From Rhodocyclaceae bacterium (GTDB lineage: Bacteria; Pseudomonadota; Gammaproteobacteria; Burkholderiales; Rhodocyclaceae): 52,152 nucleotides of DNA. The DNA lies in NCBI GenBank assembly GCA_020445785.1, contig JAGRFZ010000142.1:1-52152 (forward strand), given 5' to 3'. The notes under the pieces are model-generated. The model had not been told where the DNA came from and did not search any database. It saw nothing but the letters and a program-made list of their open reading frames with translations. Shown piece after piece: positions 1-52,152 of this stretch. Numbering within the stretch: the stretch's first letter is position 1; each line of letters begins with the position of its first letter. The translations under genes and the position numbers were made by a program.

Positions 1-175
1 GACAACTATCTTGACGTGCTCCGGGGGTCGGAGGGTGAAAGCTGCGGCGGGCGGAGCGCATGTCGGGATAGGTTCGGCGGCATGTTCGGCGGCGTTGGCC
101 GATGGTGGGCAGCGGGGTAAAGTGGTCGCCGCGTTGCAGCGTCAACGGAGCAGAGAGCGGTGTGAGGCAACTGCC
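1..175. other. Left flank of the insertion sequence, no gene seen
   Basis: High-GC sequence between the window edge and the insertion sequence. The open frames here run into the IS end and look like chance frames in GC-rich DNA; no ribosome binding site, RNA gene or recognisable protein is seen. Confidence 0.5.
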
Positions 176-194
176 GGCCGAGGCCGTGTGAAAA
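176..194 (+). repeat. Left IS end: GGCC target repeat plus inverted repeat
   Basis: GGCC at 176-179 followed by GAGGCCGTGTGAAAA at 180-194. The latter is matched in inverted orientation at 1799-1813 with one mismatch. Confidence 0.7.
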
Positions 195-1813
195 GCCGAA
201 TCGGCGCCTCGATGGCGTCTGTTTCGCCGAGCGACATCCAAGCCACCGAAGTTGTCCAACGGTGTCAAACTTGAGGTCTAGCAATAGATTTGGGAATCAG
301 AGGCGGAGGAAGGCCCCCTCAGGCCCTCATCGCCGCAATCACTGCCTCGCATCCGATCAGTTTCATCACCCGCTTCATGTTGTAGGCGAGCACGTTCAGA
401 CTCATCTCTGTTCTGACGCGCTCCAGGCCCTTGGTCAGGAAGTGCGTCGGCCCCATCCATTCCTTCAGGGTGCCGAACGGGTGCTCGACGGTCCGGCGCC
501 GGATGCGCATGCTCTCAGGCGCGGCATCGAGCCGGGCCTGCATCACCTCCAGTTCCTCTTCGTGCACCCAGCGGGCGATGCGGCGATAGTCACCGGTCGT
601 ACATTGATCCTTGATCGCGCATTGCGGGCAGGAAGAACTCCAGTACTTGTGCATCCGGAGCCGGCCTTCGGTTCGCGTAAAGCGCCAGATCAGCCGCTCT
701 CCGGCGGGGCACACATACTCATCCTGATCGCGGTCGTAGATGAAATCGGAGCGGTCAAAGCGCCCCTCCGCCTTGGCGCCCGACGTATAGCTCTTGGGCA
801 CCAACGGAACGATCCCCGCCTTGTGGCATTCGAGGATTTCCTCGCTCTTGAAGTAGCCCCGGTCGGCGAGCGCGGTGATCGGTTCGACTCGCATGGCCTG
901 GCGAGCCTGCTTGGCCATCCGGCTCAACTGATCCCGGTCCAGGCCCTCGTTGATGACGTCGTGGGCCACAATCAGGTGGTTCTTCGTTTCGACCGCGATC
1001 TGCACGTTGTAGCCGACGATGCCGCTGCCTCGCGTCTTCATCGATCGGGCGTCGGGGTCGGTGAGCGAGATCTGCTTGTCAGGCGTGGCCTCGAGCTGTT
1101 CTCGGATCTCGTCGAGTTCCTTCATCCGCGCCTTCAGCGTCGTGATCTTGTCCTGCAACCGTTCCTTCTTCGCCTCGGCCACTGCCGGTTCCTGCCGATC
1201 CGCCGAGTCCATCTCCACCAGGTAGCGCTCGATGCTCTCCTCGATCTCCTTCATGCGGCGCTCGAGCTTGGCATTCGTGAAGTTTCGGTCGCGGTTGTTC
1301 ACCGCCTTGAACTTGCTGCCATCGATGGCCACCGCCGCCTCGCCGAACAGCCCCAACTCACGACACAGCCCGACGAACCGGCGGCACGCAGCGCGAATTC
1401 CCTTGGGGTTGTCCTTGCGGAAGTCGGCGATCGTCTTGAAGTCAGGGGCAAGGCGACCGAGCAGCCACATCAACTCGATATTGCGCTGCGCTTCGCGTTC
1501 GAGCCGACGACTCGACTGGATCCGATTCAGGTAGCCGTAGATGTAGAGCTTCAGCAACGTCGCCGGGTGGTAGCCAGGACGCCCGGTAACGGCGGCATCG
1601 ACGCCGCCAAAGCCCAGCTTGCGGAGGTTCAGTTCATCGACGAAGACATCGACGACCCGGACAGGATTGCTCTCGGAGACAAAGTCGTCCAGGCTCTCGG
1701 GAAGCAACGCGACCTGGGTCCGACTGGCGCCTTCGATGAATCGCTTCATGGCAGCTATCGCATTGAAAAACAATGCGTATATCATACCGCAAGGGGCGTT
1801 TTCACACAGCCTC
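180..1813 (-). mobile_element. IS1182-like insertion sequence, apparently complete
   Basis: A 1634-bp element with one transposase gene on the minus strand. Its ends are a 15-bp imperfect inverted repeat, GAGGCYGTGTGAAAA, at 180-194 and, inverted, at 1799-1813 (one mismatch). Both ends are flanked by GGCC (176-179 and 1814-1817), which reads as a 4-bp palindromic target duplication. Size, single-gene layout and end sequence fit the IS1182 family. The target duplication suggests an insertion not rearranged since it arrived. The boundaries are read by eye; the repeat could extend one or two bases either way. Confidence 0.75.
319..1749 (-). CDS. IS1182-family transposase
   Basis: Transposase that cuts and joins the ends of the surrounding element, 476 residues from the preferred start. 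The N-terminal part resembles the DUF772 helical domain found in IS5/IS1182 transposases (RPGYHP, LKLYIYGYLNRIQSSR-like stretch). A charged coiled-coil-like insert (about residues 140-210) follows, and then the DDE catalytic core with DGSKFKAVN, TALADRGYF and the C-terminal RRTVEHPFGTLKEWMG block, which supplies the final acidic residue. A Cys-rich patch (SCPQCAIKDQC) precedes the end, as in family members. The start at 1749 (MKRFIEG) is preferred because family proteins begin there; the frame stays open to an ATG at 1785. The gene is intact, so the element may be active. Confidence 0.9.
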   Translation of the reverse strand: MKRFIEGASRTQVALLPESLDDFVSESNPVRVVDVFVDELNLRKLGFGGVDAAVTGRPGYHPATLLKLYIYGYLNRIQSSRRLEREAQRNIELMWLLGRLAPDFKTIADFRKDNPKGIRAACRRFVGLCRELGLFGEAAVAIDGSKFKAVNNRDRNFTNAKLERRMKEIEESIERYLVEMDSADRQEPAVAEAKKERLQDKITTLKARMKELDEIREQLEATPDKQISLTDPDARSMKTRGSGIVGYNVQIAVETKNHLIVAHDVINEGLDRDQLSRMAKQARQAMRVEPITALADRGYFKSEEILECHKAGIVPLVPKSYTSGAKAEGRFDRSDFIYDRDQDEYVCPAGERLIWRFTRTEGRLRMHKYWSSSCPQCAIKDQCTTGDYRRIARWVHEEELEVMQARLDAAPESMRIRRRTVEHPFGTLKEWMGPTHFLTKGLERVRTEMSLNVLAYNMKRVMKLIGCEAVIAAMRA

Positions 1814-1817
1814 GGCC
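1799..1817 (-). repeat. Right IS end: inverted repeat plus GGCC target repeat
   Basis: TTTTCACACAGCCTC at 1799-1813 is the inverse of the left end, followed by GGCC at 1814-1817 matching the GGCC left of the element. Confidence 0.7.
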
Positions 1818-2088
1818 AACTGCGGACAATTGACGACTGGACCGGATAGCTGCCGCTCGTAGATAAGATGTATGCTTCTCAGCTAGAGTGATGGCACCGC
1901 TGCGGCGGTTCAACAAGAGGCGGGTGCTTGCGGGTTTTGCTGTCGGTACATTTTAAACGTAACGACATTTGCTCATTGCAACAATGACTTGAATGCGGCG
2001 TTATTCGAAATTATGAGATATTTGCGCAAACTCACGTGTGACAACAAGTTCTGTGCAGCGAGTAGCAACCCGCAACGCTCCGGAATAT
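1818..2088. other. AT-richer intergenic stretch before the cassette-like genes
   Basis: Composition drops sharply in GC after the IS end. A GTTCAAC (about 1909-1915) and a GTTATTC (about 2001-2007) loosely resemble integron attC core ends, but their arms do not pair convincingly. An open frame extends the acetyltransferase upstream to a GTG at 2038. No clear promoter is seen. Confidence 0.35.
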
Positions 2089-2580
2089 ATGCTAGTGAAA
2101 ATTGAGTACGAGATTATCGGGAGTGATCAGTTTAATGATGCCGTTAGAGATGTGTTCGCGGCACTCCTTCGCAAGCAAGGAAAAGTGAAAGGTGATCTAT
2201 CGAAGAAAGCGGACCGATGCAAAATTGTAGGCATCGCAAGGGTCGATGGTGCGGCGGTGGCTATAGGTGGGATAAAGAAGAAAACAGATTCCGACTTTTC
2301 AGAGGGGAAAGCAGGAGTTCCCGATCTCGCAGAAGCGTTTGACTGGGAGTTGGGCTACTTGTACACGGAAGCAGAACAGTGCGGACGGGGTATCGCGTCG
2401 ACGATTACTCGCTTGCTGGTGGATGCATACGGTCATGGGAACCTAATGGCATCGACCGAGATAGCAGCCAATCCCGCAATGGTTCGAATTCTTGAAAAAC
2501 TAGGTTTCCGGCTTTATGGTAAGCCGTGGAAGAGCAGTATCCATGACAATTACCTTGGGCTATTCCTGAAATTTCAATGA
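2089..2580 (+). CDS. GNAT-family N-acetyltransferase
   Basis: Putative acetyl-CoA-dependent N-acetyltransferase of unknown substrate, 163 residues. The second half carries the GNAT core: ELGYLYTEAEQCGRGIASTI gives the beta4 strand and the Q/R-x-x-G-x-G/A acetyl-CoA loop, and EIAANPAMVRILEKLGF is the typical C-terminal helix with the Asn before the final strand. The start at the ATG of 2089 (MLVKIEYEI) is chosen because family members begin near this point; an in-frame GTG at 2038 would add 17 residues and neither has a strong ribosome binding site. Base composition is much lower in GC than the core genes, and the gene sits in a cassette-like block between an insertion sequence and an attC-like repeat, suggesting horizontal acquisition. 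Confidence 0.8.
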   Translation: MLVKIEYEIIGSDQFNDAVRDVFAALLRKQGKVKGDLSKKADRCKIVGIARVDGAAVAIGGIKKKTDSDFSEGKAGVPDLAEAFDWELGYLYTEAEQCGRGIASTITRLLVDAYGHGNLMASTEIAANPAMVRILEKLGFRLYGKPWKSSIHDNYLGLFLKFQ

Positions 2581-2634
2581 GCGCGTCCGTTATGAACCGG
2601 CAAGCACATGACTTTACGTTGAGTTTCAGAAGGC

Positions 2635-3585
2635 ATGCAGTCGTCAATCTTCACCGTTAATGACTCTCCATACTGCCTCTGGGAAGCTGACGTGGCTGAC
2701 CGCAATCGTGCCTTCTTGGATGGCCTTGATCCCGAATATTTCTCGTACTTGCTTGACACGTACATTGAGACTGAGGATGAGAAGCGCAGTCTTGTCGCTC
2801 TAAAGATTGCTCTCCACCATTCGATCGAGACCTTATTCTCTCTGCTGGGCGCGTTCGTTCAGGCGCCTGATTGCGCGTACGCGTGGATCGCCAAATGTTC
2901 GAACGCCGACCTTCGTACATTTGTCGATCGTGTCACGCGGGGCGACGCTAGCTTGATTTCAAAGCTTCGCTTGCCTGACATTTCGTGGAAATCCGTTGCC
3001 AGAGCGGCTTTCAATGCCTACCAACCGGGCACAGAACGCCAAGCGCAGACGGTTCATCGGTTTGCATCGCTCTGGCGCGCTCTCTCCCATGAACTGTTGG
3101 ATCAGGCGGCAATTGACGAGTACAACGCACTTAAGCACGGCTTCAGAATTAGATCAGGCGGATTCGCACTTGCCATTGGCACTGAGCATCAGTACGGGAT
3201 TCCGCCTCCGGACTCCGAGATGCATATGATCGGCAAATCTGATCATGGCGTGACATTCCTCAAGATTGAAAATATGGCTGGCGGCCGCCTAGGTCCGCAC
3301 ATCCGATCTCGTCAGACGTCAGTCAATTGGTCTACCGAGCGAGTGATCCTGCAGTTTCAATTGGTGGGGATGTCTATCAATAATGTCGTCTCTGGGTTAA
3401 AGGTTCTCAACGGTTATCCGGCCAGCACTTGCAAATTCCTGCGCCCACAAGAGGACGCAGACTTTGACGTGCCCTGGCAGTACAGTGTCGGTGTAACTAG
3501 CGCCAACTTCGATTTCGTACTGGACGAGGACGGATTACCGCCAGTGACAAAGGCGGAACTCCTCGCCAAGCTTCGTAGCAAGTGA
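2635..3585 (+). CDS. Hypothetical protein, cassette-borne, family not recognised
   Basis: A 316-residue soluble-looking protein with no signal peptide or membrane helix that I can see. The N-terminal half is helical with a conserved-looking LKIALHHSIETLFSLLGAF segment; the middle has EYNALKHGFRIRSGG, reminiscent of HEPN-like or abortive-infection-type helical proteins, but I cannot name a family. The ATG at 2635 is preceded by a short AAGG. GC content is lower than the chromosomal core. The stop codon lies one base upstream of the attC-like inverted repeat, the expected position of a cassette gene relative to its recombination site. A defence role is possible from context only. Confidence 0.7.
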   Translation: MQSSIFTVNDSPYCLWEADVADRNRAFLDGLDPEYFSYLLDTYIETEDEKRSLVALKIALHHSIETLFSLLGAFVQAPDCAYAWIAKCSNADLRTFVDRVTRGDASLISKLRLPDISWKSVARAAFNAYQPGTERQAQTVHRFASLWRALSHELLDQAAIDEYNALKHGFRIRSGGFALAIGTEHQYGIPPPDSEMHMIGKSDHGVTFLKIENMAGGRLGPHIRSRQTSVNWSTERVILQFQLVGMSINNVVSGLKVLNGYPASTCKFLRPQEDADFDVPWQYSVGVTSANFDFVLDEDGLPPVTKAELLAKLRSK

Positions 3586-3586
3586 A

Positions 3587-3662
3587 ACCAAACGGTTGGG
3601 GCCTATCCTTCGCGGCAAGAGCGGAACTCGGTGGCGCGAGGGATAGGCCTCAACCGTTAGGT
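3587..3662. other. attC-like integron recombination site
   Basis: A 76-bp inverted repeat whose arms (3587-3614 and 3635-3662) match over 28 positions with three mismatches. The outer ends read ACCAAAC and GTTAGGT, fitting the attC core pattern RYYYAAC (one deviation) and GTTRRRY (exact). It begins just after a stop codon and ends 14 bases before the next gene, as in an integron cassette array. No T run follows, so an ordinary terminator is less likely, although two of the mismatches are G-T pairs on the top strand and the usual extrahelical bases are not obvious, which weakens the attC reading. Confidence 0.55.
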
Positions 3663-3676
3663 GTGTAAGCCAGCAG

Positions 3677-4549
3677 GTGATAACGGATAGAAGCAATTAT
3701 TGGAGAGGGCCCTTGGCAAAGGTAAGTCTTTTCGACAATAGAGTCATCAGGCAATTCCTTGAAGTTGTGTCTGTAATAAGCGTAGTGGCGTCGCTCGCGT
3801 TTTTATTTATTGAGATACCTAAAGGTCTGAAGCTTGCGGTCGGCGCCATATTTCTTATTGCGCTTCTAGTTGTTTATGTTTTTCTGTGGTGGCGATCCAG
3901 TAACCTGGAGCAGATCCATATAAAAATCGAAGAAAGCGATGTCACAATTAAAAAAGGAGATATATTCGAACAGGCGGGTTTCAAGGCTATAGCCTTTAAT
4001 GTGTATTTTGATACACAGGTGGATGATAAAATTATCTCAAGTGCGTCACTCAACGGCATCTTCATTAAAGACCATCTCGACATGGCTATTGCCGATCTTG
4101 ATCGCCATATAGAAAACTATGCTTTCGAGAGTGACGACATAGTTGGCGAAAACACAGAAAGAAGGACTGGGAAGAAGAAGCGCTTCGAGATTGGGGCCAT
4201 TTGTATTTTTGGCGAGTATCTTTTGACGGCATTCTCAAAATTTGATGATAAGGATCGCGCCTGGCTAACGATGCCAGAATATCTTGGCTTTCTTATTAAT
4301 TTCTGGGATAGGGTGAATCGAGTTTACGCACAAAGAAGTGTTTCGGTTCCTATTTTTGGATCAGGGATAACGCGCATCAAAGAGCACAAGAATATCAGTG
4401 ATGAAGATCTACTTAAGATAATGCTTTGGACGTTCAGGATAAGTGAAATGCGCTTTAAGTATCCAGCAAAACTAACCATAATTATTCACTCAGGAAAAAT
4501 GGACATCATTAATCTGCTTGATATCAAATCGGCCAATAACGGCTTGTAA
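3677..4549 (+). CDS. thsA: Type II Thoeris effector ThsA: two membrane helices plus Macro-like domain
   Basis: Likely membrane effector of a Thoeris anti-phage system: the partner TIR protein makes a nucleotide signal on infection, the Macro-like domain senses it, and the membrane part disrupts the envelope. Visible features are two hydrophobic helices at about residues 28-46 and 52-72, then a soluble domain from about residue 79 with IKKGDIFEQAGFKAIAFNVY, which resembles the Macro nucleotide-binding start. Length (290 residues) and order fit the TM-TM-Macro ThsA type. The start could be the GTG at 3677 or a TTG at 3713, which has a better ribosome binding site (GGAGAGGG). thsB follows 61 bp downstream. 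Low GC and the preceding attC-like repeat point to a transferred cassette. The Macro assignment is by motif and neighbour, not by search. Confidence 0.75.
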   Translation: MITDRSNYWRGPLAKVSLFDNRVIRQFLEVVSVISVVASLAFLFIEIPKGLKLAVGAIFLIALLVVYVFLWWRSSNLEQIHIKIEESDVTIKKGDIFEQAGFKAIAFNVYFDTQVDDKIISSASLNGIFIKDHLDMAIADLDRHIENYAFESDDIVGENTERRTGKKKRFEIGAICIFGEYLLTAFSKFDDKDRAWLTMPEYLGFLINFWDRVNRVYAQRSVSVPIFGSGITRIKEHKNISDEDLLKIMLWTFRISEMRFKYPAKLTIIIHSGKMDIINLLDIKSANNGL

Positions 4550-4574
4550 GTGTTAGCGTCAAAAAATACCGTCC

Positions 4575-4589
4575 TGCATTGGGAATGCA
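4575..4589 (+). other. Small hairpin between thsA and thsB
   Basis: TGCATT and AATGCA around a GGG loop form a perfect 6-bp stem 21 bases upstream of the thsB start; it is followed by a GGAG ribosome binding site. It may tune the ratio of the two proteins or be chance. Confidence 0.35.
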
Positions 4590-4610
4590 TGACATCGTAT
4601 CGGAGTAGAG

Positions 4611-5180
4611 ATGGCATATCGTAATGGAAACTATTCAGCATTCTATGTCAACGAACCATTTACTGAAGGAGGTCTGGGGGCACATGCGACGAGAGACTTT
4701 GTAAGCTACAGTATGCTCAGGGCTTGGAAAGGAAAGGACTCTGATTTTCCATTTAACGATTCTCACAATAAAAATTACAATGTTAGGGACAGCAGTGATT
4801 GGGAAAGTACTTTAAAGCCAAGAATTAGAGAGAGGCTAAGAAATTCTAAGAATATAGTGCTGTTCTTAAGCTCGGTAACAAAGAGCTCTAAAGCAATTCG
4901 TGAGGAGATTGAGTACGGCATAAACACATTAGGCCTGCCGGTTATAGTTGTCTATCCTGAGTTTGCGGAAAAGTCTGACATTATTAACTGCCAGTCGAAA
5001 ACGTTCAAGAAGCAGATAAAAGACCTTTGGGATAAGTTACCGAAATTCCGTGATTCAATGGATTCAGTGCCAACTCTACACATTCCCAACAAGAAGGCAC
5101 TGATCGAAAAGGCACTTAAGGATAGTGACTTTATGGTGAATACAAAGAAGAATGCAGCCAAGTCCTTTTATCCGTGCTAA
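4611..5180 (+). CDS. thsB: Thoeris ThsB, TIR-like domain protein
   Basis: Likely infection sensor and signal-producing enzyme of the Thoeris pair; in this family the TIR domain uses NAD+ to make an ADP-ribose-type messenger that activates ThsA. The protein has 189 residues. Characteristic ThsB features are the N-terminal MAYRNGNYSAFYV, the FPFNDSHNKNYNVRDSSDWE block and RNSKNIVLFLSSVT, then REEIEYGINTLGLPVIVVYP, where the Glu at 98 or 99 is the probable catalytic residue. It matches the DUF1863/ThsB TIR-like family (PF08937) as I know it. The ATG has a good GGAG at -10. Gene order thsA-thsB within one low-GC unit supports co-transfer and co-expression. Confidence 0.85.
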   Translation: MAYRNGNYSAFYVNEPFTEGGLGAHATRDFVSYSMLRAWKGKDSDFPFNDSHNKNYNVRDSSDWESTLKPRIRERLRNSKNIVLFLSSVTKSSKAIREEIEYGINTLGLPVIVVYPEFAEKSDIINCQSKTFKKQIKDLWDKLPKFRDSMDSVPTLHIPNKKALIEKALKDSDFMVNTKKNAAKSFYPC

Positions 5181-5201
5181 TTCACTGCGGGAGAAAGGGG
5201 G

Positions 5202-5345
5202 GCCTAACAAGCGGCCGCTAGGGACTGCATTACGCGCTACGTTTTATGCAACCCCAGAGCCTGCCGCTGAGTGTCGGCTTTTCGATATGACGATGGGCCG
5301 CTTCGGGTCGAATGCAGTCCTACAAGCCGTGACGCTTGGTGCTCA
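5202..5345. other. Degenerate attC-like site after thsB
   Basis: GCCTAACAAGC at 5202-5212 is an exact RYYYAAC start in the typical attC context. An arm containing GGGACTGCATT (5220-5230) is mirrored by AATGCAGTCC (5311-5320), and AAGC/GCTT pair further out (5209-5212 with about 5334-5337). The expected GTTRRRY end is not preserved (GGTGCTC instead), so the site would be decayed or truncated. At about 144 bp it is at the long end for attC sites. Confidence 0.4.
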
Positions 5346-5638
5346 CGAAATTCGCAGAAATCAAAGGGTCAGGTCTCGTATTGTAAACGATGGCGGTCAT
5401 CGGCGCGCCTGCAGTTCGATCTGCTTGCGCTCGCTTGATCGCAATGAGCCGAATGGAACGCTCAGCCGATGTGCTGTCGGCGCGCAGGGGCCTGAGCAAC
5501 TTGGACCTCTCGCCAAGCTGCCCCGTTGGATTCTTCACGAGGAGAGCGGCGGGCGTGAGTCGAGGGCGGTACTGCAAGACGCTTCAGCCCGCTCAGCATT
5601 CGCGTGACGGCGCAGTGTCGTATGGCGCGATTCCGGCC
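5346..5638. other. Gene-poor gap between the cassette block and pilU
   Basis: About 290 bases in which GC returns to the chromosomal level. The open frames crossing it have no family match or convincing start. It contains the probable transcription end of the pilU operon, but no clear terminator hairpin was found. Confidence 0.4.
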
Positions 5639-6832
5639 TCAGTCGTAGCTCGCGTTGCCGTCGATGTGCAGGGTGAATTCCTTGAACGATGCTTCGCCGT
5701 CGCTCTCGGCGCTGTCGAGTTCGATCGTGGGCGCCTTGGGTTCCTCGATCGGCTTGCCGGGCTTGCTGGCGCCGAATTCGGAGTTGTTGATGAGCCACGA
5801 AAGGTTGGTCGGCGAGTCGGCGTGGGAAAGGGCTTCCTCGAGCGAGATCGTGCCTTCCTTGTAGAGGCGGTAGAGGTCGTGCTCGAAGGTCTGCGATCCG
5901 GGGGCGAGCGATTGTTCCATCGCTTCCTTGATCTCCGAGAGTTCACCGCGCTCGACCAGTTCGGCGACGTGGCGGGTGTTCATCAGGATCTCGACCGCGG
6001 GGATGCGTTTGCCGTCGGGCTTGCGCACCAGCCGCTGCGAGACTACCGCCTTGAGGGCGACCGCGAGGTCGAGATAGAGCAGCGGCCGGTTTTCCAGCGG
6101 GAAGAAGTTCACGATCCGGTTCAGCGCGTGGTAAGCGTTGTTGGCGTGCAGCGTGGCGAGGCACAGGTGGCCGGTCTGGGCGTAGGCCAGCGCCGCCTGC
6201 ATGGTCTCGCGGTCGCGGATCTCGCCGATCAGGATGCAGTCCGGCGCCTGGCGCATGGCGTTCTTCAGGGCTTCGTGCCAGCCCTTGGTGTCGAGGCCGA
6301 TCTCGCGCTGGTTGACCACCGAGCGCTTGTGCTTGAACAGGTATTCGATCGGATCTTCGACGGTCAGGATGTGGCCGGTGCGGTTTTCGTTGCGATGGTC
6401 GAGCATCGCCGCCATCGTCGTCGACTTGCCGGAGCCGGTGGCGCCGACCACCAGCACCAGGCCGCGCTTTTCGAGCACCACGTCGGACAGCACCTCGGGC
6501 AGTCCGAGATTTTCGAGCTTCGGGATGTCGCCTTGGATGAAGCGCACCACCACGCCGATGGTGTTGCGCTGGTAGAAGACGTTGACCCGGAAATTGCCCA
6601 GATCGCGGCGGCCGAACGAGAGGTTCAGTTCCTTGTCCCGTTCGAACTGGGCGATCTGCTCCGCCGCCATCATTTCATAGACCATGCGCTGGATCATCGG
6701 CGGGTCCATGACCTGCTGATTCACCGGCACGCTGTTGCCCTCGATCTTGATGTGAATCGGTGCTCCGGCCGAAATGAAGATGTCCGATGCGTTCTTTTCG
6801 GCCATCAGCTGGAACAGCTTGTCGAGGATCAT
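5639..6832 (-). CDS. pilU: Type IV pilus retraction ATPase PilU
   Basis: Cytoplasmic hexameric ATPase of the PilT/PilU group that helps depolymerise type IV pili. The 397 residues include an N-terminal PAS-like domain (ASDIFISAGAPIHIKI), Walker A GATGSGKST at 130-138, the Asp box HILTVEDPIEY, Walker B CILIGEIRDRETM and the His box GHLCLATLHANNAYHALNR. PilU rather than PilT is suggested by MILDKLFQLMAEKNASDIF and by the C-terminal extension beyond the core, which ends in an acidic low-complexity tail. It lies 25 bp downstream of dapD in the same direction, without pilT beside it, so it probably shares the dap operon transcript and needs a pilT elsewhere. Confidence 0.9.
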   Translation of the reverse strand: MILDKLFQLMAEKNASDIFISAGAPIHIKIEGNSVPVNQQVMDPPMIQRMVYEMMAAEQIAQFERDKELNLSFGRRDLGNFRVNVFYQRNTIGVVVRFIQGDIPKLENLGLPEVLSDVVLEKRGLVLVVGATGSGKSTTMAAMLDHRNENRTGHILTVEDPIEYLFKHKRSVVNQREIGLDTKGWHEALKNAMRQAPDCILIGEIRDRETMQAALAYAQTGHLCLATLHANNAYHALNRIVNFFPLENRPLLYLDLAVALKAVVSQRLVRKPDGKRIPAVEILMNTRHVAELVERGELSEIKEAMEQSLAPGSQTFEHDLYRLYKEGTISLEEALSHADSPTNLSWLINNSEFGASKPGKPIEEPKAPTIELDSAESDGEASFKEFTLHIDGNASYD

Positions 6833-6857
6833 GGGCAGGCTCCGGGTCGGGTGCTCG

Positions 6858-7676
6858 TCAGGTGCGCAGCAATTCGTTGATGCCGGTCTTCGCGCGGGTC
6901 TTGGCGTCGACCTTCTTGACGATTACGGCGCAATACAGGCTGTACTTGCCATCAGCCGACGGAAGGTTGCCTGAGACGACGACCGAGCCGGCCGGCACCC
7001 GCCCGTAGTGGACTTCGCCGGTCTCGCGGTCGTAGATCTTGGTGCTCTGGCCGATATACACGCCCATCGAGATCACCGAGTTCTCTTCGACGACGACGCC
7101 TTCGACGATCTCGGAGCGGGCGCCGACGAAGCAGTTGTCTTCGATGATCACCGGGCCGGCCTGCACCGGCTCGAGCACGCCGCCGATGCCGACACCGCCC
7201 GAAAGATGCACGTTCTCGCCGATCTGGGCGCAGGAGCCGACGGTGGCCCAGGTGTCCACCATGGTGCCGCGGCCGACGTAGGCGCCGATGTTCACGTAGG
7301 AGGGCATCAGCACCACGTCGGGGGCGATAAAGCTGCCGCGGCGGGCAGTCGCCGGCGGCACCACGCGGAAGCCGCCGTCGCGGAAGCGGGCTTCGTCGTA
7401 GCTGGCGAACTTGGTGTCCACCTTGTCCCAGTACTGGGTGGCGCCGCCCGGCATCAACTGGTTGTCGCGCAGGCGGAAGGAGATCAGCACGGCCTTCTTG
7501 ACCCACTGGTTGACGACCCACTGGCCGTCCTTTTTCTCGGCGACCCGCAGCGAGCCGTCGTCGAGGCCGGCGATGACCTGCTCGACCGCGTCGCGGACCT
7601 CGGCCGGAGCCGAGGTGGGGGACAGCGTGGAACGGGCCTCGAAGGCCTCTTCGATGAGGGTTTGCAGATTGGGCAT
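6858..7676 (-). CDS. dapD: Tetrahydrodipicolinate N-succinyltransferase
   Basis: Transfers a succinyl group from succinyl-CoA to tetrahydrodipicolinate in the succinylase branch of lysine and diaminopimelate synthesis (EC 2.3.1.117). The 272-residue protein has an N-terminal helical domain ([16 protein letters not shown]) and the left-handed beta-helix of hexapeptide repeats in the middle ([32 protein letters not shown]). The start at 7676 is chosen over longer frames because [10 protein letters not shown] is the family beginning. It lies 14 bp after dapC and 25 bp before pilU, so the three are likely one transcript. Confidence 0.95.
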
Positions 7677-7690
7677 GGGATCGGTCCAGG

Positions 7691-8884
7691 TCAGAGTTTT
7701 TGACAGAAGTCGACGATGCGGCCGGCGGCCTCGAGGCATTCCTCGAGTTCGGCCACCAGCGCGATGCGCACGTAGCCGGCGCCGGGGTTGGCGCCGTCGT
7801 TGTCGCGCCCGAGATAGGTGCCGGGCAAAACCGTCACATTATATTCGGCCTGCAGACCCCGGGCGAAGGCGGTGTCCGCCAGCGGCGTGCGGGCCCAGAG
7901 GTAGAAGCCGGCGTCCGGCATGCGGCAGCCCAGATGGGGTGAGAGTATCGGCACCAGCCGCTCGAACTTCTCGCGGTAGCGGCGGCGGTTGTCGGCGACG
8001 TGGGCCTCGTCGTTCCAGGCGGCGATCGACGCGCTCTGGTAGGCCGGGCTCATGGCGCAGCCGTGGTAGGTGCGGTACTGCAGGAATTTCGCCAGCACCG
8101 CGGCGTCGCCGGCGACGAAGCCGGAGCGCATGCCGGGCACATTGGAGCGCTTCGACAGGCTCGAGAACATCACCAGGTTGCGAAAGTCGTCGCGGCCGCA
8201 ACGCTTGGCCGCTTCGAGCCCGCCGAGGGGCTTGTCGGCCTCGTCGAAGTAGATTTCGGAATAGCATTCGTCGGCGGCGATGACGAAGCCGTGCCGATCC
8301 GAGAGTGCGAACAGGGTGCGCCAGGCATCCAGGTCCATCACCGCGCCGGTGGGGTTGCCCGGCGTGCACACGTACACCAGTTGCACCCGCGCCCATTGGT
8401 CGGTGGAGAGGCGGTCGAAATCCATCGCGAAGCCGGTCTCGGCGACGGTGTCGATGAAGGCCGGCTGTGCGCCGGCGAGCAGCGCCGCGCCTTCGTAGAT
8501 CTGATAGAACGGATTCGGGCTCACCACCAGCGCGCCCGGTCGGCTGCTGTCGATGACGCACTGGGCGAACGCGAACAAGGCCTCGCGCGAGCCGTTGACC
8601 GGCACCACCTGGCGCGCCGGGTCGATGCGGCCGAGGCCGTAGCGCCGGTCGAGCCAGGCCGCGATGGCCTCGCGAAGGGATTCGGCGCCGAGGGTCGCCG
8701 GGTAGTTGGCGAGGGAGGGCAGATGGGCGGCCACCGCGTCGAGGATGAACTGCGGCGTCGGGTGCTTGGGCTCTCCGATCGACAGGCGAATCGGCGCCAG
8801 TCCGGCCGGCGGGCGAATGCCGTCGAAGAGCTTGGCGAGCTTCTGGAACGGATAGGGCTGGAGGCTTTCGAGATTGGGGTTCAC
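7691..8884 (-). CDS. dapC: Succinyldiaminopimelate aminotransferase
   Basis: PLP-dependent class I/II aminotransferase that makes N-succinyl-LL-diaminopimelate (EC 2.6.1.17), the step after DapD. The 397 residues include the N-terminal [14 protein letters not shown], substrate region [22 protein letters not shown], the Asp region [12 protein letters not shown], and the PLP lysine in [16 protein letters not shown]. The adjacent dapD confirms the pathway assignment over general aspartate aminotransferases. It is divergent from smc with a 125-bp shared intergenic region. Confidence 0.93.
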
Positions 8885-8940
8885 GGTAATGACGGGCGCG
8901 TGGCGGCAAGCCGCCCGGCGCGGGGGCCGAAAAGGAAAAA

Positions 8941-8949
8941 TGCTATCAT
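8941..8949 (+). promoter_or_regulatory. Possible extended -10 promoter for smc
   Basis: TGCTATCAT (8941-8949) contains TG-n-TATCAT, an extended -10 form, about 60 bases before the smc start and right after an A-rich run. No good -35 is seen, which extended -10 promoters tolerate. Confidence 0.35.
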
Positions 8950-9009
8950 GCCGCGCCTGCGCGACGGCCGCTCCCGGCCCGACGCGACGATTGCCGGCCC
9001 CAAGCTCAC

Positions 9010-12000
9010 GTGCGCCTCTCCAAGCTCAAACTCGCTGGTTTCAAGACCTTCGTCGACCCCACCACGGTGCATGCCCCGGGCAATCTGGTCGGCGTGGTCG
9101 GGCCCAATGGCTGCGGCAAGTCGAACATCATCGACGCGGTACGCTGGGTGCTCGGCGAATCGCGGGCATCGGCGCTGCGCGGCGAATCGATGCAGGACGT
9201 CATCTTCAACGGCTCCACCACCCGCAAGCCGGTGTCGCGCGCCAGTGTCGAGCTGGTCTTCGACAACGCCGAGGGCAAGGCCGCCGGCCAGTGGTCGCAG
9301 TATGCCGAGATCTCGGTCAAGCGCGTGCTCGACCGCAGCGGCGAATCGAGTTATTTCATCAACGGCGCCAAGGTCCGGCGCAAGGACGTGGTCGATCTCT
9401 TCCTCGGTACCGGCCTCGGGCCACGTGCCTACGCGATCATCGAACAGGGCATGATCTCGCGCATCATCGAGGCGCGGCCCGAGGAGATCCGCGGCTTTCT
9501 CGAAGAGGCCGCCGGCGTCACCAAGTATCGCGAGCGACGCCGCGAGACCGAAGGGCGGCTGTCCGACGCGCGTGACAACCTCGCCCGCCTCGACGACATT
9601 CGGATGGAATTGGGTGAGCGCATCGAGCATCTTTCGGCCCAGGCCGAAGTCGCCGCGCGTTACCGCGAGCTGCGCGATGCCCACGCCGAGCGTCAGGATC
9701 TGTTGTGGCTGCTGAAACGTAACCAGGCACGCGACGAAGCCGGGCAGTTGCAACAGCAGGTGGCCGACACCGGCCGCGAGATGGAGGCCGGCAGCGCCCG
9801 CCTGCAGACGCTGGAAGCCACCGTCGAGGCCGGCCGCGAGGCCCACATGCAGGCATCCGAGGCGGTCAATGGGGCGCAGGGCGAACTCTACGCCGCGGCC
9901 GCCGAAGTCAGTCGGCTCGAGGCCGAGGGCCAGCGCCTGCGCGACAACCGCGATCGCATCGAGCGTCGGCTGCGGGAACTCGGTGACGAAAAGACCCACT
10001 GGCAGCGTCGCAAGTCGGACCTGCTGGGCGAGAGCGAGCGCTGGCGCGAACTCCTCGAAAACGCACGCCTGCGCGCCGAAGAAGCGGTTGCGCGCCACGA
10101 GGAGGCCGCCGCGCAGTTGCCCGAGCTCGAGGACATGGCGGCGGCCGCCGAGGCGACGACCCAGGCCGTCCGGCGCGAACTGGCCCAGGTCGAGCAGCAG
10201 TTGCGGGTGCAGGAAGCGCACCGCGCGAGTGCCCGGCGGGCGCTAGAGGCATTGGCCGAGCGGCGGGCGCGGCTCGGGCGCAGCGAGGATGCACCGGCAG
10301 CCCCCGATACGCTGGAGATCGCGCGCATCGAGGCCGAGATCGAATCGCTCGATGGCGAGCGGGCCGGTCACGAGGACGCGCTCGCAACGCTCCAGGCGGA
10401 GTTGCCGCAGCGCCAGGCCGCGGCACGCGAAGCCACCGCGGCCGAGCGCGCCGCGCACAAGGCCAGCACCGAGGCGCGCGCCCGGCTGCAAGCTCTCAGC
10501 CAGTTGCAGGCGAGGGTGCGCGAGCGCGGCGAACTCGGTGCCTGGCTGGCGCGCCACGGTATCGACGCCAATCGGCCGCTGTGGCAGCAGGTGCAACTTG
10601 AGGCGGGCTGGGAGGCGGCATTCGAGGCGGTGCTGCGCGAGCGCCTGTCCGCCTTCGCGATCGAGCGCCAGGAATCCTTGGCCGACCTCATCGCCGATCC
10701 GGCGCCGGCGAGCGTCAGCCTGATGCTCGACCCGCAGCCCGGCAGCGACGACGGCGGCTGTCCGCCCGGCTGCCGCCGCCTGCGCGAACTCGTGCGCTGC
10801 GACGATGTGCGTATCGGCGCGGCCCTCGACGACTGGCTGCGCGGCCACCTGTGCTGCGACGACGACGGCCGCCTGCCCGCCCTGCGATCGGCGCTGGGCC
10901 CCGGGCAGCGGCTGGTGGCGCGGGATGGGCAACTGCTCGACGGCACCGGGCTCACGCGCCTTGCCGGCGATGGTCGCACCCACGGCGTGCTGGAACGCCA
11001 GCGCGAGATCGAGGAACTGGAAACCCATCTCACGGCCCTCGGCGAGGCTGCCGAACAGGCTCGCCAGCGGGTGCAGGAAGCCGAGGCCGCATGGGCCGGG
11101 CTGCAGGAATCCCAGGCCGCGCGGCGGCAGCAGGCCCAGGCGCTGCAGCAGCGTACCCACGCCCTTCAGGTCGAACACTTGAAGCTGACGCAGGCGAAGC
11201 AGCGCGCCGACGAGCACGTCGCGCGCGTCGCCCACGATCTGGCCGAACTGGCCGAGGCCGAGAAGCGTGAGCAGGCGCACCTGCAGGCCGCCGAATCGGA
11301 ACTCGCCCGGGCCGGCGAGATGGCGAACCTCCAGAGCGAACGTCTGGCGAGCGCCGAGCAGACCCTGCGCGAGCGCCACGAGGCCCTGCGCAGCGCCCGC
11401 GCCAGCGAGCAGGCGATCGCGCGTGAGGTCCAGGAGCTGGGATTCACCGAGCGCGAGTGCGCCGGCAAGCTCGACGACAATGCACGCAACCTGGGCGTCG
11501 CCGACGAACAATTGCTGCGCATCGGCCACGAGTACGATTCGCGACTGGCCGAGCGTGAGGGCTGCGACGACGAGGCGTCGCGGGCTGCGTTGCAGCAAGC
11601 CGTGGCGCTGCACGCGGCACGCGAAGCCACCCTGGCCGGTGCCCGCGACCGTCTCGCCGAGGCCGGCCAGCGCCTGCGCGACAACGAGGCAATGCGTCTG
11701 CGCACCGAGCAGGAGGTGGCGCCGCTGCGGGATCGCTTGTCCGAGCTGCGACTTGCATTGCAGGCGGCCGAACTCTCCTGCGCCCAGTGCCAGGAACGGC
11801 TCGACGAGAGCCGTGCCGACGAAGAGCGGCTCGAACCCCTGCTGGCCGAGGGGCCGCGAGAAGGGGCGCTGGCGCGCGAGGTGGCCCGGCTCGCGCGCGA
11901 GATCGAGGCGCTGGGTGCGGTGAACCTGGCAGCCCTCGACGAACTCGCGGCGTCGCGCGAGCGCAAGGACTATCTCGACGCCCAGAACGACGACCTGCTG

Positions 12001-12534
12001 GTGGCGATCGAGACCCTGGAGGACGCGATCCGGCGCATCGACAAGGAAACCCGCGAGCAGTTGCAGAGCACTTACGATTTCGTCAGCCGCCACTTCGGTG
12101 AGCTGTTCCCGGAACTGTTCGGCGGTGGCCAGGCCGGACTGGTGCTGACCGGCGAGGAGATTCTCGACGCCGGTGTGCAGATCGTCGCGCAGCCGCCGGG
12201 CAAGAAAAATGCAAGTATTCATCTCCTGTCCGGCGGCGAAAAAGCGCTCACCGCGATCGCGCTGGTATTCTCCATGTTCCAGCTCAACCCGGCGCCGTTC
12301 TGCATGCTCGACGAGGTGGACGCACCGCTGGACGACGCCAACACCGGCCGCTACGGTGCGATGGTGCGGAGAATGTCGGCGCAGACCCAGTTCGTGTTCA
12401 TCACCCACAGCAAGATCACGATGGAAATCGCCCAGCAACTGGTGGGCGTGACGATGCAGGAGCAGGGGGTCAGCCGGGTGGTCGAAGTGGATATCGAAGA
12501 AGCATTGCGACTGGCCGATGCGGTGCCGGCCTGA
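9010..12534 (+). CDS. smc: Chromosome segregation ATPase SMC
   Basis: Large coiled-coil ATPase that, with ScpA and ScpB, organises and segregates the chromosome. The 1174-residue length is normal. The N-terminal head has the Walker A GPNGCGKSN at about residues 33-41; long heptad-rich arms flank a hinge around residues 505-650; the C-terminal head has the LSGGEKALTAIAL signature and the Walker B CMLDEVDAPLDD. The start is a GTG (reading as MRLSKLKLAGFKTF) at 9010. zipA follows after 14 bp, so smc probably heads the smc-zipA-ligA-galU transcript. Confidence 0.97.
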   Translation: MRLSKLKLAGFKTFVDPTTVHAPGNLVGVVGPNGCGKSNIIDAVRWVLGESRASALRGESMQDVIFNGSTTRKPVSRASVELVFDNAEGKAAGQWSQYAEISVKRVLDRSGESSYFINGAKVRRKDVVDLFLGTGLGPRAYAIIEQGMISRIIEARPEEIRGFLEEAAGVTKYRERRRETEGRLSDARDNLARLDDIRMELGERIEHLSAQAEVAARYRELRDAHAERQDLLWLLKRNQARDEAGQLQQQVADTGREMEAGSARLQTLEATVEAGREAHMQASEAVNGAQGELYAAAAEVSRLEAEGQRLRDNRDRIERRLRELGDEKTHWQRRKSDLLGESERWRELLENARLRAEEAVARHEEAAAQLPELEDMAAAAEATTQAVRRELAQVEQQLRVQEAHRASARRALEALAERRARLGRSEDAPAAPDTLEIARIEAEIESLDGERAGHEDALATLQAELPQRQAAAREATAAERAAHKASTEARARLQALSQLQARVRERGELGAWLARHGIDANRPLWQQVQLEAGWEAAFEAVLRERLSAFAIERQESLADLIADPAPASVSLMLDPQPGSDDGGCPPGCRRLRELVRCDDVRIGAALDDWLRGHLCCDDDGRLPALRSALGPGQRLVARDGQLLDGTGLTRLAGDGRTHGVLERQREIEELETHLTALGEAAEQARQRVQEAEAAWAGLQESQAARRQQAQALQQRTHALQVEHLKLTQAKQRADEHVARVAHDLAELAEAEKREQAHLQAAESELARAGEMANLQSERLASAEQTLRERHEALRSARASEQAIAREVQELGFTERECAGKLDDNARNLGVADEQLLRIGHEYDSRLAEREGCDDEASRAALQQAVALHAAREATLAGARDRLAEAGQRLRDNEAMRLRTEQEVAPLRDRLSELRLALQAAELSCAQCQERLDESRADEERLEPLLAEGPREGALAREVARLAREIEALGAVNLAALDELAASRERKDYLDAQNDDLLVAIETLEDAIRRIDKETREQLQSTYDFVSRHFGELFPELFGGGQAGLVLTGEEILDAGVQIVAQPPGKKNASIHLLSGGEKALTAIALVFSMFQLNPAPFCMLDEVDAPLDDANTGRYGAMVRRMSAQTQFVFITHSKITMEIAQQLVGVTMQEQGVSRVVEVDIEEALRLADAVPA

Positions 12535-12548
12535 GTCGAGGGAAGGGA

Positions 12549-16617
<4,069 letters not shown>

Positions 16618-16663
16618 ACACGTCGCGCGGCGGTGGCACCCGACCGCGCACGCCGTCGGGCCG

Positions 16664-17245
16664 TCAGCGCCAGGGGTACTCCTCGACTTGGGCGTCGTCG
16701 ATGCTGTAGCCGGCCGCGCCGAGATCGGTGGCGCGACCGCCGGCCTTCATGACGCCGGTCACCCAGACCGGGTACATCGCCAGCTCTTCGGTGAACGGAT
16801 TCGCCGCCTTGACCAGCACCACCTGGTTCGACGGCGGTGGCGGCACGTGGATGCAGGCGCCGAAGTAGGGTACCAGCAGGAACTCGCGGATCGAGTCCTC
16901 GTCGCCTTCGAGGGCCACCACGAAGCCCGGCAGACGTACCTTCTGCCCGGCCAGCGCAGTGACCACCGGCGCCTTGTCCCACTCCTTGCGCAGGGCTTCG
17001 AGCAACGCGGTGGCACGCGGGTCGTTGTCTTCCATGTCGTCGAAGCCGGCGTCGTCGAGCAGTTGGCGGGGGTTCCAACTGGTCGGCACCATGTCGTCCC
17101 ACTCGAGGTCGCGAACCCCCGGGGGTGGCGGCTTCGCCACTTCGGGACGGACCTTCTCGCCGACCGTGTAGTCCGGCTGCTGCGCCAGCGCCGCGGGGGC
17201 CGCCAGGGCGATCGCGGTGGCCAGCATCCATGCGTAGCGTCTCAT
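16664..17245 (-). CDS. DUF3299 exported protein of a metal-linked ABC operon
   Basis: A 193-residue protein with a clear Sec signal peptide (MRRYAWMLATAIALAAPAAL, cleavage near ALAQ). The DUF3299 signatures are the W-x-D-M-V-P start of the mature domain, LPGFVVALE and a VPYFGACIHVPPPP block, whose Cys and His could bind metal. Function unknown. It is the last gene of an operon of DUF2796 protein, ABC ATPase and FtsX/MacB-like permease; the same gene set exists in Pseudomonas (PA4063-PA4066 type) where it is reported as zinc-responsive, which I recall rather than verified. The gap to the permease is 6 bases. Confidence 0.85.
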   Translation of the reverse strand: MRRYAWMLATAIALAAPAALAQQPDYTVGEKVRPEVAKPPPPGVRDLEWDDMVPTSWNPRQLLDDAGFDDMEDNDPRATALLEALRKEWDKAPVVTALAGQKVRLPGFVVALEGDEDSIREFLLVPYFGACIHVPPPPSNQVVLVKAANPFTEELAMYPVWVTGVMKAGGRATDLGAAGYSIDDAQVEEYPWR

Positions 17246-17251
17246 CGTCGT

Positions 17252-18514
17252 TCAGATCCTTATCGTCATGCCGTCCGCCACACTCATGCGGTAGGCCCGC
17301 AGCGCCGGGACGGTGCTGGACGCCAGGGCGGCGGCCAGCACCGCCGCCAGCAATAACCATTCGCGCGGCTGCAGCCCGTACAGGCCGAGCGTCAGGCCGT
17401 AGCGCGCGCCGAGCCACGGGCCGAGGGCGGCGACCAGGGCGTACAGCATCGCCACGCCGAGCGCGCTGCCGGCGATCGCCAAAACCAGGCTCTCGCTGGC
17501 GAGCAGCAGAAATATCTGGCGCGGGCCCGCGCCGAGCGAGCGCAGGATCGCCAGCTCGCGGCGGCGCTCACCGAGGCTGGCGACCAGCACCGCCACCAGT
17601 CCGGCCAGCCCGACCGCGACCACCAGCCCCGAGATCGCCAGCAAGGCCCGTTCGGCGATGCCGAACAGTCCCCACAACTGCTGCAGGGTTGCACCCGGCA
17701 GAATCGCCAGCAGCGGCTCGTCCCGGAACTCGTTGATGAATCGCTGCACCCGAAACACGCCGGCCCGCGACTTCAGCCCGACCAGCGCCGCGGTGACCCG
17801 CTTGGGCGAGAGATCGAACTTGCGGGTCTCCTCGGCGCTGAGGCCGAGGCCGGGAATCGGTGCGCCTCCGGTCCAGTCGAGGTGGATTGCCTCGATCGCC
17901 TGCAGGCGCACATGCACCGTGCGATCGACCGGCGTTCCGGTGCGCGCGAGGATGCCGACAACGGTGAATGGCTTGTCGGCATGGCCGTTCAGGCTTGCAC
18001 GGCCGGTGCCGTGGCTGAGCGCGATGCGGTCCCCGATGCGATGGCCGAGCGCGTCGGCGACCTCCGCCCCGAGCACCGCTTCGAACACCTCGCCGAAGGC
18101 CTTGCCATCGGCGAAGGCCAAGGGCTGGCGATCGCCGTACCGATAGTGTTCGAAGTAGCGCAGATCGGTGCCGAGCACCCGGTAGCCGCGGTAGGAGTCG
18201 CCCAGCGAAAGCGGGATCACCCACTTGACCAGGGGCTGTGCAGCGATCGTCTCGAGGCTCTGCCAACGGATGTCGTTGGTGGCGTCGCCCATGCGGAACA
18301 CCGAATAGAGCAGCAGCTGAACCGGGCCGCTGCGCGCGCCCACCACCAGATCCGTGCCCGACAGGGTATTGGCAAAGCCGCTGCGGGCATCATTGCGCAG
18401 GCGCTCGACGCCGAGCAGCAGGGTGACCGCCAGCGCGATCGACAGCAGCGCGAGACCGGCAGACAGGCGCCGGTTGGCGAGGCTCTTCCAGACCAGCCAT
18501 GGGGTCGCCGTCAT
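17252..18514 (-). CDS. ABC transporter permease, FtsX/MacB-like
   Basis: Inner-membrane permease, 420 residues. One N-terminal helix (about residues 18-35) is followed by a large periplasmic domain, then three C-terminal helices with the FtsX-type LGERRRELAILRSLGAGPRQIF coupling segment. This four-helix type moves substrates from the periplasm or outer leaflet, or transmits force, rather than importing small solutes. The start at 18514 overlaps the ATPase stop by 4 bases (ATGA), so the two are co-translated. The cargo is unknown; the operon context suggests a zinc-homeostasis role, perhaps lipoprotein or siderophore-like trafficking. Confidence 0.9.
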   Translation of the reverse strand: MTATPWLVWKSLANRRLSAGLALLSIALAVTLLLGVERLRNDARSGFANTLSGTDLVVGARSGPVQLLLYSVFRMGDATNDIRWQSLETIAAQPLVKWVIPLSLGDSYRGYRVLGTDLRYFEHYRYGDRQPLAFADGKAFGEVFEAVLGAEVADALGHRIGDRIALSHGTGRASLNGHADKPFTVVGILARTGTPVDRTVHVRLQAIEAIHLDWTGGAPIPGLGLSAEETRKFDLSPKRVTAALVGLKSRAGVFRVQRFINEFRDEPLLAILPGATLQQLWGLFGIAERALLAISGLVVAVGLAGLVAVLVASLGERRRELAILRSLGAGPRQIFLLLASESLVLAIAGSALGVAMLYALVAALGPWLGARYGLTLGLYGLQPREWLLLAAVLAAALASSTVPALRAYRMSVADGMTIRI

Positions 18515-19203
18515 CCCTGTGCCCCCCCCGCACGGTTGATCTCGTCCAGCGAGACGGTTCGCGCGAAACGCCTGGCGAGCCGCAGGTCGTGGCTGACGAA
18601 CAACAGGGCGCTGCCGGCATGCGCGCATTCGGCCATCAGCAGGTCGATGAAGCCGCATTGGCGCTGGGCGTCGAGCGCCGAGGTCGGCTCGTCGGCGACG
18701 ATCAGCGCCGGACTGCCGATCAATGCGCGTGCGGCGGCGACCCGTTGTTGCTGGCCGACCGACAGGCTGGACGCCGTTCGCGCGAGCACCCCGTCGTCGA
18801 GATCGAGCCGCCGGGCCAGGCGGCGCGCCTCCGCGGAAACGTCGCCGGCCCGTTGCCGTCGGGCCCCGGAAAATCGACAGGCCAGGGTGATGTTGTCCAG
18901 TGCCGAGAGATAGGGCAGCAGGTTGAAGAGTTGGAAGACGATGCCGAGCCGATCCGCGCGGAAACGGTCGCGCGCCGCCGGCCGCAGGGAAGCCAACGAA
19001 GTTCCGAGCACCTGCAGCGTCCCGCGTTCGGGCAGCACGACGCCTCCGACCAGTGCCAGCAAGGTGCTCTTGCCGCTGCCGCTGGGGCCGTGCAGGAACA
19101 CGTGCTCGCCGGCAGCGATCGAGAAGCGCCCGATCTCGAGACAAGGCGCCTGCCCGGGCCAGCGGTAGCGCAGATCCGCCACCTGAAGTGCGTCTTCTGC
19201 CAT
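18511..19203 (-). CDS. ABC transporter ATP-binding protein, MacB/LolD-like
   Basis: Cytoplasmic ATPase driving the neighbouring permease. The 230 residues include Walker A GPSGSGKSTL, Q-loop FQLFNLLPYL, a degenerate signature SLSVGQQQRVAAARAL (SVGQQQ instead of LSGGQ, as is usual in this MacB-like group), Walker B ALIVADEPTSALD and the H-loop SHD. The ATG at 19203 overlaps the upstream DUF2796 stop by one base (TGATG), and its stop overlaps the permease start by 4 bases. Confidence 0.93.
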   Translation of the reverse strand: MAEDALQVADLRYRWPGQAPCLEIGRFSIAAGEHVFLHGPSGSGKSTLLALVGGVVLPERGTLQVLGTSLASLRPAARDRFRADRLGIVFQLFNLLPYLSALDNITLACRFSGARRQRAGDVSAEARRLARRLDLDDGVLARTASSLSVGQQQRVAAARALIGSPALIVADEPTSALDAQRQCGFIDLLMAECAHAGSALLFVSHDLRLARRFARTVSLDEINRAGGAQG

Positions 19204-19727
19204 CAGCGCAGCGGGAGCAGAGCGTCCGGCGGGGCGAGGCGATGCACCCGCGGGCCGCGGTCGTCGAGCACGACCACGTCGATCCGTTCGAGTTCGGGAA
19301 AGGCTTGGAACAGCGTCAGCCGCAAGCCGGCGAGGGCCTGGGGCGCGCGGCAGCGAAACTGCCAGCTTGCCGACAGTTCGACGTGGGGTGCAGCATCGGC
19401 GCCACCAACCGCCGGCTCGGCGAACGGATCCCGGGCCTCCGCCAGGGTCACCCGGCAATCGGCTTCCGGGGGCGGCACGACCAATTGTTCCGGCGACGAC
19501 AACTGCGCCACTGCGGACGCCACCCGCGCGCGTTCCGCGGCGTTGCGTGGCCGATGCTCGAAACCGACGAAGCCATCGAGCGCCCCGCCGAGATGGATGT
19601 CGATGACATCGGCTTCGACGGCGATCTGCAGGTCGGCCCGCCCGTGCTCGTGGCTGCCGGCGGCCAGCGCCGGCGCGGCGGCGTGCACCGCCAGTACGGC
19701 CAGGACAAGGTGTACTGTGCACTTCAT
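19203..19727 (-). CDS. DUF2796 (ZrgA-like) periplasmic protein
   Basis: A 174-residue exported protein. The signal peptide starts MKCTVHLVLAVLAVHAAA and is cleaved near ALAAG; the mature part begins SHEHGRADLQIAVE, the usual DUF2796 start with His/Glu-rich metal-binding character. Members (ZrgA of Vibrio cholerae is the one I know) are linked to zinc uptake. The ATG at 19727 has a strong GGGGAAG ribosome binding site and is preferred over an in-frame ATG at 19751. It is the first gene of the ATPase-permease-DUF3299 operon. Confidence 0.85.
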   Translation of the reverse strand: MKCTVHLVLAVLAVHAAAPALAAGSHEHGRADLQIAVEADVIDIHLGGALDGFVGFEHRPRNAAERARVASAVAQLSSPEQLVVPPPEADCRVTLAEARDPFAEPAVGGADAAPHVELSASWQFRCRAPQALAGLRLTLFQAFPELERIDVVVLDDRGPRVHRLAPPDALLPLR

Positions 19728-19876
19728 TTCTTCCCCTCGAATTGCTTGCACGCGGACACGTCGACCGTCGCGCGAACCGATGCGCCACTAGGGCGCGCTC
19801 GGCCGCCGGCCCGTGTCGCGGACACGGCAGACGCAGGCGGTGCGCCGGCCGTTCGGGTCGTCTGGTGCGTACGCCC

Positions 19877-20191
19877 TCAGTGCGCCGGTGGTGCCCTCGC
19901 GTTGCCGCAATCCGGATGGCTCGGGCATACGCGCAGGGCGATCGGCGGGCGTCGCATCGCTGCCGGCGCCAGGTCCCCCGACGATATTCGCCCCGGGGGC
20001 AGGGCGCAGCCTGCGGCCCCGATCGCAGCGCACTGCAGGCAGACGGTCTCGGCGGTGTCGTCGGAGCAGGCGGCGGGTTCCCGCCGGCAGAGGTCTTCGT
20101 GCGAAATCGCATGGACGAGCCCCTGCCACTGGAACAGCACCAGACAGGCGAGAAACAGCAGGCAGTGGCGTGCGCGGGCGTCGAGAAGCAT
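19877..20191 (-). CDS. Small Cys-rich exported or membrane protein, unrecognised
   Basis: A 104-residue frame from MLLDARARHCLLFLACLVLF. It has one hydrophobic helix (about residues 9-25), then HAISHEDLCRREPAACSDD and VCLQCAAIGAAGC, followed by a Pro/Arg-rich tail. The CxxC pair and N-terminal helix recall DUF2946-like small proteins that often sit next to metal genes, but I cannot confirm a family. It lies 149 bp upstream of the DUF2796 gene in the same direction and may belong to that operon. The frame stays open to 20284; no strong ribosome binding site is visible. Moderate confidence that it is real. Confidence 0.45.
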   Translation of the reverse strand: MLLDARARHCLLFLACLVLFQWQGLVHAISHEDLCRREPAACSDDTAETVCLQCAAIGAAGCALPPGRISSGDLAPAAMRRPPIALRVCPSHPDCGNARAPPAH

Positions 20192-20305
20192 CGGGTGCAC
20201 AGGTGGAAGGCGGGCCGATCCCGACCGGAACGCTACCCGTCGTTCCTGCGGCTTGCAAGTCGGCAACGCCCGGGCCGGCGCCACCCGCCGCCGCCGATTG
20301 GCCGC

Positions 20306-20758
20306 TCAGCGGCCGGGCATGCCCTCCAGGTGGGCCTTGAGCCCGGCCAGCAGGCGGCGCATGCCGTGGCGGTAGGCCGGCCGCACCAGCAACGGATCGG
20401 CCAGCCGGCCGACGATTCCGCATTGGACCCGGTACTCCGGTGCGACGGTGACCGCGCAGCCGCCGTCGCGCGCCGCGACGCGAAAGTGGATTTCGGCGCT
20501 CGCCAGTGGCAGGTTGGTGGCGGTGATCACGAACGAGATCTCGCGGCCGGGCGCGAAGCGGGCGACCGCCTCCTCCAGATAGGCGCCGCCGCCGAGTTCG
20601 CAGCGGCGTCGCGCGCCGGTACCGACTTCGCCGGAGTCGAGCCGGTGTGATGTGACGACCCCCGGATTCCATTCCGCGATGCGGCCGATGTCGGCCAGTG
20701 CCGCCCATGCCCGGCCGGCGGTTACCGAGAGGGTCAGCGTTTCCTCGAATCGACTCAT
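20306..20758 (-). CDS. SRPBCC-family (polyketide cyclase/START-like) protein
   Basis: A 150-residue helix-grip protein, MSRFEETLTLSVTAGRAWAALADIGRIAEWNPGV, the standard opening of the polyketide cyclase/dehydrase family. The C-terminal helix is YRHGMRRLLAGLKAHLEG. The pocket likely binds a hydrophobic ligand; substrate unknown. It overlaps the VOC gene by 4 bases, so the two are translated together. Confidence 0.85.
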   Translation of the reverse strand: MSRFEETLTLSVTAGRAWAALADIGRIAEWNPGVVTSHRLDSGEVGTGARRRCELGGGAYLEEAVARFAPGREISFVITATNLPLASAEIHFRVAARDGGCAVTVAPEYRVQCGIVGRLADPLLVRPAYRHGMRRLLAGLKAHLEGMPGR

Positions 20759-21135
20759 TCTTCCGCCTCCCGGGGTTGGTCCGCGAGCGCGATCAGCTCC
20801 AGGTCATGGCCATCCGGGTCGGCGAAATACAGGGAGCGCGCCGGAAGCCAGGGCAGCGCGACCGGACCCGCAACCGGCAGGCCGTACCCGCGCAGGCGCC
20901 GGTGCCATCCGTCGAGGTCGTGCTCCGACACCCGCAGCGCCAGATGCAGGCGATGGGGCGTCGCGGCGTGCTGCAGCACCAGCATTGCGGTGCTGCCCAG
21001 GCGCAGGAACTGCCATCGACGCCGCCGGTCGGTCAGTGCCGGCTGGAAGCCGAGCAGATGGACGTAGAAATCGACGGCGCGGGCCAGGTCGCGCACCGGC
21101 ACGGCGATTTCGTAGAGGCCGCTGATCGCGCTCAC
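20755..21135 (-). CDS. VOC-family (glyoxalase-like) protein
   Basis: A 126-residue vicinal-oxygen-chelate fold protein beginning LYEIAVPVRDLARAVDFYV and ending YFADPDGHDLELIAL, the paired beta-alpha-beta modules of glyoxalase and extradiol dioxygenase relatives. Metal ligands may be the HL of LHLALRV and the final Glu. The start is a GTG at 21135 with a strong GGAGGG ribosome binding site; the longer upstream frame has no family sequence. Coupled to the SRPBCC gene. Confidence 0.85.
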   Translation of the reverse strand: MSAISGLYEIAVPVRDLARAVDFYVHLLGFQPALTDRRRRWQFLRLGSTAMLVLQHAATPHRLHLALRVSEHDLDGWHRRLRGYGLPVAGPVALPWLPARSLYFADPDGHDLELIALADQPREAEE

Positions 21136-21281
21136 GGGCCTACCCTCCGATCGCCCGCGACATCCCCCCGCGGAACGAGAGCGGGGTTTCGCGCAGCATC
21201 GCTTCGTGCCGTTCGAGCGGGCGGGCGCTGCCATGCCAGCGCCGCTGTGCGCGCCCCCTTCGGGCGGCCGGTCGGGCGCGT

Positions 21282-21917
21282 TCATGGCGGCAGCCCGACC
21301 ATGCCGCCGAAGAGCCGGTAGTAGGCCGGCGCGACCGACACCGGTCCGAGCAGGCCCGCCAGTGCCGCGACGATCAGCACCCCCCCGGCCAAGCCGGCAG
21401 CGACCGCCAGTCGGACGATCCTCCCGCGGTCGGGCCGCCCGTAGGCGAGGGCGCTGCCCAGGTGCGCGGCGAGGGCCGTCGTGGCGAGCAGGTAGTACGG
21501 TACGAAGAACCACGCGGTGGTGACGTGGTGCAGACCGACCGCGGCGAATTCGAAGCCGCTGTCGAGACCGAACAGATGCCGGCACGCCAACACGCCGGCC
21601 ACATGCACCGGCAGGAACGCCAGCAATGCGGCGCCCGACAGTCGTGCGGTCACGGACGCCGAGGTGCGTCGCAGGAGCACAGCGGTTCCGCTCGTCAGGT
21701 GGAGCACGATCACCGCGAGCAAGGCAGCTTCGATCCACGGTTGGCGATAGACGGCGCGCAGCGCATCTTGCGCATCGCCGTAGGCATCGGCGCCGCCGAC
21801 GGCGGCGAACTGGGCGATGACATGGGGAATCACGAAGCCGACCAGCAGCAGGCCGGTGCTGCGGTGGCCTCGCCGCCATGTCCTGGTCGTCGTTGCGGGG
21901 CGTGTGGCATCGTCCAT
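21282..21917 (-). CDS. Membrane protein with histidines in each helix, b-type cytochrome-like
   Basis: A 211-residue integral membrane protein with about five helices. Histidines recur inside the hydrophobic segments: FVIPHVIAQF, VIVLHLTSG, FLPVHVAGV, GLHHVTTAWFF and TALAAHLGSA. This pattern suggests haem b binding as in succinate dehydrogenase or cytochrome b561-type anchors, though I do not recognise the exact family. The start at 21917 (MDDATRP) is preferred; a longer frame reaches 21977 but would run into the palindrome at 21977-21993. Divergent from an XRE regulator that probably controls it. Confidence 0.7.
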   Translation of the reverse strand: MDDATRPATTTRTWRRGHRSTGLLLVGFVIPHVIAQFAAVGGADAYGDAQDALRAVYRQPWIEAALLAVIVLHLTSGTAVLLRRTSASVTARLSGAALLAFLPVHVAGVLACRHLFGLDSGFEFAAVGLHHVTTAWFFVPYYLLATTALAAHLGSALAYGRPDRGRIVRLAVAAGLAGGVLIVAALAGLLGPVSVAPAYYRLFGGMVGLPP

Positions 21918-21976
21918 TGGCGGGAACCCGAGGCATGGGATGGCGTCGATGCTGCGACGGGCGCCGACGTCCGGCA

Positions 21977-21993
21977 ATTACCTCGGAGGTAAT
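21977..21993. promoter_or_regulatory. Perfect palindrome, probable XRE operator
   Basis: ATTACCTCGGAGGTAAT is a 17-bp palindrome (8-bp arms, one central base) 59 bases before the membrane protein start and 49 bases before the regulator start, in the 125-bp divergent region. It is the obvious binding site for the dimeric regulator beside it. Confidence 0.65.
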
Positions 21994-22042
21994 CGGCGGG
22001 TGGCGCGGACCTCATCTATGCTCCGGATCGGGGAGACGCGAA

Positions 22043-22870
22043 ATGAGCCATTCGACGGTGGATGTCGGCGCGCTGGGGCGCTTGCTGCGACGCTGGCGGG
22101 CGGATCGTGGGATGAGTCAGCTGGCGCTGGCGCTGGACGCAGGGGTATCCCAGCGCCACCTGAGTTTCGTCGAATCGGGGCGCGCCAAGCCCGGTCGCGC
22201 CGTCTTGCAGCGTCTGTGCGACGGCCTGCAGGTGCCGCTGCGCGAGCGCAACGAATTTCTGCTGGCGGCGGGTTTCGCGCCCGAGTACCCGGAACGCGAA
22301 TTGAGCGCCCCCGAGTTCGCGCCGGTGTTCGACGCGCTGCAGTCGATGCTTGCCCAGCAGGAGCCGTTTCCGGCGGTCGTGGTCGATCGCCACTGGAACG
22401 TGCTGATGGCCAATCGGGCCAGCGAGCGCGTGTTCTTTCCGTTCCTGCCGGATGATTTCGACCCGTGCGCGCTGTTCCCGGACGGGCGCCGCAACGCGAT
22501 GCGCTTCACCTGCCATCCTCGGGGCCTGCGGCCGGCGATCGACAATTGGCCGGCACTGGCGCCCTTGCTGTTCGCTCGTCTGGCGGCGGAAACAAGGGCG
22601 AATCCGTTCGACCAGCCGCTGCAGGCGCTGCGCGACGAGATACGGGCCTTGCTGCCGGCCGCGGCCGCGGCCGCCGCCCCGTCCGGCGCTGGGGATCTGC
22701 CGGTGGCGCCCTTGCATCTGTCGCGCGGCGGGCTCGAGATTCGCCTGTTCTCGGCCATCGCGTCGATCGGCACGCCACTCGACGTGACGGCGCAGGAGCT
22801 TCGCCTCGAATTGTTCTTCGCTGCCGATGGGGAGAGTACGGACCGGGTGCGGCAGCTCGCCGCCGATTGA
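22043..22870 (+). CDS. XRE-family transcriptional regulator, MmyB-like
   Basis: A 275-residue DNA-binding regulator. The N-terminal helix-turn-helix covers LGRLLRRWRADRGMSQLALALDAGVSQRHLSFVESGRAKPG (split motif RGMSQLALALDAGVS / SQRHLSFVESG). The C-terminal part (about residues 95-270) fits the MmyB-like ligand-binding PAS-type domain, with VVVDRHWNVLMANRAS and NPFDQPLQALRDEI. The ATG at 22043 has GGGAGA upstream. It likely autoregulates and controls the divergent membrane protein through the palindrome at 21977-21993. Confidence 0.88.
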   Translation: MSHSTVDVGALGRLLRRWRADRGMSQLALALDAGVSQRHLSFVESGRAKPGRAVLQRLCDGLQVPLRERNEFLLAAGFAPEYPERELSAPEFAPVFDALQSMLAQQEPFPAVVVDRHWNVLMANRASERVFFPFLPDDFDPCALFPDGRRNAMRFTCHPRGLRPAIDNWPALAPLLFARLAAETRANPFDQPLQALRDEIRALLPAAAAAAAPSGAGDLPVAPLHLSRGGLEIRLFSAIASIGTPLDVTAQELRLELFFAADGESTDRVRQLAAD

Positions 22871-22910
22871 ACGTGCGGGTCGGTCTCGGGGCGCGAACCC
22901 TTGCGGGCGG

Positions 22911-23408
22911 TCAGAAGATGCCCATCGCCAAGCCGGCAGCGAGGGCGGCGCCGAGCCCTTCGCAGGCGGCCAGTTCTTCGTCCGCGATCCGCTTCGGGCG
23001 GAGGATCTCCTCCTTGGTCTGGGCGTGGGTGCATACGATGATCGGCGGTGCAGCCGGCTTCAGCCGCCAGCCGGTGGCGATGCGCTCGATCTGGCGCACC
23101 GCGTTGCTGCCGTCGCTGCCGGCGCATACCAGCACCGCATACGGGCGGCCGTTGATCTGGTCGAGGGCGGCGTAGTAGCAGCGGTCGAAGAAATCTTTCA
23201 TCTGGCCGGAGATGGCCGCCAGGTTTTCCGGGGTCGCGAAGACATAGCCGTCGGCGGCCAGCACATCGTCGGGCCCGGCTTCGGCAGCATGCAATAGCCG
23301 CACCGCGGTCTCGGTCTCGGCCTCGGCGCGCGCGCCGGCGGCGGCGGCATCCGCCAGTTGTCGGGTGCCTCCGGTCATCGAGTGGTAGACGATCAAGAGC
23401 GTCTTCAT
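22911..23408 (-). CDS. Flavodoxin-family NAD(P)H-dependent oxidoreductase
   Basis: A 165-residue flavodoxin-like protein: MKTLLIVYHSMTGGTRQLA is the FMN phosphate loop, YVFATPENLAAISGQMKDFFDRC is the second FMN loop with the NADPH-FMN-reductase-like segment, and AVLVCAGSDGSNAVRQIERIA the third strand. Probably a quinone or flavin reductase. The ATG at 23408 has GGAGAGG upstream. It diverges from acuR with the AcuR operator in between, so it may be a further AcuR target. Confidence 0.85.
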   Translation of the reverse strand: MKTLLIVYHSMTGGTRQLADAAAAGARAEAETETAVRLLHAAEAGPDDVLAADGYVFATPENLAAISGQMKDFFDRCYYAALDQINGRPYAVLVCAGSDGSNAVRQIERIATGWRLKPAAPPIIVCTHAQTKEEILRPKRIADEELAACEGLGAALAAGLAMGIF

Positions 23409-23470
23409 GCGCGGTACCTCTCCTGCGCGGGCATCCCGCTGGGCCGTGGCAACGCGGCGACGAGCGGTCA

Positions 23471-23500
23471 TTGTGTTTAACGAGACGAACGGTCTAATAT
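23471..23500 (+). promoter_or_regulatory. acuR promoter with AcuR-type operator
   Basis: TTGTGT (23471-23476) and TAATAT (23495-23500) with an 18-base spacer form a reasonable sigma-70 promoter. Inside it lies GAGAC-GAACG-GTCTA (23482-23496), nearly the same as the perfect dyad before acuI. The expected start of transcription is about the ATG at 23508, so the message would be leaderless, in agreement with the absent ribosome binding site. Confidence 0.6.
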
Positions 23501-23507
23501 GCGAGCC

Positions 23508-24146
23508 ATGACGACGGAACACATCATCCCGCGCCGGCGAGGCCGCCCGCCCAAGCGTCCCGAGCAGTCGCTGCAGACGCGGGAACTACTGCTGCGTGCG
23601 GGGCTGGAAGTCCTCACCGAGAAAGGGTTCTCGGCGACAGGGATCGACGAGATCTTGAAGCGGGTCGGGGTGCCCAAGGGTTCCTTCTATCATTATTTCG
23701 ACAGCAAGGAGGCGTTCGGCGCGGCGCTGATCGAACGCTACGCGCTGTACTTCGCCGCCAAGCTGGATCGGCATTTCGGCGATTTGTCGAAACCGGCGCT
23801 CGAGCGCCTGAAGAGTTTCGTGGAGGACGCCGGGCATGGCATGGCGCGGCACGATTTCCGGCGTGGCTGCCTGATCGGCAATTTGGGTCAGGAGATGGGG
23901 TCGCTGCCGGAGAGTTTTCGCGCCCAACTCGCTGCAGTATTCGGCGATTGGCAGCGACGCGTGGCCGATTGCCTGGAGGCGGCACGGAGCGCCGGCGAGG
24001 TATCCGCGGCCGTGGATTGCGAGCGTTCGGCGGCGTATTTCTGGATTGGCTGGGAGGGGGCGGTGCTGCGCGCCAAGCTCGAACGCGCTCCGGAGCCGCT
24101 CGAGATCTTCGCGGACGGCTTTTTCGCCGGACTGAGAACCGGCTAA
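23508..24146 (+). CDS. acuR: TetR-family regulator AcuR
   Basis: Repressor of acrylate/DMSP genes. The 212 residues have the TetR helix-turn-helix TELLLRAGLEVLTEKGF-type region with ATGIDEILKRVGVPKGSFYHYFDSKEAF, and the AcuR group C-terminal domain with RGCLIGNLGQEMGSLPESFR. MTTEHIIPRRRGRPPK resembles AcuR N-termini. ATG 23508 is preferred over ATG 23499, which lies in the -10 region. Its partner acuI is directly downstream and carries the matching operator, which supports the name. Acrylate is the known inducer of the family; that is carried over here by similarity. Confidence 0.85.
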   Translation: MTTEHIIPRRRGRPPKRPEQSLQTRELLLRAGLEVLTEKGFSATGIDEILKRVGVPKGSFYHYFDSKEAFGAALIERYALYFAAKLDRHFGDLSKPALERLKSFVEDAGHGMARHDFRRGCLIGNLGQEMGSLPESFRAQLAAVFGDWQRRVADCLEAARSAGEVSAAVDCERSAAYFWIGWEGAVLRAKLERAPEPLEIFADGFFAGLRTG

Positions 24147-24161
24147 TTTTTTTGTTTTTTT
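24126..24161 (+). terminator. Rho-independent terminator at the end of acuR
   Basis: GCCGG (24126-24130) and CCGGC (24139-24143) form a short stem overlapping the acuR stop codon, followed by a run of eight T, a G and seven T. The stem is only 5 bp, so termination may be partial. Confidence 0.55.
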
Positions 24162-24179
24162 CTAGACGATCAGTCTAAA
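24152..24179 (+). promoter_or_regulatory. acuI promoter with perfect AcuR-type operator
   Basis: TTGTTT (24152-24157) and TCTAAA (24174-24179) with a 16-base spacer. The dyad TAGAC-GATCA-GTCTA (24163-24177) fills the spacer and overlaps the -10, ideal for repression. The same dyad in degenerate form sits in the acuR promoter. Confidence 0.6.
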
Positions 24180-24196
24180 TGGAGTGGGAGATGACG

Positions 24197-25180
24197 ATGT
24201 TCAAGGGCATTCTGATTGAGAAGGACGAGGCAGGCTATCGAGCCGGCATCCAGGAGATCGACGAGGGGCAATTGCCCGATGGCGACGTGACGGTGCGCGT
24301 CAGCCATTCGACGCTGAACTACAAGGACGGGCTGGCGATCACCGGCAGGGGGCCGGTCGTGCGACGTTTCCCGATGGTCCCCGGTATCGATCTGGTCGGC
24401 ACGGTCGAGGCGTCCACCCATCCCGATTGCCGGGTCGGCGACGCCGTCCTGCTCAACGGCTGGGGCGTAGGCGAAGTGCACTGGGGCGGCCTGGCACAGA
24501 AGGCTCGGCTCAAGGGCGACTGGCTGGTTCCGTTGCCCGCCCAGTTCTCGCCGCAGCAAGCCATGGCGATCGGCACCGCCGGCTATACGGCGATGCTCTG
24601 CGTGCTGGCGCTCGAGCGACACGGCGTCACGCCTGCGCATGGCGAGATCCTGGTCACCGGCGCGGCCGGCGGGGTCGGCAGCGTTGCCACCGCGGTGCTT
24701 GCGAAGCTCGGCTACACGGTGGTCGCGGTCAGTGGTCGGCCGGAGGAGGCCGACTACATCAAGCGGCTGGGGGTCAGCGAAGTGCTCGACCGGGCCGAGT
24801 TTTCCGCCCCGGGCAAACCCTTGGCCAAGGAGCGCTGGGCTGGCGCGGTCGATGTGGTCGGCAGCCATACGCTGGCCAACGTCTGCGCCAGCACCAAGTA
24901 CCGCGGCGTGGTCACCGCCTGCGGCCTGGCCGGCGGCATGGATTTTCCGGCCACCGTCGCACCCTTCATCCTGCGCGGGGTCACGCTGGCGGGGATCGAT
25001 AGCGTGATGTGCCCGCGTGCCGACCGCCTCGACGCCTGGCGCCGCCTCGGCACCGACCTCGACATGGCCAAGCTCGAATTGATCAGTCACGAGATCGCCC
25101 TCGGCGAGGCAATCCCGACGGCCGCCAAGCTGATCGACGGTGAGATTCGCGGTCGCGTCATTGTCGACGTCAATCGCTGA
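24197..25180 (+). CDS. acuI: Acrylyl-CoA reductase AcuI
   Basis: NADPH-dependent MDR-superfamily reductase (YhdH/AcuI group) that converts acryloyl-CoA to propionyl-CoA, removing the toxic product of DMSP cleavage. Residues [22 protein letters not shown], then [47 protein letters not shown] and the NADPH Rossmann motif [21 protein letters not shown] are all typical; 327 residues. ATG 24197 (or 24191) is chosen because ATG 24179 lies inside the predicted -10; GGGAG precedes it. dddY is 73 bp downstream in the same direction. Confidence 0.93.
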
Positions 25181-25188
25181 ACCCGGAT

Positions 25189-25230
25189 GGGCGGCCGCGC
25201 CGACCGAATGCGAGTCGGCCGGCCCCGCCC
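25189..25230 (+). other. Stem-loop between acuI and dddY
   Basis: GGGCGGCC and GCCGAC pair with GTCGGC and GGCCCCGCCC to give a long GC stem in the 73-bp gap, ending just before the dddY ribosome binding site. It may stabilise the acuI message or reduce read-through. Confidence 0.4.
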
Positions 25231-25253
25231 GAGCACACAGGAGGAGACAACGA

Positions 25254-26453
25254 ATGTCCAAGAAACTGATCGGCGCATGGCTGACCTGCTGCGCCGTCGC
25301 CGCACCGAACGCCGGCGCTGCAGAGTTCGTCTGCCAGCCGGATGTATCACCCGCCCAATACAGCCGTCACGAACAACGCCTGGTGGATCGCTTCTGGCAG
25401 GAGTCGCTGATCTATCTGGAGCAGTACCTGCAGGCTCTCGAGACGCCGACCGGTCGCTGCCTGGATTCGGCCGAGGCGACGATTCAGACCTACGACAGTG
25501 TCACCGGCGGCAAGCAGAGCCGCTGCATCATGCGTTATCGCGACATCGAACTGCTCGCCAAGCACTTGCGCGCGATCCTGGCCGAGCCCGACAAGGCCAA
25601 GGCTTGCTTCGATCCCCAGAAGAACTACGATGCCTTTCCGCTCTATACGCCGAGCCGGGCGGTGCAGCGCCTGTCGCGGGTGTCGCGCTGGCTCGATCGC
25701 CCGCTGCTGACCGATTATTTCCGTGGGCTGGGCGGCGACATCGGTGCCGCCGGTCTCGAACTGAACGAGAACTTCGTCGCGGTCACTGCGCGCACCGATG
25801 CCAGCGTGCATTTCAGCCGCGACGTCAGCATCAAGGGCCTGCCGACGCTGTGGTCGTCGGTCGGATGGATTCCGTTCTACGCGGAGAATCCGGACGCTGG
25901 CGCCGATCGCTTCCGCGGTGGCTACCTGTACGCCGAAGTGATGGGGCCGTGGGGAAACCTGCGCATCAAGGAAATCGACGGCGAAACGGTCGGTGCCGAG
26001 ATCGGCATGACGGTGCAACTGTTCAACACCTCGTATCCCTATCACTATCACCATCCGCAGGAGATCTACATGACCCTGACCCGGCCGCAGTGCATCGATC
26101 AGAACCAGTACATGGTGATGCACTGGGACAACGAAGCGTTCGAGCAGGATCGGCGTGACGACGGCTGGACGGTGAATATCGATGGATCCGGCGGCCGTTG
26201 GGAAAAGTGGTTCGCCAATCAGGATCCCGCCCACGAGTGGTTGACCTATTTCGAGCGCAATGCGATCCATGCCTTCCACGCCCTGGAGGGCTGCAATCAG
26301 AGCATCGAGAATTCGGGACTGGTCACGGTGTGGGCGCGTTCCACGGCACAGGACAATCAGCAATCGACCCGTCTGTGCAAGAACGCGAACGGTGGCACCT
26401 TGATGCATCCGGGCGAGCGGGCGACCTGCGAGTTGCGCGACTGGCAGCCGTAG
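25254..26453 (+). CDS. dddY: Periplasmic DMSP lyase DddY (cupin)
   Basis: Cleaves dimethylsulfoniopropionate into dimethyl sulfide and acrylate in the periplasm. The 399 residues begin with a Sec signal peptide ([20 protein letters not shown], cleavage near AGAA). The C-terminal cupin barrel carries the metal and catalytic set in [16 protein letters not shown]266, E270 and Y272, with H339 in [11 protein letters not shown]. These fall one residue from those I recall for Acinetobacter DddY (H265, E269, Y271, H338). Length and exported location fit DddY rather than cytosolic DddL/Q/W. The strong GGAGGAGA ribosome binding site and the acuR-acuI neighbours support the call. No dddA, dddC, acuK or acuN gene is in the window. 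Confidence 0.88.
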
Positions 26454-26460
26454 GCGATGC

Positions 26461-26494
26461 GCGCCCCGATCGACGCCGCGTGCGATCGGGGCGC
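26461..26494 (+). terminator. Strong hairpin after dddY
   Basis: GCGCCCCGATC (26461-26471) and GATCGGGGCGC (26484-26494) form a perfect 11-bp stem with a 12-base loop, seven bases past the dddY stop. There is no T run, so it may be a 3'-protecting or rho-assisted end. Confidence 0.55.
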
Positions 26495-26676
26495 TGCACG
26501 CGCCGGTACGGCGAGGCGGGGATGACATGCGCCAACCGATCGATCCACTCTGAGGCAAGAATCGAAGAAATGAGGTTTAATCGACGGGATGCCTGCCCGG
26601 CACGCTCGTAGGCTTCCGTCTCGCCGGCTGCCCGAGGCATCACACGGAATCGTCCAGTACGCACGATCGACCTGAA

Positions 26677-29600
26677 ATGCCTCCGAACGGTGAAGCCGCA
26701 TTCGATGGGCGCGATTCCAGCGCCGGCCCTCCGACGGGCGCGAGGAGACGCTTCTGGCGCGTGTTCCTGCCGGTCGCCGTGCTCGTCGCCGTGGGTACGC
26801 TGGCGGCGGGCCTGCTGGCCGAGCGCAGTCTCGTCGCCGAACTCGAACGACCGGCGACCCGTATCGCCGCGCAACTGAAGACCCATCTCGATGGCGTGCT
26901 GTCGAGCTACGTCGACCAATTGGTCAGCGTCGGCCGGCGCGAGCCCAGGCTGTCACGGCAATTCAACGCGGCGGAGCCCGATCTCGGCGTCGTGGCCAAC
27001 GAGTTCTTCACGCTGCTGGTGCGCAACGAAGAGCATTTCCAGGTGCGCTGGATCGACGAGAACGGTCGCGAAGTCGTCCGCCTCGACCAGGATGGGGCGG
27101 GCAACATCCGGCGCGTGCCGGACGCGGAACTGCAGGACAAGTCCTCGCGCCCCTACGTCGCTGCCGGTCTCACTTTGGGGCCCGCCGAGATCTACGTTTC
27201 GGCCCTCGACCTGAATGTCGAAAACGGCGTTCTCTCCGTGCCGCACGTGCCGACCATCCGGCTGGTGACACGGGTCTTCGGCGCGTCGGGGGCTGCCCGC
27301 GGCATCGTTGTGCTGAATGTCGGTGCCGCGCGGTTTCTCGATCGTTTCCGAGCAATCTCCCGCTCCACCGAGAGCTTTCTGCTGAACGCCGACGGCTACT
27401 GGCTGAGCAGTGTGCACGCCGAGGACGAGTGGGGTTTCATGCTGGGAAGGCAGGACAGCTTCGGCCGGCGCCACCCGGGGGTCTGGGCTGCCATGCAGCG
27501 AAGCGAGGCGGGTCGTGTGGTGAGCGAATCCGGTTTCTGGACTTGGCAGACGCCGGAGGTGCTGCCGAATTCGGCGCGGGGCGACGCCTCGCTGCAGTGG
27601 AAGATCGTCGCCCACGTCGCGTCGTCCCGAATCACGGCGCAACGCGTACTGGTGTGGGCCGCGGTGCTCGGCGGCATGGCGCTGCTCTTGATGTTTGCGG
27701 CCTCGTCATTGTGGCGTTTGTCCTTGGCCAACCAGGGCAGGCTGCTTGCCCAGCAGGCCTACCGGCGCGAGGCCGAACTGCTGGCCGAAGCGAACCAGTC
27801 GCTGCAGCGGTCGATCGAAGAGCAGGAGCACGCCGAAAAGGGACTGCGGGCGGCCGTCGACAAGCTTTCGGCGGCCCGCGCCGAAACCGAAGCGGCGCGG
27901 CAAGAGGCGGAGCGGGCCAATCGCGCCAAGTCGGCCTTCCTGGCCAACACCAGCCACGAGATCCGGACGCCGCTCAATGCGGTCATCGGCTCGGCGTATC
28001 TGCTGGGCCTGACCAAGCTCGATGGCGACCAACGACAGCATGTGGAAACCATCGACATCGCGAGCCGCTCGCTTCTCGATCTGATCAACGACGTCCTCGA
28101 CCTGTCCAAGATCGAAGCGGGGGAGATGCAGCTCGATCCGGTGCCGTTCGCGCCTGCGGCACTGCTCGGAGAGCTGCGCACCATGTTCGACGTCGGCGCG
28201 CGGCACAAGGGTCTGGCGCTGCACTTCCGGCCCCTGCCGGATGCGATGCCGGGCGTGCTGGTCGGCGATGTCCGGCGCCTTCGGCAGATCCTCGCCAACC
28301 TGATCAACAACGCCATCAAGTTCACCGACCACGGCAGCGTCACGGTGGATGCCTCGGTGGTCGAGCCCGCCGGCGATGCCAACGCGGTTCGCGTGCGCTT
28401 CCGGGTGATCGATACCGGCATCGGCGTCCCGCTGGCAGTGCAGGATCGCGTGTTTTCACCGTTCGTGCAGGCGGACGTATCGACCTCGCGGCGGTTCGGC
28501 GGCACCGGCCTGGGCTTGTCGATCGTCAGGCATTTGTCGGAGATGCTCGGCGGGCGGGCGGGCGTCGAAAGCGAGGCGGGCGAGGGCAGTACCTTCTGGG
28601 TCGAGGTCGTGTTCGCGCGTGCGGACGATGCCATGGCCGAGGCCGGGCCCGGCTCGGCGGCTGGCCCGCTTCGGGTGGTGGTGGCAGACGACGACGCCGC
28701 CGACCGCCAGGTCATCGCCCACATCGCCAGGCGTTTCGACTGGTCCGTCGACGTCGTCGATGGCGGGCAGACCCTCGTCGAGCACGTGCTCGAAGCCTAC
28801 GAATCGGCGCAGCGGCTGGACTGCGTGCTGGTTGACTGGCGCATGCCCGAGGTCGACGGACTGGACGCCATGAAGCAAATCCGCACCCGGCTGTGGGATG
28901 CCCCGATGCCGGGCATCGTGATGGTGACGGCCGCCGACGAGGCCGAGTTTCGCGGACAGGACGGCGCCCTGCTGGCCGATCAACTCGTCACCAAGCCGAT
29001 CGATCCGTCCAGCCTGTTCAATGCGGTCAATGATGCGGCATTCAGTCATGGTCTTGCGCTCGACCACGTCATTCGCCGCACCCGGATCGAAGGGGTCGAT
29101 TGCCAATGGCTGTACGGGGTCCGTGTGCTGGTCGTCGATGACAGTCCGATGAACCTCGACGTCTGCCAGCGCATTCTCGAACATCAGGGTGCGGTGGTGA
29201 CGATGTGCCGTTCCGGAGAGGATGCCCTGGGCCGGCTGGCGGTGGTCGGCGAGCGCTACGATGCGGTGCTGATGGACGTGCAGATGCCGGGCATGGACGG
29301 CTGTGAAACGACCTGCGAATTGCGCAAGGCGGAAGGGTGGGGATCGGTCCCGATCGTCGCCCTGACCGCGAGCGCGATCGCGAGCGAACGCGAGCGGGCG
29401 ATGGCGGCGGGCATGGACGGTTTCCTGACCAAGCCGATCGATCCCGGTGCGCTCGTGCTCGCGCTGCGGACCCACGTCGAAAGCGTGCGCGGAAAGCCCC
29501 TGCCGGTGGTGCCTCGGCCGTCGGATCTGCCGCGCGAACAAGCCTCGTTTCCGGAGATCGAGGGCATCGATCGAAATTTCGCGATGCGACGGCTCGAGGG

Positions 29601-30186
29601 GGACCAGGTGTTGTTCTTCAGCCTGCTGCGCAACTTCTCGAAGGAGCATGCGCACACCGCCGAGCGTCTGGCAGGTCTGATCGCGGAAAAGGACATCGAC
29701 GCGGCCGCCGCTTTCCTCCACCGACTTCGTGGCCAGGCCGGGTATCTCGCCGCCGGCACGCTGTTCGAGCGGGCGCAAGCGCTGGAGACGGCGTTGGTCG
29801 AGGGAAAGGGCGACCTGGCGCCGGCACACACCCAGTTCGAGGAGTCGCTGCGGGCCTTCTTGCGGGCGATCGAACCGTGGACGCGGGCTTCTTCGGGGCG
29901 CGAGACCCTGGACGAGGCAGCCGTTCCGATCGGCGAGGTGCTTCCCCTGGTCGGCGAGTTGCGCGGGCTGCTCAAGAGTTTTGCGCTCTCGGCCGAAGCC
30001 TGTGCCCGCCGAATCGCCGTGATGCTGGGAGATTCGGCCTGGCGGGAGCGCTTCGATCCGATCATCGACCTGATCGAGTGGCTACGCTACGACGAGGCGC
30101 TGCGCGCGCTGGCGGTGTTCGAAGGCGAGCTGAAGGGCGGCAAGCAGGCCGGCGCGGATTCCCTGCCGGCGGCGGAGCATCCGTAG
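26677..30186 (+). CDS. Hybrid sensor histidine kinase with two receiver domains and Hpt
   Basis: An 1169-residue multistep phosphorelay sensor. Domains in order: N-terminal membrane helix (about 29-48), a periplasmic Cache-like sensor (about 50-320), second membrane helix (about 325-347), coiled coil, HisKA with phospho-acceptor H427 in NTSHEIRTPLNAV, HATPase (NLINNAIKF; FGGTGLGLSIV), receiver 1 (Asp near 720 in DWRMPEVDG), receiver 2 (Asp near 867 in MDVQMPGMDG), and a C-terminal Hpt with H1015 in FLHRLRGQAGYLAA. All acceptors are intact. The signal and the output regulator are unknown. It starts 223 bp after dddY; a link to DMSP or acrylate is only positional. Confidence 0.92.
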   Translation: MPPNGEAAFDGRDSSAGPPTGARRRFWRVFLPVAVLVAVGTLAAGLLAERSLVAELERPATRIAAQLKTHLDGVLSSYVDQLVSVGRREPRLSRQFNAAEPDLGVVANEFFTLLVRNEEHFQVRWIDENGREVVRLDQDGAGNIRRVPDAELQDKSSRPYVAAGLTLGPAEIYVSALDLNVENGVLSVPHVPTIRLVTRVFGASGAARGIVVLNVGAARFLDRFRAISRSTESFLLNADGYWLSSVHAEDEWGFMLGRQDSFGRRHPGVWAAMQRSEAGRVVSESGFWTWQTPEVLPNSARGDASLQWKIVAHVASSRITAQRVLVWAAVLGGMALLLMFAASSLWRLSLANQGRLLAQQAYRREAELLAEANQSLQRSIEEQEHAEKGLRAAVDKLSAARAETEAARQEAERANRAKSAFLANTSHEIRTPLNAVIGSAYLLGLTKLDGDQRQHVETIDIASRSLLDLINDVLDLSKIEAGEMQLDPVPFAPAALLGELRTMFDVGARHKGLALHFRPLPDAMPGVLVGDVRRLRQILANLINNAIKFTDHGSVTVDASVVEPAGDANAVRVRFRVIDTGIGVPLAVQDRVFSPFVQADVSTSRRFGGTGLGLSIVRHLSEMLGGRAGVESEAGEGSTFWVEVVFARADDAMAEAGPGSAAGPLRVVVADDDAADRQVIAHIARRFDWSVDVVDGGQTLVEHVLEAYESAQRLDCVLVDWRMPEVDGLDAMKQIRTRLWDAPMPGIVMVTAADEAEFRGQDGALLADQLVTKPIDPSSLFNAVNDAAFSHGLALDHVIRRTRIEGVDCQWLYGVRVLVVDDSPMNLDVCQRILEHQGAVVTMCRSGEDALGRLAVVGERYDAVLMDVQMPGMDGCETTCELRKAEGWGSVPIVALTASAIASERERAMAAGMDGFLTKPIDPGALVLALRTHVESVRGKPLPVVPRPSDLPREQASFPEIEGIDRNFAMRRLEGDQVLFFSLLRNFSKEHAHTAERLAGLIAEKDIDAAAAFLHRLRGQAGYLAAGTLFERAQALETALVEGKGDLAPAHTQFEESLRAFLRAIEPWTRASSGRETLDEAAVPIGEVLPLVGELRGLLKSFALSAEACARRIAVMLGDSAWRERFDPIIDLIEWLRYDEALRALAVFEGELKGGKQAGADSLPAAEHP

Positions 30187-30465
30187 GCCGATGCGGACAC
30201 GGCGCGCCGCACCGTATCGCGACACTGACGTGATGCCAGCGCATGGTGGCGGCCTGCGATTATCCTGATTATCGGGATTGTCAATGGCTTGTTTTCGTGT
30301 TTGTCCCTCGTTTCTCCGTTGATAGAGTTTCGGTGTCGCGGCTGCACGCCCGCCGAGCGATTGCACCCGGCGGTTCCGGGCGCGGTCCCCGGGAAGTGCG
30401 CTTCGCGATCAGGACGACCTCGTCGTCGAACACCGTGCCACACCACCACACCGGGAGAAGTGCTC
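30187..30465. other. Intergenic region with a GATTATC repeat
   Basis: A 279-base gap before the FMN reductase. GATTATCCTGATTATCGGG (near 30257-30275) holds two direct GATTATC copies followed by GATTGTC, a locally AT-rich island where a promoter or regulator site could lie. Nothing else recognised. Confidence 0.3.
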
Positions 30466-31023
30466 ATGAAGATTCTGGGGATCAGCGGCAGCCTGAGACG
30501 GGATTCCTACAACACACGCCTGTTGAAGGTCGCCGGCACCATGCTCGGAGAAGGGAGCGGGCTCGAGATTTTCGATCTCGGCGAGCTGCCGATGTACCGG
30601 GTCGAGCTCGATGGCGACGCCAAACCGGCACCGGTGCAGGCCCTGCTGCAGGCGATCGGCTCGGCAGACGCCTTGCTGATCGCCACGCCGGAGTTCAACT
30701 ACAGCATTCCCGGCGTTCTCAAGAATGCCATCGACTGGGCGTCACGGCCGGCGTTCGACTCGGTGCTGCGCGGGCGGCCGAGTGCCATCCTGAGTGCGTC
30801 GCCGAGCACCCTCGGGGGCGTGCGCGCGCAGATTCACCTGCGCGACATCCTGACTGGCACCCTGACCCCGGTCTACCCCTCGCCGGACTTCCTGCTGGCG
30901 TCCGCCCACAAGGCGTTCGACGAGTCCGGCGGCTTCGCCGACGCGGCGAGTGCCGATTTCCTGCAGGGCTTCCTGGACGGTTTCGTCGAATGGGCGGCTT
31001 CCGTCGGGGGTGCCGGCCGGTGA
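30466..31023 (+). CDS. NADPH-dependent FMN reductase
   Basis: A 185-residue flavoprotein of the NADPH-dependent FMN reductase/ChrR-like group. MKILGISGSLRRDSYNTRLL is the FMN phosphate loop, ALLIATPEFNYSIPGVLKNAIDW is the classic second signature, and SASPSTLGGVRAQIHLRDIL follows. Probably reduces quinones, azo compounds or metal ions; the substrate cannot be read from sequence. The ATG at 30466 has GGGAGAAG upstream. Confidence 0.9.
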   Translation: MKILGISGSLRRDSYNTRLLKVAGTMLGEGSGLEIFDLGELPMYRVELDGDAKPAPVQALLQAIGSADALLIATPEFNYSIPGVLKNAIDWASRPAFDSVLRGRPSAILSASPSTLGGVRAQIHLRDILTGTLTPVYPSPDFLLASAHKAFDESGGFADAASADFLQGFLDGFVEWAASVGGAGR

Positions 31024-31090
31024 GCATCGACGCCGCACAGCCGGGCGTGGCGGGTGGACCGGGCGTGCCCGGGGTGGCGATGGGACGGCG

Positions 31091-32113
31091 TCAGGGATCG
31101 ATGCCGCCACCACCGTCCGCTGCCGCAGCCCGCGCCGACACACGGGCCGGCTCGAACGGGGTCGCGGTGAGCCGGCCGCCTTCGTCGAGCTGGTAGCGGT
31201 CGAGGTCGCGCGCGAGGTACAGGCGGCCCTGATAGTGGGCCGCGGCCTCGCGGCCGATGTCGGCGATCAACGGCCCCTTGCCCCGATCACGATAGCGCGG
31301 GCTGAAATGGGTCAGTATCAGGTGGGGTAGTGCCACGCCCGCGGCGAAGCGGGCGACGCGGGCGGCGCAACTGTGCATCGGCGCCGAACCGACGCGCTCG
31401 GCGACCTCGCGGGTGTAGGTGGCTTCGTGGATCAGTACCTGGGCGTCGCGACAGACATCGGCGAGCAGTTCCGGCGTGTCGTTGTCGCCGCCCACGACCA
31501 CCCGCCGGCTCGGCGCCGCCGGTGCGAAGCGGGAAGCCGGCAGGCAGCGGCCGTCGGCGAGGGTCACGTCCTCGCCCCGTTGCAGCCTGCCCCAGGCGCG
31601 GCCGGGCGCGATGCCCGCCGTCGCCAGCCCGGCGCGATCCAGCCGCCGTGGCGGATCCGATTCGGTCACTGCGAACGCGAAGGACGGCACCCGATGGGAG
31701 AGCGCCACCGCCGACACCGTCAGGCCGGCGATCTGCAAAGGTGCGGCGAGGGTGCCGACATCGACGAAGTCGAGTTCGAAGCTCAGCGTCGAGTCGGTCA
31801 GGGTCAATGCGCTTTCGACCAAGCGCCGTACCTCGGTGGGAGCGACGATGGTCAGTGCCTCGCGGCGGCCGTTCATCGATGCGTGGGCCAGCAGGCCCGG
31901 CAGTCCGAGGCAATGGTCGCCATGGCGATGGGTGATCAGAATCGCGGCCAGTGTGGCCGGCGAAAAGTCGCTGGCGAGCAGTCGGTGTTGGGTTCCCTCG
32001 CCGCAATCGAGCAGCAGCCAGTCCCTGCGGCGTGGGGCCTGAAGCGCCAGGGCGGAGTGACTGCGCGTGCGGGTCGGGACGCCGGACGAAGTGCCGAGGA
32101 ACTGGAATTGCAT
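31091..32113 (-). CDS. rnz: Ribonuclease Z
   Basis: Metallo-beta-lactamase-fold endonuclease that trims the 3' trailer of tRNA precursors (EC 3.1.26.11). The 340 residues include FLGTSSGVPTRTRSHSAL, the zinc motif HRHGDH at 62-67, GGDNDTPELL, LIHEATYTRE and LTHFSPRY. The C-terminal tail is Ala/Gly-rich and less conserved. It is divergent from the Crp/Fnr-type gene. Confidence 0.92.
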   Translation of the reverse strand: MQFQFLGTSSGVPTRTRSHSALALQAPRRRDWLLLDCGEGTQHRLLASDFSPATLAAILITHRHGDHCLGLPGLLAHASMNGRREALTIVAPTEVRRLVESALTLTDSTLSFELDFVDVGTLAAPLQIAGLTVSAVALSHRVPSFAFAVTESDPPRRLDRAGLATAGIAPGRAWGRLQRGEDVTLADGRCLPASRFAPAAPSRRVVVGGDNDTPELLADVCRDAQVLIHEATYTREVAERVGSAPMHSCAARVARFAAGVALPHLILTHFSPRYRDRGKGPLIADIGREAAAHYQGRLYLARDLDRYQLDEGGRLTATPFEPARVSARAAAADGGGGIDP

Positions 32114-32439
32114 GCGGCGAGCTTAGCAAACACGACCGAGTTGGCGCTGCGTGGACGCCGCCTTCCGGCGAATCGGCGTACGCCACGACCCGTGGCCGCT
32201 GTCATTGGCCTCGCCGGTGCGCCTCGCGCGGCACTTGCGGTGCCGACTTTAGCGGTCTCGTGACACAGATTGTGACATGCGCCACGCTTGGCAGCAGGAA
32301 GTCGTTTCCGCCGGAACAAGGTGGCGGCTCGGGCAACTACAATCCGATTGTCCTAAGCGCATGTGCTTGGCCCAGCCGTCGACCGCGGCCGCGTCCGGGC
32401 ACCACCGGGGAGTCCTGCACCCCACACTGGATGGATACG
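32114..32439. other. Divergent intergenic region between rnz and the Crp-like gene
   Basis: About 325 bases. GTGACACAGATTGTGACA (near 32262-32279) holds two direct GTGACA copies 12 bases apart, which could be a regulator site, but it is not a standard inverted CRP or FNR box. No gene or clear promoter recognised. Confidence 0.35.
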
Positions 32440-33093
32440 ATGGCCACGGATCTGGAACGGGTCGACCTGTTTGCCGGCCTGCCCCGCGAAAAGCTCGAAA
32501 TGCTCCAACGATGTGCGCAGTCGCGCAGCTACCCCCGCGGCGCGGTGGTGGTCAGCCAGGGCGACGACGCCCACGGCATGTTCGTGGTCCGCAGCGGTAG
32601 CCTGAGGGCTTTCCTGATGCACGAGAACGGTCGCGAGCTGACCCTTTCCCATCATGGCGCCGGCGATTACTTCGGCGAGCTCGCGCTGCTCGACGAAGCG
32701 CCGCGCTCTGCCTCGGTGATGACGCTCGAGCCGTGCGAACTGCTCTACATCGGACGCAGCGATTTCCTGACGATGCTGAGGGCCAGCCCCGATTCGATGG
32801 GCGCACTGCTGCGAAACCTGGTCGCCCGCATCCGCACGCTCACGCGCAACGTGCACGCCTTCGCGCTGGAGGACGTGTTCGGTCGCATCCATCGCCTGTT
32901 CGACACCGTCGCCACGCCGGAAGGCGAGCACTGGGTGGTCGAGCCGCGCCTGACCCAGCAGGAGATCGCCAACCTGGTCGGCGCCTCGCGTGAAATGGTC
33001 AACCGCATCGTCCGCGACCTGGTGGCCGGCGGTTACATCGCCAACGAGCGCAATCGCATCGTCATCCGCCGCAAGCTGCCGGCCCGCTGGTAG
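32440..33093 (+). CDS. Crp/Fnr-family transcriptional regulator
   Basis: A 217-residue regulator. The N-terminal cyclic-nucleotide-binding-type beta-roll covers LFAGLPREKLEMLQRCAQ to ELLYIGRSDFL, with GDYFGELALLDEAPRSASV (the cAMP phosphate-binding Glu and Arg-Ser are present). The C-terminal winged helix is LTQQEIANLVGASREMVNRIVRDLVAGGYI. The cysteines of FNR are absent. The ATG at 32440 is preferred; ATG 32431 is in frame. It lies upstream of the RiPP-like cluster in the same direction, separated by 522 bases, and could control it. Confidence 0.88.
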   Translation: MATDLERVDLFAGLPREKLEMLQRCAQSRSYPRGAVVVSQGDDAHGMFVVRSGSLRAFLMHENGRELTLSHHGAGDYFGELALLDEAPRSASVMTLEPCELLYIGRSDFLTMLRASPDSMGALLRNLVARIRTLTRNVHAFALEDVFGRIHRLFDTVATPEGEHWVVEPRLTQQEIANLVGASREMVNRIVRDLVAGGYIANERNRIVIRRKLPARW

Positions 33094-33615
33094 CGCCGCG
33101 CGCCGGCCGGCGCCTGTTCCCGTTTCGGTCTTTCCAGGTGCCTGTCGCCGCGCGTGCCCGACCTTCGGAATCCCGTGTCACGGCGCTGTCGGTGATGCCG
33201 ATGGACGTCAAGTGAATCCCGTCACTCCCGGCAGGTGCTCCGCGTCATAGGCCGACGGAACGGCTTCCTCCATGCTGAAGCCATCGACCGAAATGCCGGC
33301 AGCCTTCCGACCGCTAGGCTGATCTGCTGCGCCGAAGGGAGCGCGTTCCAGGGACCACCGGACTCTCGTTGCGTGCCCGACGGCACGCTCCGAATCCGCT
33401 CCGATCCGTCTTCGCTCTCCTGCACGGTTCGCTGCGCTTCGCCCAAGTCGCACTGGGTGCCGGCCACCGCGCTTCGCTGTGCGAAGTGCACCGGCGGATC
33501 GGACGGTCGATGGGCGGCTTGCCGTGGGGCATCGACGCGGCCTCTGTCCGGACCCTCCGTCCGATCGCTGCAACCGCTCGATTCGCGGATCGGGCGACAA
33601 CCAAGGAGTAGGTCC
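33094..33615 (+). other. Long structured leader upstream of the Cys-rich precursor
   Basis: A 522-base gap with no credible gene: the open frame running into the precursor lacks a ribosome binding site or family sequence, whereas the precursor ATG at 33616 has AAGGAG. It begins with the palindrome GCGCCGGCCGGCGC (33100-33113), a weak terminator candidate for the Crp-like gene. Further on, GATCGGACGG (33497-33506) pairs with CCGTCCGATC (33557-33566) around an inner TCGATG/CATCGA hairpin. CCGATCCG (33401-33408) can pair instead with CGGATCGG (33494-33501). GCGCTTCGC/GCGAAGTGC (33469-33489) is another hairpin. A regulated RNA leader is possible. Confidence 0.4.
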
Positions 33616-34086
33616 ATGGCGCAATTCAAAGTCAAAAACCTGATGGTCGACATCGCCTCGGCCAAACTGGACGAGATCGCAGGCGCGATCTGCCATTTCC
33701 CGACGAACGCGTGTGCCCACTTCACGCTGCACTGTCGGCTCAACACCTATCAATGTCCCGGCCACAGCGTGCTCTGCCGGAATCCGACCCTGACTGCCTG
33801 CTTTCGGGGCTCGTGCTTCCTCTCGGACGGCTGCGGCGTCAACTATTCGACCTGCATGGACACCCGCCTGTGGGTGATCGACTTCGAGCGGCTGGTCATC
33901 AATCCGGACGACATCAAGGCGGTGCAGGGGCAACTCGGCGAAGCCCTAAAGGCGCTGCATGTCCGCAGCGAGGAGATTTCGCAGGACATGAAGCCCAAGA
34001 CCATAGAGCAGGCGGAAATGCTCGAGGCCGGCTTGAAAGCCGCACTGGACGAAGTGCAGGCGGCCAGGAAGGAGCTGGACAAGTGA
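33616..34086 (+). CDS. Putative lanthipeptide-type RiPP precursor with nine regularly spaced Cys
   Basis: A 156-residue protein. Cys fall at 26, 33, 40, 47, 54, 62, 67, 73 and 80, the first five exactly seven apart. Ser/Thr precede many of them by three residues: TNAC, TLHC, TYQC, SVLC, SDGC. This is the spacing expected for thioether (lanthionine-type) rings. Residues 1-25 (MAQFKVKNLMVDIASAKLD...) may be a short leader. Residues 85-156 contain no Cys and are highly helical and charged, a long C-terminal tail that is unusual for a RiPP. The gene has a strong ribosome binding site and is followed by a HopA1-like protein and a kinase-cyclase gene. No family name recognised; a metal-binding or structural Cys-repeat protein is the alternative. 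Confidence 0.7.
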   Translation: MAQFKVKNLMVDIASAKLDEIAGAICHFPTNACAHFTLHCRLNTYQCPGHSVLCRNPTLTACFRGSCFLSDGCGVNYSTCMDTRLWVIDFERLVINPDDIKAVQGQLGEALKALHVRSEEISQDMKPKTIEQAEMLEAGLKAALDEVQAARKELDK

Positions 34087-34087
34087 G

Positions 34088-34127
34088 CCGAGCGCGCGTG
34101 CCGGGCCGCCCGGGCGGCCCCGCTCGG
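34088..34127 (+). other. Strong stem-loop between precursor and modification genes
   Basis: CCGAGCG (34088-34094) pairs with CGCTCGG (34121-34127), enclosing the perfect 18-bp palindrome GGGCCGCCCGGGCGGCCC (34103-34120). It lies in the 67-base gap after the precursor. In RiPP operons such a hairpin commonly limits read-through so that precursor message exceeds enzyme message; here that role is inferred. Confidence 0.5.
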
Positions 34128-34153
34128 GCGATGGCGGCGGCGGAGCCGGGCCG

Positions 34154-35362
34154 GTGATCGATCCGTCTGGGCTGAAATCGATCACCGGCGGGATCTTCCG
34201 CGCCAATCCGGTGTACGAGATCGTGCTGCTCGACCGCTTGCCGGAAGTATACCGCGACGCGTTCGAGGCGGAGGCCGAGCAGGATCCGGAGTTGCACGGG
34301 GTGCTCTGGCCGACGTCCGGCCAGGGGCTCTCGCCAAAGACGATCTGTCATGAGACCGCCTTGCTGCTGCATTCCCTACGGCAGCCGGGGCCCCTTCCGG
34401 CCTACGTGCGGACCCGCCTCGGCCCCGACTGCAACCGGACCGTGGCCGAACTGGTGCTGGACGGCGTGCTCGAGTTGGCGATGGGCCCGGACGCCGGCTT
34501 CGTTTCGGGTCCCGCCGCCCACGCCCTGATCCATCGGGACGAGGCCTTTGCGCTCGGGCAGGGAAGAATCGCCGCCTTGTCCCGGGATGCGCTCCGCTAC
34601 GGGCAGGGGCTGCGTGTCGAGGGCAGCGGTGAACTCTCGTCCCGCCTCTATGCATACAACACGGTGCCGATCACGGCGGCCTGGCGGGAGAAGCTGTCCA
34701 CCCTGGAAACGATCGAGGACTTCCTCGGTATTCGGGGCGATTCGGCCACGCGCCGATTGCTGGAACGCCATTGGGTACGGCTGGGCGAGGGCGAAGGCAA
34801 CGACGGTTGGCTCATGTGGCGGCCGCGACATGCGCGACCCCGTGGCGCCCGGGCGGATGAGATTCGGCGCTTCAAACTGTACGTGAGTCCCCGCCCCGAA
34901 GCATTGCCGCAGGCCTGGCCAGACGTGGTCGACGTTTTCGCTCGCAGCGGCGTGGCGGCGTTCAAGATCGGGCGGGATGTCTCCGGGCTCCTGCGCCCGG
35001 ACAAGATCGTGGCCTATCTGGATTCGTTCGAGGAACTGGCCGACCTCGCGGTGCGACTCCAGGAGCGCCTGGTCGGCTGCCCGGCGCAGGGAACGCCCTT
35101 TACTGCCGGCATCGACGACGCCGGCCTGCTTTCCTGGGGCATGGATCCGCCCAGCGAGGAACGAATGCCCGGCTCCGGTCTGCCGGAAAGTTGGCGGCTA
35201 TGGGTGACGAATCGACTGGCGGTCGCGCTCGCGGCCGCCAAGGTGACCTGCGCCGGGATCGAACCGTGGCAGTTCGCCTTGCGACGGCTGAGCATCGAGG
35301 GTGTCGACATCGATACCTGGGCGCCCGACAGACAGCGTTGGCACGAGAAAAGGAGAGGCTAA
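34154..35362 (+). CDS. HopA1-like putative phospho-Ser/Thr lyase (LanY-type)
   Basis: A 402-residue protein without signal or membrane helix. The second half resembles the HopA1 effector-like lyases of class V lanthipeptide clusters: RRFKLYVSPRPEALPQAW (K241), VAAFKIGRDVSGLLRPDK (K271, K284), a YLDSFEELADLAVRLQERL helix and PFTAGIDDAGLLSWGMDPP (about 315-333). In those pathways the lyase eliminates phosphate from phospho-Ser/Thr to give dehydro residues. The start is a GTG at 34154. The GTG of the kinase-cyclase gene follows directly after the stop, so the two act together. The assignment is by resemblance and neighbourhood and needs a profile search; no close family is certain. Confidence 0.55.
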   Translation: MIDPSGLKSITGGIFRANPVYEIVLLDRLPEVYRDAFEAEAEQDPELHGVLWPTSGQGLSPKTICHETALLLHSLRQPGPLPAYVRTRLGPDCNRTVAELVLDGVLELAMGPDAGFVSGPAAHALIHRDEAFALGQGRIAALSRDALRYGQGLRVEGSGELSSRLYAYNTVPITAAWREKLSTLETIEDFLGIRGDSATRRLLERHWVRLGEGEGNDGWLMWRPRHARPRGARADEIRRFKLYVSPRPEALPQAWPDVVDVFARSGVAAFKIGRDVSGLLRPDKIVAYLDSFEELADLAVRLQERLVGCPAQGTPFTAGIDDAGLLSWGMDPPSEERMPGSGLPESWRLWVTNRLAVALAAAKVTCAGIEPWQFALRRLSIEGVDIDTWAPDRQRWHEKRRG

Positions 35363-37807
35363 GTGGCAAGCATATCGGACCCCCTGGTCGTACCCGAGGA
35401 CGTGGAATTGACGCCGGTCGGCACTTTGAGCGAGGCGCTGCGTGGGCGCCTGGCCTGCGATGAGGGCGACGTGGCGATCAGCCGCCAGCGCTCGCGCACC
35501 CCGTCGAAAGTGATCAGTGCGGCAGCCGCCGGCCTGCTCGCGCAGTTTCGCTCGCCGACGACCCTCGGCGAAGGCGTGCTCCGCTACAGTATCGCGATCG
35601 ACAGCGATCCGTACCAGACCCTGGAAGAAGCCTTTCCGCTGATTCGGGATCTGGTCAATTCCCAGCTCCTGGTGCCCGGTGACGCACCCCAGGCCGAGGA
35701 GATCGTGACCAGCCTGGGCGCGGGGGCGGAGGTCGACGGCCTTACCGTCGTGCGTTGCGTGCAAACCCTCGAGGACACCGAGCTCTACCAGGTTCGCGGC
35801 GCCGAGCGGGCGCCCTTCGCCCTCAAACTCGCCCGCGCCAAGGCCGGTGCCTCGGTGGTGGCGATGATCGAGCACGAGTGGTGCGTGCTGCGGCATCTCG
35901 CGCAGGCGAACCCCGCCCTGGTGGTCGCGCGCGGCGAATGGGAGGGGCGCGCCTATTTGGCGCAGCCCTGGATCCACGGCGCTGCCGCCGATGTGGTCGC
36001 CGAGGAATGTCGCCGGGCCCCTGCCGCAGAGCGGCCATCGAAACTGCTGTCCTTGTGCGCGTCGATACTCGACGCCTACGCCGAACTGCATCGGCGGGGC
36101 GTGGTGCACGGCGACATTCACCCGCGGAACATTCTGGTGGACGCGAACGGGCGGGTCCGGCTCATCGATTTCGGCCTCGCGCGTATTGTCGGCGCCACCG
36201 ATGGCGGCGGGCCACCGCAGCGGGGCGGCGTCGGTTTCTTTTTCGAGCCCGAGTATGCGTTGGCGCGCCTCGCACGGCAGGCCCTCCCCGCAGCTTCGTT
36301 CGCGGGCGAGCAGTTCGCGCTCGCTGCCCTCGTCTACTTGTTGCTCACCGGTGACCACTATCGCGATTTCCCGCTGGGGCAGGACGAAATGCTGCGCGAG
36401 ATCGCCGGCGAGGCGCCGTTGCCGTTCTCGCAGCGCGGGGCCGCAACATGGCCCGCCGTCGAGTCCGTACTGGCCCGTGCCCTGAGCAAGGAGCCGCGTC
36501 GACGATTTGCCGATGTGGATGCCTTCGCGCAGGCACTGCGGGCCGCAGCCGAGCCGACGGGCGCCTCGGGGCGCGGCGGGGTTGCACCCATGGCGGGCGC
36601 GCAGCCGGCCGATCGGCACGGCCCGGGCCTGCTGTCACGCGTGCTGCAGCGTCTCGGATGGGACGGAGCGCCGATGCAGGAAGGCTGGACCCCTCCGCCC
36701 ACCGCGTCGATCAACTACGGTGCCGGCGGCGCCGCCCACGTGCTGTATCGGATGGCCGCGGTGCGCGGCGATCCGGGCCTGCTGGCGCTGGCGGACGTCT
36801 GGGCGACGCGGGCCGCGGCGATGATCGGCGAGGAAGGCGCTTTCTACAATCCGGCGATCGAGATCACCGCCGAGACGGTGGGCCGTGTGTCGCCCTACCA
36901 TTCGCCCAGCGGGATCTTCGCCGTGCAGGCGCTGATCGCATTGGCGCGAGGGGATGACGCCGCCCTGCAACAGGCGCTGGCGGACTTCGTCGCCGCCGCC
37001 GACGCCCCGTGCGACAACCTCGACCTGACCCTCGGCCGGAGTGGTGTGTTGCTGGCGAACGCCTTGCTCGTCGAAGCACTGCCTTCGACGCACCTGGCGG
37101 GGCAGGCGGGGCTGCTGTCGCTCGGCGAAGCCACGGCGAATTGCATCGCCGAGGCGATCGGCGGCGCCGCACCGATCGCACGCGACGATGGGATCTCCAC
37201 CTTGGGCATCGCCCACGGTTGGGCGGGGCTGATCTACGCGGTGTTGCGCTGGTGCGAAGCGAGTGGGCAGGCGCGTCCCGCCGGACTGGCGACGCGGCTC
37301 GCGCAACTGGCCGACTACGCCGAGCCGATCGGTCGCGGCGCGCGCTGGCCGTGGCAACTGGGCGTGGCCGACGCGACCTACATGCCCGGCTGGTGCAATG
37401 GCAGCGCCGGGCTGGTCTTTCTGTGGGCCCAGGCCCATCGTTCGCTGGGTGACCCCCGCTACGCGGCATTGGCCGAGATGGCTGCCTGGAATGCCTGGGA
37501 AGAACCCGGCCGCGCGGCGAACCTGTGTTGCGGCTGGGCAGGGCGTGGCTACGCCTTGCTGCACTGGTACAAGCATAGCGGCGATCCGACCTGGTTGATG
37601 CGAGCCCGCATCGCTGCCGAGCGGGCGGCCGAAGCGATCGGTGCAGCCCTCTCCGACACCTCGGATGGCTATGAGAACAGCCTCTACAAAGGGGAACTGG
37701 GCGTTGCCGCGCTGGTGTTCGACCTGGATGCGCCAGAACGCTCGGCGATGCCGCTGTTCGAGTCGGAATCGGTTACACGCAGAACCGGCCAGCCAACCCG
37801 GCGGTGA
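35363..37807 (+). CDS. Fused Ser/Thr kinase and LanC-like cyclase (lanthipeptide synthetase-like)
   Basis: An 814-residue enzyme that would phosphorylate Ser/Thr of a precursor and then close thioether rings. Residues 1-115 look like a PqqD-type winged-helix peptide-recognition domain (LLAQFRSPTTLGEGV, FPLIRDLVNSQLLVP). The kinase (about 120-395) has the ATP Lys K155 in FALKLARAK, the catalytic HGDIHPRN at 249-256 and DFG at 269-271. The LanC-like alpha/alpha barrel (about 445-800) has HGWAGLIY, zinc Cys C678 in WCNG, and C722-C723 in CCGW. The CCG pair replaces the usual Cys-His, as in ProcM-type relaxed cyclases. The start is GTG 35363 with AAGGAGA. An N-terminal lyase domain, present in class III LanKC, is missing and seems supplied by the preceding gene. 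Confidence 0.82.
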   Translation: MASISDPLVVPEDVELTPVGTLSEALRGRLACDEGDVAISRQRSRTPSKVISAAAAGLLAQFRSPTTLGEGVLRYSIAIDSDPYQTLEEAFPLIRDLVNSQLLVPGDAPQAEEIVTSLGAGAEVDGLTVVRCVQTLEDTELYQVRGAERAPFALKLARAKAGASVVAMIEHEWCVLRHLAQANPALVVARGEWEGRAYLAQPWIHGAAADVVAEECRRAPAAERPSKLLSLCASILDAYAELHRRGVVHGDIHPRNILVDANGRVRLIDFGLARIVGATDGGGPPQRGGVGFFFEPEYALARLARQALPAASFAGEQFALAALVYLLLTGDHYRDFPLGQDEMLREIAGEAPLPFSQRGAATWPAVESVLARALSKEPRRRFADVDAFAQALRAAAEPTGASGRGGVAPMAGAQPADRHGPGLLSRVLQRLGWDGAPMQEGWTPPPTASINYGAGGAAHVLYRMAAVRGDPGLLALADVWATRAAAMIGEEGAFYNPAIEITAETVGRVSPYHSPSGIFAVQALIALARGDDAALQQALADFVAAADAPCDNLDLTLGRSGVLLANALLVEALPSTHLAGQAGLLSLGEATANCIAEAIGGAAPIARDDGISTLGIAHGWAGLIYAVLRWCEASGQARPAGLATRLAQLADYAEPIGRGARWPWQLGVADATYMPGWCNGSAGLVFLWAQAHRSLGDPRYAALAEMAAWNAWEEPGRAANLCCGWAGRGYALLHWYKHSGDPTWLMRARIAAERAAEAIGAALSDTSDGYENSLYKGELGVAALVFDLDAPERSAMPLFESESVTRRTGQPTRR

Positions 37808-37915
37808 ACGCAGGCTTTCCCCTGCGGCGGCATCCCAGGCCGTTGTCGTGCGCCGCGCCGCCCGCAGCGCGGCCTCGATCGCCGCGGGACGGGCGGTGGT
37901 CGAGGCCGGCAGGCC

Positions 37916-38317
37916 TCAGGGCGTGCAGCCGAACGGGATCTGGTAGTAATAGATGTTGCCGCCGTGGCCGAAGGGGCCGATGGTGTAGCAGGTCGAACCG
38001 GTGTGGCGGACCATCGAGTAGGAACTGATCCCCGAAACCCGCGTGTTTTCGAGCTTGCCGCAGGTGCGATACTTTCCGTCCTCGCCGGGCAGCGAACATC
38101 GCGGCAGTTCCTGCTTGTCGGCGCCGACCACGGCGATCTCGCCGTTCTTGTCGATGACGATCGCGCCGATGACGTCGCCCGACATGTCCATCTTCGTACG
38201 ATAGCCGTCCGGTCCGTAGCCTTCCTTTCCGAAACACCCCGCCAGCATCGTGAGCGTTGCGGCGGTGCCCAGCAATCGCAGCGCCGTGCGTGCCGCCTTG
38301 GTTCGGTAACGTGTCAT
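37916..38317 (-). CDS. Predicted lipoprotein, family not recognised
   Basis: A 133-residue protein with an N-terminal signal and lipobox (LTMLAGC, Cys near 21). The mature part has KMDMSGDVIGAIVIDKNGEIAVVGADKQEL, a beta-rich segment, and Cys pairs that could form disulfides (PRCSL, RTCGK, STCY, FGC). It has a strong GGAGGAGG ribosome binding site. It is convergent with the RiPP-like operon and precedes nothing obvious, so its partner is unknown. Confidence 0.7.
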   Translation of the reverse strand: MTRYRTKAARTALRLLGTAATLTMLAGCFGKEGYGPDGYRTKMDMSGDVIGAIVIDKNGEIAVVGADKQELPRCSLPGEDGKYRTCGKLENTRVSGISSYSMVRHTGSTCYTIGPFGHGGNIYYYQIPFGCTP

Positions 38318-38376
38318 GGGTACCTCCTCCCTATGCAATGTCGATATCCGCGGGTTTCCCTACGCCGGCGACGGAC

Positions 38377-41300
38377 TCAGAAGCGCACGCTCGCCTGCAG
38401 CACGACGCTGCGTTCGGCGTAGAACAGCGGCACCTGCGGATCGCGGTTGAGATCCGCGTTCTGGAACGCCAGCGCCTGGTCGAACAGGTTGTGAATGGCC
38501 AGCGACGCTTCGATGCGGCGGGCCCGACCAACGAAGCCGATGCGGGCATTGGCCAGCCAGTGGTCGGCGTTGCGTGACTCGGAAGCGTCGGCGGACTCGT
38601 CGAAGACGCTCGCGCGTTGCCGCACGCGCAGCGCCTCGAGCAGCAGGGTCCAGTGCCGGGCCGGCTTCAGCCACAACCCGATCGGCACCAATTCGGTACG
38701 CAGGTAGTGGGGCAGAGTGGTGAGATTGGCCCGGTTGCCGTCGAACTGCTGGCGCTCGAACTGCCATGCCAGGGTGGCTGCGGCGCGATCGCCCAGCGGC
38801 CATTCGAGGTAGGCGCGATGGCGGGATTCGTTCCAGTCCCCCAGGCATGGATCGCCCTGGTCGCAGCCCAGCCCCGGCACGTCCAGGCGCCGTCGCGACC
38901 AAACCGCGCCGACGATACCGCCATTGGCCAGTCGATGGTCGATTTCGGCGGCGTCGAGGCGCCAGCGGGTGCCCTCGATGTCGTCGAACACCTGGTCGAA
39001 GCCGGCGAACTGGGGGGGCTCGACCGCCTGTTCGCGGTACTTCGGGCCCTTGACGCCCTGGATCACCGCTGCGCCGATGGTGGTCGCGCTGTCCACCTGC
39101 AGGCGCGCGCCGAGCTTGCCGTTGAGCCGGTCGACGCCAGAAGGGCCGCTCAGCGTGTCGTGGGTCGCGCCGACGAAGATCGTCGCCTGCCGGGACGGCT
39201 CCAGGGCGAGGCTCGCGAACAGGCGGTTGTGCTCGATTTCGCTGCGGTCGGTGTCGGGCGGCTGCAGCACGATCGGCTCGGTGCCGGACTGGCAACAGAG
39301 GGTCGGCGCATTGGTGGTGCGGCTGTCCTGGCGGTAGGTCGCGAGTCCCGCCTGGAGCCGATGCCCGGGGCGTTGGCGCGCGAACGACAGGCCGAACTCG
39401 CGGGAATGCAGGCGGGTGGACAGGTCGGTGTCGAAACGCTCGGCAAACGGACCCTGCGGGCCGAGCGGAAGCGGGGATGGCAGTGTCACGCGGTCGAAGC
39501 TCTTCTCCCGAATGCCCTGCACGCCGCCGGTGACGATCAGTTCGGTATCGAGGCCCATCGCCCGGCGAAGCGAGATGCGCGCGGCATCACGCTGCGCCTG
39601 TTGTTCGATTCGGATCGGCATCAGGCCGATGCCGGCGAGCAACTGCGGCACCGTTTCGCCCCCGCGACGGTCGCCGCTGGCGACTTCGCCGATCAGCACG
39701 GTGTCGGCATCGATCGCCAGGCGGCCGTCGAGCCGGGTGGCGGTGAGATCGATGTCGCGGCTCTCGCCGATGGCGTCGCGGCGATAGGCGAAGTGGCCGA
39801 GCGCGATCTGCCCGCGCGCGCCGGCGCGCGACGCCAGGATGCTCGCGCCTCGTGTCGCCTGGGTGCCGGCCTGGGCGCTGGCGAAAAAGTGGTTCGGGCC
39901 GCGCTCGAAGAGGTCGCTGGTGTCTTCCGGAGACAGGACGCGCGGTCCACCCACCAGCGGCGTCGCGCGGGTGTCGAGTTGCGGCGGCAAGGGGGTGCGG
40001 CCGATGGGTTCGCGCAACCGCGCCTGCAGCAGCGCGCCGAGCCGTGCGGCCTCGCCGCGCGGGGTCTCGGCGTGGGCGTCGGCCAGCAGGCGGTGGCCCG
40101 CCGGCGACGCCGGGTCGTCCATCAAGGTGTCGATCGCAGTCACCCGCAGTGCGTTTTCGAAGCCCATCGCGGAGTAGGCCGCAGCGAGGTTGGCGCTGCG
40201 CATCGCGCGATCGATGTCGAGCAGACGAGGTGTCCGGATCACCGCGCGATTGTCGTTGCGCGCGATTGCGCGACGGCCGTCGACGAGGGCGCCGGCCGGG
40301 TCGTTGTCGCGCAGTTTGCGTAGCGCGTCGAACTGCCACGGGGTGGGGGAGGCCGGGTCGAGCCGGCGTGCCAGCTCGAGCTCCTTGGCGGCAAGGGCGC
40401 CGCGATCCTCTTCGACGTAGACCCGCGCCAGGTAGGCCCGCAGTTCCGCGTTGCCGGGATCGAGCAACACTGCGCGCTCGATGTCGCGGCGCCCCGCTTC
40501 GTCGTCGCCGCTGCGCACTGCGGCGAGGCCCCGCCCGAAATAGGCGAGGGGGTCGGTGGCGTCCGCGGCCAGCGCGTCGGCGAACATGTCGCGCGCCGTA
40601 TCGATGGCGCCGGCGATCATCTCGGCGAACCCGAGCAAGGTCTTGCCGCGCGGGAAATCGGGGGCGAGCGTTCCGGCCTGCGCCAGCGAGCGGCGGGCCT
40701 CGGAGGCCAGGGTGAGCGACAGTTCCAGCTCGGCGCGGCGGGTCCAGGCAAACGGATTCTGCGGCGATCGCCGTGTCGCTTCGCGCGCCGCAGCGAGCGC
40801 ATCCTCCAGTTCGCCGCGGGCCTGCCGGGCGTAGCTGAGGGCCAGATGGGCGGCCGCCGAATCTCCGCCCGCAGCGACCGCAGCCTGGGCGGATTCGAAG
40901 GCTCGCGGCTGATGCCGAGCCACTCGCATGATGGCGTCGAGCGCAATCGCCGTCGCGTCGTCGGCGTCCGCGCGTCGCCCCAGCGAGGCGATTGCGTCGT
41001 CCACCCGGCCAAGGGCCAGGAGCAGCGAGATGCGGGTATTTGCCGATGCGGTGGCGTTCGGGCCCGAACGCTCGAGCAGGTCCAAGGCCTCGGCGTAGCG
41101 GGCCTTGACCATCTTCGCCTGAACCTCGCGCAGTACCCTGGCCTCGGCCGCGGGCCGCGCCGCCAGTTCCGCCTCGCCGTGCCAGACGATCTGGGGATAA
41201 TGGATCGCCCAGCGCAAGGCATCGAGCGGACGGACTTCGATCCGGCGCGGTCCGTCGGTGGCGACCGCCTCGACGCCGGCGCCGGCGGGCAACAGCATGC

Positions 41301-41811
41301 TGCCGTGAGGGTTCTCGGTCCGCACGGTACCCGATTCGACGACGACCTGGGCGTGCCCGGGCTGGCTGGCGACGCTGAACTCGGTGCCCTCGACCAATGC
41401 ATTGACAAACGGCGTGGTCACGCTGAAATTCTTGCGCATGCGCGTGATGACATGCAGAAAGCCTTCGATCAGGCCGAGTTCGGTCTGCGTGTCGCGACTG
41501 ACAGCCAGGAGGTGCAGGGTGGTGTTCTCGTCGAGACGCAGCAGCGAGCCGTCCTGCAACTGCACTGCGGCGCGCCCCGGCGGGCGTACCGTGACGCGGT
41601 CGCCACGACAGACCTCGGCGGGTGGCTCGATGCGCTGCCACGGCCCATCGTCGGCGCCGCGCCGTTCGACCACGCCCTCCGCGGACAGCAGTCGACCGAC
41701 CGGATCGTCACAACCCGCAGCGGCAAGGGGGGCGAAAAACGCGCAGGCTGCGGCGAGCAGAACCGTCTTCACGCATGGCGCAACCCGAGGCCGCTTTGGC
41801 CGGAAATGCAT
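38377..41811 (-). CDS. FecR-TPR protein with C-terminal outer membrane beta-barrel
   Basis: An 1144-residue envelope protein. An N-terminal signal peptide (MHFRPKRPRVAPCVKTVLLA, near a LAAAGC that might be a lipobox) leads into a FecR domain (VVERRGADDGPW, RRGDRVTVRPPGRAAVQL, VTTPFVNALVEGTEF). A region of TPR-like helices (about 210-540) follows, then many alternating beta strands to a terminal Phe (VVLQASVRF), the hallmark of outer membrane barrels. The start at 41811 has GAGGAA. It is divergent from a CHASE2 adenylate cyclase; FecR-TPR and CHASE2 genes often pair, suggesting a shared signalling or secretion function. Substrate unknown. Confidence 0.8.
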   Translation of the reverse strand: MHFRPKRPRVAPCVKTVLLAAACAFFAPLAAAGCDDPVGRLLSAEGVVERRGADDGPWQRIEPPAEVCRGDRVTVRPPGRAAVQLQDGSLLRLDENTTLHLLAVSRDTQTELGLIEGFLHVITRMRKNFSVTTPFVNALVEGTEFSVASQPGHAQVVVESGTVRTENPHGSMLLPAGAGVEAVATDGPRRIEVRPLDALRWAIHYPQIVWHGEAELAARPAAEARVLREVQAKMVKARYAEALDLLERSGPNATASANTRISLLLALGRVDDAIASLGRRADADDATAIALDAIMRVARHQPRAFESAQAAVAAGGDSAAAHLALSYARQARGELEDALAAAREATRRSPQNPFAWTRRAELELSLTLASEARRSLAQAGTLAPDFPRGKTLLGFAEMIAGAIDTARDMFADALAADATDPLAYFGRGLAAVRSGDDEAGRRDIERAVLLDPGNAELRAYLARVYVEEDRGALAAKELELARRLDPASPTPWQFDALRKLRDNDPAGALVDGRRAIARNDNRAVIRTPRLLDIDRAMRSANLAAAYSAMGFENALRVTAIDTLMDDPASPAGHRLLADAHAETPRGEAARLGALLQARLREPIGRTPLPPQLDTRATPLVGGPRVLSPEDTSDLFERGPNHFFASAQAGTQATRGASILASRAGARGQIALGHFAYRRDAIGESRDIDLTATRLDGRLAIDADTVLIGEVASGDRRGGETVPQLLAGIGLMPIRIEQQAQRDAARISLRRAMGLDTELIVTGGVQGIREKSFDRVTLPSPLPLGPQGPFAERFDTDLSTRLHSREFGLSFARQRPGHRLQAGLATYRQDSRTTNAPTLCCQSGTEPIVLQPPDTDRSEIEHNRLFASLALEPSRQATIFVGATHDTLSGPSGVDRLNGKLGARLQVDSATTIGAAVIQGVKGPKYREQAVEPPQFAGFDQVFDDIEGTRWRLDAAEIDHRLANGGIVGAVWSRRRLDVPGLGCDQGDPCLGDWNESRHRAYLEWPLGDRAAATLAWQFERQQFDGNRANLTTLPHYLRTELVPIGLWLKPARHWTLLLEALRVRQRASVFDESADASESRNADHWLANARIGFVGRARRIEASLAIHNLFDQALAFQNADLNRDPQVPLFYAERSVVLQASVRF

Positions 41812-41993
41812 GGTCTGTTCCTCGCCGGATGTCATTACGTTTCGTTGCACACCGCATATGACACTCTAGTCAGCGCCCATGTCGACCACAAGACGGTGTG
41901 ACGGGTGTCTCAGCGCCATGAGGAACTATGTCACACGGCGACGGGTTCGCCGTTCGGATCGGTGGCGGTTGGCGGCGAAGCCGACGGAATGCC

Positions 41994-41999
41994 TAGAAT
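41994..41999 (+). promoter_or_regulatory. Possible -10 for the CHASE2 cyclase gene
   Basis: TAGAAT lies about 120 bases before the start codon in the 309-base divergent region; a TTGGCG stands 19 bases further upstream, longer than the ideal spacing. The region also holds CGGTGTGAC and GTCACACGG, an imperfect inverted pair about 26 bases apart. No other structure seen in the gap. Confidence 0.3.
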
Positions 42000-42120
42000 G
42001 GGTATCGTCCGCCCTGGGAAATCACGCTGTGTACCAAGCGCCTGGCCATCGCACGCCAACCCAGTGCGCCGGTGCGTCGTCCGATCGTGGCGATCGCATG
42101 CCGGCGCTCGATGTGCCGTG

Positions 42121-44115
42121 GTGACGCGCGACCGAACGTCCGGGCGTCGCCTGCATCCGGCTGTGGGGCTGGCCGCGCTGGCGGCGTTGCTGGTTGGCGC
42201 GACGTGGCTGACGCCGCTGGCGCGGCTCGAATGGGCGCTGGGCATCGATTTTCTGTATGCCATGCGGGGGCAGCGCGCGGCGCCGGACGATGTCGTCGTC
42301 GTGGCCTTGAACGGTGCCTCGGCGAGGGCCCTCGGATTGCCGCTGCGGGCCGACCGCTGGCCGCGCCATCTGCACGCGGAGCTGATCGACGGCTTGCATG
42401 CTGCCGGCGCCCGGGTGATCGGTTTCGATTTGCTGTTCGCCCGGCCGCGCGCGTGGGACGACGACGCCGCCCTCGCGCGCGCGCTGCGGCGGGCAGGCAA
42501 TGTCGTGCTCGCCGAGACCGTCGAGCGCAGCTTCGTCCGCCATGACGGCCAGGTCGTGGCCGCCACCGAGATCAGTCGACCGCCGCTGCCGAGGTTTGCC
42601 GATGCGGCGTGGGCGACGGCGCCGTTCGTGCTGCCCAAGACGCCCTATGGGGTGTTCGAATTCTGGGCACGGATTCCGACGCTGGGCGACCGCTTGTCCT
42701 TGCCGGCCCGGCTCGCCGAGTATCTCGGCGAGCCGGTGGCTTCGTTGCCGGGCGGCGCCATTGCGCTGAATCTGTACGGCCCGATCGGGAGCTTCGAGAC
42801 GATCGACTATCCGGCGGCGCTGGAAATGCTCGCGGATCCGGTCCGGGCTGCGCATTTCGCCGGTAAGGCCGTGTTGGTCGGCTATTCGGAGAACAACCAG
42901 TCATTGCAGGTGGATGCCTATCAGACTCCGTACACGCGGGCCGACGGCGTGGACGTCAGCGGCGTCGAGCTCTGCGCGACGGCGCTGGCCAATCTGCGCG
43001 ATCGAAACTGGTTGCGCCGGCCGGGCGAAGCGACGGGGCTAATGATGCTCATGTTGCACGCGGGCCTGCTGGCGCTGCCGTGGGCATTCGCCGGTGCCAG
43101 GGCGGCCCTGATCGCGACCGCCGGCACGCAGGCGCTCTATGCCGTCCTTGTCGTGGCCGCCTTCAGTCGGGGCCTGCTGTGGTTGCCGGTCGTCGTGCCG
43201 CTGGTGGTTTCGCCCTTGATTGCGTCGGCGCTCGGGGCGGCCCATGTGCACCGGCGCAACCTGCAGCGCCGCCGCGAACTCGAGCAAGCGGTCGAGGTGG
43301 GACTGTCGCCGGCCGCGTTGGCGCGGCTGTCGAGCCTGGTCGGGGACCTGAGGCAGGGCCGAACGCTGTTCGCGGTGTGTCTGTGCAGCGATATCGTCTC
43401 ATTCACCCGGCTCAGCGAAGGTCGTTCGCCGGCGGCCGTGCGGGACATGCTCAACGCCTATCTCGACCGCTTCAGCCGGGCGGTCGAAGCCCACGGCGGC
43501 CACATCGCCGACACGGTCGCGGACTCGGTGTTGTCGCTGTGGTTCGCCGACGAGCGATCACCCGTGGCGGTGGCCGATGCCTGTGCGGCCGCATTGCGCC
43601 TCGACCGCGAGATGAACGGGCCGAGCCCCGCCGCAGGCGCCTTGCCCACTCGGCTGGGCCTGCACTGCGGACACATCTTCTACGGTTCGGTGGGCACTGG
43701 CGGCCGGCGCGAACTGCACGCAGTGGGCGACATCGTCAACACCACCAGCCGCATCGAAAGCGCCAACAAGTACCTCGGAACCCGCGTTCTGATTTCGCGC
43801 CAGCTTGCCGACCGGGCGAACCAAGAGGGCTGCCTGCGCGACCTGGGTCGCTTCGCGCTGACCGGCAAGGAGGAGGCGCTGGAGTTGCTCGAACTGCGCG
43901 ACAACCCGCCGTCGGCGGCGATTTCCGCACGCTTTGCGGAAGGGCTCGACGCGTTCCGGCGCGGACAGCTCGAACACGCGAGGCGCGCTTTCGCCGAAGT
44001 CGCGGGCGATGGTGATGGCGGCCCCGCGGCGTTCTACCTGACGATTTGCGACGCGCTCATCGCGGGCGGGGCGGAAGGACATCGGCAGGGCGTCGCGGTG
44101 CTGCCCGGCAAGTAG
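42121..44115 (+). CDS. CHASE2-domain adenylate/guanylate cyclase
   Basis: A 664-residue inner-membrane class III nucleotide cyclase. After an N-terminal helix comes a periplasmic CHASE2 sensor (about 45-290; VVVVALNGASARALG, GARVIGFDLLFARP, GKAVLVGYSE). Three membrane helices (about 300-380) follow, then the cyclase domain from about 415 with the metal Asp in CSDIVSFTRLSEG, the second in IADTVADSVLSLWF, and VGDIVNTTSRIESANKY for the base and transition-state residues. The start is a GTG at 42121; GTG 42118 is equally possible. It is divergent from the FecR-TPR barrel protein and may respond to its state. Confidence 0.88.
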   Translation: MTRDRTSGRRLHPAVGLAALAALLVGATWLTPLARLEWALGIDFLYAMRGQRAAPDDVVVVALNGASARALGLPLRADRWPRHLHAELIDGLHAAGARVIGFDLLFARPRAWDDDAALARALRRAGNVVLAETVERSFVRHDGQVVAATEISRPPLPRFADAAWATAPFVLPKTPYGVFEFWARIPTLGDRLSLPARLAEYLGEPVASLPGGAIALNLYGPIGSFETIDYPAALEMLADPVRAAHFAGKAVLVGYSENNQSLQVDAYQTPYTRADGVDVSGVELCATALANLRDRNWLRRPGEATGLMMLMLHAGLLALPWAFAGARAALIATAGTQALYAVLVVAAFSRGLLWLPVVVPLVVSPLIASALGAAHVHRRNLQRRRELEQAVEVGLSPAALARLSSLVGDLRQGRTLFAVCLCSDIVSFTRLSEGRSPAAVRDMLNAYLDRFSRAVEAHGGHIADTVADSVLSLWFADERSPVAVADACAAALRLDREMNGPSPAAGALPTRLGLHCGHIFYGSVGTGGRRELHAVGDIVNTTSRIESANKYLGTRVLISRQLADRANQEGCLRDLGRFALTGKEEALELLELRDNPPSAAISARFAEGLDAFRRGQLEHARRAFAEVAGDGDGGPAAFYLTICDALIAGGAEGHRQGVAVLPGK

Positions 44116-44122
44116 GGGCCGC

Positions 44123-46276
44123 TCAGGCGGCGCCGTGGCAGACGGCGGGCAGCTCGAGTCCGTCGAGTACCTTCGGGGTCAGCGATGCCGCGTCGACCGG
44201 GCGCCCGTACAGATAGCCCTGCATCAGCCAGCAGCCGAGCTGTTGTAGATGCTCGGCCGTCGGTCGGGATTCGACGCCCTCCGCCAGGATGCGGATGCCG
44301 AGGCGCTCGCCCAGCGTCACGAGGGCGCTGACAATGGCCGCCTCACGCGTCGCGGGCGCGATCTCGCGGACGAAGGAGCGGTCGATCTTGACGGTATTGC
44401 AGGGTAGGTCGCGGAGGTAGCTGAGGGAGGCGTGACCGGTGCCGAAATCGTCGAGCGCGATGCTGATGCCGCGGGCCCGCAGTGCTTCGAGGATGCGGAC
44501 GGTGGCCCCCAGGTTGCGCAGCGCCAGCGCTTCGGTGATTTCCAGTTCGAGGTGGCTGGGGGGCAGCCCACTGGCCGCCAGCGCCGCGTCCACGCTGGCC
44601 AGCAGATCGCCTTGCTCGAACTGCACGGCCGACAGGTTGACCGCCAGCCGGAGCTGGTCGAAACCCTGTGCGTGCCAGTGGGCCACCTGCATGCAGGCGG
44701 ACTTCAGCACCCATTCACCGAGATCGACGATGATCCCCGACTGCTCCGCCAGCGGGATGAAATGGGCGGGCCCGAGCAGGCCTCGCCGGGGGTGGTTCCA
44801 GCGTACCAGGGCTTCCACCGCGAACAGGGTGCCGGTACGGGAATCCACCTGGGGCTGGTAGTGCAAGCGCAGCTCACCGCGCTTGGCCGCGCCGTGCAGA
44901 TCGCTTTCCAGCGCGAGACCGCTGGCCGCAAAATGGGCGTCGTGCGCGGCGCAATAACTGCGGTAGCCGTTTCGCCCGCCGGCCTTGACCTCGTACAGCG
45001 CGGAATCGGCATGCCGCAGCAAGGTCTGCGAATCTTGGCCGTCCTGGGGAAAGGTGGCCATGCCGATGCTGGCACTGATGCGCACCGACAGTTCGCCGAG
45101 TTGTATCGGCGGCGCGAGGGCCTTCAGCAGGCGTCGGGCGATGACTTCGGCCTCCTCGGTCTGGGGCAGCCGTGGCAGCAGCACCGTGAATTCGTCGCCA
45201 CCCCATCGTGCGATCAGGTCGCCGTCGCGCAGGCAGGTATCGAGTCGCCGCGCCACCACCTGCAGCAGGCGGTCACCGGCGTCGTGGCCGAGCTCGTCGT
45301 TGATGCGCTTGAAGTGGTCCAGATCCACGAACATTACGGCCACCGCGGCGTTCGATCGCGAGGCCGATTCGATGGCGCGGGCCAGCGCACCATCGAACTG
45401 GTTGCGGTTGGGCAGGCCCGAGAGTGGATCGTGCAGGGCCTCGAAGCGGATGCGTTCGATCGTGCGTTCGCGCTCGGTGACATCGCGGAAGCTGAAGACG
45501 GAGCCGACCCGGTCGCCGTCCAGGCGTTGGGCCCGGCTCCGGTACTCGACTGCGCGGCCGTCCCGGAGTTCGAGCAGGCTGGGCTCTTCGATGTCGGATT
45601 TCGGATCGAGCTGCAATGCCGTCGGATCGGCGAGCTGGGTGCGCAGATGGGAGACCAGCGCCTGGGCCGCCTCGAGCCGGGCGACCGGTTCGGGAATCGT
45701 CCACAATTCGATGAACTGCCGATTGACCCGTGTCGGCTGGCCTTGGCGATCGAGTACCAGCAAGCCGTCCAGCGTCGCGTCCATGGTGGCGTTGAGCAAC
45801 TGCATCGAGCGCTCGAGCTCGCGGTTCGCCTCCTCGAGTTCCGCCGTGCGGCGCGCGAGTTCGCGTTCCTGGGAAACCCGCCGCAAGGCTTCGCGCACGG
45901 TCAGCACCAGATCCTGTTCCTGCCAGGGCTTGCCGATGAGGCGATACAGGTTGGCTTCGTTGACGGCGGTGCCGATGGCCGCCACGTCGGCCTGGCCGGT
46001 GAGCAGAATCTTCAGGGTCGAGGGCCTGCGCCGGTGTATCTCGGCCAGCAGGTCGGCGCCGTGCTGGCCCGGCATGACCTGGTCGGAGATGATCAGCGGC
46101 ACGTCGGCGCCTTCGGCGTCGAGTTCGTCGATCAGCGCCAGTGCCTCCTCGGCACTGGAGGCGAGTTCGATGTCGCAGGCAGTGTCGAGGCCGCGCAGCA
46201 GTTGTTCGCGCAGGCTGCGCAGGATCAGCGTGTCGTCGTCCACGCAGACGATGGTCGGCACGCTGTCGCCCGCCAT
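44123..46276 (-). CDS. Response regulator with PAS, GGDEF and EAL domains
   Basis: A 717-residue cyclic-di-GMP enzyme with intact motifs for both activities. A receiver domain (VDDD; acceptor Asp in ISDQVMPGQHG) is followed by a coiled coil, PAS, GGDEF with RWGGDEFTVLL, and EAL with VEALVRWNHP, NLSAVQF, EITEAL, DDFGTG and KIDRSF. Both a cyclase and a phosphodiesterase are therefore possible, with the balance set by phosphorylation. It starts 2 bases after the single-domain regulator and is third in the kinase operon. Confidence 0.92.
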   Translation of the reverse strand: MAGDSVPTIVCVDDDTLILRSLREQLLRGLDTACDIELASSAEEALALIDELDAEGADVPLIISDQVMPGQHGADLLAEIHRRRPSTLKILLTGQADVAAIGTAVNEANLYRLIGKPWQEQDLVLTVREALRRVSQERELARRTAELEEANRELERSMQLLNATMDATLDGLLVLDRQGQPTRVNRQFIELWTIPEPVARLEAAQALVSHLRTQLADPTALQLDPKSDIEEPSLLELRDGRAVEYRSRAQRLDGDRVGSVFSFRDVTERERTIERIRFEALHDPLSGLPNRNQFDGALARAIESASRSNAAVAVMFVDLDHFKRINDELGHDAGDRLLQVVARRLDTCLRDGDLIARWGGDEFTVLLPRLPQTEEAEVIARRLLKALAPPIQLGELSVRISASIGMATFPQDGQDSQTLLRHADSALYEVKAGGRNGYRSYCAAHDAHFAASGLALESDLHGAAKRGELRLHYQPQVDSRTGTLFAVEALVRWNHPRRGLLGPAHFIPLAEQSGIIVDLGEWVLKSACMQVAHWHAQGFDQLRLAVNLSAVQFEQGDLLASVDAALAASGLPPSHLELEITEALALRNLGATVRILEALRARGISIALDDFGTGHASLSYLRDLPCNTVKIDRSFVREIAPATREAAIVSALVTLGERLGIRILAEGVESRPTAEHLQQLGCWLMQGYLYGRPVDAASLTPKVLDGLELPAVCHGAA

Positions 46277-46278
46277 GC

Positions 46279-46668
46279 TCACCCGAGCGAGGCCCCGACC
46301 AGATCGAGCAGCTCGATCTCGTCCCACGGCTTGTGGATGCAAGCCAGCAGATTTGCTTCGCGCTGGGCGCGTTCGATCGCCCGGGCCTCGGCCTGTCCGG
46401 TCAGCATCACGGTGAGAACGTCGGGATGGGCGTCATGGACCTGCGCGAGGAATTCGTCGCCCTTGATGCCGGGCATGAGCCAGTCGGAGATGATCATCAG
46501 GATGCCGATGCCGTCTTCGGCCAACTCGCCGATCAATGTCCAAGCTTCTTCGGCGCTGGCGGCGGTTTCGTACAGGTAGCGGTCGCCGAACCGGCGGCGA
46601 AGTTGTTCCTTGAGGCTGCTGAGGACGATCGCTTCGTCGTCGACGCAGAGAATGGCGGATCGGGTCAT
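46279..46668 (-). CDS. Single-domain response regulator
   Basis: A 129-residue receiver domain only: AILCVDDEAIVLSSLKEQL, acceptor Asp in MIISDWLMPGIKG, TGQAEARAIERA and the final Lys in CIHKPWDEIELL. It has no output domain. The receiver resembles that of the following GGDEF-EAL protein, so it may be a phosphate sink or a link in the relay. It lies 34 bases after the kinase gene. Confidence 0.9.
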   Translation of the reverse strand: MTRSAILCVDDEAIVLSSLKEQLRRRFGDRYLYETAASAEEAWTLIGELAEDGIGILMIISDWLMPGIKGDEFLAQVHDAHPDVLTVMLTGQAEARAIERAQREANLLACIHKPWDEIELLDLVGASLG

Positions 46669-46702
46669 CTCGAAGACCTCGGGTTGGTGGGTCGCTGCCC
46701 GT

Positions 46703-48322
46703 TCATGCGGCCAGTGCCTCGGGTTCCGGTTCGGCATCCACGGCCGATGCAGGCAACGGCAGCGCGACGCGGAAGCGGGTCTCGCCCGGTCGGCTGTCCA
46801 CTTCGATGCGGCCCTGGTGCTTGGCCACCACCTGGCGGCAGATGTGCAGGCCGAGGCCGGTGCCTTCGCCCCGTGGCTTGGTACTGAAGAAGGGCTCGAA
46901 GATCCGGTTGCGCACGTCGTCTGGAATTCCCGGTCCGCTGTCGGTCACGCTGACCACGACTTCCGACCCGCGCTTCGCGACGTCGATCTCGAGCCGGCCG
47001 CCGGCCGGCATGGCATGCAGCGCGTTGTGCACGAGATTGGTCCACAGCTGCACGAGCTCGTCGGGGTAGCCGTCGAGCCGCGGCAGGTCTTCGAAATTGC
47101 AGACCAATTCGATGCCGTGCTTGATCTGGTTGCGGTAGAGCTCCAGCACCGTATCGATGGTGGCGCGAAGATCGAAGCGCTGGGCATCCGAGGCGTGCTC
47201 GACCCGTGCGTAGCTCTTCAGCGCGAAGACCACCTTGGCCGCCCGCTCGACGGCGCTCAGGATGGTGCGGTTGTTTTCGTTGAGGCGGGTGAGGTCGTAG
47301 GCGAGCTTCAGCAGCCAGTCGCGCGCGGGGTGCCGGAGCAGCGGCAGCACACGGTCGAACGGTGCTCGCACGCCGATATCGACGAGCAGGTCCGCCACCG
47401 CCCGGGCATCGGCGATGCCGGCTTCGTCGAGTTTTCGGGCGAGGGCGCGCAACACCGGACGGCGTTCGGCGGAAGTCACCAGCGGCGCCGACTTCAGGGC
47501 GTCCGAGACCATCGAAAAGAATTGTTCCCGGGTCGCCGCATCGGCGCGCTCCGACAATTCGGGGAGCGCATCGAGCGTGCTGCCGATGGCCGCCTCGCCA
47601 TTGCTGGCGGCGGCGCGGATGGCACCGAGCGGAGAGTTGATCTCGTGGGCGATGCCCGCGATCAGTTGCCCCAGCGCCGCCAGCTTGGCCGACTGCACGA
47701 GTTGCGCCTGGGTCTGCTGGAGTTCGTTCAGGGCATCCGCCAACTGGCGGGTCTGGCGTTCGCGCGAGCGCGTGAAGCGTGTGAACATCCAGCCGATCAC
47801 GGCGGCGGCCAACAACAACGAGGCCGTCGTGCCGAACGCGGCGAGCTTGCCGACGCGGTCGCTCTCGGCGTGACGTTCGGCGGCCGCCGCGGAAATGCCC
47901 TCGGCCAGGTGCTCGAAGGCCGGATCCACCTCTGCCTCGTCGAGTTCGAGGGCTTCGTCGATGCGGCCTTGATCGATCATGGTGAGTTCGCGGGCGATCG
48001 CGCCGGCGTAGCGCTCATAGCCGTCCGCCAATTCGCCGTTGGCGTCGGCGCCCGCTGCGTTGGTCGCGGCCAGCAAGGTCGATGCCCGTGTACGTTCGTG
48101 TTCGAAGGCTTCGGTCGTTTCTTCATCGAGACTGCGCAGGCTGATGGCCCGCCATTCGAGCGCATTCATGGCATTGAGCGTACTTTGGAGCTCGATCAGG
48201 CGGCTTTCGGTCTCGGCGCTCTGGGCGGCCCATTGGCTCAGGGCCTGAATGCTCGCTGCGGCGCCGACGGCGACGATGAGCGAACTGACGACGACGCGCG
48301 AGGCGGATTGCAGAAGCGCCAT
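46703..48322 (-). CDS. Membrane sensor histidine kinase with a long DHp insertion
   Basis: A 539-residue kinase. Two membrane helices (about 8-28 and 165-181) frame a helical periplasmic sensor. The phospho-acceptor is H226 in IAGIAHEINSPLGAI. A stretch of roughly 100 residues (about 245-350) separates the H-box helix from the second DHp helix, longer than usual. HATPase motifs are NLVHNALHAM, DSGPGIP and GTGLGLHICRQ. The ATG at 48322 has GGAG. It heads a kinase, receiver and REC-PAS-GGDEF-EAL operon, so it likely controls c-di-GMP. Confidence 0.9.
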   Translation of the reverse strand: MALLQSASRVVVSSLIVAVGAAASIQALSQWAAQSAETESRLIELQSTLNAMNALEWRAISLRSLDEETTEAFEHERTRASTLLAATNAAGADANGELADGYERYAGAIARELTMIDQGRIDEALELDEAEVDPAFEHLAEGISAAAAERHAESDRVGKLAAFGTTASLLLAAAVIGWMFTRFTRSRERQTRQLADALNELQQTQAQLVQSAKLAALGQLIAGIAHEINSPLGAIRAAASNGEAAIGSTLDALPELSERADAATREQFFSMVSDALKSAPLVTSAERRPVLRALARKLDEAGIADARAVADLLVDIGVRAPFDRVLPLLRHPARDWLLKLAYDLTRLNENNRTILSAVERAAKVVFALKSYARVEHASDAQRFDLRATIDTVLELYRNQIKHGIELVCNFEDLPRLDGYPDELVQLWTNLVHNALHAMPAGGRLEIDVAKRGSEVVVSVTDSGPGIPDDVRNRIFEPFFSTKPRGEGTGLGLHICRQVVAKHQGRIEVDSRPGETRFRVALPLPASAVDAEPEPEALAA

Positions 48323-48626
48323 TCTTGTTCTCCATGGGTGGTAGGCCGGAAGGGATATCTCCAGCCGCGGTCGAGCCACCGTGAACCGGATGCTTGGAAG
48401 CTTGTTACGGCTCGGAACTCCCTCGGCTTGAAGCGTCGCCGTCGCACGGCGTTACTTCGGTCACGAACGCGCTGCAGGCTGCGGCTTGCGCGGCCTGGTT
48501 GCACGGGTGTCGGTCGTGCAACCGCTCGCTTGCATCACGGCCTGAAAAACGGCATCATTCGCGCCGCGTCGTCGGCGGGCATGCCGGCCGGCGGCCACGC
48601 CAGTGCCCACGGGCGCACGGGGCGAA
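48323..48626. other. Intergenic region before tRNA-Gly
   Basis: About 300 bases between the divergent kinase gene and the tRNA. The open frames are chance; promoter regions for both directions must lie here, but no clear -35/-10 pair was picked out. Confidence 0.4.
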
Positions 48627-48702
48627 GCGGGAATAGCTCAGTTGGTAGAGCGCAACCTTGCCAAGGTTGAGGTCGCGAGTTCGAGACTCGTTTCCCGCTC
48701 CA
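48627..48702 (+). tRNA. tRNA-Gly (anticodon GCC)
   Basis: A 76-base cloverleaf. The acceptor arm GCGGGAA pairs with TTCCCGC; the D arm is AGCTCAGTTGGTAGAGC; the anticodon arm CAACCTTGCCAAGGTTG has GCC at its centre; the T arm is GCGAGTTCGAGACTCGT. The discriminator T is followed by an encoded CCA. Confidence 0.97.
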
Positions 48703-48710
48703 GATTCGGC

Positions 48711-48750
48711 GGGGAGGGCATCCACAGGGTGTACCTCCCCGTTTTGGTTT
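48711..48750 (+). terminator. Terminator after tRNA-Gly
   Basis: GGGGAGG (48711-48717) and CCTCCCC (48734-48740) form a stem followed by GTTTTGGTTT, a typical intrinsic end for a single tRNA gene. Confidence 0.65.
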
Positions 48751-48916
48751 ACGCTCGATCTGCATCGGCACTTCCGCCCGGGCCCGCGGTCGCGGGTGTG
48801 CGTGCCGGGCTCGCACGGCGCGGCCAGGCCCTGCGAACGGCGCGACGCAGTGCATTGCAATACTCCGTTCTTGCGCCCTTGCCGACGATGCCGGGCGGGG
48901 ACAGGAGGGCCTACTG

Positions 48917-50104
48917 GTGATCGACTTGGCAATTTCCCTGGCGGGACGGCGGCTTCCGGCGTACGGCAGCAACAGCATCCTCGAGCTGGTACGCTGGGTC
49001 GGGGCGCGACTCAAGCGCGATGGCGGCGAAGGGGCGATGGCGGCACCCGATGGGGTTCCGGGTGAGGGCGGTCAGCGCCTGGTGCTGGCCCTCTTCGACG
49101 GCCTCGGTGATCACTATCTGGGCGGGCCGGGCGCGTCGTCGGCGATGCGGATGGCACGCCGCTCGGCCCTGACTTCGGTGTTCCCGTCCACCACTGCCTC
49201 GGCCGTGACGACGATGATGACCGGACTCTCGCCGGCGACGCACGGACTCAACGGTTGGGTCTGCCGTGGCCACGACGGGGTCGGCCTGTTCGAACCGCTG
49301 CCGATGATCTACCACGAAACCTGCAAACCCCTGCGCCACCCGGTGCGCCGGCGGCGCCTGTTTCCGTATCGTTCGCTGTACCAGGGCCTGGGTTGTACCG
49401 CGTTCGTCATCAGCCCTGCGTGGCTGATCGATTCCGACTTCAGCCGGCACCATAGCCGTGGCGCCGCAGTGGCTGGCTACTCGGCGCTGGACGAAGTGCC
49501 CGAACTGCTGGCCTTTGCGCTCGAGCGGCTGGGCCCGCGAGGACTGGTCTACCTCTACTTTCCCCAGTTCGATGCGACGGCCCATGATTTCGGCATGGCT
49601 TCCGCGCAACTGCAGCAGATTTTCGGCGAACTCGATGACTGCTTCGCGGCGTTGGCCGCGTGCTGCGAGGCGGGTGATGCAACGCTGTTGGCGACCGCCG
49701 ACCACGGCCTGATCGATGCACCGGAGGCGGAGATGATCTGCCTCGGGGCCGAGCCCGCGATTGCATCGATGCTCGCGATGCCGCTTTGGGGCGAGCGGCG
49801 GGCCGCCTTCTGTGCGCTGCGGCCGGGCATGGAAGCGGCGTTTCGCGAGGCCATCGAAGCGCGCTGGCCGGGCCGCATCGACGTGCTGAGCGGCGCCCAG
49901 GTGATCGATGCCGGGCTGCTGGGGCCGGGCCGACCGCACCGGGACCTGGACGTCCGCGTCGGCGACCTGCTGCTGCTGCCGCGCGGCGGAGGCACGGTCG
50001 TCGACGCCGCCGCGCCGCAGGAGGTGCACCGCCTGGTCGCCGTGCATGGGGGCTTGTCCGCGCAGGAGATGAGCGTACCGTTGCTGGTGTCCGGCGCCCA
50101 CTGA
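48917..50104 (+). CDS. Alkaline phosphatase-fold phosphodiesterase/nucleotide pyrophosphatase
   Basis: A 395-residue member of the type I phosphodiesterase group. The metal Asp lies in LALFDGLGDHYL, followed by SVFPSTTASAVTTMMTGLSPATHGLNGW with the catalytic Thr. The later ligands are in YFPQFDATAHDFG and TADHGLID. No signal peptide, so probably cytoplasmic; substrate unknown. The start is a GTG with a good AGGAGGG ribosome binding site. The gene stands alone between tRNA-Gly and a convergent DUF1178 gene. Confidence 0.85.
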   Translation: MIDLAISLAGRRLPAYGSNSILELVRWVGARLKRDGGEGAMAAPDGVPGEGGQRLVLALFDGLGDHYLGGPGASSAMRMARRSALTSVFPSTTASAVTTMMTGLSPATHGLNGWVCRGHDGVGLFEPLPMIYHETCKPLRHPVRRRRLFPYRSLYQGLGCTAFVISPAWLIDSDFSRHHSRGAAVAGYSALDEVPELLAFALERLGPRGLVYLYFPQFDATAHDFGMASAQLQQIFGELDDCFAALAACCEAGDATLLATADHGLIDAPEAEMICLGAEPAIASMLAMPLWGERRAAFCALRPGMEAAFREAIEARWPGRIDVLSGAQVIDAGLLGPGRPHRDLDVRVGDLLLLPRGGGTVVDAAAPQEVHRLVAVHGGLSAQEMSVPLLVSGAH

Positions 50105-50169
50105 GCGCCACCGATCCGGGGAATCACGGCCCGTCGCGGCCACCGTCCACGCGCCGCCCTGCAGTGCGT

Positions 50170-50592
50170 TCAGTGCAGATCGTCCTTGGCGGGGGGGACG
50201 GGAAGCACGCCGATGCCTTCGTCGAGCAGCGATGCCACCTCTTCGCGGCTGGCGCGTCCGCGCACGCTGCGATGCTCGGATTCGCCGTAGTGAATCTTGC
50301 GCGCCTCGTCGGGAAACCGATCGCCGACGTCGTCGGCCGCGGCCGCCATCTCGCGTAGGCTGGCCGCGAGCTGGGCCGCCAGCATCTGCGGCGTCGGCGG
50401 CTTCTTCGCGGCGCCTGGATGGTCGCGGCCGGAGCGCAGATAAGCTGCGGACGGGCGCCGGTCCACCTGCGTGCTGCCGCAGGTGGGGCAGGCCACCAGC
50501 CCGTGCCCGCGCTGCCGTTTGAAGTCGTCCGCCGAGGCGAACCAACCCTCGAAGCGGTGGCCGTGCTCGCATTGCACGTCGAGTACGATCAT
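50170..50592 (-). CDS. DUF1178 family protein
   Basis: A 140-residue protein opening MIVLDVQCEHGHRFEGWFAS, with a small Cys2-type pair (CEHGH and CPTCGS) that may hold zinc; the C-terminal part is helical (RKIHYGESEHRSVRGRAS, EEVASLLDEGIGVLPVP). The function is unknown although the family is widespread in proteobacteria and often lies near aroE. The start at 50592 is the usual family start; an in-frame ATG at 50622 has a better GAGG ribosome binding site. Confidence 0.85.
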   Translation of the reverse strand: MIVLDVQCEHGHRFEGWFASADDFKRQRGHGLVACPTCGSTQVDRRPSAAYLRSGRDHPGAAKKPPTPQMLAAQLAASLREMAAAADDVGDRFPDEARKIHYGESEHRSVRGRASREEVASLLDEGIGVLPVPPAKDDLH

Positions 50593-50855
50593 GACGACGC
50601 GCGCGGGCCCGAGGCTCGCCATGGCGGTGCCTCGACGGTTGGGGAAGGGCCGGTGACGGCATCCGGATCGCGACGCATGCCCGCAATGTACACCAATCGC
50701 ACCACGCTCTCGCTGCAGCCGAGGCCCAGTCTGTGGCGCGGATCGATCGCATCTGTGCGGGCCGAGCCGGTGCGCCGCCGTGAGCGCTTCGTCATTGCGG
50801 GCTACACTTGCATTTCGGGCCCCTGTGCCCCCGGCCAGCACCGACAGGACCTCCC

Positions 50856-51671
50856 ATGACCGACCGCTACGCCGTCATCGGCAATCCCATCGCCCACAGC
50901 CAGTCGCCGAGGCTGCATGCCGAGTTTGCGCGGCAATGCCACCAGGACATTTCCTACGAGGCCATCCACGCCCCGCGCGATGGCTTCGCCGACGCCGTCG
51001 CGGCCTTCCGCACGGCCGGCGGCAAAGGCATGAACGTGACGGTTCCGTTCAAGCTGGAAGCCCTCGACCTCGCCGACACGCTGAGCGAACGTGCGCGCAT
51101 GGCGGGTGCTGTGAACACCCTGAAATTCGACGAACACGGCACCTACGGCGACAACACCGACGGCGTCGGCCTGGTTGCCGACATCCGTGATCGCCTCGGC
51201 GTCGATATCGATGGGCGGCGGGTGTTGCTGCTGGGTGCTGGCGGCGCCGCCCGCGGCGTGATCCTGCCGCTGCTCGACGCTGGCGCCGCAGCCCTGGTGA
51301 TCGCCAATCGCACGCCGGAGCGGGCGGTCGAACTGATCGCGCCTTTCGGCGTGCGCGCCGGCCTCCACGCAGGCGGCTTCGGCATGCTCGCCAAACACGA
51401 TTTCGACATCGTCATCAACGCCACTTCGGCCAGCCTCTCGGACCAGAGCCTGCCTTTGCCGCCCGACGTCTTCGCCGACGGCTCGCTGGCCTACGACATG
51501 GTCTACGGCAAGGGCACGACCCGCTTCCTCGCGGACGCACGCGCGCACGGCGCGGCGATGCTTTCCGACGGTCTCGGCATGCTGGTCGCCCAGGCGGCCG
51601 AATCCTTCCGCCTGTGGCGCGGCGTGCGGCCGGACACCGTGCCGGTGATGGCGCTGCTGCAGGCGGGGTAG
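50856..51671 (+). CDS. aroE: Shikimate dehydrogenase
   Basis: Reduces 3-dehydroshikimate with NADPH in the shikimate pathway (EC 1.1.1.25). The 271 residues include GNPIAHSQSPRLH, the catalytic K66 in VTVPFKLEALD, D102 in GDNTDGVG, the NADPH loop LLGAGGAARGV and the NRT at the NADP site. The ATG at 50856 has AGGA upstream. It is divergent from the DUF1178 gene. Confidence 0.95.
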   Translation: MTDRYAVIGNPIAHSQSPRLHAEFARQCHQDISYEAIHAPRDGFADAVAAFRTAGGKGMNVTVPFKLEALDLADTLSERARMAGAVNTLKFDEHGTYGDNTDGVGLVADIRDRLGVDIDGRRVLLLGAGGAARGVILPLLDAGAAALVIANRTPERAVELIAPFGVRAGLHAGGFGMLAKHDFDIVINATSASLSDQSLPLPPDVFADGSLAYDMVYGKGTTRFLADARAHGAAMLSDGLGMLVAQAAESFRLWRGVRPDTVPVMALLQAG

Positions 51672-52085
51672 CTCCTGGGGTACCGCGTACCGATCCCGGT
51701 GCGGGCGGTGGCAGGGCCGTCGGGTGTGTGCGGCGAATGGCGGCCTAGCACCGGCACTGGCCCGGCGAAGCGGATGTTCGCGCGGCACTTGGTCGGCCTG
51801 AGTGGTGGCCGGCCCGCCTGCGCCAATTCAGCGCCGGAAATGCTCCCGACAGGCTGCCGCACGACAACGACGGGCGGCCAGCGAATCACTCATGGTGTCC
51901 GGGGCGAGGCAGGAGCACTGCTGACAGGGTGGCGGGCCAGGGCCGCCGCACTTAGTTGTCATAGCCGACACCTTGAAATGCCAATGTCGTCGACTTGCCT
52001 GGAAAGCCGTTCACTTTCAGTAGGTTATGCTTATGTCTTGTGAACTGCTTCGCATTCCGGTCTACTCTCGTCATTTGGACGAGCA
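51672..52085. other. Gap between aroE and a transposase start
   Basis: About 410 bases. GC falls towards the right end, matching the entry to a mobile element. CAGGGTGGCGGGCCAGGGCC (51934-51953) could be near an IS end but no partner is in the window. No gene seen. Confidence 0.35.
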
Positions 52086-52152
52086 ATGGGACCGAGAACA
52101 TTGGCAGAGCACTTTTCCGAGATCGAGGATCCCCGGCGCACCGGTTTCGCGC
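52086..52152 (+). CDS. N-terminus of a second transposase, ISAs1-like, cut by the window
   Basis: The frame from the ATG at 52086 reads MGPRTLAEHFSEIEDPRR, close to the opening of ISAs1/H-repeat-associated transposases (LLEHF...IEDPR). Only about 22 codons are present. The family call rests on this short motif. Confidence 0.5.
   Translation, partial: MGPRTLAEHFSEIEDPRRTGFA

What the first reader, a model, noticed from the sequence alone, without database searches (positions are those of the whole stretch)
33616..37807. Lanthipeptide-like operon mixing class V and class III parts
Three consecutive genes encode a Cys/Ser/Thr-patterned precursor, a HopA1-like putative lyase and a fused kinase plus LanC-like cyclase. 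Class III synthetases carry lyase, kinase and cyclase in one chain; class V uses separate proteins with a HopA1-type lyase. Here the lyase is separate but the kinase and cyclase are fused, in a betaproteobacterium. I know of no described system with this arrangement, though that rests on my recall and not on a search.
Basis: partly seen in the sequence, partly recalled or inferred. Interest (0 to 1): 0.9.

Follow-up and report, generated by a model that had tools for sequence, protein, structure and literature searches.

The report
Split-lyase lanthipeptide operon, probably new class
Three neighbouring bacterial genes appear to make a thioether-ringed peptide using a free-standing lyase plus a fused kinase-cyclase, an enzyme layout that recurs in bacteria of several phyla and matches no described lanthipeptide class that I could find.

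Summary
Window 33616-37807 encodes a precursor (156 aa), a lyase (402 aa) and a kinase-LanC fusion (814 aa). The second gene matches no Pfam or NCBIfam family, but its AlphaFold model hits HopA1 (E 1.3e-6) and the class V lyase LxmY (4.0e-6), then class III/IV synthetases, SpvC and OspF. K241, K271 and R281 are invariant and Y288 nearly so; the last three have the spacing of the class V lyase CaoY. The fusion keeps kinase residues and a Cys-Cys-Cys zinc triad. The lyase-fusion pair recurs in Pseudomonadota, Acidobacteriota, Bacteroidota, an Eremiobacterota genome and a Paenibacillus plasmid; 15 of 20 such loci have a profile-matched precursor (F-x-V-K-D-L leader, Cys/Ser/Thr core, conserved C-terminal tail). 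A PqqD-like N-terminal domain on the fusion has a probable homologue on the lyase and, in Cupriavidus, sits also on a 2OG-Fe(II) oxygenase. I read this as a RiPP system making serial (methyl)lanthionine rings. It fails a defining feature of each of classes II-VI, so I call it a new variant, perhaps a new class. No chemistry has been shown, and no exporter or protease was found beside the window operon.

The parts
33616..34086 (+). Precursor peptide gene, 156 aa
   Evidence: homologues; dN/dS 0.066 against L002
33616..33654 (+). Leader motif (residues 1-13, MAQFKVKNLMVDI), conserved as F-x-V-K-D-L-hydrophobic
   Evidence: A3 alignment; also in L044, L046, L050, L056 and L057
33691..33855 (+). 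Putative core (C26-C80): 9 Cys; Ser/Thr at -3 of C33, C40, C47, C54 and C73
   Evidence: same 9 Cys positions in L002
33901..34083 (+). Conserved C-terminal tail (about residues 96-156), helix-like by its sequence (not modelled)
   Evidence: A3 alignment; similar element between the cores of the Paenibacillus concatemer
34154..35362 (+). Stand-alone HopA1/OspF-fold phospho-Ser/Thr lyase, 402 aa
   Evidence: AlphaFold pLDDT 82.4; Foldseek; K241, K271, R281 invariant and Y288 nearly so
34196..34408 (+). Lyase N-terminal domain, probable homologue of the fusion's N-terminal domain (aa 15-85)
   Evidence: hhalign score 29.9 against at most 22.9 in 200 column-permuted controls
35363..37807 (+). Kinase-LanC fusion, 814 aa
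   Evidence: AlphaFold pLDDT 79.5, pTM 0.53
35384..35686 (+). N-terminal PqqD/RRE-like domain of the fusion (about aa 8-108)
   Evidence: weak Pfam PqqD and ThcOx matches in relatives, none in the window copy; b-a-b-b-a-a-a order in the model; same domain on a 2OG oxygenase in L057
35735..36547 (+). Ser/Thr kinase domain (about aa 125-395): K155, E172, H249-x-D251, N256, D269
36698..37756 (+). LanC cyclase domain (about aa 446-798): H618, zinc triad C678, C722, C723

Best explanation
A ribosomal peptide (lanthipeptide) pathway. The N-terminal F-x-V-K-D-L strand of the precursor is bound by a PqqD-like recognition domain carried separately by each enzyme (inferred). The kinase half of the fusion phosphorylates Ser/Thr in the Cys-rich middle of the precursor (inferred from conserved catalytic residues). 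The separate HopA1/OspF-fold lyase removes phosphate to give dehydroamino acids: K271 as base with Y288, K241 on the enolate, R281 on phosphate (inferred by analogy with CaoY and SpvC). The zinc-binding Cys-Cys-Cys LanC half adds the Cys thiols, giving in the window product a row of small T/S-x-x-C rings (inferred). The C-terminal tail is a conserved follower of unknown role. Removal of leader and follower and export would use factors encoded elsewhere.
For: Fold of the lyase: HopA1 4rsx E 1.3e-6, LxmY 9dk3_B 4.0e-6, then LanKC/LanL, SpvC and OspF; the first 25 of the 50 rows shown are all of this superfamily. Spacing K271-10-R281-7-Y288 equals CaoY K219-R229-Y236 (passages). Weak sequence bridges in the catalytic region: PF25816 RamC_N E 0.0016 (L045) and PF17914 HopA1 E 0.017 (L047), both below cut-off. 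Kinase and cyclase families above cut-off, catalytic residues and H618/C678/C722/C723 invariant. Co-occurrence of lyase and fusion. Precursors with a constant leader and variable Cys/Ser/Thr cores. Ser/Thr three residues before Cys: 46 observed, 28.9 expected, p 0.001 over 137 Cys of 12 precursors. Shared N-terminal domain.
Against: No experiment. The window lyase has no significant sequence match to HopA1, TM-scores are modest, and in the same Pfam scan an unrelated family (Rng_hyd_C) matched 4 of 13 lyases with best E 0.0024, about as good as the HopA1/RamC_N bridges. K241-K271 is 30 residues against 32 in CaoY. No transporter or peptidase lies among 8 window ORFs examined around the operon. 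The fusion model has pTM 0.53, so domain packing is unknown. The N-terminal homology falls to probability 8% (score 25.8) when the whole lyase alignment is used. The -3 enrichment is one of 16 offsets tested, +4 and +5 are at least as strong, and repeats within a precursor are not independent. Five of 20 pair-bearing loci lack a profile-matched precursor.
Confidence: 0.82

Rival explanations
1. An already-known kind: a class V or HopA1-LanC cluster of the sort surveyed in PMC8153245, merely divergent.
For: [quoted passage not shown] The lyase fold is nearest HopA1/LxmY. The window kinase also passes the PF01636 APH cut-off (33.8 bits, cut-off 23.2).
Against: The window lyase is not retrieved by PF17914. 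The kinase is better described by PF00069 and is fused to LanC, not free; the fusion the paper names is HopA1-LanC. The paper's supplement was not readable here, so membership of its families 11/20 or 22 is not excluded.
Confidence: 0.2
2. A split class IV (LanL) synthetase: the lyase domain became a separate gene in an otherwise ordinary class IV system.
For: Best NCBIfam match is LanL, 154 bits over residues 159-754; the zinc triad is present; one relative's lyase weakly matches RamC_N, which I take, from recall, to be the lyase domain of a class III synthetase.
Against: Far below the LanL cut-off of 650 bits. The fusion has its own N-terminal domain where LanL has the lyase. HopA1 and LxmY rank above class III/IV synthetases in the fold search.
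Confidence: 0.25
3. The Cys-rich proteins are not lanthipeptides: kinase and lyase act as an irreversible phospho-switch on another target and the Cys bind metal or form disulfides.
For: No exporter or peptidase among the window flanks examined. The precursors are long (126-263 aa in the 16 compiled) and strongly conserved between two related genomes.
Against: An intact LanC active site with a zinc triad in the same chain as the kinase, Ser/Thr-x-x-Cys phasing, a PqqD-like domain, a leader motif joined to variable cores, and tandem leader-core-tail units in Paenibacillus.
Confidence: 0.1

Closest known systems
Class V lanthipeptides (LanK/LanY; lexapeptide, cacaoidin)
   Same: Separate HopA1-fold lyase partnered with a kinase; same Lys-10-Arg-7-Tyr spacing as CaoY
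   Different: Class V kinase is a free APH-type protein; here a PF00069 kinase is fused to a zinc LanC. CaoY has Arg187 where these have Lys241
Class IV (LanL) and class III (LanKC) synthetases
   Same: Kinase followed by LanC-type cyclase in one chain; Lys at the enolate position of the lyase
   Different: They carry the lyase N-terminally in the same chain; here that place holds a PqqD-like domain and the lyase is a separate gene. Class III also lacks the zinc ligands
HopA1-LanC clusters of Eyles et al. 2021 (PMC8153245)
   Same: HopA1-like lyases near LanC-like cyclases
   Different: Described as HopA1-phosphotransferase pairs, or HopA1 fused to LanC; a kinase-LanC fusion is not mentioned in the section read
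Lyase + CCC-cyclase combinations in PMC11251773
   Same: A lyase-type dehydratase with a Cys-Cys-Cys cyclase (table entry L-CCC, 8 predicted peptides)
   Different: Their lyase model was built from VenL (class IV, recalled); this lyase family is not described in the passages and section seen
ProcM-type class II synthetases
   Same: Cys-Cys-Cys zinc triad in the cyclase
   Different: Their dehydratase is the DUF4135 type, not found here
Class VI (LanKCb, Streptococcus)
   Same: Kinase with cyclase in one enzyme
   Different: Single chain with truncated lyase and cyclase and a short substrate (review passages; the original paper is not held)

Membership tests
Lanthipeptide (RiPP with lanthionine) pathway | (methyl)lanthionine in the product | not testable with these tools
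   needs mass spectrometry
Lanthipeptide (RiPP with lanthionine) pathway | dehydration enzymes plus LanC-type cyclase beside a precursor with leader and Cys/Ser/Thr core | tested here: met
Class V | stand-alone HopA1/LanY lyase (PF17914) | tested here: inconclusive
   fold and catalytic spacing met; Pfam match absent in the window, weak and below cut-off in a relative (E 0.017)
Class V | free APH-type kinase (PF01636), not fused to a cyclase | tested here: not met
   PF00069 kinase fused to PF05147, though PF01636 also passes its cut-off over part of the domain
Class IV (LanL) | lyase, kinase and zinc cyclase in one chain; NCBIfam NF038150 cut-off 650 bits | tested here: not met
   154 bits; lyase is a separate gene
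Class III (LanKC) | lyase, kinase and cyclase in one chain without zinc ligands; NF038151 cut-off 575 bits | tested here: not met
   100.8 bits; zinc triad present
Class II (LanM) | LanM dehydratase fused to LanC; TIGR03897 cut-off 304 bits | tested here: not met
   40.8 bits, best stretch only in the cyclase part (residues 508-782)
Class VI (LanKCb) | single chain with truncated lyase and cyclase | tested here: not met
   lyase separate; cyclase matches 10-347 of 350 PF05147 positions; definition from review passages
RRE/PqqD-like domain (N-terminal domain of the fusion) | significant PqqD match and leader binding | tested here: inconclusive
   2 of 14 members match PF05402, best E 0.0098, the window copy none; NCBIfam gave no recognition-domain match; binding not testable

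The most novel reading that the evidence does not exclude
A distinct, undescribed class of lanthipeptide synthetase in which the separate lyase, the kinase-cyclase and optional tailoring enzymes (a 2OG-Fe(II) oxygenase in Cupriavidus) each carry their own copy of one PqqD-like recognition domain, acting on precursors whose core lies between an N-terminal leader and a conserved C-terminal tail, in Paenibacillus concatenated three times in one polypeptide.
Probability: 0.55. Interest if true: 0.82.

Novelty: new variant of a known kind. Interest (0 to 1): 0.74.

Why it matters
Lanthipeptide classes are defined by how the dehydrating and cyclising activities are packaged. This packaging (free HopA1/OspF-type lyase, kinase fused to a zinc LanC) sits between classes III/IV and V and could show how these classes exchanged parts. 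The lyase has Lys241, as OspF and LanKC do, where CaoY has Arg, yet its fold ranks nearest HopA1 and LxmY. One recognition domain on several enzymes would make tailoring modular. Mining by PF17914 or by the LanL/LanKC cut-offs would miss the window genes. Relatives exist in named DSM strains (Dyadobacter psychrophilus DSM 22270, D. alkalitolerans DSM 23607), so the chemistry can be tested directly.

Tried and rejected
Profile searches for the lyase: Pfam up to E 10 and NCBIfam gave nothing relevant for the window protein; hmmsearch of the lyase alignment against PDB sequences gave only two matches, which I take as chance (E 0.31 and 1.7). Fold comparison and two weak matches in relatives linked it to HopA1/RamC_N. 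PDB sequence searches with the N-terminal-domain alignments gave nothing meaningful for the fusion; for the lyase they gave matches of about 28 residues to Protein A (best 8.9e-6), which I discard as a short helix match.

Conserved neighbours: all-against-all comparison of flanking ORFs (22 sources, mechanical ORF choice) found, besides the three genes, one loose cluster over 8 loci; the 9 members scanned are two-component, PAS, sigma-54 or other regulator ORFs at differing places, so I treat it as generic. The rest were shared by two loci only. Seven window ORFs around the operon are FMN reductase, beta-lactamase-fold, CRP-type regulator, one without family, FecR/TPR, CHASE2/cyclase and GGDEF-EAL, with a hybrid histidine kinase further off: no exporter or peptidase. 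Flanks of other loci were not annotated beyond this, except that the Paenibacillus record came with its own annotation. A scan of the viral collection with the lyase found nothing. Defence reading: the 25 PADLOC matches shown (of 33) of the fusion lie over the kinase region, and lyase and precursor match none. A consensus scan found no sigma-70-like promoter, and one terminator-like site inside the fusion gene, below the number in shuffles.

Left out of the 20 pair-bearing loci: L013 (fusion without lyase and without the N-terminal domain), L014 (fusion split over two frames, lyase short at its N terminus, no precursor match) and L015 (fragments). L049's lyase ORF also lacks the N-terminal domain. 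L047 has no visible precursor among ORFs of 60 aa or more.
Full report
THE GENES. The precursor (33616-34086) has 156 residues. A 67-base gap follows, then the 402-residue lyase (34154-35362), whose stop codon abuts the GTG start of the 814-residue fusion (35363-37807). Pfam gives the fusion PF00069 (46.4 bits) and PF05147 (80.3 bits), both over cut-off. The other two proteins have no family. The window's genome (89% complete) holds one match to the LanC family and one to the precursor profile.

IS IT A REAL UNIT? Searching GTDB contigs with the fusion gave 14 loci: Rhodocyclaceae, Acidobacteriota, Eremiobacterota, Bacteroidota (three Dyadobacter, one Saprospiraceae), Roseococcus, Desulfobacterales. 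A lyase match is present in 13 of 14; L013 lacks it, L014 is frame-broken and L015 is fragments. Starting instead from the lyase profile: 2 of 199 genomes of the window's family matched, the window and G140, very probably the genome of L002; 6 of 396 in the phylum of G200 (genome of L003, Acidobacteriota), one being the seed; 1 of 296 in the phylum of G206 (Dyadobacter), the seed; 1 of 398 in the window's phylum, the window; 1 of 149 in the phylum of G203, the seed. Often only part of the first-look candidates of a genome was scored, so these are lower bounds. The 5 new genomes hold 6 lyase loci, all 6 with the fusion next door. In plasmids, fusion and lyase queries each found the same two records: Paenibacillus peoriae HS311 and Cupriavidus oxalaticus X32. 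So the pair is rare, scattered and nearly always together. In 19 of the 20 pair-bearing loci listed below the lyase lies upstream of the fusion on the same strand; in Cupriavidus the two are convergent. No further gene is clearly part of the unit: besides a loose cluster of generic regulator ORFs in 8 loci, flanking genes were shared by two loci only. In the fusion tree Bacteroidota branch beside an Acidobacteriaceae row (80/91 support) and the window pair beside two G498 copies (89/92), which suggests horizontal transfer but is not strongly supported.

THE LYASE. AlphaFold on 13 sequences gave pLDDT 82.4, pTM 0.82. Foldseek against PDB: HopA1 4rsx 1.3e-6, LxmY (9dk3_B 4.0e-6, 9dk1_B 4.5e-6, 9dk2_B 1.7e-5), HopA1 4rsw 1.8e-5, then class III/IV synthetases, SpvC, OspF and VirA; the first 25 rows are all this superfamily and the 26th (E 0.026) is unrelated. 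TM-scores are modest (query-normalised 0.41 at best). PMC9486802 (passages read) names CaoY R187, K219, R229, Y236, corresponding to SpvC K104, K136, R148, Y158. In the window lyase K271, R281 and Y288 repeat the K-10-R-7-Y spacing of CaoY; K241 lies 30 before K271 (32 in CaoY and SpvC). K241, K271 and R281 are invariant in both alignments; Y288 is invariant in the first and nearly so in the wider one. Where CaoY has Arg187 these have Lys, as OspF and LanKC do; where SpvC has the acid His106 (two after K104) these have invariant Tyr243. Two relatives give weak direct matches in this region: RamC_N (E 0.0016, L045) and HopA1 (E 0.017, L047), both below cut-off, out of 13 proteins scanned; in the same scan Rng_hyd_C, unrelated, matched 4 of 13 with best E 0.0024, so these bridges alone prove little.

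THE FUSION. Kinase residues K155, E172, H249, D251, N256 and D269 are invariant in the wider alignment, as are H618 and C678, C722, C723 of the cyclase; that these are the catalytic and zinc positions is from knowledge of the families. The Cys-Cys-Cys ('CCG') kind of zinc site is described in PMC11251773 (section 10 read). Foldseek ranks LanCL/GCR2 and then PknB first; pTM 0.53 leaves domain packing unknown. NCBIfam's nearest lanthionine synthetase equivalogs are LanL (154 of 650 bits) and LanKC (100.8 of 575), neither met.

A SHARED N-TERMINAL DOMAIN. Where LanL and LanKC carry the lyase, the fusion has a domain of about 110 residues, modelled b-a-b-b-a-a-a. Two of 14 members weakly match PqqD (best E 0.0098) and two match ThcOx (0.024), the window copy none; NCBIfam gave no recognition-domain match. 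That PqqD-like folds bind leader peptides (RiPP recognition elements) is recalled, not tested. The Cupriavidus locus has a further ORF that joins this domain (39% identity to the window's) to a 2OG-Fe(II) oxygenase (PF13640, 47.9 bits). The lyase's N-terminal region appears homologous to it: hhalign score 29.9 (probability 49%, E 1.7e-4), against a maximum of 22.9 in 200 column-permuted controls, 12.8 for the rest of the lyase, 13.7 for the rest of the fusion and 12.1 reversed; with the whole lyase alignment the score is 25.8 and the probability 8%. The Paenibacillus lyase also matches the domain profile at E 6e-4. In 22 genomes or records searched with the domain, 20 matched; apart from fusions only that oxygenase and, marginally (E 0.0099), the Paenibacillus lyase were found, no other lyase. 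I infer that each enzyme carries its own leader-binding module; for the lyase this is probable, not certain.

THE PRECURSORS. Among 20 loci with lyase and fusion together (window, L002-L012, L044-L049, L056, L057), 15 have a precursor by profile at E below 0.01, 11 of them being alignment seeds (for L007 the precursors are three tandem genes on contig L050 of the same genome, which ends inside a lyase gene). By eye L057 has one too (MAFRAKRVRIQI... with a similar tail), and L045, L048 and L049 have short candidates; L047 none. The profile-matched ones share a start like F-K/R-V-K-D-L-M-I-D-I, then a variable Cys/Ser/Thr stretch, then a conserved tail, mostly K-P-Q-T...L-E-x-K-L-x-E-A, helix-like by sequence but not modelled. 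Cores differ strongly: CYASGG repeats (L044), CTDCTTQQFSICGTSP repeats (L046), CHFGCS repeats (L008). Paenibacillus has three leader-core-tail units in one polypeptide. In the window, Cys sit at 26, 33, 40, 47, 54, 62, 67, 73, 80; Ser/Thr lies at -3 of C33, C40, C47, C54 and C73. Over 12 chosen precursors of the 16 compiled (137 Cys), Ser/Thr at -3 was 46 against 28.9 expected with Cys held fixed (p 0.001); +1, +3, +4 and +5 were also enriched (+4: 47 against 26.8) and -1, +2, +7 depleted. These are 16 offsets on partly repetitive sequences, so I treat it as supporting, not proof.

PRIOR ART. Ten searches of the open library found no description of a separate lyase with a kinase-LanC fusion. 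The nearest is PMC8153245 (passages; section 16 read): HopA1-phosphotransferase pairs in many phyla, 20% near or fused to LanC. PMC11251773 (passages; section 10) lists a lyase-CCC cyclase combination with 8 predicted peptides. Passages only were seen of PMC9486802, PMC12328550, PMC9415263, PMC10604976, PMC10831782, PMC7268733, PMC7794033, PMC12584681 and PMC10676316; other papers only as listings. Class VI is known to me only through review passages. Subscription papers and supplements were not searchable, so absence from print is not shown. PMC12584681 reports a class I cluster in another Dyadobacter, which is different.

VERDICT. What is shown: a conserved gene pair with a leader-core-tail precursor in most loci, a predicted HopA1/OspF-fold lyase, and a kinase and zinc cyclase with conserved active-site residues. 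What is inferred: the chemistry, the recognition role of the shared domain, the ring pattern, and the fate of the product. It works like a lanthipeptide pathway; it fails a tested defining feature of each of classes II, III, IV, V and VI (class I was not tested beyond gene 2 having no family), so I file it as a new variant that may deserve its own class.

Noticed in passing
L057:12375-13448 (-), Cupriavidus oxalaticus X32 plasmid NZ_CP038636.1: ORF joining the fusion-type N-terminal domain to a 2OG-Fe(II) oxygenase (PF13640); the fusion itself is on the opposite strand, convergent.
   Followed up: partly
L056:7855-8607 (+), Paenibacillus peoriae HS311 plasmid NZ_CP011513.1: Precursor with three tandem leader-core-tail units in one 250-residue polypeptide.
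   Followed up: partly
L050:3162-4546 (G204, the genome of the Saprospiraceae locus L007): Three tandem, diverged precursor genes upstream of one lyase start.
   Followed up: partly
L045 and L046 (G498): One genome with two separate copies of the lyase-fusion pair and very different precursor candidates (99 and 263 aa ORFs).
   Followed up: no
window 33616-34086 against L002:6258-6725: The precursor is more conserved (91.6%) than its enzymes (73-74%) between two related genomes, unlike what one expects of a rapidly diversifying antimicrobial.
   Followed up: partly
L051:3680-6289, L049:532-3531, L046:1741-3972: Other ORFs that match the fusion profile (probably through the kinase domain) lie near the operon in several loci.
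   Followed up: no
window 26677-30186 and ORFs in 7 other loci: Two-component, PAS or other regulator ORFs lie within reach of the operon in 8 loci, at differing places; probably generic.
   Followed up: partly
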